From the NCBI GenBank assembly GCA_020631215.1, contig JAHDHS010000017.1, positions 1-42,856 of the forward strand: 42,856 nt of DNA, read 5' to 3'. A program made the translations under genes and the position numbers. The stretch's first letter is position 1. Every line of letters starts with the position of its first letter. The notes below the pieces were generated by a model, which saw only the letters and a list, made by a program, of their open reading frames with translations, was not told the origin of the DNA and did not search any database. Of this stretch, positions 1-42,856 are shown in pieces. Source of the stretch: Hellea sp. GTDB taxonomy: Bacteria > Pseudomonadota > Alphaproteobacteria > Caulobacterales > Maricaulaceae.

Positions 1-127
1 CTGCACGTCTGGTCAGCTCTCGCCAGCAGGCCCGGCACAACCGAATGTGTCACCACCCGGCGCTCAACCCGCACCGTCCCCTGACCCAGCAACTGACCGG
101 TTACCTGTCCCAAGGCCAAAAGAACGA
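1..127. repeat. Dispersed 127-bp repeat, copy A (touches window edge)
   Basis: Bases 1-127 recur at 30096-30222 in the same orientation, with a constant offset of 30095 and only four substitutions (positions 3, 56, 76 and 79). The match ends sharply after base 127; the left limit is unknown because the window begins inside it. Both strands keep one open reading frame through the repeat. No terminal inverted repeats or target duplications are visible, so it is not assigned to an IS family. Confidence 0.9.
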
Positions 128-172
128 TTTGAATATACCTCTGTATCCAAAGGTGCGGATTCAAATGGGTGA
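2..172 (+). other. Open reading frame through repeat copy A: possible 3' end of a Pro-rich protein
   Basis: The plus-strand frame from base 2 to the TGA at 170-172 encodes a Pro/Ala/Ser-rich tail ending in SKGADSNG. In copy B the same frame is kept through the repeat and stops soon after it. Of the four differences between copies, two are synonymous in this frame and two are not, so selection cannot be judged. A minus-strand frame is also open through the repeat. This could be the end of a truncated gene entering from the left or only non-coding repeat; the second is at least as likely. Confidence 0.25.
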
Positions 173-228
173 TTATTCTACAAGTGTTTGAAAGCACGCA
201 GGAAAATTTACGGAAAACGTGGATTCAA

Positions 229-1617
229 TTAAATCATGACGCGGGGGTTCATGATGTTTTTGGGGTCGAGGGCTTGTTTGATATTGCGCATCATAGTGAG
301 TTTGGCTGGATCCGCCCGCTGAGCTAGATCATTTTTTTTCATAATGCCAATGCCATGTTCCGCCGAGATTGAGCCGCCCAGCCGATCACAAATATCAAAT
401 ACGGCATGAGACAGATCATCCCATCGCGCCAGAAAGGCCTCCCGTTCCGCGCCTTCGGGTTGGGCGATATTGTAGTGAATATTTCCATCGCCAAAATGTC
501 CAAAGCCGACGGGACGGCAGCCGGGCACAATCTCTGTCATCTTGGCATCAGCCAATCGGAAAAATTCCGGGATTTTGTCAATCGGGACGGTGATGTCATG
601 TTTAACAGAGCCGCCCAGAAATTTCTGGCCTGCGCTCATATGTTCGCGGATATTGAGCAATTGCCGGGATTGCCTTTCAGTCTGCGCGACCACCGCATCC
701 CGGAATAAACCTTTTTCAAAGGCTGCGCCCAGCAAAGCCTCTGCGAGCTCGCGGCCTTCAGTCTCTGTGTCAACTTCCCAGTCGACCAGAATATACCAAG
801 GGTGCGCGTTACTGAATGGGTCGGGCGCGCTGTCAAAATTATCGACCACAGCGGCAAATCCAATGCGCGGCATCACTTCGAACATAGCCAGCTTACCGCC
901 GCCGCGTAGTTTTTCGAGTAAGCTCACAGCGGCCTGCGGGTCATCAACGCCCAGCATAGCGCGCTGCACATGGCCCGGCTTAGGAAAGAGTTTCAGGCTT
1001 GCCGCCGTGATAATACCCAGCGTGCCTTCCGCGCCGAGGAAGAGCCGCGAGAGATCATAGCCCGTATTGTCTTTGCGCAAATTGGTCAGGCCATTGAAAA
1101 CCGACCCATCCGCTAGGACGGATTCGACGCCGAAAACCAGCTCTTTGGTCGTGCCATATTTCAGGACATGATTCCCGCCCGCATTGGTCGATAAGATGCC
1201 GCCGACGGTGCAGCTGCCTTGAGAGGCGATCAACATGGGAAATTTCCGGCCCGCCAGATCAGCCGCATCATGCACAGCCTGCACCGTCGCGCCGGCTTCA
1301 ACGATCATGGAATTGGCCGTCGGGTTGATATCGCGAATAGAGGTCATGTTCTTCAAGGATAGCAGCACTTCGCCCATGGGCGTGTTGCCGCCGACCAAGC
1401 CTGTATTGCCGCCTTGGGGCATGATTTTAGTGCCCGTCGCCGCGCAAATTTTAACGGCCTTCGCGATGTCCGCCGTACTGCGCGGGGTGAGCATCAGCGG
1501 TGTATGGCCGAAATATTTATCACGCCATTCTGTCAAATGCGGCGCGATGATATCGGTATCTTGCGTCCAGCTGCCGGGGGGCAGGGCGTCTTTCAGCTGT
1601 GTGATGCCGTCGCTCAT
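229..1617 (-). CDS. FAD-binding oxidoreductase, GlcD / D-2-hydroxyglutarate dehydrogenase-like
   Basis: 462 aa. A VAO/PCMH-type FAD domain (about residues 37-216) carries the Gly-rich motif PQGGNTGLVGG and the segment GCTVGG-like SCTVGGILSTNAGG. The C-terminal substrate domain has HFGDGNIHYN and, from residue 420, EHGIG followed by KK, the signature of D-lactate, glycolate and D-2-hydroxyglutarate dehydrogenases. These flavoenzymes oxidise D-2-hydroxy acids to 2-oxo acids and pass electrons to a carrier. It is the last gene of a three-gene minus-strand operon; its ATG overlaps the tsaC stop as ATGA (1614-1617). The exact substrate cannot be chosen from sequence. No partner GlcE or GlcF gene follows within the window, which favours a single-subunit D2HGDH-like enzyme over the three-subunit glycolate oxidase. 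Confidence 0.9.
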   Translation of the reverse strand: MSDGITQLKDALPPGSWTQDTDIIAPHLTEWRDKYFGHTPLMLTPRSTADIAKAVKICAATGTKIMPQGGNTGLVGGNTPMGEVLLSLKNMTSIRDINPTANSMIVEAGATVQAVHDAADLAGRKFPMLIASQGSCTVGGILSTNAGGNHVLKYGTTKELVFGVESVLADGSVFNGLTNLRKDNTGYDLSRLFLGAEGTLGIITAASLKLFPKPGHVQRAMLGVDDPQAAVSLLEKLRGGGKLAMFEVMPRIGFAAVVDNFDSAPDPFSNAHPWYILVDWEVDTETEGRELAEALLGAAFEKGLFRDAVVAQTERQSRQLLNIREHMSAGQKFLGGSVKHDITVPIDKIPEFFRLADAKMTEIVPGCRPVGFGHFGDGNIHYNIAQPEGAEREAFLARWDDLSHAVFDICDRLGGSISAEHGIGIMKKNDLAQRADPAKLTMMRNIKQALDPKNIMNPRVMI

Positions 1618-2180
1618 GGCAGGCCTATATCATAGGCGGCGAGTTTATCAGCGCCCAAAGCGCCCTCGCGCAGCAAGGTGATTTTATTGTCTGCCACTGA
1701 GAGAATGGTCGAGGGGATGCCGCCTGCTGCGCGGCCGCCATCCAAGACCGCATCTACGGTTAAATCAGTCTCGGCTGTCAGGGCATCAGCTTCGCCCGAG
1801 CGGTTGGCGCTGGTCAAGGCGAGCGGCGTTTCGGTGAAATGCGCCCGCCAATCAATATCCGGGCAGCGCAAAGCAATGGTTTCCCCTTGGTAACATTTAT
1901 CGTGCAGGGATTTGGTTTTGGCGGGTAAGACCAATGTCAGAGGTCCGGGCCAAAAGGCGCTCGCCAGAGATATGGCATCTGCATTGAAAGCGGCCAAGGT
2001 TTGGGCTTGCTTCACGCCGCTAACGCAAACGGCCAAAGCTTTGTCAAAACTACGGCCTTTGATGTCGTAAATACGCGCGATTGCGGCGGCGTCATCCGCG
2101 CGGGCCGCGATGCCGTAAACGGTTTCGGTCGGCAGGATGACCACACCGCCCGATTGAATGATATCCGCTATTCGCTTCAT
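1614..2180 (-). CDS. tsaC: L-threonylcarbamoyladenylate synthase (TsaC/Sua5/YrdC family)
   Basis: 188 aa, the short TsaC form without the C-terminal Sua5 extension. Near the N-terminus PTETVYGIAA and the basic segment IKGRSFDKAL match the YrdC-domain pocket that binds ATP, threonine and bicarbonate; TSANRSGE is the second family hallmark. The enzyme makes threonylcarbamoyl-AMP, the donor for t6A37 of ANN-decoding tRNAs, in the cytoplasm. It overlaps by 4 bp both the upstream YceI-like gene and the downstream FAD oxidoreductase gene, so the three are very likely co-translated. The basic motif departs from the usual KxRP arrangement, with F-D-K where many homologues have P-x-x-K, within the range seen in the family as I know it. 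Confidence 0.93.
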   Translation of the reverse strand: MKRIADIIQSGGVVILPTETVYGIAARADDAAAIARIYDIKGRSFDKALAVCVSGVKQAQTLAAFNADAISLASAFWPGPLTLVLPAKTKSLHDKCYQGETIALRCPDIDWRAHFTETPLALTSANRSGEADALTAETDLTVDAVLDGGRAAGGIPSTILSVADNKITLLREGALGADKLAAYDIGLP

Positions 2181-2785
2181 CGCGCTTCATTAAACTCCGC
2201 CTCGATCTGCAAGGTGATTTCATCGCCTATGCCTGCCAGCTTGATCAGGTAATCCATGCCGAAATCTGATCTCAGGAATTTACCGCGCGCCGAAAAGCCC
2301 AGCGTATCACCCGGATGGCCGAATGATTTGCCTGCGCCGTTAAAGGTGACGTCCAGCGTGACAGGTTTCGTGACGCCGCGCAGAGTCAGATCGCCCGTCA
2401 CTTGGCCAGTGGTGTCTGTTGTCTTTTTGATTTCGGTGGACACAAATCTGATCTCGGGGTGTCTATCAGAGTCAAAATAATTGCCGCTATTGGCTAGGAT
2501 TTCATCAAAATCGGGCAGGCCCGTGCTGACGCTTTTCGGATCTATCCGAATATCCAGGCGGCTGGCCTCCGGGTTTTGGGGATCAAAATCAAGGGAACCC
2601 GAAACATCATCAAACCGGGCTGTGTATTGGGACAAACCGGCATGGGACAGAGACCAGTTCACCCGGGCATGGGTTGGGTCGAGCACATAATTTCCCGCAT
2701 GCATCTCAGTGATATTTGTCACAGGCGGTGTGGCGCAGGCCATTAATGCCAGCGTCATGACCAAAGCTGTTATTAATCGTCTCAT
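2177..2785 (-). CDS. YceI-like periplasmic lipoprotein
   Basis: The ATG at 2785 is chosen over an upstream in-frame start at 2821 because it places a clean signal sequence at the N-terminus: MRR, a hydrophobic run, then lipobox LMAC with the acceptor cysteine at residue 17. The mature part (about 185 aa) has the YceI lipocalin-like pattern: YVLDPTHARVNW near the start, a central FDFDP-like SLDFDP, GDLTLRGVTKPVTL, and a terminal FGMDYLI with alternating strands. YceI proteins bind polyisoprenoid or amphiphilic ligands in a beta-barrel. It is the first gene of the operon with tsaC and the FAD enzyme (4-bp overlap). Lipidation is inferred from the lipobox only; YceI proteins are more often soluble periplasmic proteins. 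Confidence 0.9.
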   Translation of the reverse strand: MRRLITALVMTLALMACATPPVTNITEMHAGNYVLDPTHARVNWSLSHAGLSQYTARFDDVSGSLDFDPQNPEASRLDIRIDPKSVSTGLPDFDEILANSGNYFDSDRHPEIRFVSTEIKKTTDTTGQVTGDLTLRGVTKPVTLDVTFNGAGKSFGHPGDTLGFSARGKFLRSDFGMDYLIKLAGIGDEITLQIEAEFNEAR

Positions 2786-2838
2786 GGGCACAGCATAGAC
2801 ATTCCCGTCTGTGAAAGCCACATTTTGTGCATGAATAG

Positions 2839-3642
2839 ATGAAAGAAACAGTTGAAAATTTTGGCCGCTTCGCCCATGCCGCCTTCATGTCAAAAACGGA
2901 CACAGAGAACGCGCCGAAATCACTGGGCGCGCGTATCGCCGAAGAGGTAAAATTCTTCGCAGGGCTGTTTGTCGTGATGATGGCCTTTATGACTTTTATC
3001 TGGGGGCATTTCAAAATACCGTCTGAAAGCATGCAGCCGGCCTTGGAGGTCGGCGATCATATCTATGTGTCCAAATTCGCCTATGGTTATTCGAAACATT
3101 CTGTGCCCTTGGGCTATAAGATGGGCTTTCTGCCTGACGGCCAAATCTGGAGCCGTCTGCCCAAGCGCGGGGATGTTGCTGTGTTTCGCAACCCGAAATC
3201 CGGCATTGTCATGATCAAACGGGTGGCCGGGCTGCCGGGGGATAGAATACAAATCCTGCGGGGACGGCTTTATTTGAATGGCGAGGAAATTGCCCGCGAG
3301 AATATCGACAATTATCTTTACCGCGAACATAAAGGCCGCAAGGTCGGCGTGGATGTCTATAAGGAGCAATGGCCGGGTGAGGCCGAACCGCACCGCATCT
3401 ATGAGCAAACCGATATGGGCAGCCTGGATAATACCGAAGAATTTATCGTGCCGGAGGGCAAGCTGTTCTTCATGGGCGATAATCGCGATAATTCCACGGA
3501 TAGCCGCGATCCAAACGGGCCGGGCTTTGTGCCGCAAGAAAATCTGATTGGCCGGGCGGATTGGATGATGTTTTCCTTCAAACGCTGCGCCAAGGAAGAG
3601 GGCCTGTTCTGTCCGCCCCGCCGCTTCATGCAAAAGCTTTAG
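2839..3642 (+). CDS. lepB: Signal peptidase I
   Basis: 267 aa. One N-terminal membrane segment (about residues 38-56) precedes the catalytic domain. Box B PSESMQPAL holds the nucleophile Ser64; box D VMIKRVAGLPGD holds the general-base Lys127; box E MGDNRDNSTDSR is complete. The enzyme cleaves signal peptides from Sec and Tat substrates at the periplasmic face of the inner membrane. The start is uncertain: ATG at 2839 gives 267 aa, while an in-frame ATG at 2887 (MSKTDTEN) gives 251 aa with a more typical short cytoplasmic lead; neither has a strong ribosome-binding site. It is divergent from the YceI-like gene across a short gap and leads the plus-strand run ending with tlyA. Confidence 0.95.
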   Translation: MKETVENFGRFAHAAFMSKTDTENAPKSLGARIAEEVKFFAGLFVVMMAFMTFIWGHFKIPSESMQPALEVGDHIYVSKFAYGYSKHSVPLGYKMGFLPDGQIWSRLPKRGDVAVFRNPKSGIVMIKRVAGLPGDRIQILRGRLYLNGEEIARENIDNYLYREHKGRKVGVDVYKEQWPGEAEPHRIYEQTDMGSLDNTEEFIVPEGKLFFMGDNRDNSTDSRDPNGPGFVPQENLIGRADWMMFSFKRCAKEEGLFCPPRRFMQKL

Positions 3643-3691
3643 TCCTTTTCACTCGACAGAATTGACCGGCAACCTTAAGGCTTCCGGCGCA

Positions 3692-4273
3692 ATGCCAAAG
3701 GATATGATCATCATTGCCCGTCACGGAAAACCCGCCTTGTCACGCAAGACGCGCATGGATTGGCGCGGCTACCGCACATGGTGGGAACAATATGATATTG
3801 GCACCATCATTGAGGGCCAGAAAGTTCCAAAGCGTCTCAAAAAATGGGCCGCCAAGGCCAATATCTTTATCAGCAGCCCTTTGCCCCGCGCGATAGACAG
3901 TCTGATTCTGGCGGCGGGCCGCGCCCCGGATCAGATATGGCCTGAACTGATCGAAGCGGCTTTGCCATCCCCGCATTTAGGCTCGTTAAAGCTCCGCCCA
4001 AAAAGTTGGGGAACATGGTCCCGCATTGTCTGGTTTTTAGGCTGGTCTGACGGTATGGAAAGCCATGCGGTGGCAAGGCTTCGTGCCAATGCAGCCGCAG
4101 AAAAACTGGCGGAGGAAGCCGCTGGCGGAAAAATCGTCTATGTCTCTGCGCATGGATGGTTTAACCGAATGCTGAAAGGGTCATTGATGGCTCAGGGATG
4201 GAAATGTGTCAGTCAGAATGGCGATTTGCATTGGAGTTATCGCCGCTTTGTGAGAGAAACCGGATATGAGTGA
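3692..4273 (+). CDS. Histidine phosphatase superfamily protein
   Basis: About 193 aa from the ATG at 3692, which has AAGG about 11 bases upstream; a TTG at 3662 would add ten residues with no better signal. Near the start IIARHGKPA is the RHG phosphohistidine motif. SSPLPRAIDSL supplies the second basic residue, PELIEAALPSP resembles the acid-region Glu, and VSAHGWFNRML supplies the second catalytic His. The fold covers phosphatases and mutases acting on small phosphate esters; the substrate is not evident. A Trp-rich segment (WGTWSRIVWFLGW) suggests an amphipathic or membrane-touching surface. The last 8 bp overlap xseB, so the pair is co-transcribed. Confidence 0.85.
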   Translation: MPKDMIIIARHGKPALSRKTRMDWRGYRTWWEQYDIGTIIEGQKVPKRLKKWAAKANIFISSPLPRAIDSLILAAGRAPDQIWPELIEAALPSPHLGSLKLRPKSWGTWSRIVWFLGWSDGMESHAVARLRANAAAEKLAEEAAGGKIVYVSAHGWFNRMLKGSLMAQGWKCVSQNGDLHWSYRRFVRETGYE

Positions 4274-4502
4274 AAAGACGATAAAAGATATGAGCTTTGA
4301 AGAGGCCCTAAAGGAATTAGAGGGCATTGTTGAGCGGCTGGAGCGTGGGGATGCCCTGCTGGAGGAAAGTATCGCCATCTATCAACGCGGCGCGAAGCTA
4401 AAGGCGCATTGCGAAGGCAAGCTGAAAGACGCACAGCTAAAGGTCGAAAAGATTGTGCTGGACGGCCAAGGCAAAGCCTCCACTGAACCATTTGACGGCT
4501 AG
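4266..4502 (+). CDS. xseB: Exodeoxyribonuclease VII small subunit
   Basis: 78 aa, the usual length for XseB. The family pattern is clear: MSFEEALKELEGIVERLE, then LEESIAIYQRGAKLKAHCEGKL-like helix and a terminal AQLKVEKI. The small subunit binds the XseA catalytic subunit to form the enzyme that degrades single-stranded DNA to oligonucleotides. The ATG lies inside the 3' end of the histidine phosphatase gene (8-bp overlap). It is followed immediately by ispA and dxs, the order seen in many proteobacteria, which supports the call. The xseA gene is not in the window. Confidence 0.96.
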   Translation: MSEKTIKDMSFEEALKELEGIVERLERGDALLEESIAIYQRGAKLKAHCEGKLKDAQLKVEKIVLDGQGKASTEPFDG

Positions 4503-4504
4503 GT

Positions 4505-5389
4505 TTGTCGTCTGATTTCAAAACACGTCTGGCGCAATGTGCGGCCAGGATTGAGGCTGTTCTGGACAGTCTGCTGCCAAAGCCTGCGGGCCATCAGGCG
4601 GTCATCATGGAGGCGATGCGCTATGCAGCGCTGGGCGGGGGGAAAAGGCTGCGGCCGTTTTTAGTCATCGAAGCCGCTAAATTATTTGACCACGAGGATG
4701 AGGTCACAGGCCATGTCGCCGCCGCGCTGGAATGTCTGCATGTCTACAGCCTGGTTCATGATGATTTGCCATGTATGGATGATGATGATCTGCGGCGGGG
4801 TAAGCCTACCGTTCACAAGGCCTATGATGAGGCGATTGCCGTATTGGCGGGGGACGCATTGCTGACCTTTGCTTTTGAAGTGATCGCGACCAGCCAGGCT
4901 TCGCCGGAAATCAAATCCGAGCTAATTGCCTTACTGGCCAAAGCGGGCGGCCCGCAGGGCATGATTGGCGGGCAGGTGATAGATATCACCGTCGCCGAAA
5001 ATGAGCGCGATGAGACGTTGATCACAGAACTGCAAGCCCTGAAAACAGGGGCCTTGATTGAATATGCTGTCATGGCGGGCGCAATTCTGGGCCGCGCCAA
5101 GGCGGATCAAATCGCGGCTTTGCAAACTTATGCAAAAAATCTAGGGCTCGCTTTCCAAATTCAGGATGATATTCTGGATGTGACAGGGGATGCGGCCATT
5201 GTCGGCAAAGCCGTGGGCAAGGATGAAAACCTTGGGAAGGCCACATTTGTGTCAATCTTGGGCCTTGAAGGCGCGCAAGAAAAGGCGCGTGATTTAGGCG
5301 CAGCGGCGAAAAGCGCGCTGGCACCTTTTGGAGAAAGCGCAGATACACTCTGTGATGTTGTGGATTTTGTGCTAGAGCGCTCGCATTAG
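4505..5389 (+). CDS. ispA: Polyprenyl (farnesyl) diphosphate synthase
   Basis: 294 aa. Class I trans-isoprenyl diphosphate synthase: GGGKRLRPFL binds IPP, the first Asp-rich motif is DDLPCMDDDDLRRG, and the second is FQIQDDILDVTGD followed by GKAVGKDENLGKATF. The two residues inserted in the first motif (DDxxxxD) are typical of bacterial IspA/GGPPS-type enzymes. It condenses IPP with DMAPP and GPP to make FPP, feeding quinones and undecaprenyl phosphate. The only start that keeps the family N-terminus is TTG at 4505, two bases after the xseB stop, which suggests translational coupling. Product length (FPP or GGPP) cannot be fixed from motif reading alone. Confidence 0.95.
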   Translation: MSSDFKTRLAQCAARIEAVLDSLLPKPAGHQAVIMEAMRYAALGGGKRLRPFLVIEAAKLFDHEDEVTGHVAAALECLHVYSLVHDDLPCMDDDDLRRGKPTVHKAYDEAIAVLAGDALLTFAFEVIATSQASPEIKSELIALLAKAGGPQGMIGGQVIDITVAENERDETLITELQALKTGALIEYAVMAGAILGRAKADQIAALQTYAKNLGLAFQIQDDILDVTGDAAIVGKAVGKDENLGKATFVSILGLEGAQEKARDLGAAAKSALAPFGESADTLCDVVDFVLERSH

Positions 5390-5412
5390 CGGGCGCGTGA
5401 GGAAAGACAAGA

Positions 5413-7323
5413 ATGGTGGATACGCCCTTACTCGACACAGTGAAATATCCCGCAGATATGCGAGGCTTTTCACGTGAGCAGCTTAAGCAGCTCGCGGACG
5501 AACTGCGCACAGAGGTAATTGATGCCGTGTCCGTAACGGGCGGGCATTTGGGCGCGGGGCTGGGCGTGGTCGAGCTGACCGTGGCGATCCATTATTTATT
5601 CAATACGCCCGAGGACAAGCTGATCTGGGATGTCGGGCATCAGTGCTATCCGCATAAAGTCCTGACAGGACGGCGTGACCGCATCCGCACCTTACGCAAA
5701 GGTGGCGGCCTGTCCGGTTTCACCAAACGCGCCGAAAGTGAATATGATCCATTTGGCGCGGCGCATAGTTCCACCTCTATCTCCGCCGGAATGGGATTCG
5801 CGACAGGGCGCGATCTGGCCGGAAAAGACAACCATGTCATCTCTGTCATTGGAGACGGATCCATCACGGCGGGTATGGCCTATGAAGCCATGAATAATGC
5901 CGGCGCCACGGATAGCCGGCAGATCGTGATTCTCAACGATAATGATATGTCTATCGCCCCGCCGGTCGGCGCGATGAGCCATTTGCTGGCCCGTACGGTC
6001 AGTAGCGGCGGCTATCAGGCCCTGCGTGGCGTGGCGAAATCCGTTGTTAAAAATGCCCCGCGCCCGATCAAATCCACCGCCCGCAAGGCCGAAGAATATA
6101 CGCGCGGTATGATGACGGGCGGTACCTGGTTTGAAGAGCTGGGCTTTTACTATGTCGGTCCGGTGGACGGCCATGATCTGGACGCGCTGATTCCTGTTCT
6201 GGAAAATGTAAAACGGATGAAAGATGGCCCCGTCCTGATCCATGTGGTCACGCAAAAAGGCAAAGGCTATGCGCCCGCCGAAAATTCAGCCGACAAATAT
6301 CACGGCGTGTCTAAATTCAATGTAGTGACGGGCGAGCAAAGGAAGAGCATTCCAAACGCGCCAAGCTATACCTCTGTTTTTGGCAATCAACTCGTGAAGC
6401 AAGCCGAAATCGATCCCAAAATTGTTGGTATTACCGCCGCTATGCCGGGCGGAACGGGGATGAGTATTTTCGGCAAGGCCTTCCCGGATCGTATGTTTGA
6501 TGTGGGGATTGCCGAGCAACATGCCGTGACTTTCGCCGCCGGGCTCGCCGCCGAAGGTTTCAAGCCCTATGCCGCGATCTATTCAACCTTCCTTCAGCGC
6601 GGCTATGATCAGGTCGTCCACGATGTCTGTATTCAGAACCTGCCGGTACGTTTCGCCATGGATCGCGCGGGGCTTGTTGGCGCGGACGGGCCGACCCACG
6701 CAGGCGCCTTTGATATCGCCTATTTGGGATGCCTGCCCAATATGGTGTTGATGGCCGCCGCCGACGAAGCCGATCTGGCGCGCATGGTGGCGACATCTGT
6801 CGCATATAATGAAGGCCCGATGGGTTTCAGATATGCACGCGGCGAGGCCACGGGCATTGAAATTCCGGAAAACCCGGAAATACTTGAAATCGGCAAAGGC
6901 CGTATCTTGCGCGAAGGCACACGCATCGCGCTGTTATCCTATGGTACGCGCTTGGGTGAGGCGATGATGGCGGCGGAACAACTCGATACACTTGGGCTCT
7001 CTGCCACGGTGGCGGATGCGCGTTTTGCCAAGCCGCTGGATACGGATTTGGTCAAGCGCCTCGCCGATGAGCATGAAGTGCTGATCACCATTGAGGAAGG
7101 TTCAGTTGGTGGTTTCGGGGCGTTTGTCCTGCATGAATTATCGGCGGCTGGCCGCTTGGATAACGGCCTGAAAATCCGCACCATGACCTTGCCGGATACA
7201 TTTATCGACCAAGACACCCCTGCGAAAATGTACGCCCAGGCGGGCTTAGATGCTGATTCTATTGTGGAAACCGTGTTCAAAGCGCTTGGGCAGGAAATCA
7301 ACGCCTATTCCAATTTGGCGTAA
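5413..7323 (+). CDS. dxs: 1-deoxy-D-xylulose-5-phosphate synthase
   Basis: 636 aa, full family length. Thiamine diphosphate enzyme with the transketolase-like order: [19 protein letters not shown] and [16 protein letters not shown] near the N-terminus, the [18 protein letters not shown] cofactor motif, a central pyrimidine-binding domain containing [32 protein letters not shown], and a C-terminal transketolase domain. It condenses pyruvate and glyceraldehyde 3-phosphate to DXP, the first step of the MEP pathway, supplying IPP and DMAPP for the IspA encoded just upstream. The start is ATG at 5413 with GAGGAAAG 8-15 bases upstream. The TAA overlaps the ATG of tlyA by one base (TAATG). Confidence 0.98.
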
Positions 7324-8045
7324 TGCGCGCTGACGTCTGGCTGGTCGAAAATGGCTATTACGATTCCCGGGCGCGGGCGCAGGCGGCTATCAAGGCTGGG
7401 CTCGTCAAAATTGACGGAAAAACGGTCAAAAAAGCCTCATTCTTGGTTAACAAAACGGCCCGTGTTGAGGCGGAGCGGGAACATCCATGGGTCTCACGCG
7501 GCGGGCTGAAACTGGCCCATGCCCTGACCGAATTTGGTGTCCATCCATCGGGGAAAATCTGTCTGGATGTCGGCAGCTCGACCGGCGGCTTTTGTGATGT
7601 GCTTTTGCAACATGGTGCGGCGAAAGTTTATGGCGTCGATGTTGGAACGGCACAGCTCCACCCGAGACTCCAAAACCATCCCAAATTGATCTCCATGGAA
7701 AATACTGACGCGCGAGGATTGACGGCGGCGGATTTTGACACCCCGCCGGAACTAATCGTCTGTGATGCCAGTTTCATTTCCGCGATGAAAGTCTTGGCCG
7801 TGCCGCTATCGCTTGCCGCGCCAAATGCCGAGTTGATCACCTTGGTCAAACCGCAATTCGAAGTTGGTAAAGCCGGATTAGGCCGGGGCGGGATCGTCAA
7901 ATCTGAAAGCCTGGCCCTTCAAGCTTTATCCGATGTTTCGACTTGGGCGACTGAGCAGGGGTGGGAGGTGATTAGCACCACCACATCTCCGGTGAAGGGC
8001 GGTTCGGGCAATAGCGAATATTTGCTCTATGCCAGAAAGACTTAA
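7323..8045 (+). CDS. tlyA: TlyA family rRNA 2'-O-methyltransferase (S4 domain plus FtsJ-like domain)
   Basis: 240 aa. An N-terminal S4 RNA-binding domain (about residues 1-60, RADVWLVENGYYDSRARAQ) is followed by WVSRGGLKL and a Rossmann SAM domain whose motif I is LDVGSSTGGFCDVLLQHGA, then YGVDVG, a motif IV region LIVCDASFIS and LVKPQFE. TlyA enzymes methylate ribose 2'-OH groups in 16S and/or 23S rRNA; older annotations call them haemolysin A. The gene overlaps dxs by one base and ends the plus-strand run; a hairpin follows directly. Which rRNA nucleotide is modified here is not deducible. Confidence 0.95.
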   Translation: MRADVWLVENGYYDSRARAQAAIKAGLVKIDGKTVKKASFLVNKTARVEAEREHPWVSRGGLKLAHALTEFGVHPSGKICLDVGSSTGGFCDVLLQHGAAKVYGVDVGTAQLHPRLQNHPKLISMENTDARGLTAADFDTPPELIVCDASFISAMKVLAVPLSLAAPNAELITLVKPQFEVGKAGLGRGGIVKSESLALQALSDVSTWATEQGWEVISTTTSPVKGGSGNSEYLLYARKT

Positions 8046-8075
8046 CCCCGCCGGGAAGGCGGGGCTGGGATTTTT
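8046..8075 (+). terminator. Intrinsic terminator after tlyA, convergent with the next gene
   Basis: A perfect 7-bp GC stem, CCCCGCC (8046-8052) with GGCGGGG (8058-8064) and loop GGGAA, starts right after the tlyA TAA. A T-run at 8071-8075 follows six bases later. It lies between convergent genes and may stop transcription from both sides, although the minus side lacks a clear T-run. Confidence 0.8.
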
Positions 8076-8667
8076 AGTGGCGACATCCGTGGTGATGTCT
8101 GTGATGATGACCACGGCGACGTTTGTAGTGCCCGCGGCGGCGATAGCTGCGCCCGCCATTATAATAGCCGCCATTGCCGACATTGATGTAAAGTGATGTG
8201 CGCGGACGGCTATAGCCATAACCGCTGTGACCGTAATAATGGCTGCCGCCATAATAAGGCTGATGATAGGTCGTTGTGGTATAGGTTCTGCTGTAAGGCT
8301 GGCTGTAACCATAGCCGCTGCCGTAATATCCGGAATTACCATAGTAATTGGAGCCGCCATAATAGCCGCCCTGATTATAATAGCCATTATGTCGATAACG
8401 GTGATCATTCCGGCCATCTCCGGCGATGGCTGCGCCCGCTACGCCGCCGACGACTGCGCCGAGAACAGAGCCCTCTGTGCGTGCGCCGCTACCGGCAACT
8501 TGCGACCCTAAAACAGCTCCAAGACCTGCGCCAATCAGACCGCCCACCAATTGATTGTCAGTATTGTTTTGATGGTGGTAATATCCGTTGTCATAAGCCG
8601 CCGCTGAGACGGGTGCGAGCGATACAGCTGCAATGGCTGCGATAGTAAATCCGAGTTTGAATTTCAT
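8074..8667 (-). CDS. Secreted glycine-zipper protein, Tyr/Gly-rich, His/Arg tail
   Basis: 197 aa from the ATG at 8667, which has GGAAAG upstream; an upstream in-frame start at 8718 would put 17 unlikely residues ahead of the signal peptide. Residues 1-24 form a signal peptide. Residues 40-83 are a glycine-zipper pair (VGGLIGAGLGAVLGS, then EGSVLGAVVGGVAGAA) of the YMGG/2TM kind thought to insert in or lie against membranes. Residues 88-165 are Tyr/Gly/Ser-rich and low in complexity, and the end is a basic His/Arg cluster with one Cys. It is the last of three adjacent paralogous zipper genes (see 8826-10334 and 10566-11261), each with its own terminator. Function unknown; an envelope or outer-membrane location is inferred from the signal peptide and zipper. 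Confidence 0.85.
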   Translation of the reverse strand: MKFKLGFTIAAIAAVSLAPVSAAAYDNGYYHHQNNTDNQLVGGLIGAGLGAVLGSQVAGSGARTEGSVLGAVVGGVAGAAIAGDGRNDHRYRHNGYYNQGGYYGGSNYYGNSGYYGSGYGYSQPYSRTYTTTTYHQPYYGGSHYYGHSGYGYSRPRTSLYINVGNGGYYNGGRSYRRRGHYKRRRGHHHRHHHGCRH

Positions 8668-8782
8668 AGATCTTTCCTTGAATTTTGTGACACCCGTCCC
8701 TGATGCCTGTCTTAACAATGTCTTAACGTAGCTGAAATTGTCTCGACTTGCAAAGGCTTGAGTCAGTTCACCGCCCTAAACG

Positions 8783-8808
8783 AAAAACGGCGCCACCCGG
8801 GCGCCGTT
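8783..8808 (-). terminator. Intrinsic terminator of the repeat-bearing glycine-zipper gene
   Basis: Reading the minus strand, AACGGCGCC pairs with GGCGCCGTT (plus 8786-8794 and 8800-8808, loop of five). The final A/T pairs merge into a run of five T on the minus strand (8783-8787). It lies 18 bases past the stop codon at 8826. Confidence 0.88.
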
Positions 8809-8825
8809 CTGTGATTTAATATGGC

Positions 8826-10334
8826 TTAGTGTTTATGTTTCTTTTTACACGTTGTGCCATGTGCATCTTTGATCTCTTTGCCGAATTGATCATAGCGTTT
8901 TGAGCTACCTGCGTAGCAATATTCGCCCGTTGTATTGACGTGATTAGACGGGTCATGAACCATATAGGAGTTACCGCTTTCATAGTCATATTCAGAGATG
9001 CCGGCACCTGCCAAAGTGTCACCTGACATGCCTGACATGTCCAGGCATGAACCATCAGCTTGCAGCGATGTGCCAGCCGGACACTCTACTGAACCACCTG
9101 AGATATAGCCGCCGGATGTGCTGCCGCCGGAAATATATCCGCCGTGATCACCGCCGTGACCTGGTATGTCATGGGTGTGCGTGTGTGTGACAGGCGCTGA
9201 TGGGCGGTCAACATATTTGATGACTTCTTTTTCAACAACGCGGTCAACATATTCAACAACCGGACGGTCAACATATTCGACAACCGGACGGTCAACATAT
9301 TCAACGACAGGCTTTTCGACGATTTTTTCAACAGTCTGAACCCGGTCCACATATTGTACGACAGGCTTTTCGACGATCTTCTCAACTTCCTTGACCACCT
9401 CATAGGGGCGATCCACATATTGCACGACCGGCTTCTCAACAATGCGCTCTACCGGCACCTCTTTGATCACCTCATATGGACGGTCAACATATTGCACGAC
9501 AGGTTTTTCAACCACCTTCTCGACAATCTTTTCCTGAATGACGGGACGGTCGACATATTTAACCACAGGGCGGTCAATATGTTTGACGACTGTGCGTGTT
9601 TGAATTTTTGGTGGGGCCTGAACGACCACTGTCCGTGTTTGAACCGGGCGAGGCGCCGGAACCGGATAGGTTGTCGAGACAAATCGGCCGGAATGCACCA
9701 TGTGAGGCGGACGCATAACATGCGGCGTTGCGACAACTGTGCTGGAATAGGACGATGTATAATATCCACCGCCGCTGCCATAGCGCGATGAGCCATAACG
9801 GCTGCCGCCGCCAACTGGGCCGTGATGACCATGATGTGCGTGATGACCGGCGCCGATCGGGCCGCCATAACCGGCACTAGATGACCCATAACGAGACGGG
9901 CTGCGGCCATTGGCCAGAGCATATCCTGCCAGTCCGCCCAGCGCCGCGCCGATGGCTGTGCCTTCTTGGCGCTGTCCTGATCCGGCGAGGTTGGAGCCTA
10001 AAGCTCCGCCCAGACCTGCGCCGATGGCTGTGCCCGCCAGATTGCGCCCGTTAAATCCGGGATTAAATGATCCTGCATAAGGGTTGCCGCCATAACGGCT
10101 CTGACTGTTGCCATAGGCCGCTCCGGCCAGTCCGCCAAGCGTTGCGCCAATGGCGGTATATTCGTCGCCCATGCCGTTTGGCGCCAGGTTTGATCCCAGA
10201 GCGCCGCCCAGACCCGCGCCGACAGCGCCGCCAAGAACGGTATTATTATCCAGCCCGCCAAAAAGCTGCGCATGCGCAACAGCCGGGGACAGACTTAAAG
10301 CGGCAATGGCCGCACCAGTTAAAAGGACTTTCAT
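8826..10334 (-). CDS. Secreted double glycine-zipper protein with YVDRP/EKIVEKPVV repeats
   Basis: 502 aa from the ATG at 10334, preceded by GAGGAG at good spacing; the upstream in-frame start at 10442 lacks such a site and sits ahead of the signal peptide. Order: signal peptide (1-23, ending AHAQ); two copies of a glycine zipper (about 33-75 and 97-141, each containing GAGLGGALGSNL); a Gly/Ser/Tyr/His-rich stretch (145-200); a Pro-rich link; a repeat array at about 251-378 with eight YVDR units and one HIDR unit alternating with EKIVEKPVV-type units; a His/Gly-rich spacer; and a Cys-containing C-terminal domain (C418, C430, C473, C496) beginning ECPAGTSLQADGSC. The array resembles the Val/Pro/charged repeats of eukaryotic alveolins in style; homology is not claimed. 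Function unknown; an exported, possibly fibrous or envelope-linking protein is inferred. Confidence 0.85.
   Translation of the reverse strand: MKVLLTGAAIAALSLSPAVAHAQLFGGLDNNTVLGGAVGAGLGGALGSNLAPNGMGDEYTAIGATLGGLAGAAYGNSQSRYGGNPYAGSFNPGFNGRNLAGTAIGAGLGGALGSNLAGSGQRQEGTAIGAALGGLAGYALANGRSPSRYGSSSAGYGGPIGAGHHAHHGHHGPVGGGSRYGSSRYGSGGGYYTSSYSSTVVATPHVMRPPHMVHSGRFVSTTYPVPAPRPVQTRTVVVQAPPKIQTRTVVKHIDRPVVKYVDRPVIQEKIVEKVVEKPVVQYVDRPYEVIKEVPVERIVEKPVVQYVDRPYEVVKEVEKIVEKPVVQYVDRVQTVEKIVEKPVVEYVDRPVVEYVDRPVVEYVDRVVEKEVIKYVDRPSAPVTHTHTHDIPGHGGDHGGYISGGSTSGGYISGGSVECPAGTSLQADGSCLDMSGMSGDTLAGAGISEYDYESGNSYMVHDPSNHVNTTGEYCYAGSSKRYDQFGKEIKDAHGTTCKKKHKH
9201..9584 (-). repeat. In-frame coding repeat array (YVDRP units)
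   Basis: On the plus strand CGGTCAACATATT and close variants recur at irregular spacing, encoding YVDR on the minus strand. The three units nearest 9241-9305 are almost identical 27-bp tandem copies; others are separated by EKIVEKP spacers. Reading frame is kept throughout, so this is a protein repeat and not an intergenic array. Near-identical neighbours suggest recent unit duplication. Confidence 0.9.
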
Positions 10335-10514
10335 TGTTACAGGCTCCTCATTGCCAATATATATTTCACCAAATTTGAGGATGCTTTCACAATCCCCACC
10401 ACAGCACTTCGGCCGCCACGCTTGCTTTGATGCAAGTCTCACGCCAGCTCATAGATTCGGTAACATGAATGCAGGCTGGCAACAAAAGAACTCGCCTGAA
10501 ACGGGAATCCTCAT

Positions 10515-10541
10515 AAAAAAACCCCAACCAAAAGGTTGGGG
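10515..10541 (-). terminator. Intrinsic terminator of the third glycine-zipper gene
   Basis: On the minus strand CCCCAACC-TTTT-GGTTGGGG (plus 10522-10541) is a perfect 8-bp stem followed by seven T (plus 10515-10521). It lies 24 bases beyond the stop at 10566. Confidence 0.93.
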
Positions 10542-10565
10542 CCGTTCTTTGGGGGAATTTGGGGT

Positions 10566-11261
10566 CTAGTGATCCGAATAACAGATGTTCGACCCGTGAT
10601 AGTGTCCGCGCCTGGTTGGGCGGTAATCGCGGCGGTAATCATTCGCGTAACGCTTCAAATATTTTTTCTCGCGCTTCAGGTCCTGAATTTCCCGATCAAT
10701 CTGTTTTAGGCGGCGACGCTCATATTTGCGGCTGTAATGGCCATACCCATTTTTTAGATATTTACGCTCATCCCGTAAATCGGCCAGACGGCGGTCAATG
10801 CGGCGCAATTTACGCGCGGTACGGCGATCATAACGATCATAGCGGTTATTTCCGTAATAATCATCATAGCCGCGTGTGCGATGTCCATAGGATCCGTGGC
10901 TGCCATGACTGCCGTGATAAGCGACTGGCGTGGCTGTCCGGTAACCGCGTGTGGTCGTGGTATAACCCCGGCGGGACTTATATTTCTCACAATCATTGAC
11001 GCCGTCACCGACCGCTGCGCCCAATGTGCCGCCAATCAGCGCGCCAAGAACCGCGCCTTCGGTGTTATCACCGCGTCCGGCAATTTCCTTGCCGACAACC
11101 GCGCCCAGCGAACCGCCCACAACGGCGCCGGCCACAGCATTTTCTGTGTCCTTACACTTTTCATAGCGGTAATCACCAGCTTGCGCGATGGCGGGGGTTA
11201 GCATTGTGGCCGCAGCCAATGTGACCGCAGCGAGTGATGTTTTTGAAAATAGATTTCTCAT
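10566..11261 (-). CDS. Secreted glycine-zipper protein with duplicated basic coiled segment
   Basis: 231 aa; ATG at 11261 preceded by AGGAG. A signal peptide (about 1-28, ending AQAG) leads into a glycine-zipper pair at 42-90 (AGAVVGGSLGAVVGKE and EGAVLGALIGGTLGAAVG) flanked by two Cys (36 and 91). Residues 96-146 are Gly/Tyr/His/Arg-rich. Residues 152-203 contain two related basic helical segments, LRRIDRRLADLRDERKYLK and LKQIDREIQDLKREKKYLK, 33 residues apart, probably coiled coils; the tail ends CYSDH. It is the first transcribed of the zipper trio, with its own terminator. The basic coiled part could bind anionic envelope polymers or another protein; this is a guess. Confidence 0.87.
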   Translation of the reverse strand: MRNLFSKTSLAAVTLAAATMLTPAIAQAGDYRYEKCKDTENAVAGAVVGGSLGAVVGKEIAGRGDNTEGAVLGALIGGTLGAAVGDGVNDCEKYKSRRGYTTTTRGYRTATPVAYHGSHGSHGSYGHRTRGYDDYYGNNRYDRYDRRTARKLRRIDRRLADLRDERKYLKNGYGHYSRKYERRRLKQIDREIQDLKREKKYLKRYANDYRRDYRPTRRGHYHGSNICYSDH

Positions 11262-11404
11262 TTTCGACTCCTGTCTTAGGCTTGCGGAAGGGGTTATGCC
11301 CGACCGTTAAAGCAGGATTAGCAAAGCGGCTCTGAACTCACTCTGAGGCGTGGGTTCATGTTCAGTTCAGATAGGCCTTGCTATATTATAAACTCTGCTG
11401 AAAT

Positions 11405-12436
11405 CTAAAAGCCATTGCTTTTCATGAATTTAGCCGCTTCGTCCAGAGCTTGATGCGCTTCGGGCAGAACATCATCGAAAATTTGAAAGACATGCGGCAT
11501 GTTTGACCAGCTTTGCAAAACAGCAGGTGATCCCTCCGCCTGCGCCTTGGCAACATAGCGGGTCGAATCATGATAAAGCATCTCATCCGAGCTGACCTGC
11601 ACGAGTGTTGGCGGCAGGCCGGAGAGATCATCAAAAATGGGCGATATGCGCGGATCGGCCGGGCTCATGCCGTAATTCTTGCGCATACCCAACAGCAACA
11701 GCCAGCGCGGCAGTTTCAGCAAAGGCCGCAGCAATGGTTGCAGCATCAAATCCTTTTCCAGATTTTGTTTGAAGGACGGGCTGCTCGCGGTCGAATCGGT
11801 CGTCGGGGATAAAGCAAAGGCTGTATCAACTTGACGCAAACCGCGATCCCGGGCCCAATTGAGCAAGCTTAAGCATAAATTCCCGCCCGCACTGTCTCCG
11901 GCCATGGCAAATTGGTTCAGCGCCAGAGGGCCGTCCGGTCCATTTTCCAGGATCCAGTTATAAGCGATTTGGCAATCCTGCGTACAGGTCAGGCGCGTAT
12001 GTTCCGGCATCAGGCGGTAATTAGGCGTGAAAACAACGCATCCAAGTTTTTGCGCCAGATTGGCCGTGATCGGTCTGTGGCTGATGGCGCTGCCAACAGT
12101 GAAGGCGCCGCCGTGTAAATATAGCAAACGTTTGGTCGGATCAGAGTTTTTAGCAATCGTCCAAGCGCCCGGAACAGATTTGCCGTTGAACTCGGCGATG
12201 TCATTGCGAAATTCAGCAAATTCCAACAAGTCGGTGCGTTTCAGCCCGGCTTCTTCAAACATCTGACGCTTATTCTCCCAACCGGTTTTAGCATTGGCGG
12301 CTTGAGCCGGCTTGACGAATTTTTCCATCAAATATGTTTCGATGGCTTTTAGTCCTTCGGAATCAGGATTGGTTTCAAATGTGACTGGGAAGTCTTTGTC
12401 GAATTTTTTCAGGTTCGGGCCGGAATGAAATAACAT
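11405..12436 (-). CDS. Alpha/beta hydrolase, hormone-sensitive-lipase-like esterase
   Basis: 343 aa. The oxyanion motif HGGAF and nucleophile elbow GDSAGGN define family IV (HSL-like) esterases; a Ser-Asp-Glu segment (QVSSDEMLYHD) and MPHVFQIF supply the Asp and His of the triad. Such enzymes hydrolyse short-chain carboxyl esters. No signal peptide is seen, so it is probably cytoplasmic. It lies between the zipper trio and the NACHT gene on the minus strand with gaps of over 130 bp on both sides, so it is probably a single transcription unit. The approximately 90-residue N-terminal cap region is typical of the family. Natural substrate unknown. Confidence 0.92.
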   Translation of the reverse strand: MLFHSGPNLKKFDKDFPVTFETNPDSEGLKAIETYLMEKFVKPAQAANAKTGWENKRQMFEEAGLKRTDLLEFAEFRNDIAEFNGKSVPGAWTIAKNSDPTKRLLYLHGGAFTVGSAISHRPITANLAQKLGCVVFTPNYRLMPEHTRLTCTQDCQIAYNWILENGPDGPLALNQFAMAGDSAGGNLCLSLLNWARDRGLRQVDTAFALSPTTDSTASSPSFKQNLEKDLMLQPLLRPLLKLPRWLLLLGMRKNYGMSPADPRISPIFDDLSGLPPTLVQVSSDEMLYHDSTRYVAKAQAEGSPAVLQSWSNMPHVFQIFDDVLPEAHQALDEAAKFMKSNGF

Positions 12437-12573
12437 GGTAGACTTTCTTTGATGTATGGCAGGCTTCTTGTTGTCTTATGAAGCCCAATCCCGTCCAGCG
12501 CAAAGCCAAATTTGTAACCAATACTTTCAATTTTGAACTGAGATCATGAGGGTAGGGCGTCTGGGTTGCAGGA

Positions 12574-14532
12574 TTAGAAGAACATGTCATCCAAGCTTTT
12601 TTCGCTCTTGGAGTGGCCGTCTTTGCTTTTGGAGATATGCAGGTTCACCATTTTATTGATCTCATGCAGCATGGTATCAATCTCATCAAAGGCGGCTTCT
12701 ATTTTCTTATGGTATTTCGGATCTTCACCCAAATAGGCTTCGGTGACATCTGTGGTGTTCTGAGTGCGGGGATCATGTAAGCACAGCGTGATCTCCCCGT
12801 CTTTGACCGAAGCAGACAGTTTAGTGCCATATTCCGGGCTTTTAGTGCCATGTTTTAATAATTGGGTCGGGCGGGCGGTGGAGAGGCATTTGGTCATGCA
12901 GTCAGTGAACTTTTTCACCAAAGCACCCTGAAAGACCAGATTGTCCAGATTGGTGTAATATTTTCCAACCTCGCCATTATCCCAGGTTGGATATAAAATC
13001 GGAACAAATTCATCCTGGCTTTTAGGTTTCTTGACTTTGATGACGCGCCAAATGGGCTTCAAATTATACCCCTCAATATAGGCCCAGCGCCGGGAACCCG
13101 CCGGTTTAATTTTGAAAATCATCTCCGCCTCGATCAGGCGGTCATAAAAAGGCATGATATAGGCTTGATCAACTTTGACCTTATTCATCCGGTAGGCCAG
13201 GTTCAGCACATTGTCAGAGGCTCGCATGGCAAAATCCTCAAGGATTTTTTCCGTTCTGTTAAAGTCGATGTTAATGACCCAATAAGCCGCAAAAAATTCC
13301 TGAAAGGAGCGGTGAATAAATAAATAGCTCATCCCATCTTTTTTGATCAGGTTTACCGCATCAATCACTTCATGCATAAACTGATCAATCGTACAGGTAA
13401 TCTTATCGGGGCCGTCCTTCGTTAAATTGACGTGATCAATCGATCTTTGGATGTATTCACGAATTTCAGCTTCGCGAAGTTCAAATTTTTCCTGATAATA
13501 GGTGAACATGCAAAAGGTGGAAAAGACCAAGCGAAACTCATTGATGCTCAAACAATGTGGTCGCTTATAGGATTCTTTGATGGCGTCATGTTCGGAATAA
13601 AGCGCGTGAAAGGCGTTGTCGTAAAAGTCGATGATATTATCGGCAATATCGGCTTTTTGCCGATAGGTGACCAACATCATGAGCGCCAGCAGAGGGGATG
13701 ATAAAAACTCTTCATAGCGTTTGAAGAATTTCTTCGTGATCATATTTTTGAAGCGATTTGTTAAATCTTTGGGCAGGGGCGTCTTGCTGATAAGGTCCAG
13801 CGTTTGAGCCCGGGTAAAGGGATTGACGTCATAAATTTGAAAGGCTTTCCATCCGACGAAAGTTTCATTCGGACGGCTGCTGATCACGATGCTGCATTTT
13901 TTAAAATATTGTTCAAATTCCAACAGTTGCCGCTCTACGGCCTCGCGCTTTTCAAGTGAAACTTCATCAAAGCCGTCAAAGATCAAGAGAAACGACCCAT
14001 CTGCGGCAATCTCTCGAAACAGGTCGAGTTTCATTTCTTTACCGGCTGAGAGCGTATAACGCATGAGGGTCAGGATATCGACATCTTCCATGTCGTTGAA
14101 TTTTCTAAGCTCAATAAAAACAGGGATTTTACCTTCCGGCTCCTCATAAACGCTTTTCCATAATTTCTTCATGAATAAGGTTTTGCCGGATCCGCCATCA
14201 CCTCGCACAACGACGCGTTTTCCGTCCCGAATGTCACTGATCAAAGAGTGGTCATCAATCGAAGCGCTTTGGGCATCTTTGACATGAAAACTGCATGGGA
14301 CATAGACGTCATTCAATTCAGAATTGATTGAACGTGAGCAGATCAATTGTACCGTAGAGGTCTTGCCATTGGTTCGGTCGAGATAATCTTCAAAATTGGT
14401 GAAATGCTTCTCAATCTTGACCCTGATTTTGCTTTGTAGGGTCGGCTGTAAGCGGTTCCAGAAATCTTTGGCGGTTTTCAGGTAATTGGCTGTTTTGATT
14501 ACAGTGCCGACAGTTGCGCTTGGCTCCAGCAC
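12574..14532 (-). CDS. NACHT-family STAND NTPase, candidate antiphage protein
   Basis: About 652 aa from a GTG at 14532 with GGGAG six bases upstream; a TTG at 14547 would add five residues without a good site, and a stop lies just above. Numbering from the TTG: a helical N-terminal segment of about 110 residues; Walker A GDGGSGKT (116-123); Walker B LLIFDGFDEV (187-196); sensor SSRPNE (223-228); and the winged-helix-region motif FIHRSFQEFFAAYW (410-423) characteristic of NACHT proteins. The last about 230 residues show no LRR, WD40, TPR or other repeat, and no nuclease, TIR or membrane effector domain is visible. Bacterial NACHT proteins of this short layout include experimentally shown phage-defence genes. 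The gene looks richer in A/T than its neighbours and stands alone, consistent with transfer. The immune role is inferred. Confidence 0.88.
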   Translation of the reverse strand: MLEPSATVGTVIKTANYLKTAKDFWNRLQPTLQSKIRVKIEKHFTNFEDYLDRTNGKTSTVQLICSRSINSELNDVYVPCSFHVKDAQSASIDDHSLISDIRDGKRVVVRGDGGSGKTLFMKKLWKSVYEEPEGKIPVFIELRKFNDMEDVDILTLMRYTLSAGKEMKLDLFREIAADGSFLLIFDGFDEVSLEKREAVERQLLEFEQYFKKCSIVISSRPNETFVGWKAFQIYDVNPFTRAQTLDLISKTPLPKDLTNRFKNMITKKFFKRYEEFLSSPLLALMMLVTYRQKADIADNIIDFYDNAFHALYSEHDAIKESYKRPHCLSINEFRLVFSTFCMFTYYQEKFELREAEIREYIQRSIDHVNLTKDGPDKITCTIDQFMHEVIDAVNLIKKDGMSYLFIHRSFQEFFAAYWVINIDFNRTEKILEDFAMRASDNVLNLAYRMNKVKVDQAYIMPFYDRLIEAEMIFKIKPAGSRRWAYIEGYNLKPIWRVIKVKKPKSQDEFVPILYPTWDNGEVGKYYTNLDNLVFQGALVKKFTDCMTKCLSTARPTQLLKHGTKSPEYGTKLSASVKDGEITLCLHDPRTQNTTDVTEAYLGEDPKYHKKIEAAFDEIDTMLHEINKMVNLHISKSKDGHSKSEKSLDDMFF

Positions 14533-14629
14533 TTTACGCTCCCACAATTCTACAAGACTTTGTCATGACCCGATTTTGGTAATGATTTTATGCGGTCAGT
14601 CAATTGATGCTTTGTTATGCTGGTTTTGG

Positions 14630-14652
14630 GTGTTTCGCTGTGTTGGAAACAC
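14630..14652. promoter_or_regulatory. Inverted repeat between the NACHT gene and gcrA
   Basis: GTGTTTC (14630-14636) and GAAACAC (14646-14652) form a perfect 7-bp dyad with a 9-base centre. No T-run follows, so it resembles an operator more than a terminator. It lies about 100 bp upstream of the NACHT start and 165 bp upstream of gcrA in a divergent, A/T-rich intergenic region (14548-14817). Whether any protein binds it is unknown. Confidence 0.4.
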
Positions 14653-14660
14653 AATATATT

Positions 14661-14675
14661 GATTCCTGTGGATAG
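14661..14675. promoter_or_regulatory. GANTC site and DnaA-box-like sequence upstream of gcrA
   Basis: GATTC at 14661-14665 matches the CcrM methylation site GANTC. Two bases on, the minus strand of 14667-14675 reads CTATCCACA, one mismatch from the DnaA box TTATNCACA. In Caulobacter, DnaA activates gcrA and CcrM methylation modulates GcrA targets, so the pairing fits the downstream gene. A single short match of each kind can arise by chance. Confidence 0.35.
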
Positions 14676-14817
14676 AGTGCGGGAAAGATATTGTGGTTTG
14701 CGTTGGGTTTGATACGATATATGGTGTAAATACAGGCTTAAGGCCTAAATCAAAATCAATATATAGGGGGTTAGCACCAGTTTTGGGGCTTTGCGCCCTA
14801 ATTCGAAGGAAAAACTC

Positions 14818-15336
14818 ATGGCTTGGACCGATGATCGCGTGGCAATACTCACCAAATTATGGGCTGAGGGCCTTTCAGCCAGCCAGATAGCCAAACAGCT
14901 TGGCGGCGTGACCCGCAATGCCGTCATAGGTAAGGTGCATCGTCTGGGCCTTTCCGGCAGGGCCAAGCCATCCTCTCCGCGCAAAAAGGCTGCGGGAACA
15001 ACGCGCAAGGCGGCGCCGAGAAAACGTACGACCCGTGCGCCATCTGTCCCGCGCACCCCGCGGGTTGTGGCGGCGGCTCCGCCTCCACCGCCTCCTTTGG
15101 AGGCCAAGCCGATGGCCAATGGTGAATTTGCGACTATTCTGACAATCACTGACCATATGTGTAAATGGCCGATAGGCGATCCATCCAAGTCTGATTTCCG
15201 CTTTTGTGGTCGCAAGACCGACCCGGAAGAGCCTTATTGCATCGCTCACTCTCAGGTGGCCTACCAACCATCCCGCCGCCGCGGCAGTAAAATCGCCATT
15301 GGCCCGAACCCAACCAGCCGCAAACGGCTTCGGTAA
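14818..15336 (+). CDS. gcrA: GcrA cell-cycle regulator
   Basis: 172 aa from the ATG at 14818 with GAAGGA upstream; a TTG at 14791 is rejected because GcrA proteins begin MAWTDDRV. The N-terminal DNA-binding domain (about residues 1-45) contains LWAEGLSASQIAKQLGG and TRNAVIGKVHRLGLSG. A basic Ala/Pro/Arg linker with a run of six Pro follows, then the C-terminal RNA-polymerase sigma-factor-interacting domain with CKWPIGDP, FCGR and YCIAHS cysteines and histidine. GcrA binds the housekeeping sigma factor and promoters with methylated GANTC sites, driving S-phase genes in Caulobacter and relatives. Its presence places the organism among alphaproteobacteria. The upstream region carries a GANTC site and a DnaA-box-like sequence; a terminator follows. 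Confidence 0.97.
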   Translation: MAWTDDRVAILTKLWAEGLSASQIAKQLGGVTRNAVIGKVHRLGLSGRAKPSSPRKKAAGTTRKAAPRKRTTRAPSVPRTPRVVAAAPPPPPPLEAKPMANGEFATILTITDHMCKWPIGDPSKSDFRFCGRKTDPEEPYCIAHSQVAYQPSRRRGSKIAIGPNPTSRKRLR

Positions 15337-15358
15337 TGGTTTGAATAAATAATGATAA

Positions 15359-15381
15359 GGCCGCCTTTAAGGCGGCTTTTT
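15359..15381 (+). terminator. Intrinsic terminator after gcrA
   Basis: GCCGCC (15360-15365), loop TTTAA, GGCGGC (15371-15376), followed by TTTTTC. It lies about 23 bases after the gcrA stop and isolates gcrA from sdaA. Confidence 0.9.
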
Positions 15382-15411
15382 CTTTGCCCTGTTCTAGGAT
15401 AAAGCCGCGCT

Positions 15412-16791
15412 ATGTTATCAGTATTAGATATATTCAGGGTCGGGGTTGGCCCGTCCAGTAGCCACACGGTGGGCCCGATGCGGATCGCTTTGCGTTATCG
15501 TGACAGATTGATCCGGCGCAAATTGATCAGCCGGACCGCCAATATCAAAATCATCTTTCGCGGCTCTCTGGCTTTTACCGGCATAGGGCATGGCACGCCG
15601 CGCGCGGCGGTTCTGGGCTTGCTCGGATATGCCCCTGAAACGATCGATTTGGATGAGGCAGAGATCGCATTAGAGACTCTGGCGCAGACGAAAACTTTGA
15701 GTTGGGAAGGCCGTGATATCACTTTTGATCCGGATGATGATGTCATCATGGATTATGAAACGCCGACGCGCTTGCATCCCAATGAGATGATGATGCGCGC
15801 GCTGGATGAAAACGGCAAATCTATTGACCGACGGACTTATTACTCCACGGGCGGCGGATTCATTGCCAGCCATGTGCAATTGGCCAAGCCTGCTAAAGGC
15901 GACATTATCACCACCGCTGCCAATGTGCCGCATGAATTTGGCTCTGCGAGTGAACTCCTGCAAATTTGTGACACAGAAGGGCTGTCTATTGCAGATGTTA
16001 TCTTACGCAATGAAGACGCCATGCAGCCTCGGGCTGAAACCGAGGCGCAGCTCGACCGTATTTGTGATGTGATGATGGCCTGCATAGCGCGCGGCCTGAA
16101 TACGACAGGTATATTGCCCGGAGGGCTGAAAGTCTCGCGCCGGGCGGCTGGGCTTTGGGACAGACTTCGGAATAATCCAGGCACGAATGAAAAAGAATCT
16201 CTCTTTGATTGGCTGAATGTGTTCGCCATGGCGGTGAATGAGGAAAACGCCGCAGGAGGGCAAGTCGTGACGGCGCCGACCAATGGCGCAGCGGGAATTA
16301 TTCCTGCGGTGGTACGGTATTATTGCGGAGATGAAAGCGGGGTGCCCGATCAAGACAAGGCGCGTTTATTCTTACTGACGGCAGGTGCGATTGGCCTGCT
16401 CTATAAACAGCGGGCTTCAATTTCCGGGGCTGAAATGGGGTGTCAGGGCGAGGTTGGTGTGGCTTGCTCTATGGCGGCAGGGGGATTGGCTGCGATTTGG
16501 GGCGGCAGCCCTGCGCAAGTCGCGGCGGCCGCAGAGATCGGGATGGAGCATAATCTGGGCCTGACTTGTGATCCTGTGGGCGGGCTTGTGCAAATCCCCT
16601 GTATAGAACGCAATGCCATCGGGGCGGTGAAAGCCGCCAATGCGGCGCGTTTGGCTCTGCATGGCTCAGGCGTAGGCAAGGTCAGTCTGGATCAGGTCAT
16701 TGAAACCATGCGCCAGACGGGGCTGGATATGTCGACCAAATATAAAGAGACTTCCCAAGGCGGCCTCGCGGTTAATGTGGTGGAGTGCTGA
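15412..16791 (+). CDS. sdaA: L-serine ammonia-lyase, iron-sulfur dependent, single chain
   Basis: 459 aa. The N-terminal beta domain starts MLSVLDIFRVGVGPSSSHT with the SSSHT motif; the C-terminal alpha domain has APTNGAAGIIPAV, GAEMGCQGEVGVACSMAAGG and LTCDPVGGLVQIPCIERN, supplying the cysteines that hold the [4Fe-4S] cluster. The enzyme deaminates L-serine to pyruvate and ammonia. The single-chain length matches type II SdaA/SdaB enzymes. It follows the gcrA terminator by about 30 bases. Its TGA (16789-16791) is separated by one base from the stop of the convergent RDD gene, leaving no room for a terminator between them. Confidence 0.97.
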   Translation: MLSVLDIFRVGVGPSSSHTVGPMRIALRYRDRLIRRKLISRTANIKIIFRGSLAFTGIGHGTPRAAVLGLLGYAPETIDLDEAEIALETLAQTKTLSWEGRDITFDPDDDVIMDYETPTRLHPNEMMMRALDENGKSIDRRTYYSTGGGFIASHVQLAKPAKGDIITTAANVPHEFGSASELLQICDTEGLSIADVILRNEDAMQPRAETEAQLDRICDVMMACIARGLNTTGILPGGLKVSRRAAGLWDRLRNNPGTNEKESLFDWLNVFAMAVNEENAAGGQVVTAPTNGAAGIIPAVVRYYCGDESGVPDQDKARLFLLTAGAIGLLYKQRASISGAEMGCQGEVGVACSMAAGGLAAIWGGSPAQVAAAAEIGMEHNLGLTCDPVGGLVQIPCIERNAIGAVKAANAARLALHGSGVGKVSLDQVIETMRQTGLDMSTKYKETSQGGLAVNVVEC

Positions 16792-16792
16792 G

Positions 16793-17668
16793 TCAGCGCC
16801 TGTCGAATTTATCTTCCCGGCGCACGCCCATCAATAGCTTGGTTTCAAGCTGCCCGCGCAGCGCTTTGTAATAGGCTTTCAGGAAATCCAGATCCCGCTC
16901 GCCTTCGCTTTCTTTGATCCAGCCAATTTTCCGGCGAATGCGAAAAGCGACATCTGTGATCGTTTCGAGATCACGCGCGCGCAGAACATCCTCCAAAACA
17001 TGTAATTCTTTCACGCCATAAGCATCGATTTGCTCCGGTGTGAAAGGAAATTGAGGGGTCAGATGATCTGCCGCTGTGGCAAGGTCTTCGGCCAGGATAG
17101 GCTTGGGCGCTTTGACGACCCATGTTCCGGCGATTAGGTCGCCGCCGCGCAGATGATCTTTGTTAAAGAGCGGGAATAGCAAAAAGATACTCACCCAAAT
17201 CAGGCCCAGCAATCTGATCCAACCATCAACGCCGTCTCCGCCTGAGCTGAAAAAGAATTGCAAGGGTAGAAATAACTCGATCTCACGTAACGCGTTTCGG
17301 GCGAAGACGGCATTGGCCGTCAGTCGCGGTTTGCCCCGCGCTGCCACTCGGATTTTTAAAAGCCGTTTCCCGGGTGTGGCCGCATGGCGGCCCATTTCGA
17401 AAAAGGTGAAATAGAAATTTCGTAGAAAAAACAGAGCCAGTAAAAACAGTGAAACCCCGACCTCTCCGGCCAACATAGCATCTAGATTGGCCAATGTGCC
17501 GATACCCGCCAATATTAAATAGGCAACAACCCAGAGCGATATGAAGATGATAATAAAGTCAATGGCGAGCGCCCCAAAGCGCGCGCCCACCGATGCGAGC
17601 TGAATTTTCAAATCCACCCCTTCGGGCGTCACAAGGCTGCGGCGGTCTCGCAAAGCAAGCTGGCTCAT
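16793..17668 (-). CDS. RDD family membrane protein
   Basis: 291 aa. The RDD domain (about residues 18-190) has ASVGARFGALAIDFIII with the Arg and the Asp of the family, membrane helices near 34-60 and 72-90, a Gly-Lys-Arg loop (TPGKRLLKIRV) and a further helix near 145-165, ending LRGGDLIAGTWVV. The C-terminal about 100 residues are soluble and charged. RDD proteins are poorly characterised inner-membrane proteins, some linked to transport. It is the last gene of the MoxR cluster and overlaps the SpoIIM-like gene by 4 bp (17665-17668), so a role in that system is inferred. The soluble tail is unusual and may be a docking segment. Confidence 0.88.
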   Translation of the reverse strand: MSQLALRDRRSLVTPEGVDLKIQLASVGARFGALAIDFIIIFISLWVVAYLILAGIGTLANLDAMLAGEVGVSLFLLALFFLRNFYFTFFEMGRHAATPGKRLLKIRVAARGKPRLTANAVFARNALREIELFLPLQFFFSSGGDGVDGWIRLLGLIWVSIFLLFPLFNKDHLRGGDLIAGTWVVKAPKPILAEDLATAADHLTPQFPFTPEQIDAYGVKELHVLEDVLRARDLETITDVAFRIRRKIGWIKESEGERDLDFLKAYYKALRGQLETKLLMGVRREDKFDRR

Positions 17669-18693
17669 ATATCGGTCTCCCAGCTATTCATGGCGTCAAA
17701 ATTGCGAGGCAGATAAAAATAGGCGCACCATAGAGCCAGTAAGCCAAGTCCGATGCCATAGCGCAGGAAATCTGAATTAATTAACTGCCTTCCAAAGCCT
17801 TCCAGCAAACCTGCGCAAAACAGCATGACGATAACACCCGCCATCAACAGCCCCGCCATCTGACCGGCCTGTGCTGCGGATTCGCGCCTGGATAATTGCC
17901 CCGGAAAGGCGACTGCGCGGCCGATAAATAATCCGCCCGCTCCGGCCAAAATGATTGCAAAAATCTCTGTCGAGCCATGAATGATCAGCCATCCGCCGAC
18001 CTCCCAGCCCAAACCCTTGCTCGCAAACAAACCGATAAACCCGCCCAGCATTAAACCGGTCATCAACATGTAAATGACCGTCGGGATGCAGAAAGCAAAA
18101 CCGAGGGCAAAGGCAAATATCGCTACGCGGGAATTGTGTGAAAATAAGAATGTCGCAAAGACACCCAAACCCGCTTGATCTTCCTGATCATAAAGCGTCG
18201 CGCGCAAGCTCTCAGTCGACGCCGCAGGCGTTCGGGACCCGGCCAGTTCTGCATTGACGAAACTATAAAACCAATCGGAGTTGCTCATGACCATGACATA
18301 GGCGACGAGCGTTCCGAGTAATAACAGTCCGGCAGAGACCAGTGTGTCTTTCCATAATGCTTGTGCTGCGCGCGGCCAGTCACGCGTGAAAAACCGAATG
18401 ATCCGCTGCCCCAGGCTCATCTGCGCGCCATAAAGCCGGTAATATGTACGGGTTGAAAGGCTCTCCAAATAGGCGATCACACTCTGATCCAATGACGTCG
18501 CGCGGGCGACAGATAATGAAGACAATGTCGCGCGATAGAGCTTGGGCAAGCGCAGCATTTCATCATCCGAGAGGGCTTTGGTGCGGCCCTGTTCGACTTT
18601 TAACAAAAGATATTCCAGCTCTTTCCAGACATGCTGCCGCTCTTCGCGAAAGCGCTGGCTCTTTAATCGAATGGAGGTCAGATCAGATGGCAT
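17665..18693 (-). CDS. Stage II sporulation protein M family (SpoIIM/DUF95) membrane protein
   Basis: 342 aa. An N-terminal helical cytoplasmic region of about 110 residues contains the family pattern FREERQHVWKELEYLL and LYRATLSSLSVAR. Several membrane helices follow (about 118-137, 188-230, 238-262, 283-305 and 315-332), with FLFSHNSRVAIFAFALG and a Gly-rich FIGLFASKGLGWE turn plus IHGSTEIFAIILAGAGG, which are SpoIIM hallmarks. It overlaps the DUF58 gene by 11 bp and the RDD gene by 4 bp. In non-sporulating bacteria this family sits in MoxR-DUF58 clusters, and nothing here implies sporulation. Likely an inner-membrane partner of the MoxR system; mechanism unknown. Confidence 0.92.
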   Translation of the reverse strand: MPSDLTSIRLKSQRFREERQHVWKELEYLLLKVEQGRTKALSDDEMLRLPKLYRATLSSLSVARATSLDQSVIAYLESLSTRTYYRLYGAQMSLGQRIIRFFTRDWPRAAQALWKDTLVSAGLLLLGTLVAYVMVMSNSDWFYSFVNAELAGSRTPAASTESLRATLYDQEDQAGLGVFATFLFSHNSRVAIFAFALGFAFCIPTVIYMLMTGLMLGGFIGLFASKGLGWEVGGWLIIHGSTEIFAIILAGAGGLFIGRAVAFPGQLSRRESAAQAGQMAGLLMAGVIVMLFCAGLLEGFGRQLINSDFLRYGIGLGLLALWCAYFYLPRNFDAMNSWETDI

Positions 18694-20023
18694 TACGAGC
18701 CTTCAAATTCAAATAGGTGTTTAAGACCGCCATATTCAGAGTTTCCGGATCGGCATCGACAATATGCACCCCCATGCGGCCAAGCCTGGCAATGACCAAA
18801 TCACGCTCACGCATAAGGCTTTCCGCGATGACTGACTCTGAGACGTCTTTGGGATTGGCCGGATCCCGGGTGATTAAATCTTCCAATGCCTGATTTCGAA
18901 AAGCCACAAAGATAACGATATGACGTTTCAGCAAGCGGCCCATATTTTCAATCATCAGTTCCGCCTGTGTCGTATCCACAAAGTCCGTGAAGATGACTAA
19001 CAAAGTGCGGCGTTTTAAATTTTGCGCTAACTGAGTCAGGCCAAGCGTGTAATTGGATTCAGAAATGGAATAGTCAATCTGGGAGGATAGCTTCTGCAAA
19101 TGCGGAAAAGCCTGCGTCCCGGCGACCGCAGGCGTGAACAGATAGGGCTTCTCGTCAAAGGCATACAGCCCGACACGGTCACCGATTTTCAAACTGACAA
19201 ATCCCATTAACAGAGCGGCCGTCAAAGCGCGGTCAAGCTTGGTCATGGTCAGGCCGTCCTGATCGCGCATTTCTTCGCACATTAAATGGCCGCTATCGAA
19301 AGCGAATATGATGTTATGGTTGCGTTCCGTCCGATATTCGCGGGCGAGCAAGTTCATGTGACGGGCCGAGTGTTTCCAGTCTATGGCCCGTTTATCCATA
19401 CCGGGAAGGAATTCCGTCAGCGCGTCAAATTCTGTTCCATCGCCTTTGAGTTTCTGGATTTTCTGGCCAAAAGTTGCATCGCGTGAGAAGATTTCCAGTG
19501 CAGTCTCCGTGATCAATTTTGTATTCGGCGTGACGGGGATTTCTTGCTGCAGGTCATCGACCCGTTGCCGCCATAGCAGACCGAGTGGCCCCTGCCATCT
19601 TTGCCATATTCGGGTGAGCTCTGCCTGTCCGCGCCGCCGCGCCAAAGTGTCAAACACGGCGAGCACGCCGCCCTCATTCGCCTGAGCCCGAAACAGCTTA
19701 GGGGCGGCTTCGAGCCGATCATTGGTCGTCAGACGATATTCTACTTTTCGCGGGGCGATTTTATTGCCATAGAGGCTCCGCACCCAAATATCCTCACGCG
19801 TACCGATGAAGAAATTGCCGGGGGCCTTTATGTCCGGTTCCATCACGCCCAAAGGCGTAGCTATGATTCCGTCCAGCACGATCAGGCTGAGAAGGCCGAA
19901 AATCCAAACCGCGCCGATAACCCACAGGCTCGGCGCAAAAAGAGAAATCAACAGGGTCAGTGGCAATCCCAGCGCCATCAAAATGACGGCGAGGCGTGTT
20001 GGATATAAGCTGCCTTTGACCAC
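18683..20023 (-). CDS. DUF58 domain protein (von Willebrand A-like fold)
   Basis: 446 aa starting at GTG 20023, nine bases after the MoxR stop. Two N-terminal membrane helices (about residues 9-50) are followed by a periplasm- or membrane-adjacent strand region and a cytoplasmic DUF58/VWA-type domain: EFDALTEFLPGMDKRAIDWKH, then DSGHLM in the metal-ion-dependent adhesion-site position, and LLVIFTDFVDT. DUF58 proteins are regular partners of MoxR AAA+ ATPases. Its 3' end overlaps the SpoIIM-like gene by 11 bp. It probably acts as the membrane-anchored target or adaptor of the MoxR ATPase, by analogy with VWA partners of the family. Confidence 0.93.
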   Translation of the reverse strand: MVKGSLYPTRLAVILMALGLPLTLLISLFAPSLWVIGAVWIFGLLSLIVLDGIIATPLGVMEPDIKAPGNFFIGTREDIWVRSLYGNKIAPRKVEYRLTTNDRLEAAPKLFRAQANEGGVLAVFDTLARRRGQAELTRIWQRWQGPLGLLWRQRVDDLQQEIPVTPNTKLITETALEIFSRDATFGQKIQKLKGDGTEFDALTEFLPGMDKRAIDWKHSARHMNLLAREYRTERNHNIIFAFDSGHLMCEEMRDQDGLTMTKLDRALTAALLMGFVSLKIGDRVGLYAFDEKPYLFTPAVAGTQAFPHLQKLSSQIDYSISESNYTLGLTQLAQNLKRRTLLVIFTDFVDTTQAELMIENMGRLLKRHIVIFVAFRNQALEDLITRDPANPKDVSESVIAESLMRERDLVIARLGRMGVHIVDADPETLNMAVLNTYLNLKARNAI

Positions 20024-20032
20024 AGGGTTATC

Positions 20033-21004
20033 TTACCGAGGCGCTTCGGTCTGCTCGATCACCGCCGTGATGACCTCATCGGCCGTCCGGCCCTCGATCT
20101 CCGCTGCCGGAGAGAGAATGGCTCGGTGCCGCAAAGCCGGCAGCGCGATATGTTTGACATCATCGGGGATGACATAATCTCGGCCTTTCAGCGCCGCATA
20201 GGCCCGAGAGGCAGAGGCAATCATGGCGGCTGCACGCGGGCTTGCGCCCGTTTCAAAAAGTGGATTGACGCGTGTGCCCCGAACCAGGTCGACGACATAA
20301 TGAGTGATGTCTTCCGAAAGGCGTATATCGGCAATGATATCGCTGGCCTTGGCGATCGCAGCCTTGGTGGCAACAGGCTTTAGGCCCATATCTTTCAATT
20401 TTGGTGTGCCGCTACGGTGCCCATGTTGGGTGACGATTTTAATTTCCTCGTCCCGGTCAGGATAAGACAGAACATGTTTAAAAAGGAAGCGATCAAGCTG
20501 CGCTTCCGGTAGCGGATAAGTCCCTTGCTGCTCAATAGGGTTTTGAGTGGCGACAACCATAAAGCCCGAGCCCAGATCAAAAGTCTCCCCGTCAATGGTC
20601 ACGCGGCGTTCCTGCATGGCTTCCAACAGGGCGGCCTGTGTTTTCGGGGGTGTCCGGTTGATCTCATCGGCCAGCAGAAGATCACAAAAAATGGGGCCTT
20701 TGATTAGTTTGAAACTATTGGTCTGGAACGAGAATAAATTTGTACCGATTAAATCTCCGGGCAATAAATCCGGTGTGAACTGAATGCGCCCGAAATCAAG
20801 CTTGGTTATGTGGGCAAAGACCTGCGCCAGAAAGGTCTTTGCCGTGCCCGGCACGCCTTCCAGCAATATATGTCCGCGCGACAGCATAGCCGTCAGCAAA
20901 AGATCGACGGTATCTTCTTGTCCGATAATGGCTTTGCCGATTTCAGATCGTATATTGGTCGCCAATTCTGCGATGGGACTTAAATCAAGTGTCTTAGTGC
21001 TCAC
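20033..21004 (-). CDS. MoxR family AAA+ ATPase
   Basis: 323 aa from GTG at 21004, preceded by AAGGAG at ideal spacing inside the last codons of the DUF4350 gene (11-bp overlap). Starts further upstream would translate the neighbour's codons in another frame. Walker A GVPGTAKT, Walker [12 protein letters not shown], sensor 1 [24 protein letters not shown] and the C-terminal lid with SPRAAAM are all present, as in the MoxR Proper subfamily. MoxR ATPases act as chaperones that activate or insert cofactors in partner proteins, often with VWA proteins. Here the partners are probably the DUF58, SpoIIM and RDD products downstream and the DUF4350 and DUF4129 products upstream. The client is unknown. 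Confidence 0.96.
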
Positions 21005-22409
21005 GGAGCATCTCCTTCTTCCATTTGACCAGGGCTTGAGCGCGGGCGGTGAAGCCCATCGCATCTTGCGTGGCCGGTATATGTTTTAGCTGTTCAAATT
21101 CTGGCGTTATATTTCGTAGTTTTTCGCGGGCGTTTAATCTTTGTGCAATTATGTCCGTGCTTTGCCCGGTTAGTCCGAGCCGCCTTATGACCTGCCGTCG
21201 CGTCAGCTGGGCATAGGCGTCACCCATCGATCCGAGCCGTTTGGCCGAGGCTAGAAAGCCTGCGGATGTTTTCGCCAGTGAGGCCGGGCCCTGACTGTAA
21301 TCGGCTGGTAAATCGACGGGGTCACCAAAACGTGCAAAGCCCTGCCAGGCTATCAGCCCGCCTGCCGCTAACAGGCAAAGCGTCGCGGCCAAAAAAGGTG
21401 GCTGCGTCATTAACTTGACCAGATTGGGTTTGCTTTCGATCCCATGGATAGACAGATCAAAGGTCACGCTCCGCGGATCAAGTTCTTCATGTTTTATGAT
21501 GGTCTGGATAATGTCCACAGCCAGACGCGCACGGCTTTCTGTGGCAATGCCCTGTGTGTTCAAGAAATCAGGATCGGATAAGACATATGTGCGGCTATCC
21601 TCAAGCTTGATGAGGATAGCTTCATTTTCCGGCCCCGACATGAGGGTGGTGTAATTCGGCTCCTCAGTCTCGGTGAGATCAGAAACCATATCAATGACTT
21701 TTTCTATTGTGCCATTTTTACTGTTACTGTCTTCATTGTTGTCTTCATCACTGTCTTCGTCTTCATCCTTTTCAGGGATTTCAATTTTTGGACGTTCGAC
21801 AGAGAAATATTGCAAACCATCCAGATCTATTTGTGCATTAATCGGATCGGTTTTACCCAGCTCAATTCTAAGCTCCCCAGCAATATCCTCAGGGGCTATG
21901 TGGTGAATGAAAACGCCGTTTCCAGCTTCGCCAATGATCAGGCTTAAATCCCGGGCGCGCATAAAGTTGCTGGCCCAATGTTTTCGGACCCAGCCCGTTT
22001 TATCTTTCATGGGCGTGACCATCCATTTTGGTGCAATAATCAGCTTGGGTGCATCGTCATCCAGGCCTTCAAATTTTGCCCCCATGAAACTATTGGCCGG
22101 GCTGTATATTCGTATTCGCTGACGAGTTTGATAGCTGTCTTCATAAGGTTTGGCATCCATTTCGACGTCAAAGCCAATGCCCTCTAAAAGCTGTACGTAA
22201 CCCGCATAGCCAATGGCAGATTGTGATACCGGCGTGGCGCCGCCGCTTTCCTTTTGGCGCAAATCATCGCCATAACCCATCAAAACGATCAGAGCGGCAA
22301 AGGAGAATATTCCAATCAACACCATAGCCAGGATCATAAGGGGCTTAAGTAAGGGGGCGTCGCTCTTGGCCTTGCTGCGTCCGGAAAATTTATTGGTAAT
22401 CACGCTCAT
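20994..22409 (-). CDS. DUF4350 domain membrane protein of the MoxR cluster
   Basis: 471 aa. An N-terminal membrane helix (about residues 24-46) precedes a DUF4350-like extracytoplasmic domain that starts with [21 protein letters not shown] and includes RIRIYSPAN and LIIAPKW. A second helix lies near 340-357 ([17 protein letters not shown]), followed by a cytoplasmic tail. Between about 212 and 240 there is a strongly acidic Asp/Glu/Ser/Asn linker. It overlaps the DUF4129 gene by 4 bp and contains the ribosome-binding site and start of moxR in its 3' end. DUF4350 proteins recur in MoxR-DUF58 clusters; no activity is established that I know of. Confidence 0.85.
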
Positions 22410-23158
22410 GCGGCCAGGGCCCGATTGTCAGTTCCGCTGGCGGTCAGAGCCGAATAGGCTTCGCGGGCGCGTTCAAACTCAATCTTGCCAATCGAATGCC
22501 CGCCAAAGAATGAATGTTCCACAATTTGCGCGATGGAGGAAAAGGCCGTTTGAGCCTTTTCGGTTAAAATCGACAAAGTGCCGATTTCCCTGGATGTCAA
22601 AGACCGCCGAATGACATTGGGGCGATTGGAGTCAATATCCTGTATGGAGCGGTGAAGCAAAACATGTACGGCTTCGTCATATCGGCCCTGCGCGGCCAAG
22701 GCATCGATTTCTTCCAGCAGGATACGGGCCTTTTTCTGCTCGGGTTCATAGAGCGGTGGCGGGGCATCTGTTTTGACAGATTTTTCCTTTAATCTCCCGG
22801 CTTGAACCGCCGCGTAAATGGTTTGAGCAATGATATAGATTGCGCCCATCAACAGACATCCTAGGCCGATCCAAAACACGATTTCCAGAATTGGGCCTAA
22901 GGCTTTAAACAAGGATGCCAGCCATTCCCCCAGTTTTTCCAGCCAGCCGATTTTGGGTGGCTTGGGGGCATCCGGTAAATCAAATTGAAGGCTGTCATTA
23001 CGTTTAACGCTTCTAAAAGCGTCTTTCAGTTGTTCATCATCGACCCGGCTATAAGTGGTTGCATCTTGAGCGGTTGAAATGGCCGCCGTCACCCACAGCA
23101 AGACCGCGCCCGTCAATAGGCTATATTTATTTCGGGGATGAATTTTCACAGCCGCCAT
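22406..23158 (-). CDS. DUF4129-like membrane protein of the MoxR cluster
   Basis: 250 aa. A signal-like N-terminal helix (about residues 13-30) is followed by a short extracytoplasmic part, a membrane helix at about 88-115, and a cytoplasmic C-terminal domain of the DUF4129 type: ALAAQGRYDEAVHVLLHRSIQDI, RPNVIRRSLTSREIG and a terminal FGGHSIGKIEFERAREAY. It is the first gene of the six-gene cluster; 57 bp separate it from the pabBC stop-side, so the cluster promoter should lie upstream of 23158. DUF4129 domains occur as separate genes or fused to transglutaminase-like domains near MoxR genes. Function unknown. Confidence 0.82.
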   Translation of the reverse strand: MAAVKIHPRNKYSLLTGAVLLWVTAAISTAQDATTYSRVDDEQLKDAFRSVKRNDSLQFDLPDAPKPPKIGWLEKLGEWLASLFKALGPILEIVFWIGLGCLLMGAIYIIAQTIYAAVQAGRLKEKSVKTDAPPPLYEPEQKKARILLEEIDALAAQGRYDEAVHVLLHRSIQDIDSNRPNVIRRSLTSREIGTLSILTEKAQTAFSSIAQIVEHSFFGGHSIGKIEFERAREAYSALTASGTDNRALAA

Positions 23159-23215
23159 GGTTTGACTTTAGCGGGGCGTCTGGGCGGGTCAATAACTATC
23201 AAGGCAAGCACGCGG

Positions 23216-24925
23216 CTATAATGGAGTATGACTTAAAATTTCCGCAGGCATAAGGCCGCGTAAGCTATTGCCGAGATACACCATGTCCGCGGTCATTAAG
23301 TCGTTCAGTTCTAAAACGGCTTCTTTGGCTGTGCCGTTTTTAATCAACTTTTGTCTTAAGACACCCGGTAGCAACCCTGATGATAAGGGCGGAGTTAGGA
23401 GCGCCCCGTCGCGCTCAATAAAGAGGCTCGTGAATGATCCTTCCGTCAGTTCTCCGCGCTCATTTAGAAAAATAACTTCATGAATATCTGGATGCAGAGC
23501 TTGGAGCCGGGCACGCTCACCATCATAGAAATCACGGTGGCTGGTTTTCACATCAAAGCGTTGTAAATCGGCGTCCAAAGCATATTGCGATAAGGCGGCT
23601 TTGATGGGCGTGTTTAAAGCTTTATAATCCTTGGTCTCACAGGATAGCGAACCGTCTTCACATATCCACCGGATATGTTGGGGGAGATTGGCTTTCGGCG
23701 GCGGCGGGAGCTCTATGCCTGAATTGCCGGAAGATTTTCGCAGCCGATCCAAATGCGCTTGGCCATGCCGGTATCCTTCTTCGGGTGACCAATAAAGCGT
23801 TTCAATTAAATGCGGGGCCGGACGGTTCAGTAAATCGGCCTTCAGCAAACATTCCCGATATTCATCTGCACCATCACTGTCATAAACCACGCCGCTGCCG
23901 ACATTATATGTCAGCACGCCATCCTCTAAAACCGCCGTGCGAATAGCCACATTAAAACAGGCATCGCCATTCGGTTCTATAAAACCAATGGCGCCGCAAT
24001 AAGGCCCGCGGAGGCGGTCTTCCAGATCATCTATAATTTCCATGGCGCGAATTTTGGGCGCGCCAGTGACCGATCCGCATGGAAACAAGCCTTTGAAGAT
24101 ATCCAACCAACGGACATCCTCACGCAAAGTCGCCGTCACTTGAGACGTCATTTGAAACAGAGTTGGATAAGCCTCGAGTGCAAATAACTCTGGAACTTTG
24201 ACGCTGCCAACTTCAGCTAAACGTGAAAGGTCATTGCGAAGTAAATCAACAATCATCAAGTTCTCAGCTTGGGATTTAGGTTCGGCCCGCATGGCCTCAG
24301 CTATATGTGTGTCATCGCCTGCACCTCTGGGTCTTGTGCCTTTCATCGGGCGCATGCGCGTTTCTTGGCCCTTGCGCTCAAAGAACAGTTCCGGCGAGAA
24401 GCTCATAATGTCTGCACCGCCTAATCTAAGCAAAGCCCCATATCGTCCGGGCTGGCGCTTACGAAAAGCGGCATATATGGCTTCCGCACGGGCATCAATT
24501 TCACCTGTCATGGGGAAGGTCAGGTTGATCTGATAACAATCTCCAGCTTCGATATAGGCCTGGGTTTTTTCAAAGCGCCTGAGATAATCCTCTTCCGACC
24601 AAGACGGTTTCAAACTCAGATCTGGGGATTTCGCTGTATATAATAACTGTGAAGGAGGCGTGTCACTTGGCGCTTTAAAAATACCTAAATGGATGAGCGG
24701 TCTATTGGGTGATAGTCTGCTTTGTAATGTTGGTTCCAATGCGAAACCAAGCTCATAGGCTAAGTAGCCCGCTATATAAAACCCATTTGCCAAGGCCCGT
24801 TCAATATCAGCAAAGGCTGCATCAATATCATTTGGGTCGCATATTTCGATAATGCGCTCGGGTTCAGAGAAATATAATTGCCGCCCAGTTGCCTGATCGT
24901 CGAAAAATGCAAAATAATCAGGCAT
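23216..24925 (-). CDS. pabB: Aminodeoxychorismate synthase component I fused to aminodeoxychorismate lyase
   Basis: 569 aa from ATG 24925 (a TTG lies one codon earlier). The first about 365 residues are a chorismate-binding domain: YQINLTFP, FSPELFF, MRPMKGTRPRG with the PabB nucleophile Lys near residue 195, ENLMIVDLLRNDLSR, and GSVTGAPKIRAMEII. The remaining about 195 residues are a class IV aminotransferase (PabC-like) with VKTSHRDFYD as the probable PLP-lysine region, then ERGELTEGSFTSLFI and LLPGVLRQ. Together they convert chorismate and ammonia to 4-aminobenzoate for folate synthesis; glutaminase PabA is not in the window. It starts 3 bp after the pxpC stop, so it seems co-transcribed with the 5-oxoprolinase genes. 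Confidence 0.95.
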   Translation of the reverse strand: MPDYFAFFDDQATGRQLYFSEPERIIEICDPNDIDAAFADIERALANGFYIAGYLAYELGFALEPTLQSRLSPNRPLIHLGIFKAPSDTPPSQLLYTAKSPDLSLKPSWSEEDYLRRFEKTQAYIEAGDCYQINLTFPMTGEIDARAEAIYAAFRKRQPGRYGALLRLGGADIMSFSPELFFERKGQETRMRPMKGTRPRGAGDDTHIAEAMRAEPKSQAENLMIVDLLRNDLSRLAEVGSVKVPELFALEAYPTLFQMTSQVTATLREDVRWLDIFKGLFPCGSVTGAPKIRAMEIIDDLEDRLRGPYCGAIGFIEPNGDACFNVAIRTAVLEDGVLTYNVGSGVVYDSDGADEYRECLLKADLLNRPAPHLIETLYWSPEEGYRHGQAHLDRLRKSSGNSGIELPPPPKANLPQHIRWICEDGSLSCETKDYKALNTPIKAALSQYALDADLQRFDVKTSHRDFYDGERARLQALHPDIHEVIFLNERGELTEGSFTSLFIERDGALLTPPLSSGLLPGVLRQKLIKNGTAKEAVLELNDLMTADMVYLGNSLRGLMPAEILSHTPL

Positions 24926-24928
24926 CAA

Positions 24929-25876
24929 TTAAAAAGAGAAACCCGGGATGAGGCTGCTGTAAAAACTGTTGCGATGTTTTAAAATTTTAGGGGCCTCGCC
25001 GTCGAAACACCGCCGGAAGCTGACGCTCGCACCGGGCGCAATTTGTCCCAACAACCATAAATCCGCCTGTATGATTTGCAGAGCCCTTGCATAACCACCC
25101 GTACAATGGCCATCAGCCAGTGCCAGTATAGGCTGCCCATCCGGCGGGACTTGCAGACTGCCCGGAAGGAGAGGCGAGCTGGTCATATATAGAGGCTCTG
25201 TTAAGGTGATCTTGTCACCCTTTAAACGCGATCCCATCCGGTCCGTGGCTGAGGTCGCATAGAATGGTGTCGTAAATAGGTAACGCCGGGAGTCCATGTC
25301 CAGCAGTTCCCATTCCGGGCCGGATCTGGCACGCAGGACGATATGATTAGACAGCATTGGCACAAAGGGGGCGGGGAGGTTGTTAATAGCCCCATGCTCG
25401 ACGCTCAAAGATTTAACAACATCCCCGGTCTTGAGCGCACGGCCCTCTATACCGCCCAGCTGTGCCGGTGTGTAAGTTGCTCGGCTGCCTAAAAATTCAT
25501 CCCCATCCAGGCCGCCTGCCACGGCGATATAAGCCCGGCATCCGGCGCGTGTATAGCTGAGCGTTAGAATGTCACCGGCTTCAACCGTGATCGCTTTGTG
25601 GGGAGGGATGTTTTGGCCATTGACCTGTGCCCACATTTGCGCGCCTGTGACGGCCACGACAGTCTCGCGCTCAAAACGGATATGCAGACCGCCCAAAGCA
25701 CATTCCAGAGCGGGCGTGTTCCACGGATTTCCCACCAGAAAATTTCCGAGCGCAAAGGCCAGCTTATCCGCAGCACCGCCGCCGGGAATGCCTTGGTGAC
25801 GATAGCCATGCCGTCCGGCATCCTGCAAGGTGGTCTGAGTGCCTCCGGACAAAACTGTAATGATAGGGGCGCTCAT
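24929..25876 (-). CDS. pxpC: 5-oxoprolinase subunit C (biotin-dependent carboxyltransferase-like, KipA)
   Basis: 315 aa. Starts with SGGTQTTLQDAGRHGYRHQGIPGGGAAD-type sequence typical of the KipA/PxpC domain and carries LECALGGLHIRF, VAVTGAQ, CRAYIAVAGGLD, LGSRATYTPAQLGG, and near the C-terminus MTSSPLLPGSLQVPPDGQP. With PxpA and PxpB it forms the ATP-dependent prokaryotic 5-oxoprolinase that turns 5-oxo-L-proline into glutamate. It overlaps pxpB by 4 bp and is followed by pabBC. The length is normal. Older annotations call it allophanate hydrolase subunit 2-like; the full A-B-C set here favours the 5-oxoprolinase reading. Confidence 0.93.
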   Translation of the reverse strand: MSAPIITVLSGGTQTTLQDAGRHGYRHQGIPGGGAADKLAFALGNFLVGNPWNTPALECALGGLHIRFERETVVAVTGAQMWAQVNGQNIPPHKAITVEAGDILTLSYTRAGCRAYIAVAGGLDGDEFLGSRATYTPAQLGGIEGRALKTGDVVKSLSVEHGAINNLPAPFVPMLSNHIVLRARSGPEWELLDMDSRRYLFTTPFYATSATDRMGSRLKGDKITLTEPLYMTSSPLLPGSLQVPPDGQPILALADGHCTGGYARALQIIQADLWLLGQIAPGASVSFRRCFDGEAPKILKHRNSFYSSLIPGFSF

Positions 25877-26529
25877 TGCGGTACAAAACGGACTTTATCG
25901 CCCGCCTCCAATAAGAAGGGCTCTTCGCGATCCTTGTCAAAAATCGACAGGGGTGTGCGTCCAATGATTTGCCAGCCACCGGGAGACTCCAGCCCGTATA
26001 TTCCGGTCTGCCAATTGGCTATGCCGACCGACCCGGCAGGCACCTTAGCCCTCGGCGTGGCCTGTCGTGGATGGTGCAATTTTTTCGGGGCTTCAGAAAG
26101 AAATGTAAATCCGGGAATAAAGCCCATCATACAGACCCGGTAGGGTTCAGCGCTGTGCAATTTTATGACCTCAGATTCAGATAAGCCTGAAGACTGACTT
26201 ATGGTTGCCATATCTGGCCCGTCCTCACCACCATAATAGACAGGAATGTCAATGATACGGTCAGTTTGTTTTCCGGCTTTATTGCCATGCCTCATGATCT
26301 GATCTTCAACTCTGCGCTTGGCGGATTCCAGCGTGAGTGATCCTGAATCAAACACGACAACCAAGCTGTTATAGGCAAGTACAATTTCACGCCAAATATT
26401 CGTTTTTCTAAGTGAGGCCGCCAGAGTATGAAGCGCGTCGCTTACGTGATGAGAAAACCCGTCCGTTTCATATTGGACAAGGATGGCATGGTCGCCATAG
26501 GCCGATATGCGCGGTGACAATTGGGTCAT
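25873..26529 (-). CDS. pxpB: 5-oxoprolinase subunit B (KipI-like)
   Basis: 218 aa. ISAYGDHAILVQY near the start and IPVYYGGEDGPD, then the family hallmark MMGFIPGFTFL and a C-terminal PAGSVGIANWQTGIYGLESPGGW with GRTP are diagnostic of the KipI/PxpB domain. It is the middle gene of pxpABC: it starts directly after the pxpA stop and overlaps pxpC by 4 bp (25873-25876). PxpB-PxpC form the phosphorylating and hydrolysing part of 5-oxoprolinase in the cytoplasm. In Bacillus the homologue KipI also inhibits the kinase KinA; no such partner is visible here. Confidence 0.94.
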   Translation of the reverse strand: MTQLSPRISAYGDHAILVQYETDGFSHHVSDALHTLAASLRKTNIWREIVLAYNSLVVVFDSGSLTLESAKRRVEDQIMRHGNKAGKQTDRIIDIPVYYGGEDGPDMATISQSSGLSESEVIKLHSAEPYRVCMMGFIPGFTFLSEAPKKLHHPRQATPRAKVPAGSVGIANWQTGIYGLESPGGWQIIGRTPLSIFDKDREEPFLLEAGDKVRFVPQ

Positions 26530-27303
26530 TTATCGGGCAAAGGCTTTGATCTGAATGCCCAGTGACTCAATCGCTTTTTTGGCTTCGATTGCGGTTTCCA
26601 CGGCCCCGGCACTGTCGCCATGTACGCAGAGCGAGCGGGCATTGATATTCAGCGTTCCACCGGACTCCGTCTGCACTTCACCCGTTGAAGCCAGGGCGCA
26701 GGCTTGTGCCAGCCGCGCCGTCTGGTCTTTGATGACGGCGCCGGGCTTGGAGCGCGAAAGTAAATGTCCGTCATCCGTATAGCGCCGGTCAATAAAGCCT
26801 TCGGCGACAAATGTCAGCCCGACTTCATTGGCGGCCCGGCCCATGGCCGAATTAGGCCCACCCAAGAAAGCCAGTTCAGGATCCAAATCATAAATAACCT
26901 CGGCGATTAAGTCCGATTTCTCCCGGTCTTTGACCGCATCATTATAAAGCGCGCCATGCGGTTTCACATAGGCCACACGCGTCCCATGCTGAGCCGCGAT
27001 CTCGGTCAATTTCGTGATTTGCCGTTTCAGACTGTCGATCAGATCCCTTTTTTGGATATCTACCCCGAGGACGAGAGATGTGCGGCCGAAATTATCCTTG
27101 TCCGGATAGGCTGGGTGGGCGCCGATAACGACGCCATTGGCTAAGGCGTTTTTCACAGTGGTTGTCATGCTGGCATCATCCCCGGCGTGACCGCCGCAGG
27201 CAATATTGGCCGAGCTGATGGCCGTGACGATCTGCGCTTCGGCCCACGCCCAGTCGGGATTACTCGCTTCGCCAATATCTGCATTTAGGTCGATCGTTTT
27301 CAT
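26530..27303 (-). CDS. pxpA: 5-oxoprolinase subunit A (LamB/YcsF family)
   Basis: 257 aa. MKTIDLNADIGE at the start, SSANIACGGHAGDDASM, VVIGAHPAYPD, YVKPHGALYN, EGFIDRRYTDDGHLLSR and LCVHGDSAGAVE are all LamB/YcsF signatures. It is the first gene of the pxpABC-pabBC run on the minus strand. The 55 bp between it and the divergent TauE/SafE gene must hold both promoters. 5-Oxoproline forms spontaneously from glutamine and at damaged protein N-termini, so the operon is most likely for detoxification and recycling to glutamate. Confidence 0.96.
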   Translation of the reverse strand: MKTIDLNADIGEASNPDWAWAEAQIVTAISSANIACGGHAGDDASMTTTVKNALANGVVIGAHPAYPDKDNFGRTSLVLGVDIQKRDLIDSLKRQITKLTEIAAQHGTRVAYVKPHGALYNDAVKDREKSDLIAEVIYDLDPELAFLGGPNSAMGRAANEVGLTFVAEGFIDRRYTDDGHLLSRSKPGAVIKDQTARLAQACALASTGEVQTESGGTLNINARSLCVHGDSAGAVETAIEAKKAIESLGIQIKAFAR

Positions 27304-27358
27304 ATGTGCTCTCTAGCAGTAAAATTGCGTTTGCCTATATGGTTTTCTGCGGTCAAAA

Positions 27359-28108
27359 GTGGATATGATAGAAAATCCAATCTTTTGGGTCACGGCTGTG
27401 ATCGCTGTCATTATTACAGGCATATCCAAGGGCGGCTTTGGCGGGCTTGCTTTGTTCGCTGTGCCGCTCATGGCCTTAACTATATCTCCGATCCAAGCGG
27501 CCAGCATTATGTTGCCCATATTGATCATTATGGATTGGGTGAGTGCGTGGTCATACCGGAAACATTGGAACAAACCGCTTGTCATGCGCATGGTCCCGGC
27601 GGCCATAATCGGCATAGGCATAGGCTGGTTGCTCGCCGGATATGTCACCGATGATCTGGTTCGAGTTATTGTCGGACTGATTGCCATAGCGTTTCCTTTA
27701 TATCACTGGTTTGGGCCCAAATCCGGTGTGGAAGCCATCAAGGACAGTCCCGTTGCCGGCTATATTGCGGGCGCGGTTGCGGGGTTCACCAGTTTCATTG
27801 CTCATGCCGGCGGCCCGCCTTTTAAAGCTTATGCGATCCCGCAAGGCCTGCCCCACAGGATATTCGCGGGAAGCGCCGTTATGTTTTTCTTTGTCGTCAA
27901 TGCGGTCAAACTCATCCCATATGGCGCATTGGGGCAGCTGGATAAAACAAATCTCACGACCTCTGCCATATTGATGCCGCTCGCCCCGATTGGGGTGCTG
28001 ATCGGGGTCTGGCTGGTCAAGCGGATTGACGGGACTCTGTTTTACCGAATTATGTATTGTCTGATATTCCTGACGGGTCTGAAGCTTCTTTGGGACGCGC
28101 TGGTTTAG
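27359..28108 (+). CDS. TauE/SafE family sulfite exporter-type permease
   Basis: 249 aa, almost wholly hydrophobic, with about seven to eight membrane helices. The two half-repeats of the family are visible: IITGISKGGFGGLALFAVPL near the start and AGAVAGFTSFIAHAGGPPFKAY in the second half. Members export or import sulfite, sulfoacetate and other small organosulfur or organic anions. The start is GTG at 27359; an in-frame ATG at 27365 is equally possible and neither has a strong site. It is divergent from pxpA and convergent with oxyR (12 bp between stops). Substrate unknown; the neighbour pxpABC offers no proven link. Confidence 0.92.
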   Translation: MDMIENPIFWVTAVIAVIITGISKGGFGGLALFAVPLMALTISPIQAASIMLPILIIMDWVSAWSYRKHWNKPLVMRMVPAAIIGIGIGWLLAGYVTDDLVRVIVGLIAIAFPLYHWFGPKSGVEAIKDSPVAGYIAGAVAGFTSFIAHAGGPPFKAYAIPQGLPHRIFAGSAVMFFFVVNAVKLIPYGALGQLDKTNLTTSAILMPLAPIGVLIGVWLVKRIDGTLFYRIMYCLIFLTGLKLLWDALV

Positions 28109-28120
28109 CCCCGCACTCAT

Positions 28121-29032
28121 TTAGCCTTCGCCAATATCAACATGGCTTGGCAGGCCGGTTTGGATTAACTCTGCCAGAGCGCGCAGGACCTCCGCCCGCG
28201 GAAAACGTTTCCGGTATGTCAGATAAATCTGACGGGCGGCGGATTTATCGGTCAGTTTCCGCGAATCCAGACCCAGGTCACTGGACCAGCTCCCCCGCAT
28301 GGCAAGCGCAGGCACCAATGTCACGCCTTGGCCTGTGGCAACCAAATTGATCAATGTTTCAAGCGATGTCGCGCGCAGGCTTTGTCGCCCCGGTCTCTGG
28401 GCCGGGCGGCAAATCGAGAGCGCCTGATCACGGAAACAATGCCCTTCTGTCAGGAGCAGCACATCATCCTGTTTCACATCCGACATGCTGGCCTCATCAA
28501 GTTCATGCAATTCGTGATCTTCGGGGAAAATCAGCCAGAACGGTTCTGAGTAAAGCGGGATAGATGTCAGGCTGTCTTCCTCTGGTGGCGTTGCCAATAT
28601 GGCCGCGTCCAGTTCCCCGGACAGCAAAGATTCATTCAGCCGGTCAGTAATATCCTCTCGATAGGTTATCGCGAGTTTAGGTAATTTTTGAGCCATCTGT
28701 CCGACAAACATCGGAATCAAATAAGGCGCGATGGTCGGGATGAGGCCAAGGGACAAATTCCCTGCCAGCGGATCCTGCGCCGAAGCGGCGACAGCTTTGA
28801 TACGTTTGGCCGCGTCACGGGCTTCCTGCGCGATCAGGATGATCTCTGATCCGATATCGGTAACCCGAATACCCTTATGGCTGCGCTCAAATAATGTCAC
28901 ACCCAACTGTTCTTCCAGCTTTTTAATCTGCCCGGACAAGGTCGGCTGGCTGACATGGCAGCTCTCGGCGGCCCGTCCGAAATGCTTGTGTTCGGCGACG
29001 GCGCAAATGTAATCAAGATCACGTAGGTTCAT
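28121..29032 (-). CDS. oxyR: OxyR peroxide-sensing LysR-type regulator
   Basis: 303 aa from ATG 29032, chosen because it gives the family N-terminus MNLRDLDYICAVAEH; the open frame extends 93 codons upstream without homology. The helix-turn-helix contains HFGRAAESCHVSQPTLSGQI. The effector domain has LGLIPTIAPYLIP, LTEGHCFRDQALSIC, in which the two cysteines fall at residues 199 and 208, the exact numbers of the E. coli peroxide-sensing pair, and RATSLETLINLVATGQGVTL. OxyR forms a C199-C208 disulfide with hydrogen peroxide and activates catalase and peroxiredoxin genes. None of these lies next to it here, so the regulon is elsewhere. It is divergent from eipA across 142 bp. Confidence 0.95.
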   Translation of the reverse strand: MNLRDLDYICAVAEHKHFGRAAESCHVSQPTLSGQIKKLEEQLGVTLFERSHKGIRVTDIGSEIILIAQEARDAAKRIKAVAASAQDPLAGNLSLGLIPTIAPYLIPMFVGQMAQKLPKLAITYREDITDRLNESLLSGELDAAILATPPEEDSLTSIPLYSEPFWLIFPEDHELHELDEASMSDVKQDDVLLLTEGHCFRDQALSICRPAQRPGRQSLRATSLETLINLVATGQGVTLVPALAMRGSWSSDLGLDSRKLTDKSAARQIYLTYRKRFPRAEVLRALAELIQTGLPSHVDIGEG

Positions 29033-29124
29033 AGCCTCTGACTCATAATCTATAAAATCTCTCAGAACAAATGGATGATGATTGCAGCGGGGACTGCAGC
29101 CCGCCGTCACAAATTTGCCTTTTA

Positions 29125-29148
29125 TTAACCTTAATGAGTGAGTCGTTA
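29125..29148 (+). promoter_or_regulatory. Possible CtrA half-sites and a GANTC site upstream of eipA
   Basis: TTAACCTTAA starts at 29125, GAGTC (a GANTC site) is at 29140-29144, and GTTAAG follows. TTAACC resembles the CtrA half-site, and eipA is reported to be under CtrA control in Brucella. The spacing does not give a full TTAA-N7-TTAA box, so the call is weak. It is 27-50 bases upstream of the eipA start. Confidence 0.35.
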
Positions 29149-29174
29149 AGGCCACACATGAATGAGGGACAGCT

Positions 29175-29828
29175 ATGTCTGATTTTGCCGCCCATATCTC
29201 CCATTTCCGCATGAATTGGAAAGCGCTGAGCTTTGCTGTTCTGTGTGCCAGCGCTTTGGCATTGACATCTTGCGCGACCCCGCAAAGCAACCCGACCGGC
29301 CATAATGACATTAAACAGGCACAGGCTCAAAGCGGCCAACACGCTGAAACCTATAATGAAAATGAACTGGTCACAGCGATTTCGACGCATTTGGGCGTGA
29401 CATCCGAATCGGCGGCGTCTGCGGTCGAACGCTTGTTTAAAGATCGCGGCCGCCCGACGGGTTATATTACCGGCCAGGAAGGGAGCGGCGCAGTGATTAT
29501 CGGCGCGCGTTACGGTCAAGGCACGCTTTGGATGAAAGACGGCAGAACTAAGAAAGTCTATTGGCAAGGTCCTTCTGTTGGGTTTGATGGCGGGGCGGAC
29601 GTCTCCAAAGTCTTCACGCTGGTCTATGGTCTGGAAGATCCCGAATATATTTATCAGCGTTTCCCGGGTGTTGACGGCTCGGCCTATTTGGTGGCGGGTA
29701 TGGCAATCAATTATCAACGGGCCAATGGCGTCACTCTGGCACCAGTGCGCACAGGCGTCGGCGTTCGTCTTGGGGCCAATGTCAATTATATCAGCATGAC
29801 AAGAAAACGCAGCCTCATTCCGCTTTAG
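29175..29828 (+). CDS. eipA: EipA-like envelope integrity lipoprotein (DUF1134)
   Basis: 217 aa; ATG 29175 preceded by GAGGG. The signal region ends in lipobox ALALTSC with the acceptor Cys at 33; the 12 residues ahead of MNWKALSF could instead be untranslated. The DUF1134 core runs from about 100 to the end: YWQGPSVGFDGGADVSKVF, LVYGLEDPEYIYQRFPGVDGSAYLV, NYQRANG, LAPVRTGVGVRLGANVNYI. EipA is a conserved alphaproteobacterial periplasmic beta-barrel-like protein needed for envelope stress resistance in Brucella. Most EipA proteins are described as soluble periplasmic; a lipobox here suggests anchoring, but the Cys may be chance. A hairpin follows the stop. Confidence 0.92.
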   Translation: MSDFAAHISHFRMNWKALSFAVLCASALALTSCATPQSNPTGHNDIKQAQAQSGQHAETYNENELVTAISTHLGVTSESAASAVERLFKDRGRPTGYITGQEGSGAVIIGARYGQGTLWMKDGRTKKVYWQGPSVGFDGGADVSKVFTLVYGLEDPEYIYQRFPGVDGSAYLVAGMAINYQRANGVTLAPVRTGVGVRLGANVNYISMTRKRSLIPL

Positions 29829-29842
29829 GGCCTTTCTGTTCC

Positions 29843-29886
29843 TGTCATCCCGGATCGCGCCGCTACACGGCTTGTTCGGGATGACA
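29843..29886. terminator. Long imperfect palindrome after eipA (terminator or REP-like element)
   Basis: TGTCATCCCG (29843-29852) pairs perfectly with CGGGATGACA (29877-29886), and an inner GCCG/CGGC stem (29859-29862 with 29868-29871) stacks within it. No T-run follows, so it is a weak intrinsic terminator. The sequence style matches short palindromes dispersed in many alphaproteobacterial genomes. Only one copy is seen in this window. Confidence 0.6.
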
Positions 29887-29959
29887 TATTAGGAATAGCC
29901 GAGTTTCCTTTCCTGCTGGCCATCGTGGGCTCAGCCTTTTGAGTTAAACAAAGCAGGAC

Positions 29960-30091
29960 ATGCCCGCGAAGCTTAAGCCTCCGATGGAAACCAAAGGAGG
30001 GAAGTATATTTTTACGAAGACTTTCGCTTCGCGGCGATGCGTTTTCGCTGACGGCCGGTATATACGCAGACAGTCAATGCAGATGTTGTAA
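29960..30091 (+). CDS. Possible small protein, 43 aa, unknown
   Basis: ATG at 29960 has AGCAGGA directly upstream, and the frame runs 43 codons to TAA at 30089-30091, ending 5 bp before repeat copy B. The product begins MPAKLKPPMETKGGKYIF and contains KTFASRRCVFADGRYI; it is basic and has no signal peptide or membrane helix. No family is recognised. It could be a genuine small protein, the 5' remnant of a gene broken near the repeat, or chance. The 637-bp gap (29829-30465) holds no other supportable gene; a 63-codon minus-strand frame over the same bases has no ribosome-binding site and is rejected. Confidence 0.35.
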   Translation: MPAKLKPPMETKGGKYIFTKTFASRRCVFADGRYIRRQSMQML

Positions 30092-30095
30092 ATAT

Positions 30096-30222
30096 CTACA
30101 CGTCTGGTCAGCTCTCGCCAGCAGGCCCGGCACAACCGAATGTGTCACCATCCGGCGCTCAACCCGCACCATCTCCTGACCCAGCAACTGACCGGTTACC
30201 TGTCCCAAGGCCAAAAGAACGA
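30096..30222. repeat. Dispersed 127-bp repeat, copy B
   Basis: Same orientation as 1-127, 123 of 127 bases identical by direct comparison. The match ends at 30222; both copies diverge after GAACGA. The plus frame encodes a Pro-rich peptide with SPAGPAQPNV and PVPRPKER before stopping at 30226-30228. It lies in the gene-poor gap between eipA and the barrel protein gene. Confidence 0.9.
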
Positions 30223-30405
30223 GTCTAAAATACTACGATTGCTGAGAGTGAGGATTTAATTTTCTCTGGTTTTGAAAATAAAGAGAATTTGCGATTTCAG
30301 CGGGGATTTAACCGTTACCGGTTGCTTATGCGCTATGTGTATTTTTAAATGCCATTCAGTTTCTATTCACTTGAATTTTGGCTAAAGACATGCATCAAGG
30401 AATTG

Positions 30406-30413
30406 TTAACCAT
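30406..30413 (+). promoter_or_regulatory. CtrA half-site-like TTAACCAT upstream of the barrel gene
   Basis: The 8-mer TTAACCAT at 30406-30413 matches the half-site form of the CtrA binding sequence of Caulobacter. It lies 53 bases before the start of the gene at 30466, a plausible promoter position. A further dyad, AACCG-TTAC-CGGTT, lies near 30309. A single 8-mer is weak evidence. Confidence 0.3.
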
Positions 30414-30465
30414 AATCCTGCGTGCGTAACTTTCATTCAGGACTGCTTTTAAGGGGTGGGAAACC

Positions 30466-31926
30466 ATGAAAAAGTCAATTTTATTCAGCGCCGTGTCTGC
30501 AATCAGTTTGCTGGCAGCGGGGTCAGCTAATGCGCATGATGACGGGTGGTATCTGCGCGGCAATGCCGGTTACGGCGTACATACGGAAGGCGGCATATCC
30601 GGCGATATGAGCAGTGCGGTCCATGATGGCGGCGTACAAAGTGAAGGCGGCCCGGCGGCCTCTTTGGGGATAGGCTATGATTTTGGTGACAACTGGCGTC
30701 TGGAGCTGGATGGCGACACAATGTGGACAGATCTTGGCTCTATTGGGCAATTGCCTTCCAGCTTTGCCAAGGTTCGTACCAATACATTGATGCTAAACGC
30801 GCTCTATGACTTCGACGGTTTCGGCAAGTGGGAGCCTTATGTCGGCGCAGGTCTGGGTCTTGTTCAGGGCAAGGCTGATATCGTCGCGCATGACTTTGTT
30901 GGCCCTGGCGATAATCTGCTGCGCTCTCCGGCTTGTATCGGGGACCGCACAGCAAGACAGCCTGAAAGCTGTGCCATTAGCGATAAAGACACCGGGTTCG
31001 GTTGGCAGTTATTGGCGGGTGTGGGCCGTGAGCTGACGGATAATCTGACATGGGACACGCATTACACATATTTGAATGGTCCGGATCTGGATGTGGACGG
31101 CATTCGGACAAACCTATCAACCAATGCCACCACGCCTATTGCGGCGACCCTGAAAGATGTCGGCGCGCATACGATTATGACGGGTTTGCGCTATACATTC
31201 GGTCATAAGCATGAGGCCCCCAAGGCAATCACACCGCCACCGCCCATGCGCGATTATAAATGCTGGGACGGCTCTATGGTGTTCAATGCAGGTCAATGTC
31301 CGGCGCAGCCCGCCCCAGAACCTGTGGCGAATGTGGCGTGTTGGGATGGCTCCATGGTCTTTAATGCGGCTCAGTGTCCGGCTCAGCCAGCACCTGCGCC
31401 TGCACCCGCGCCGACTTACACATGTTGGGACGGGTCTGTCACTTATGATTTGGCAACATGTCCGGCCCAGCCGCAACCCGTTGTTCAGCAGACCAATCTG
31501 AACATTTGCGGCAGCTCGCCTGTGGCCATCTTTAACGTGCCGGTCAACAGCACGCCGAAGCAAATGGCGCGTCTGGGTACGATGCCGGAATTTGGTGACA
31601 GCCACGGTCTGACGCCAAGCCAGTTCTACGACAAGCTCAATAACCGTTATAACAGCAATGCGGTTGATAAGGCTTATTTGAACTATCTGTTCAAATCCAT
31701 GGGCTACAGTAATGGCTGGTCTGATGCGCAGCCTTACATGTTCAGCGAAGAAGTTCTGCCTGTTGGAACGCGTGGTATGCTGGGCTTAGGCAAGCAGCAT
31801 CACTATGAATATTCTATTCTGCCGACCAATGAACGTGATCGTCAGGCCTTCCGTATTCAAAGTGCGAATGGCTCTGTGGTTCACTTCATGAAGACATGCG
31901 GCAACTATATGTATGCCTGTGAATAG
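30466..31926 (+). CDS. Outer-membrane beta-barrel protein with Cys-Trp repeats and unrecognised C-terminal domain
   Basis: 486 aa; the ATG has AAGGGG upstream. A signal peptide ends at SANA (residue 23). Residues 24-248 look like an eight-stranded OmpA/OmpW-type barrel (GWYLRGNAGYG, SLGIGYDFGDNWRLEL, WEPYVGAGLGLV, HTIMTGLRYTFG, the last strand ending in an aromatic-type pattern). Residues 255-340 form a Pro-rich linker with three copies of a CWDGS unit whose cysteines are 12 residues apart (266/278, 292/304, 320/332). Residues 345-486 are a compact domain with four Cys and no OmpA peptidoglycan-binding signature. OmpA-like barrels with Pro-rich linkers normally end in that domain, so this tail is unusual. 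An abundant envelope protein is inferred from the setting and strong start. Confidence 0.85.
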   Translation: MKKSILFSAVSAISLLAAGSANAHDDGWYLRGNAGYGVHTEGGISGDMSSAVHDGGVQSEGGPAASLGIGYDFGDNWRLELDGDTMWTDLGSIGQLPSSFAKVRTNTLMLNALYDFDGFGKWEPYVGAGLGLVQGKADIVAHDFVGPGDNLLRSPACIGDRTARQPESCAISDKDTGFGWQLLAGVGRELTDNLTWDTHYTYLNGPDLDVDGIRTNLSTNATTPIAATLKDVGAHTIMTGLRYTFGHKHEAPKAITPPPPMRDYKCWDGSMVFNAGQCPAQPAPEPVANVACWDGSMVFNAAQCPAQPAPAPAPAPTYTCWDGSVTYDLATCPAQPQPVVQQTNLNICGSSPVAIFNVPVNSTPKQMARLGTMPEFGDSHGLTPSQFYDKLNNRYNSNAVDKAYLNYLFKSMGYSNGWSDAQPYMFSEEVLPVGTRGMLGLGKQHHYEYSILPTNERDRQAFRIQSANGSVVHFMKTCGNYMYACE

Positions 31927-31968
31927 AATGAAATGACATGGCTGCAGCCCTTCGGGGCCGCAGCTTTG

Positions 31969-32006
31969 AAACCCGCTCCGGTTGCCGCCGCCGCGGGTTT
32001 CTTTTT
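31969..32006 (+). terminator. Terminator after the barrel protein gene
   Basis: AAACCCGC (31969-31976) pairs with GCGGGTTT (31993-32000), followed by CTTTTTG. Just upstream a second hairpin with a TTCG loop (about 31941-31964, GCTGC with GCAGC and GCCC with GGGC) precedes it. Together they form a strong double-hairpin terminator between convergent genes. Confidence 0.85.
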
Positions 32007-32021
32007 GCCTGAATTTAGCGG

Positions 32022-33875
32022 TTAGGCCTTTTGGCTTTTAATATGCGTGTCGATGACGCGTTCTAATACGGACATTGGCACCGCGCCGCCAAGCACGACG
32101 GCGTCGTTGAATTTCTTATAGCTGTAGCGATCGCCCAGCGCTGTTTCGGCCTTGTCGCGCAGGCGGTTAATGGCGCTGTGACCGACTTTGTACCCACAGG
32201 CCTGACCGGGCCAGGCGCAATAGCGGTCAATTTCGCCCGCCACTTCTTCGGGGTTAGAGCCATTATTGGTGACAAACCACTCATTGGCCTGCTGCCGTGT
32301 CCAGCGCTCGGCATGCAGGCCGGTATCGACCACCAGACGGCAGGCGCGGAAGGCCAGTGATTGCAGATAGCCCAGCCGCCCGACGGGGAAGTCATCATAG
32401 ACGCCAAGCTCATCTGCGATTTGTTGTGCGTATAGCGCCCAGCCTTCGGAATAGGCGTTAAACGCCATGAGCGAGCGGATTAGCGGCTGTTTGAACGTAT
32501 ATTCGCCCTGCCAGACATGACCCGGAATGGCTTCGTGATAAGTCAGGTCCTTCAGGCCGAATTTGTTGTGCAGTTTCGGCGTGCGCAGATTGATCCAGAA
32601 ATGACCCGGCTGTGTGCCGTCAATTGACCCCGCTCCGCCATAGGCGCCAGGCGCGCCCGCCTCGACTTCGGGGTTAATGCGCGTGACCTCAAGGAAGCCC
32701 GGCACAAGCGTTTCGAAAGCTTGCGGCATGAGGGCCCGAATTTCGGAAATGGCGTCTTCGATAAAACTCATGATCTCGGCGCGGCCTTTATCGCCGTCCG
32801 AGAACTGATAACGCGGGTCTTTGCCCAGCGCGCTCATGCGCTCGCCCACTGTGCCTTGCGTATAGCCAATGGATTGCAGGATCGGCTCCATGCGTCCCTG
32901 AAGCTCGGCCAGTTCGTCCAGGCCCATTTGGTGGATTTCATCGGGGGACATATTGGTCGTCGTGCTGGCACGCAGCACCCAATCATAATAAGCCTCGCCC
33001 TCCGGCTTGGCCCAAACTCCGGCGTCATTGGTGGCTTGGGATTGGAACTGCTCCAGCGCCGCGATCTGCCGCTCCATGGCGGGTAGGATTTTATCCTTGG
33101 CAATTGCAGCGGCTTGATCCTGCGCCTTCATATCGATTTTATTGGCTTTGGCCCCAAACCCAGCGACAAGCCCCCAAGTCGAGGAGTCTTTGTCCCGCGC
33201 ACCCGTTAATTGTCCGAGTGTTTTCGCCATCAGGAAATCCGGCAGGATATAGCCCTTGGCTCCATCGCGTATGATTCGCTGACTTTCCCCGTCCAGCTGA
33301 TCGGCATATTCGCCGAGGCGCGCCAGATAGGCATCGACATCATCCTGTGTTTCAATCTTGTGGCTGCTGTCCAGAAAGCTGGGGATTTCGACAAAGGCCC
33401 CGGTGTTTTGCGCGACGACATAGGGGCTGGGGCGATAGGACCAGTTGTAATTCAGCATGGCATTATCGCCATAGTCAAAGTCGAACCCCTCTGCCGCAGT
33501 GCCAAAGAGCGTGCGTGTGACTTCGACATTCAAAGCGTCAGAGGCGGGCAGGGCGGTAAGGTCGACCTTATTTAACTTTGCTAACATCGCCCGCACATCG
33601 GTTTCAATTTTCGCCTGACCTTCCGGGGTTCTGTAAGTGAGTTTATATTTCAGAGGCGCATATTTTCCGTCCGCAATCCCGGAGCTGGAGGCGGTTTCGG
33701 GATAGGAGTTCACCATCAAATCCGTGGCTTGGCCTAATAGATCATTGGCCGCTTTCAGCGCAGCCTCATGGCCTACTGTTGTGGGCGCGGCGGGTTTGTC
33801 ACCACAGGCCGACAGGGCAGGCGAAAGGGCGGCGGCAGCGGATGTGGCCAATAATGTGCGGCGGGTCAAAGACAT
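32022..33875 (-). CDS. DUF885 family zincin-like peptidase, exported lipoprotein
   Basis: 617 aa from ATG 33875, preceded by GGAG; the ATG four codons upstream has no such site. The N-terminus SLTRRTLLATSAAAALSPAL then SAC is a Tat-like twin-Arg signal joined to a lipobox. The catalytic-looking motif is LTYHEAIPGHVWQ, the HExxPGHxxQ signature of DUF885, with SEGWALYAQQ and a later ECR-like region. DUF885 proteins are predicted metallopeptidases related to M2/M32-type zincins. Near the C-terminus YCAWPGQACGYKVG is the other family mark. It is convergent with the barrel gene. Substrate unknown; location in the periplasm or on a membrane is inferred from the signal. Confidence 0.92.
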   Translation of the reverse strand: MSLTRRTLLATSAAAALSPALSACGDKPAAPTTVGHEAALKAANDLLGQATDLMVNSYPETASSSGIADGKYAPLKYKLTYRTPEGQAKIETDVRAMLAKLNKVDLTALPASDALNVEVTRTLFGTAAEGFDFDYGDNAMLNYNWSYRPSPYVVAQNTGAFVEIPSFLDSSHKIETQDDVDAYLARLGEYADQLDGESQRIIRDGAKGYILPDFLMAKTLGQLTGARDKDSSTWGLVAGFGAKANKIDMKAQDQAAAIAKDKILPAMERQIAALEQFQSQATNDAGVWAKPEGEAYYDWVLRASTTTNMSPDEIHQMGLDELAELQGRMEPILQSIGYTQGTVGERMSALGKDPRYQFSDGDKGRAEIMSFIEDAISEIRALMPQAFETLVPGFLEVTRINPEVEAGAPGAYGGAGSIDGTQPGHFWINLRTPKLHNKFGLKDLTYHEAIPGHVWQGEYTFKQPLIRSLMAFNAYSEGWALYAQQIADELGVYDDFPVGRLGYLQSLAFRACRLVVDTGLHAERWTRQQANEWFVTNNGSNPEEVAGEIDRYCAWPGQACGYKVGHSAINRLRDKAETALGDRYSYKKFNDAVVLGGAVPMSVLERVIDTHIKSQKA

Positions 33876-33941
33876 AGGAAACTCCATAGGCAGTTTACAG
33901 ACTATGGTGCCGCAGTGACGGGCTTAAAGCAATAGGGCCCT

Positions 33942-34517
33942 CTAGGCTGGGGCGCGCTCCGGCAGGTGACAGACAATGCCTGTGGGGCCGTGCATACAAT
34001 AGCCTTGCGGGTTTTTCGCCAGATATTGCTGGTGATAATCCTCCGCCGGGTAATAGGTCGGGGCTTCGCGCAGCTCTGTCGTAATCGGGCGGCCATAGGC
34101 CGCCTCATAGCGTTGGACGGCGTCCTCAGCGGCAGCCTTTTGGGCGTCGGTGTAGTAGAAAATCGCGCTGCGATATTGCGGGCCGATATCATTGCCTTGT
34201 CGGTCGCCTTGCGTCGGGTCGTGATTTTCGAAAAAGACTTTCAGGATTTCGTCAATGGAAATCACTTTGGGATCATAGACGACATGCACCATTTCGGCAT
34301 GGCCGGTCGTGCCTGTGCAGGTTTTCTTGTAATCGGGGTCCGTGGTGTGACCGCCCGCATAGCCGACAGAGGTCACATAGACGCCGTCCAGCTTCCACAG
34401 GATTCGCTCCGCGCCCCAAAAACAACCCATGCCGAGCTGGATTTGCTCATGGCCTTCGGGGTAATCCGCAAACATATTTTGGCCATTGACGAAATGGACC
34501 GGGTTTTCACACAGCAT
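33942..34517 (-). CDS. msrA: Peptide methionine (S)-S-oxide reductase
   Basis: 191 aa; ATG 34517 has AAGGAG upstream. GMGCFWGAE carries the catalytic Cys at 32, followed by GYAGGHTTDPDYKKTCTGTTGHAE, DPTQGDRQGNDIGPQYRS and EDYHQQYL, all standard MsrA blocks. Two C-terminal cysteines (GYCMHG and IVCHLP) are placed to act as resolving residues. It reduces S-sulfoxides of methionine in oxidised proteins using thioredoxin. No signal peptide is present, so it is cytoplasmic. No msrB is adjacent. The N-terminal extension of about 20 residues before the core is normal. Confidence 0.97.
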   Translation of the reverse strand: MLCENPVHFVNGQNMFADYPEGHEQIQLGMGCFWGAERILWKLDGVYVTSVGYAGGHTTDPDYKKTCTGTTGHAEMVHVVYDPKVISIDEILKVFFENHDPTQGDRQGNDIGPQYRSAIFYYTDAQKAAAEDAVQRYEAAYGRPITTELREAPTYYPAEDYHQQYLAKNPQGYCMHGPTGIVCHLPERAPA

Positions 34518-34561
34518 AACAAGCTCCTTGGGTGACCTCTTATATAGGAGGCCAATGATGT

Positions 34562-35320
34562 TTAGGGAAGGGGCGCAACGGGCCGCTTGCGCATGACCGG
34601 GCCAATCACACGGGCCAATATATCCGCGATATGTGCTTGCTGCGTGTCGGTTGTGATCAAATCCTGCCGGATTTCGATGTTTAAATGCCTAAGACCCCGG
34701 GATGCGACTTGCGCGTCGACGGTGTGGTTCAGGATCATGGCGGTATAGGGCTCATTGATCCGCACGTCATAATTCATGCCAATGGTGGCATATTCATGGA
34801 TCGCTGCCTTGGCGCTGTCAGGGTCTGATTTGACCAGATAGCCAAAATCCACATAGCGCTGCTCTCCGGTGAGAGGTTTTTCAGTAAAGCTGTGAATGGA
34901 CACGATCAACGGATCGATCAGCTTACTCATGGCGGTCTCTATCGCGGCAGACAGGCCTGCGTGATAGGGTTTATGTATGGTGTTGATGCGGTGCTGCCGC
35001 TCGCTTTCGGTCAGGTTTTGATTGCCCGGGATGACCGTGCCGTCGCTTTCCTCCGGGATCATGTCGAGCCGGTCGGGGCTACGGTTACAGTCAATCACCA
35101 GACGAGAGACCCCCGCCAGATGCCCCGCGCAGCCAAATTCACGGCAGAGATGCCGGATGATACTATCGGTGCCAATGTCCCAGGCGATGTGCCGGGTCAA
35201 ATCATCCCCGCTTAAGCCCAGATTATTGTAGGCCTCGGGGATATGACGGGAGGCATGATCCCCGAAAATAAAAATCGGTGCAGAGCTTTTGGCTTCGATG
35301 CTGTGAAAGGGTTTAGACAT
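34562..35320 (-). CDS. N-formylglutamate amidohydrolase family protein
   Basis: 252 aa. FGDHASRHIP near the N-terminus, HIAWDIGTD, SRLVIDCNRSPD, and VSIHSFTEKP match the family, whose members hydrolyse N-formyl or other N-acyl amino acids. The true substrate is unsure because the family is broad; histidine-degradation genes are not adjacent. The next gene upstream encodes a GCS2-type carboxylate-amine ligase, and these two families often sit together in alphaproteobacteria, which suggests linked amidation and hydrolysis of a small acid. It lies 30 bp from the ligase stop codon. Confidence 0.88.
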   Translation of the reverse strand: MSKPFHSIEAKSSAPIFIFGDHASRHIPEAYNNLGLSGDDLTRHIAWDIGTDSIIRHLCREFGCAGHLAGVSRLVIDCNRSPDRLDMIPEESDGTVIPGNQNLTESERQHRINTIHKPYHAGLSAAIETAMSKLIDPLIVSIHSFTEKPLTGEQRYVDFGYLVKSDPDSAKAAIHEYATIGMNYDVRINEPYTAMILNHTVDAQVASRGLRHLNIEIRQDLITTDTQQAHIADILARVIGPVMRKRPVAPLP

Positions 35321-35350
35321 GCCTTATTAAATGGAAGAGGCGCGCGAAAA

Positions 35351-36478
35351 TCACAAGCCCTGAACTGTCTCTTCAATCAAATTATCGACGACTTTATACA
35401 GGCCCTCGCGCTTGCGCTTGCCCGGCCCGATGGAGTTTTCATAGAGCTCGACCTGATGGCAGGCAGAGGAACCGCGATTGACAATATTATAGGCGTTCTC
35501 AACTTCTTTCAGACAACCCAGCGCATCGGCATCTTCGGCGATCCAATCGATCAATTCTTTCAGCAATTCCGAGAAGGGCACGGCTTTACCCGAGCCGAAA
35601 TCAATCAGCTTGCCTGACACGCCATGGCGCTGCGCCATCCAGCGGTTTTCCTCAATCAGGAAAGCCGGATAAACCCGCCATTTCATATTACTGTGTTTCA
35701 AACGTAATATGCGCCGGGTGAGGCTTTGATAGATCGCGGCAATGGTTATGGCATCATCCAGCCGCGTGCAAATATCACAAACCCGCATCTCCAGTGTCGG
35801 GAATTTATTGGACGGGCGGATATCCCACCAGATTTTCGAACTGTCCTCAATGGCGCCGGCTTTGATGATGGCGTTGATCAAGCGTTCATATTCGCTGTAA
35901 CTTTCCAGTTCTTCGGGAATGCCTGTGCGCGGCATGCCGTCAAAAACAGACAGGCGGTAAGATTTCATCCCCATCAGGCGGCCTTCCCAAAAAGGGGAGC
36001 TGGTCGACAGGGCCAGCATATGCGGCAGGAAATAACGCATCTGGTTTTGCACATCGATGCGGTGATCTTCATTTTCAATCCCGATATGGACATGCATGCC
36101 GCAAATCATCATGCGGTGTATGGCCCCGCGCAGGTCTTGCGAGAGCTGCTCATAGCGTTCGCCTTGTGTGGGTTTTTGCTGTTTCCACGGGGTGAAAGGG
36201 TGGGTCGAGGCGGCCATCAGGCGCATGCCGTTCTGCTCGGCCAGTTCCGCCAACTGCCCGCGCAAATCCGCGATCTCCTCGCGCGCCTGCTGCACGGTTT
36301 CGCAAACGCCCGTAGCAATTTCGATTTGGCAGCGCAGAAATTCAGGTGTGACACGCGGGCCGACCTTGTCCTGACACATTTGCATAAAGCCTTTGGGCGG
36401 GCTGGTCACGGCGGCCCGCGTTTCCGGATTGACCAGAAGATATTCCTCTTCAATCCCCAATGTCAGGGCTTCAGCCAT
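35351..36478 (-). CDS. Carboxylate-amine ligase, GCS2 family (YbdK-like)
   Basis: 375 aa. LTLGIEEEYLLVNP at the N-terminus is the GCS2 ATP-grasp-like signature; MMICGMHVHIGIE, WWDIRPSNKFPTLEMRVCD and AYNIVNRG follow in the family order. YbdK proteins have weak gamma-glutamyl-cysteine ligase activity; the physiological acid and amine are unsettled. It is 42 bp downstream of the nucleotidase gene and 30 bp upstream of the N-formylglutamate amidohydrolase-like gene on the same strand, consistent with an operon. The length matches YbdK (about 370 aa), so this is not the main plant/proteobacterial type of GshA. Confidence 0.9.
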   Translation of the reverse strand: MAEALTLGIEEEYLLVNPETRAAVTSPPKGFMQMCQDKVGPRVTPEFLRCQIEIATGVCETVQQAREEIADLRGQLAELAEQNGMRLMAASTHPFTPWKQQKPTQGERYEQLSQDLRGAIHRMMICGMHVHIGIENEDHRIDVQNQMRYFLPHMLALSTSSPFWEGRLMGMKSYRLSVFDGMPRTGIPEELESYSEYERLINAIIKAGAIEDSSKIWWDIRPSNKFPTLEMRVCDICTRLDDAITIAAIYQSLTRRILRLKHSNMKWRVYPAFLIEENRWMAQRHGVSGKLIDFGSGKAVPFSELLKELIDWIAEDADALGCLKEVENAYNIVNRGSSACHQVELYENSIGPGKRKREGLYKVVDNLIEETVQGL

Positions 36479-36520
36479 AAAAGTCTTTAACAGCGCAAAG
36501 CCTGGATGGAAAGAGCGGTC

Positions 36521-37207
36521 TTAGAGCGGGTTGGCCTTTGCCAGAAACCCCGGCAAATCATCCGTGATATGATCGACGAAGTCGGCTTTTGTCGTCAGTC
36601 CGGCGGGGCGGGTAATCTCGGGTTCATCCGACCAATCCGCATCCGATGTCACCAACACAGTCGCCATGCCCATATGCTTTGGGACTTCGAGATTTCTGAC
36701 GCCGTCTTCAAAAAAGATGGCGGTTTCAGGGTCGATATCAAATATATCGCAAAATTTGATGTAGGGGCTGCGTTTGGGTTTGGGGACGTAATCTCCATCC
36801 TCAATCCCGAAACTGCCGTCAAATAAGTCAAATAAATTTAGATGACTTGCGACATTTCTGGCGTGGCCTTTGGAGCCATTGGTGAAGATGAATTTTCGGC
36901 CCGGCAGAGCTTTGATCTGGTTACGCAGCTCTGGGTCGGGGCGCAGCATGGACAAATCCACATCATGCACATAATCCAGAAATTCGGTCGGATCCATGCC
37001 ATGCACCGCCATCATGCCGGAGAGGGACGTGCCATATTCGGCCAGATATTCTTTTTGCACCATGCGGGCTTCTGTGGGCTGCAATGCCAGATAGCGGCTG
37101 ATATAGGCGGTCATTTTTTTGTCTATCTGGGAGAAGAAATCAACATCGGCGCGGTAGAGCGTGTTGTCGAGATCAAAGATCCAGTTGCGGATATGAGAGA
37201 GTGTCAT
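36521..37207 (-). CDS. HAD-superfamily pyrimidine 5'-nucleotidase
   Basis: 228 aa. HAD motif I WIFDLDNTLYR holds the nucleophile Asp; FIFTNGSKGHA is motif II; KRSPYIKF carries the motif III Lys, and AIFFEDGVRNLEV is motif IV. The sequence pattern is of the yeast Sdt1-like pyrimidine 5'-nucleotidase group, which dephosphorylate UMP and CMP. It lies nine bases after the DUF1036 gene on the same strand. Substrate range is inferred from family only; some members act on other sugar phosphates. Confidence 0.92.
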   Translation of the reverse strand: MTLSHIRNWIFDLDNTLYRADVDFFSQIDKKMTAYISRYLALQPTEARMVQKEYLAEYGTSLSGMMAVHGMDPTEFLDYVHDVDLSMLRPDPELRNQIKALPGRKFIFTNGSKGHARNVASHLNLFDLFDGSFGIEDGDYVPKPKRSPYIKFCDIFDIDPETAIFFEDGVRNLEVPKHMGMATVLVTSDADWSDEPEITRPAGLTTKADFVDHITDDLPGFLAKANPL

Positions 37208-37216
37208 ATTACGAAG

Positions 37217-38311
37217 TTATCGCCGCAGGCCGGCTGCGCTGACCTCTGCAAAATCAGAGTCGCCCAGGGTGATTTTCACGCCGTCTTGATCCGTAACGAT
37301 GGGCCGAAAATTCGCGGCGACATAACCGCCCTCTGTGCAAAAATCACGACCCATGGCAGAGAAACGGGATTCCGCGATACAGAATTGTGCGGGCGTGGCG
37401 GTGACGGAACGCAGCCGGTTGTCGGGGCGGATGGCCTCCGGGTCTTCGGGGTCGATATTTTCCTGCAAGGCATAATAATGGGCATCCTTGCCCTGTAGAG
37501 ATTGGGTGTAAAGCTGCTGGCAAAGTCCGGGTTCTAACTCCCACCATCCTTTGGATTGCCAGCTGCCTTCCTCGCGCGTCGCGATAGCCCCCCAAATCGT
37601 GGCAGAACTGTCATTGCATAATTCTACGCCGATGGTGGCGACCGTCAAACTTGCCACTTCTTTTAGGGCTGCGATTAATTCCGCGCCTTTGATATTTTTA
37701 TCAAGTTCATATTTCTTTTTAAAATCCCGAATATAACGGTTTGTCCGTCGCCCGGGCAGGCCGTCAATTTTTGTAATATCATAGCCGGCATCGCGCAGCA
37801 GTCTTTGTAAGGCGGCTGTTTCGGCTTTGGGGCCGAAATCCGACGGTTCAATCAAGGTCGTACGGGACTCTGAGGGCTTGACCGCCAGATATTCGCGGGT
37901 TTCAAGATTGTTCAAAGCGCAATCTTCCGAGGCTTCCGAAGAAAAATCTTCTTCTTTGGCGCATAATTCAATCTTACCCTTCCACTCGCGAATGCCGCCC
38001 CGGTGAATGGGCAGGCTTTCGGCATATAAAAAACGGGGTGTGTCGGGATCTGTATAGGTTGTTTCGTGGCAGGCGCCGGGGATGATTTCTGTCCAGCCCC
38101 GCACCGTGACAGCGCCTTGGTCTGATAGCCCGTAAGCTGCCCGCAAGATGAAAGATGTCTCGTTACAAATGTTCCAGACATAGCTGGTCTGGGCGGTATT
38201 TTGTGGTGTCTGCACTGCCGGAGCTTCGCTTTGCTCTGCGGCCTCTTGGGCATAGGCGCTCGGTGCGGCGGCGAGGCAAATCGTAAAAAATGTCAGGGTG
38301 CGTGACATCAT
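37217..38311 (-). CDS. Secreted DUF1036 protein with two DUF1036 domains around a peptidoglycan-binding-like segment
   Basis: 364 aa; a signal peptide ends near residue 21 (SAYAQ). Residues 44-131 and 226-340 are two DUF1036-like domains with CNET or CNDS near the start, a Gly-Trp core (RGWTEI, SKGWWEL) and paired cysteines. Between them residues 164-212 (AALQRLLRDAGYDI, GLPGRRTNRYIRDFKKKY) resemble a peptidoglycan-binding 1 repeat. The layout suggests a periplasmic protein that can touch the cell wall. It overlaps argB by 4 bp (38308-38311) and is followed by the nucleotidase gene at nine bases. The role of DUF1036 is unknown. An alternative start one codon later is equally possible. Confidence 0.85.
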   Translation of the reverse strand: MMSRTLTFFTICLAAAPSAYAQEAAEQSEAPAVQTPQNTAQTSYVWNICNETSFILRAAYGLSDQGAVTVRGWTEIIPGACHETTYTDPDTPRFLYAESLPIHRGGIREWKGKIELCAKEEDFSSEASEDCALNNLETREYLAVKPSESRTTLIEPSDFGPKAETAALQRLLRDAGYDITKIDGLPGRRTNRYIRDFKKKYELDKNIKGAELIAALKEVASLTVATIGVELCNDSSATIWGAIATREEGSWQSKGWWELEPGLCQQLYTQSLQGKDAHYYALQENIDPEDPEAIRPDNRLRSVTATPAQFCIAESRFSAMGRDFCTEGGYVAANFRPIVTDQDGVKITLGDSDFAEVSAAGLRR

Positions 38312-39168
38312 CTAATGAGCGTCCCTGCGCCCACATCGGTGAATAACTCGACCAGGAGACCATGCGCGCGGCGTCCGTCCAGAATGACAACGGCATTCAC
38401 GCCTGAATTAACGGCATGTATGGCTGTGCCGAGTTTCGGAATCATGCCGCCTTTGGCGACGCCTTTATCGATCAAGTTCTGGGCCTCTGCGGTAGATAAA
38501 TCGGTCAGTAACATGCCGTCATCATCCAGAACGCCTTCGACATCGGTCATTAAAATCAGGCGCGCCGCGCCGATGGCGGCCGCGATTGTGCCTGCCGCTG
38601 TGTCCGCATTGATATTATAACCCGCGCCGTCTTCGCCTGCGCTGATCGGGGAGATAACCGGGATAAAATCATTGTCGGAATGGGTCAGGGTCTCGATCAG
38701 GGATGTGTCTGTGTCGACTGGCTCGCCCGTGAAGCCCAGATCGGGATTGACGGCCTTGGCGGTAATCAGGCGCGCATCACGGCCTGAAATACCGACGGCT
38801 CGCCCGCCCGCAACGTTAATTGCAGAGACGAGGGATTTATTGATCGCGCCGGAGAGCACCATTTCGGCCACGCCGACGGTTTCCATATCCGAGACACGCA
38901 GACCGTCTTTGAATTCCGTTTTAATCTGTAAGCGCTCCAGCATAGAGCCGATCTGCGGCCCGCCGCCATGAACGACGATAGGCTTTAGGCCGCATTGGCG
39001 CAACATCACAATATCTTTGGCAAATTCTGCTGTCAGGGCCGCATCGCCCATGGCGTGGCCGCCAAATTTAATGACGATAATATTTCCGGCGTGACGCTGG
39101 ATAAAGGGCAAGGCCTCGGAGAGGGTTTGCGCGCTGGTCCATCCTGATTCGTTTTTACGGCGTTTCAT
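38308..39168 (-). CDS. argB: Acetylglutamate kinase
   Basis: 286 aa from ATG 39168; the open frame reaches 39234 but would overlap engB and adds no homology. IIVIKFGGHAM, IVVHGGGPQI, DGLRVSD, NINADTAAGTIAAAIGAARLILMTDVEGVL and KGGMIPKL are amino-acid-kinase motifs of ArgB. It phosphorylates N-acetyl-L-glutamate, the second step of arginine synthesis. The N-terminal helix (residues 1-28) is the extension found in hexameric, arginine-inhibited ArgB enzymes. It follows engB by 19 bp and overlaps the DUF1036 gene by 4 bp. Confidence 0.97.
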   Translation of the reverse strand: MKRRKNESGWTSAQTLSEALPFIQRHAGNIIVIKFGGHAMGDAALTAEFAKDIVMLRQCGLKPIVVHGGGPQIGSMLERLQIKTEFKDGLRVSDMETVGVAEMVLSGAINKSLVSAINVAGGRAVGISGRDARLITAKAVNPDLGFTGEPVDTDTSLIETLTHSDNDFIPVISPISAGEDGAGYNINADTAAGTIAAAIGAARLILMTDVEGVLDDDGMLLTDLSTAEAQNLIDKGVAKGGMIPKLGTAIHAVNSGVNAVVILDGRRAHGLLVELFTDVGAGTLIR

Positions 39169-39187
39169 ATCATCTATGTTATAGCAA

Positions 39188-39838
39188 TCAGGCGGGCAGG
39201 GCCAAGGTGGCAATTTCAGCCCGCAAAAGATCAATCCCGGTTTTCTTTTCAGATGATGTTGAAATTATGACCGGGAATGCCGCCGGGCGCTTGGCGATAG
39301 ATGTTTGTGTCTTGGTCAGGACTTTGGCCAGCTCTCCTTTTTTCAGCTTATCAGTTTTGGTGAGTATGATTTGATAGGTCACTGCGGCTTCATCGAGCAT
39401 ATCAAAGAGCTCAAAATCATTCGGTTTCAGGCCATGTCGGCTGTCAATCAGCACAAATACGCGGCGAAGATTGGCACGGCCGCGTAAAAAGGCGCGGGTT
39501 AGCTTGGTCCATCTGGCTATGTCAGTCTTTGAGGCGCGGGCATAGCCATAGCCGGGCAAATCGACGACATGCAGGCGGTCATCGATGTTGAAATAATTCA
39601 GCTCCCGTGTCCGGCCCGGCGTATTGGAGGCGCGGGCTAAGCCTTTGCGGCCCGTCACAGCGTTGATCAGCGAAGACTTACCGACATTGGAGCGGCCTGC
39701 AAAACACACCTCAGGCAGGGCGGCGGGCGGTAGCTTGTCCAGTGAGACAACGGACAGCATAAAATTTATGTCACGGGCAAATAAAAGCCGCCCATCTTCT
39801 AGGGCGGCTTCACTATATTCGGGTTGATCACGCATCAT
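39188..39838 (-). CDS. engB: Ribosome biogenesis GTPase EngB (YihA/YsxC)
   Basis: 216 aa. G1 GRSNVGKSSL, G2 TPGRTRELNYF, G3 DLPGYGYA, G4 TKTDKL, and G5-like IISTSSEKKTG are complete. EngB is an essential GTPase for late assembly of the large ribosomal subunit. The start ATG is directly behind the yidC stop (TAA-ATG-ATG), so the pair is translated from one transcript. This gene lies in the rpmH-rnpA-yidC-engB-argB arrangement common to many alphaproteobacteria. Confidence 0.97.
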   Translation of the reverse strand: MMRDQPEYSEAALEDGRLLFARDINFMLSVVSLDKLPPAALPEVCFAGRSNVGKSSLINAVTGRKGLARASNTPGRTRELNYFNIDDRLHVVDLPGYGYARASKTDIARWTKLTRAFLRGRANLRRVFVLIDSRHGLKPNDFELFDMLDEAAVTYQIILTKTDKLKKGELAKVLTKTQTSIAKRPAAFPVIISTSSEKKTGIDLLRAEIATLALPA

Positions 39839-41611
39839 TTAGGGCTTTGCTTCAGGCTCCGGCTTGCCGGTGATTTTCCGCCAGAATTTATCAACAGGCG
39901 TGTCGACCTTATATTTCCGCGTGATGTAATATTGCTGCACAAAAGACAGCACATTGTTGCAGATCCAGTAAACCAACAGACCTGCCGCAAACGGCGCTAG
40001 AACAAACATGAATATCCAAGGCATCCATTTCATCATCTTGGCCATCATTTCCGCCTGCTCGCCGCCGCCTGCGCCCGCCGCCGGGCTTGGCGTTAAAGTA
40101 TAAATCAGGCTCATGGAAATACCGTAGAGAATCGCCAGCGGGCCAATCGCGATAAAGGATAACCATCCAGCCCCCGGAATACCTTCCCACGGAAAAAGGC
40201 CAAACCCGTTCAGGATAGAGAGCGGGTCGCGGGCGGATAAATCCTTGATCCAGCCAATGAAAGGCTCATGCCGCAAATCAATGTTGATGAAGACGGATTT
40301 ATAAAGCGCGAAGAAGACGAAAATGGTCGGGATGATCGGCAGACAGCCCGCCATCGGGTTGACGCCTTCTTTTTTGTAAAGCCCCATCATTTCCTGCTGT
40401 AGTTTCAGGCGGTCATCCTTGTAGCGTTCCTGCATTTTTTTCAGTTTTGGCTGAACCTTTTTCATCTTGGCTTGGCTGGCATATTGCTTGTTAAACAATG
40501 GGAACATCAGCAATTTAATGATGAAGGTCAGGGCGATGATTCCCAGGCCGTAATTACCCAGCAGAGCGCCCAGCTTAGACAGGCCCCAGCTGATCGGTTT
40601 GACCAAAATTCCGACAAAGCCCCAGTCAATGGCCCGCTCCATTTGGGAAATGCCAAGATCTGTCTCATAGCTTTTCAGCAGGCTGCGCTCTTTCGCGCCG
40701 ATATACATATAGCCAACAGACTCGACCGTCGCGCCGGGTGTGAGGGTCATGGGATCAGCGGCATAAGACGCTTGGTAAACATCCTGATCATTGATGGTTT
40801 TAAAATCATATTCGGCGGTGATGGTTTTGCCCTGCGGGGCAATCGCGGCCTGTAGCCAATATTTGTCAGTCAGCGCGACCCAACCGCCTTCGCCGGTTTC
40901 ACGCCAACCTTCCTTCTTTGTGCCCTTATATTTCATGTCGTGATATTTACCGTCCACGACAGAAATCGGCCCTTCCTGGATGATAAAGAAATTGGTCAGA
41001 TCTTCGGGCAGGTTATGCTGACGGGAATAGCCTTTGCGCTGCAAAGCCACTTCACGGCTGCCCGTATTGGTCAATTTGTCAGAGAGCGTCAGCAGGAATT
41101 TATCATCGATTGACACTGTGCGCTGGATCGTAACGCCATTCATGTCATGGCGCAGAACAACCGGGCTGTCCGGCGTTAATTTACTGCCGGATATGACCTG
41201 CCAAGGCGTGGTGCCACCTGTGCCGCCTTCGACACCTGTCCAATTATCCATCAGATAGGCCGAGCGCTCTGCCCCCTCAGGCACCAGCAGGACCACCTTA
41301 CCATCGGACGGATCGAGCGTTTTGTCGTATTCTTTCAAGGAAATATCATCCAGACGCATGCCAGTGGTTTGAAAAGACCCGGACAGGGCAGGGGTGTCAA
41401 TTTCGATTCGCGTTCCGGCTTGCAGCAATTCTTCGCGCGGCTTGATCTCAATTGGCAGGGTTTCCGGCTCCATGGATTGCGTGGCCGCGATCTCGGCTTG
41501 CGCGGCTTCGCGGGCCTTTTTGGCGGTGGGTTCTCCGATGAAGACCCAATAACCAATCAGTACAATCGCAGAGAGCGCCATGGCGAGTAGGAAATTCTTT
41601 TGATCATCCAT
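39839..41611 (-). CDS. yidC: Membrane protein insertase YidC
   Basis: 590 aa. An N-terminal membrane helix (residues about 7-25) is followed by a large periplasmic beta-sandwich domain (about 55-340) and five C-terminal helices: a region with ISWGLSKLGALLGNYGLGIIALTFIIKLLMFPL-type sequence, the KMKKVQPKLKKMQERYKDDR cytoplasmic loop, and PMAGCLPIIPTIFVFFALYKS. It ends with a basic tail. YidC inserts membrane proteins alone or with SecYEG. It starts four bases after the rnpA stop, so no yidD gene is present in the usual position. It abuts engB downstream. Confidence 0.98.
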   Translation of the reverse strand: MDDQKNFLLAMALSAIVLIGYWVFIGEPTAKKAREAAQAEIAATQSMEPETLPIEIKPREELLQAGTRIEIDTPALSGSFQTTGMRLDDISLKEYDKTLDPSDGKVVLLVPEGAERSAYLMDNWTGVEGGTGGTTPWQVISGSKLTPDSPVVLRHDMNGVTIQRTVSIDDKFLLTLSDKLTNTGSREVALQRKGYSRQHNLPEDLTNFFIIQEGPISVVDGKYHDMKYKGTKKEGWRETGEGGWVALTDKYWLQAAIAPQGKTITAEYDFKTINDQDVYQASYAADPMTLTPGATVESVGYMYIGAKERSLLKSYETDLGISQMERAIDWGFVGILVKPISWGLSKLGALLGNYGLGIIALTFIIKLLMFPLFNKQYASQAKMKKVQPKLKKMQERYKDDRLKLQQEMMGLYKKEGVNPMAGCLPIIPTIFVFFALYKSVFINIDLRHEPFIGWIKDLSARDPLSILNGFGLFPWEGIPGAGWLSFIAIGPLAILYGISMSLIYTLTPSPAAGAGGGEQAEMMAKMMKWMPWIFMFVLAPFAAGLLVYWICNNVLSFVQQYYITRKYKVDTPVDKFWRKITGKPEPEAKP

Positions 41612-41615
41612 TGAA

Positions 41616-41978
41616 CTAAGTCTTCGTCTTTGGTGGTTTTGACAGGGTTATGAGGGCTTTTTGGGCGTCGTCAAGCAGGTCTTGCCACTTGCGGCCATTC
41701 GTATTGTCGCGGGCGATAAACACATAATCATGTCCGGGCAGTCCATAATCGGCCAGAAGGGCCCTTGCGACTTCTCTTAAGCGGCGTTTGACCCGGTTGC
41801 GGGTAACGGCATTTCCAATCTTTTTGGTGGCAGTAAAGCCGACTCGGATCGCATCGTGACCGGGATTTTTACGCATCTGGATGACGACGGCCCCAATAGC
41901 ACGGTAACGCCCGTCCCTGACATACAAAAACTCGGAACGCTTGGTCAGCCTTCCGAGTTGGATTTTGTGATCGGTCAC
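41616..41978 (-). CDS. rnpA: Ribonuclease P protein component
   Basis: 120 aa. GRLTKRSEFLYVRDG at the N-terminus, RVGFTATKKIGNAVTRNRVKRRLRE (the RNR box) and YVFIARDNT are the RnpA signatures. It binds RNase P RNA and helps process tRNA 5' ends. It is 24 bp downstream of rpmH and 4 bp upstream of yidC on the same strand. Length and motif order are normal. Confidence 0.97.
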   Translation of the reverse strand: MTDHKIQLGRLTKRSEFLYVRDGRYRAIGAVVIQMRKNPGHDAIRVGFTATKKIGNAVTRNRVKRRLREVARALLADYGLPGHDYVFIARDNTNGRKWQDLLDDAQKALITLSKPPKTKT

Positions 41979-42002
41979 AGCTACGCTGCGGCGGGTTTGC
42001 CC

Positions 42003-42137
42003 TTAAGCGGACAGAACCTTACGGCCTTTGGCGCGGCGACGGGCCAGAACTTTGCGGCCGTTTTTCGTGGCCATACGGGCGCGGAAGCCGTGACGGCGGG
42101 CGCGAACCAGATTGGATGGCTGAAATGTACGTTTCAT
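42003..42137 (-). CDS. rpmH: Ribosomal protein L34
   Basis: 44 aa, very basic: [19 protein letters not shown], then [19 protein letters not shown] and LSA. This is the standard L34 sequence and length of the family. It begins the rpmH-rnpA-yidC-engB-argB run, with 24 bp to rnpA. It is short enough to be missed by ORF length filters. The promoter must lie in 42138-42332 on the minus strand. Confidence 0.98.
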
Positions 42138-42231
42138 GTCGGTCTCTATTCAATTTTAGGGCGAAAATACGCTCTATATGTCTCAAGCCGCGGCAACTAT
42201 GGAAAAATCAGGGGAAAGTCAAGCGCCGCGC

Positions 42232-42263
42232 CACCCCATATTGCACAAATATGTGATGGGGTG
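42232..42263. promoter_or_regulatory. Bulged hairpin between rpmH and the DUF547 gene
   Basis: CACCCCAT (42232-42239) pairs with ATGGGGTG (42256-42263); inside, CACA (42244-42247) pairs with TGTG (42252-42255) around AATA, leaving a 4-base bulge on one side. No T-run follows on either strand. It sits in the divergent region that must hold the rpmH promoter. Role unknown. Confidence 0.4.
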
Positions 42264-42332
42264 TGAGGAGAGTTTGAGAAGCCTTTTCTTGTCTCATGCC
42301 CTACAGGGAGCTCAACTATTTTGGAGGCGTTC

Positions 42333-42856
42333 ATGTCTGTTATTAAATTCTCTCTATCGGCGGCGATTATATCCGTGTCATCGGCGGCTTTTGCCTGCCC
42401 ATGCCCGGATAAACCCATGCCGGAGCGTGTTTTGGCGCCGCAAGTGGCGGATGTTGCTATGATGGAGCCTGAACGCCCGGCCTCGCAGCCTGTCTTAAGC
42501 CCGCCATCCCCTCCCGAAGAGCCAACAGAGTTCATAATGCCAGAGACAGAGTCAGTTGATTTGACACAAATGGTACAAGCTGAGACTGAGATGGAAGATA
42601 AAACAGAGACGACGCCTGAAAACATGACAATCGATTCTAAATATGAGGCTATCCTAAGAAGCCGGATATCACCCGGCCAGGATGGCGTGAAGCTGTTTGA
42701 CTATGCGGGCGTAAAAGCCGCAGGCGAACTTGATACTATAAAGGACTATATTACGGCGCTTGAAGCACGCGACCCGGATGCCATGTCAGAGACTGAAGCC
42801 CTGTCCTATTGGGCCAATCTTTATAATGCCGTGACGCTGCGGGTCGTGCTGGAAAA
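42333..42856 (+). CDS. Secreted DUF547 domain protein (3' end outside window)
   Basis: 174 codons visible, open to the window edge. ATG 42333 has GGAGG seven bases upstream. A signal peptide ends near residue 21 (SAAFAC), followed by CPCPDKP. Residues about 25-105 are a Pro/Glu/Met-rich low-complexity stretch that is probably an extended linker. The DUF547 domain starts near residue 110 (SKYEAILR, GVKLFDYAGVKAAG) and reaches YWANLYNAVTLRVVLE at the edge. DUF547 proteins are secreted and of unknown activity. The acidic-proline linker between signal and domain is unusual in my experience of the family, but I cannot test how rare it is. Confidence 0.9.
   Translation, partial: MSVIKFSLSAAIISVSSAAFACPCPDKPMPERVLAPQVADVAMMEPERPASQPVLSPPSPPEEPTEFIMPETESVDLTQMVQAETEMEDKTETTPENMTIDSKYEAILRSRISPGQDGVKLFDYAGVKAAGELDTIKDYITALEARDPDAMSETEALSYWANLYNAVTLRVVLE

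Follow-up and report, generated by a model that had tools for sequence, protein, structure and literature searches.

Clade 14 of the bacterial NACHT (bNACHT) proteins comprises members that contain SNaCT domains and in which effectors are not readily discernible (PMC12169576). The same study reports protection against both DNA and RNA phages by bNACHT02 and bNACHT12 of this clade, and protection against T4 by bNACHT11 and bNACHT12 with DnaJ dispensable for both (PMC12169576). This agrees with a sequence-only reading of the DNA studied here, which stated that short NACHT proteins with a small C-terminal domain protect against phages. We analyzed a 42,856-nucleotide stretch of DNA from Hellea sp. 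(contig JAHDHS010000017.1), which we call the window, and found that it contains a gene for a protein of similar architecture. From comparisons with its homologues, this gene probably constitutes by itself an anti-phage system, of the short-NACHT type whose members bear SNaCT domains (clade 14).

The gene lies in an open reading frame on the minus strand at 12574-14547 for which the listed start is TTG and the predicted length 657 aa. A GTG at 14532 gives a 652-aa protein (P0001). This GTG, rather than the TTG at 14547, is the likely start because GGGAG is located 6 nt upstream of it and a full-length Hellea homologue begins at the equivalent residue. The homologue is 58% identical, has its first residue at the position of the GTG-14532 start and has an in-frame stop just 5' of it. 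The predicted features are collected in Table 1.

Table 1. Predicted features of the short NACHT gene in the window and the evidence for each.
Feature	Position	Strand	Evidence or remark
Short NACHT protein gene	12574..14532	-	652 aa, GTG start, TAA stop at 12574-12576
Probable ribosome-binding site GGGAG	14539..14543	-	Read in the sequence, 6 nt before the GTG; putative function
N-terminal domain, residues 1-104	14221..14532	-	hhalign P 97.2 to enterobacterial/Vibrio short NACHTs; composition
NACHT NTPase domain, residues 106-249	13786..14217	-	Pfam PF05729
Walker A GDGGSGKT, residues 111-118	14179..14202	-	Alignment and sequence
Walker B FLLIFDGFDE, residues 181-190	13963..13992	-	Alignment and sequence
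SSRP, residues 218-221, with probable sensor arginine R220	13870..13881	-	Alignment and sequence
FIHRSFQEFFAAYW motif, residues 405-418	13279..13320	-	Alignment and sequence
C-terminal domain, residues 426-652, probable sensor	12577..13257	-	SNaCT position and length; no SNaCT model match

The window protein exceeded the curated Pfam cut-off for NACHT (PF05729; 42.9 bits, E 6e-11, cut-off 26.7) and its Walker A, Walker B, SSRP and FIHRSFQEFFAAYW motifs are all intact. Across 57 aligned proteins, no variation occurs at residues G114, G116, K117, D186, D189, E190, R220, P280 and H407. The NACHT motifs named in the sequence-only reading are therefore all present with key residues invariant, and its estimates of an N-terminus of about 110 residues and a C-terminus of about 230 agree with the 110 residues before Walker A and the 234 after the last motif. 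NACHT alone reached its cut-off in the Pfam scan of the protein, and no N-terminal effector domain was matched at E<=1 by a Pfam model starting before about residue 96. The sole match to PADLOC models at E<=1 was mad8 (11.5 bits, residues 105-162), which covers the P-loop only, and a scan with NCBIfam models gave partial matches to DS8 and HyoA far below cut-off plus P-loop matches. A profile search of solved structures chiefly aligned the NACHT region with animal NLRs, together with weak P-loop matches, and the window gene is a relative of the human inflammasome sensors.

Homologues were found by scanning at a minimum of 55 loci in genome contigs, on 25 predicted viral contigs, in 158 plasmid records (101 from Klebsiella) and in two phage records, both Vibrio. 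We aligned the window protein with 73 homologues chosen by length and coverage, giving 74 rows. A three-part layout, defined as 100-145 residues before the Walker A column and 170-245 after the HRSFQE motif in frames read stop to stop, was shared by 66 of the 74 proteins including that of the window; the remaining eight have longer 5' frames (L066, L068, L069, L032), a short 5' part (L028, L035), or are misplaced or different (L037, L056). The window protein is about 22% identical to the Klebsiella and 25% identical to the E. coli plasmid relatives. The Klebsiella plasmid homologue WP_015632533.1, which we take to be bNACHT01 and presumably a clade 14 member, adjoins CBASS-like genes. An Agrobacterium plasmid homologue is located near RloB and TIR genes, and a Vibrio homologue is annotated in its record as NLR_like_bNACHT01. 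On a plasmid of Bartonella sp. HY038 the homologue (L094, 5980-7877) is split into two annotated genes and is therefore probably inactive.

Across the 57 aligned homologues, the Pfam list, which shows 25 of its 33 families, gave at least 25 SNaCT matches without assigning them to individual members; those listed comprise 13 for SNaCT7, six for SNaCT13, two for SNaCT8 and one each for SNaCT11, 5, 6 and 12. Individual labels are known for L024, L036, L095 and eight long proteins, with SNaCT13 in L024 and SNaCT7 in L036; SNaCT11 occurs in the Vibrio NLR_like_bNACHT01 relative. Seven of the ten relatives scanned, including Klebsiella, E. coli and Kosakonia plasmid relatives, L010, L007 and L076, had no SNaCT model match, so proteins of this group often match no SNaCT model of Pfam. 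We built a FastTree tree of the NACHT-HD region from 86 proteins found with the window query. In it, the window protein joins three Hellea orthologues (support 1.0); a wider group takes in further proteins of Alphaproteobacteria (0.98) and is nested in a set that holds the SNaCT-labelled proteins (0.98). The placement points to a short NACHT protein like the SNaCT-bearing ones of clade 14, where we infer the clade number because support is weak at several inner nodes and the tree contains no reference proteins from other bNACHT clades. The protein did not group with a non-immune NTPase family in the tree, the outcome that the sequence-only reading had named as contrary to its proposal.

Nine longer Firmicutes proteins belong to this clade of the tree. 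Among ten long proteins scanned, SNaCT14 was matched in eight; in these eight NACHT starts at frame residue 229-398 and no Pfam match lies ahead of it. The Firmicutes SNaCT14 NACHT proteins (L043, L045, L046, L047, L048, L053, L055, L060) have roughly 120-290 extra residues before NACHT, counted stop to stop, with no Pfam match at E<=0.01; this stretch is a candidate uncharacterized effector domain.

Comparison with the short-NACHT C-terminal domains, proposed in the sequence-only reading as a check, gave a mixed answer: the NACHT region groups with SNaCT-bearing proteins, and the C-terminus matches no SNaCT model. The SNaCT13 and SNaCT7 models did not match the window gene at E<=10, and the other SNaCT models, compared with it through the Pfam scan only, gave no match to its C-terminus. 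When hand-chosen groups were compared with hhalign, the C-terminus of the window group matched a mixed group with L024 (SNaCT13) among its members at P 97.5, a Firmicutes group at P 40.6 and the enterobacterial/Vibrio group at only P 5.5, and from residue 480 on it matched no group (P 0.1-0.4). Past residue 445 the C-termini form 22 sequence clusters. There, the three Hellea orthologues are the only proteins in the cluster of the window protein, and the best match of the latter outside this cluster is 41 residues long (P 34.5). Even among the Hellea orthologues the C-terminal domain is the least conserved part. It is SNaCT-like in position and length only. Because no SNaCT model matches it and, past residue 445, no long profile match lies outside the cluster, we treat it as a SNaCT-position domain of a putative uncatalogued family. 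The protein is of a known kind; it adds to the effector-less short bNACHTs an alphaproteobacterial branch with a C-terminal domain of its own.

By contrast with 16 N-versus-C control comparisons (P at most 0.4), the N-terminal domain of the window group matched that of the enterobacterial/Vibrio group at P 97.2 over the latter's whole domain, and we therefore regard it as a shared family feature. Its composition was compared in 68 of the 74 rows, after six that were cut, misplaced or duplicate had been dropped and starts had been set by a script rule. The first 25 residues contain 41% G/A/S/T/V versus 26% in the rest of the protein, and 26% D/E/K/R/N/Q/H versus 37%. Ranked against blocks of the same protein, the N-terminal block had a median hydrophobicity percentile of 86 (above 50 in 60 of 68) versus 55 for 72 control proteins from gcrA loci (above 50 in 38); p-values from this test are overstated because the proteins are related and so not independent of one another. 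The bias is in part ordinary, since the first 25 residues of the controls contain 34% G/A/S/T/V and 30% polar residues. The window protein's own segment is at the 68th percentile versus the family median at the 86th. This bias fits a membrane-acting first helix, and a helical-bundle core would give the same signal. Plant and fungal NLRs that act at membranes provide a parallel for first-helix insertion. The homologue set thus gives a testable idea, namely that the effector may be this N-terminal segment, which is hydrophobic and rich in small residues. We put forward, tentatively and as a possibility rather than a probability, a joint reading in which a short-NACHT family without an enzymatic effector would use its N-terminal domain as the effector, a small-residue-rich hydrophobic first helix being released on oligomerization to enter the inner membrane, and in which the C-termini of the window and Hellea proteins would form a sensor family outside the catalogued SNaCTs. 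The sequence-only reading had overstated the case in suggesting a new killing mechanism. The lack of a discernible effector is a published trait of clade 14 (PMC12169576), and the idea is therefore a question about the family and not a discovery at this locus.

It is also conceivable that the N-terminal domain is an adaptor only and that this NACHT signaling protein recruits an unlinked host effector. Such a role would be consistent with a domain that is short, conserved as a family trait and free of Pfam matches to catalytic domains (E<=1) in its first 95 residues. However, the homologues are spread over many bacterial groups, plasmids and viral contigs, with no recurrent neighbor, and a specific unlinked partner would therefore be needed in all of those hosts, making this explanation unlikely. 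No neighbor family was present at more than three of 68 homologous loci, in a search of up to three ORFs on each side by blastp on mechanical ORFs that overlooks distant relatives and short genes. When 150 of the 246 neighbor proteins were scanned with PADLOC and Pfam, a mixture of defense, phage and housekeeping families came out, not assigned to individual proteins, and we claim no enrichment from it. Each Hellea copy has a small gene beside it whose product looks exported; this was considered as a recurrent partner and rejected, as the three show no similarity.

The window gene has a G+C content of 44.1%, the lowest of the 32 genes in the window, the other 31 having 48.6-58.8%. It is the only NACHT match in its own genome (assembly 96% complete) and is flanked by an alpha/beta-hydrolase esterase gene and gcrA. 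The lone position and A/T-richness noted in the sequence-only reading were thus both borne out. Matches at E<=0.001 were found in 5 of 100 relatives and in 7 of the 137 genomes of the GTDB family, own genome included; full-length matches were restricted to four of the 137, the window and three of genus g19, which contains Hellea. The three Hellea orthologues, mutually 71-77% identical, lie in three neighborhoods that have no gene in common but the NACHT gene, and no convincing DNA match was found outside the gene between the window, L010, L012 and L006. Thus, the window gene is accessory, and it was probably acquired horizontally.

The position of the gene, divergent beside the cell-cycle regulator gcrA, could suggest instead a housekeeping or regulatory STAND NTPase tied to gcrA and the cell cycle. 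We consider this very improbable: a gcrA match is present in all 17 genus-mates and a full-length NACHT counterpart in none of them, the sole genus-mate match (37% identical) is at another locus and not near its gcrA, the Hellea orthologues are in three unrelated places, and the gene is compositionally distinct. Conservation at the same locus, which the sequence-only reading had set against its own proposal, was therefore not seen. The surroundings of gcrA were read in 12 of the 17 genus-mates; in all 12, a gene that we take to be permease-like is divergent near gcrA, within 1 kb in nine and within 3-6.5 kb in three, whereas in the window genome it sits on contig C56. A presumably argD-like gene is near gcrA in 11 of these 12 and is here together with the permease-like gene on C56; the gcrA neighborhood is rearranged here (window 14500-15400; L130-L141, L194). 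On the other side, a presumably aroC-like gene is 5' of the esterase gene in five of five relatives read, and the window has no counterpart. The NACHT gene thus sits where two old blocks have been newly joined. We therefore give the gcrA neighborhood no functional weight, and gcrA is probably an incidental neighbor.

Since both flanking blocks are without their usual neighbors, a clean empty site cannot be demonstrated for the window itself. One is available for the Hellea orthologue L010, which lies between ruvB and a conserved gene of about 150 residues. There, roughly 3.6 kb (L010, 6354-9979) containing the NACHT gene, a gene for an exported-looking small protein and one ORF separates ruvB from its usual neighbor. 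Nine of ten genomes of this genus have a strong ruvB match, and surroundings were read in six of the eight others. The two genes are directly adjacent in four of these six; the fifth has only a 24-residue piece of the ~150-residue gene by ruvB, and in the sixth, where the contig ends shortly, that gene was not found. This is an empty-site comparison for L010. Inverted and target-site repeats were considered as a mobility signal and only short pairs, read as chance, were found.

A defense-island context was considered for the window gene and rejected, as its neighbors are the esterase gene, glycine-zipper protein genes, gcrA and a gene that is presumably serine ammonia-lyase-like. Three adjoining same-strand glycine-zipper (Rick_17kDa/YMGG) genes are located beside the esterase gene at window 8074-11261, and genes akin to them recur beside the esterase gene in relatives. 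As a probable single-gene immune receptor settled among ordinary genes, the window gene is an example of what defense-island searches would miss.

The N- and C-terminal parts of the window protein are 48-52% identical to the Hellea orthologues and the NACHT and helical parts 62-73%, a pattern that fits a constrained engine with faster-changing ends. A decaying or inactive immigrant gene, suggested by the distinct composition and rearranged site, is highly unlikely, given that the frame is open, all motifs are intact and, for each domain in each pair among the window and the three orthologues, pS is higher than pN, although this measure is rough with dS near saturation. The window gene is probably functional.

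An accessory, patchily distributed gene with no recurrent partner is as expected of a self-contained defense gene. By analogy with its family, the window gene is most likely a one-gene abortive-infection sensor-effector. Resting as an ADP-bound monomer, the protein would sense a phage product or phage-caused disturbance through its variable C-terminal domain, as suggested by the family. Nucleotide exchange would then cause the NACHT module to oligomerize, as in STAND proteins generally, and the clustered N-terminal domains would halt growth or cause cell death before phages are released, an outcome again modeled on the family. Our guess is that the N-terminal domain itself kills, perhaps by inserting its first helix into the membrane. 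Grouping with short NACHTs, patchiness and the lack of a recurrent partner favor the self-contained immune sensor-effector proposed in the sequence-only reading, which is thus supported in part. A literature search found no defense experiment on the window protein or its Hellea orthologues and no other study of the latter.

The clade 6 proteins bNACHT25 and bNACHT32 are bacterial NACHT anti-phage proteins, as proposed for the window protein, but differ in that a nuclease precedes the NACHT domain and NCH1 forms the C-terminus, and bNACHT25 requires DnaJ (PMC12169576). A clade 6 (bNACHT25-type) identity was rejected, as the window protein has no Pfam match to a PD-(D/E)XK nuclease or NCH1 at E<=1. 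The anti-phage protein DS8 (NCBIfam NF053861) is similar to window residues 66-255 at 46.6 bits; however, its cut-off is 790 bits and the match starts only at position 323 of a 994-position model. The Hellea short NACHTs L010, L012 and L006 are 57-59% identical to the window protein over its full length, with the same start and C-terminal end, and differ from the window gene in genomic place. The clade 14 proteins (bNACHT02, 11 and 12 in PMC12169576) differ in that the window C-terminus matches no Pfam SNaCT family and the gene is at a chromosomal site among ordinary genes of an alphaproteobacterial host. Like the window protein, they are short, three-part proteins with no discernible effector, and the two share a homologous N-terminal domain, a NACHT region that groups with SNaCT-bearing proteins and a single-gene organization; the relatives of the window protein also occur in mobile-element contexts, a further likeness to clade 14.
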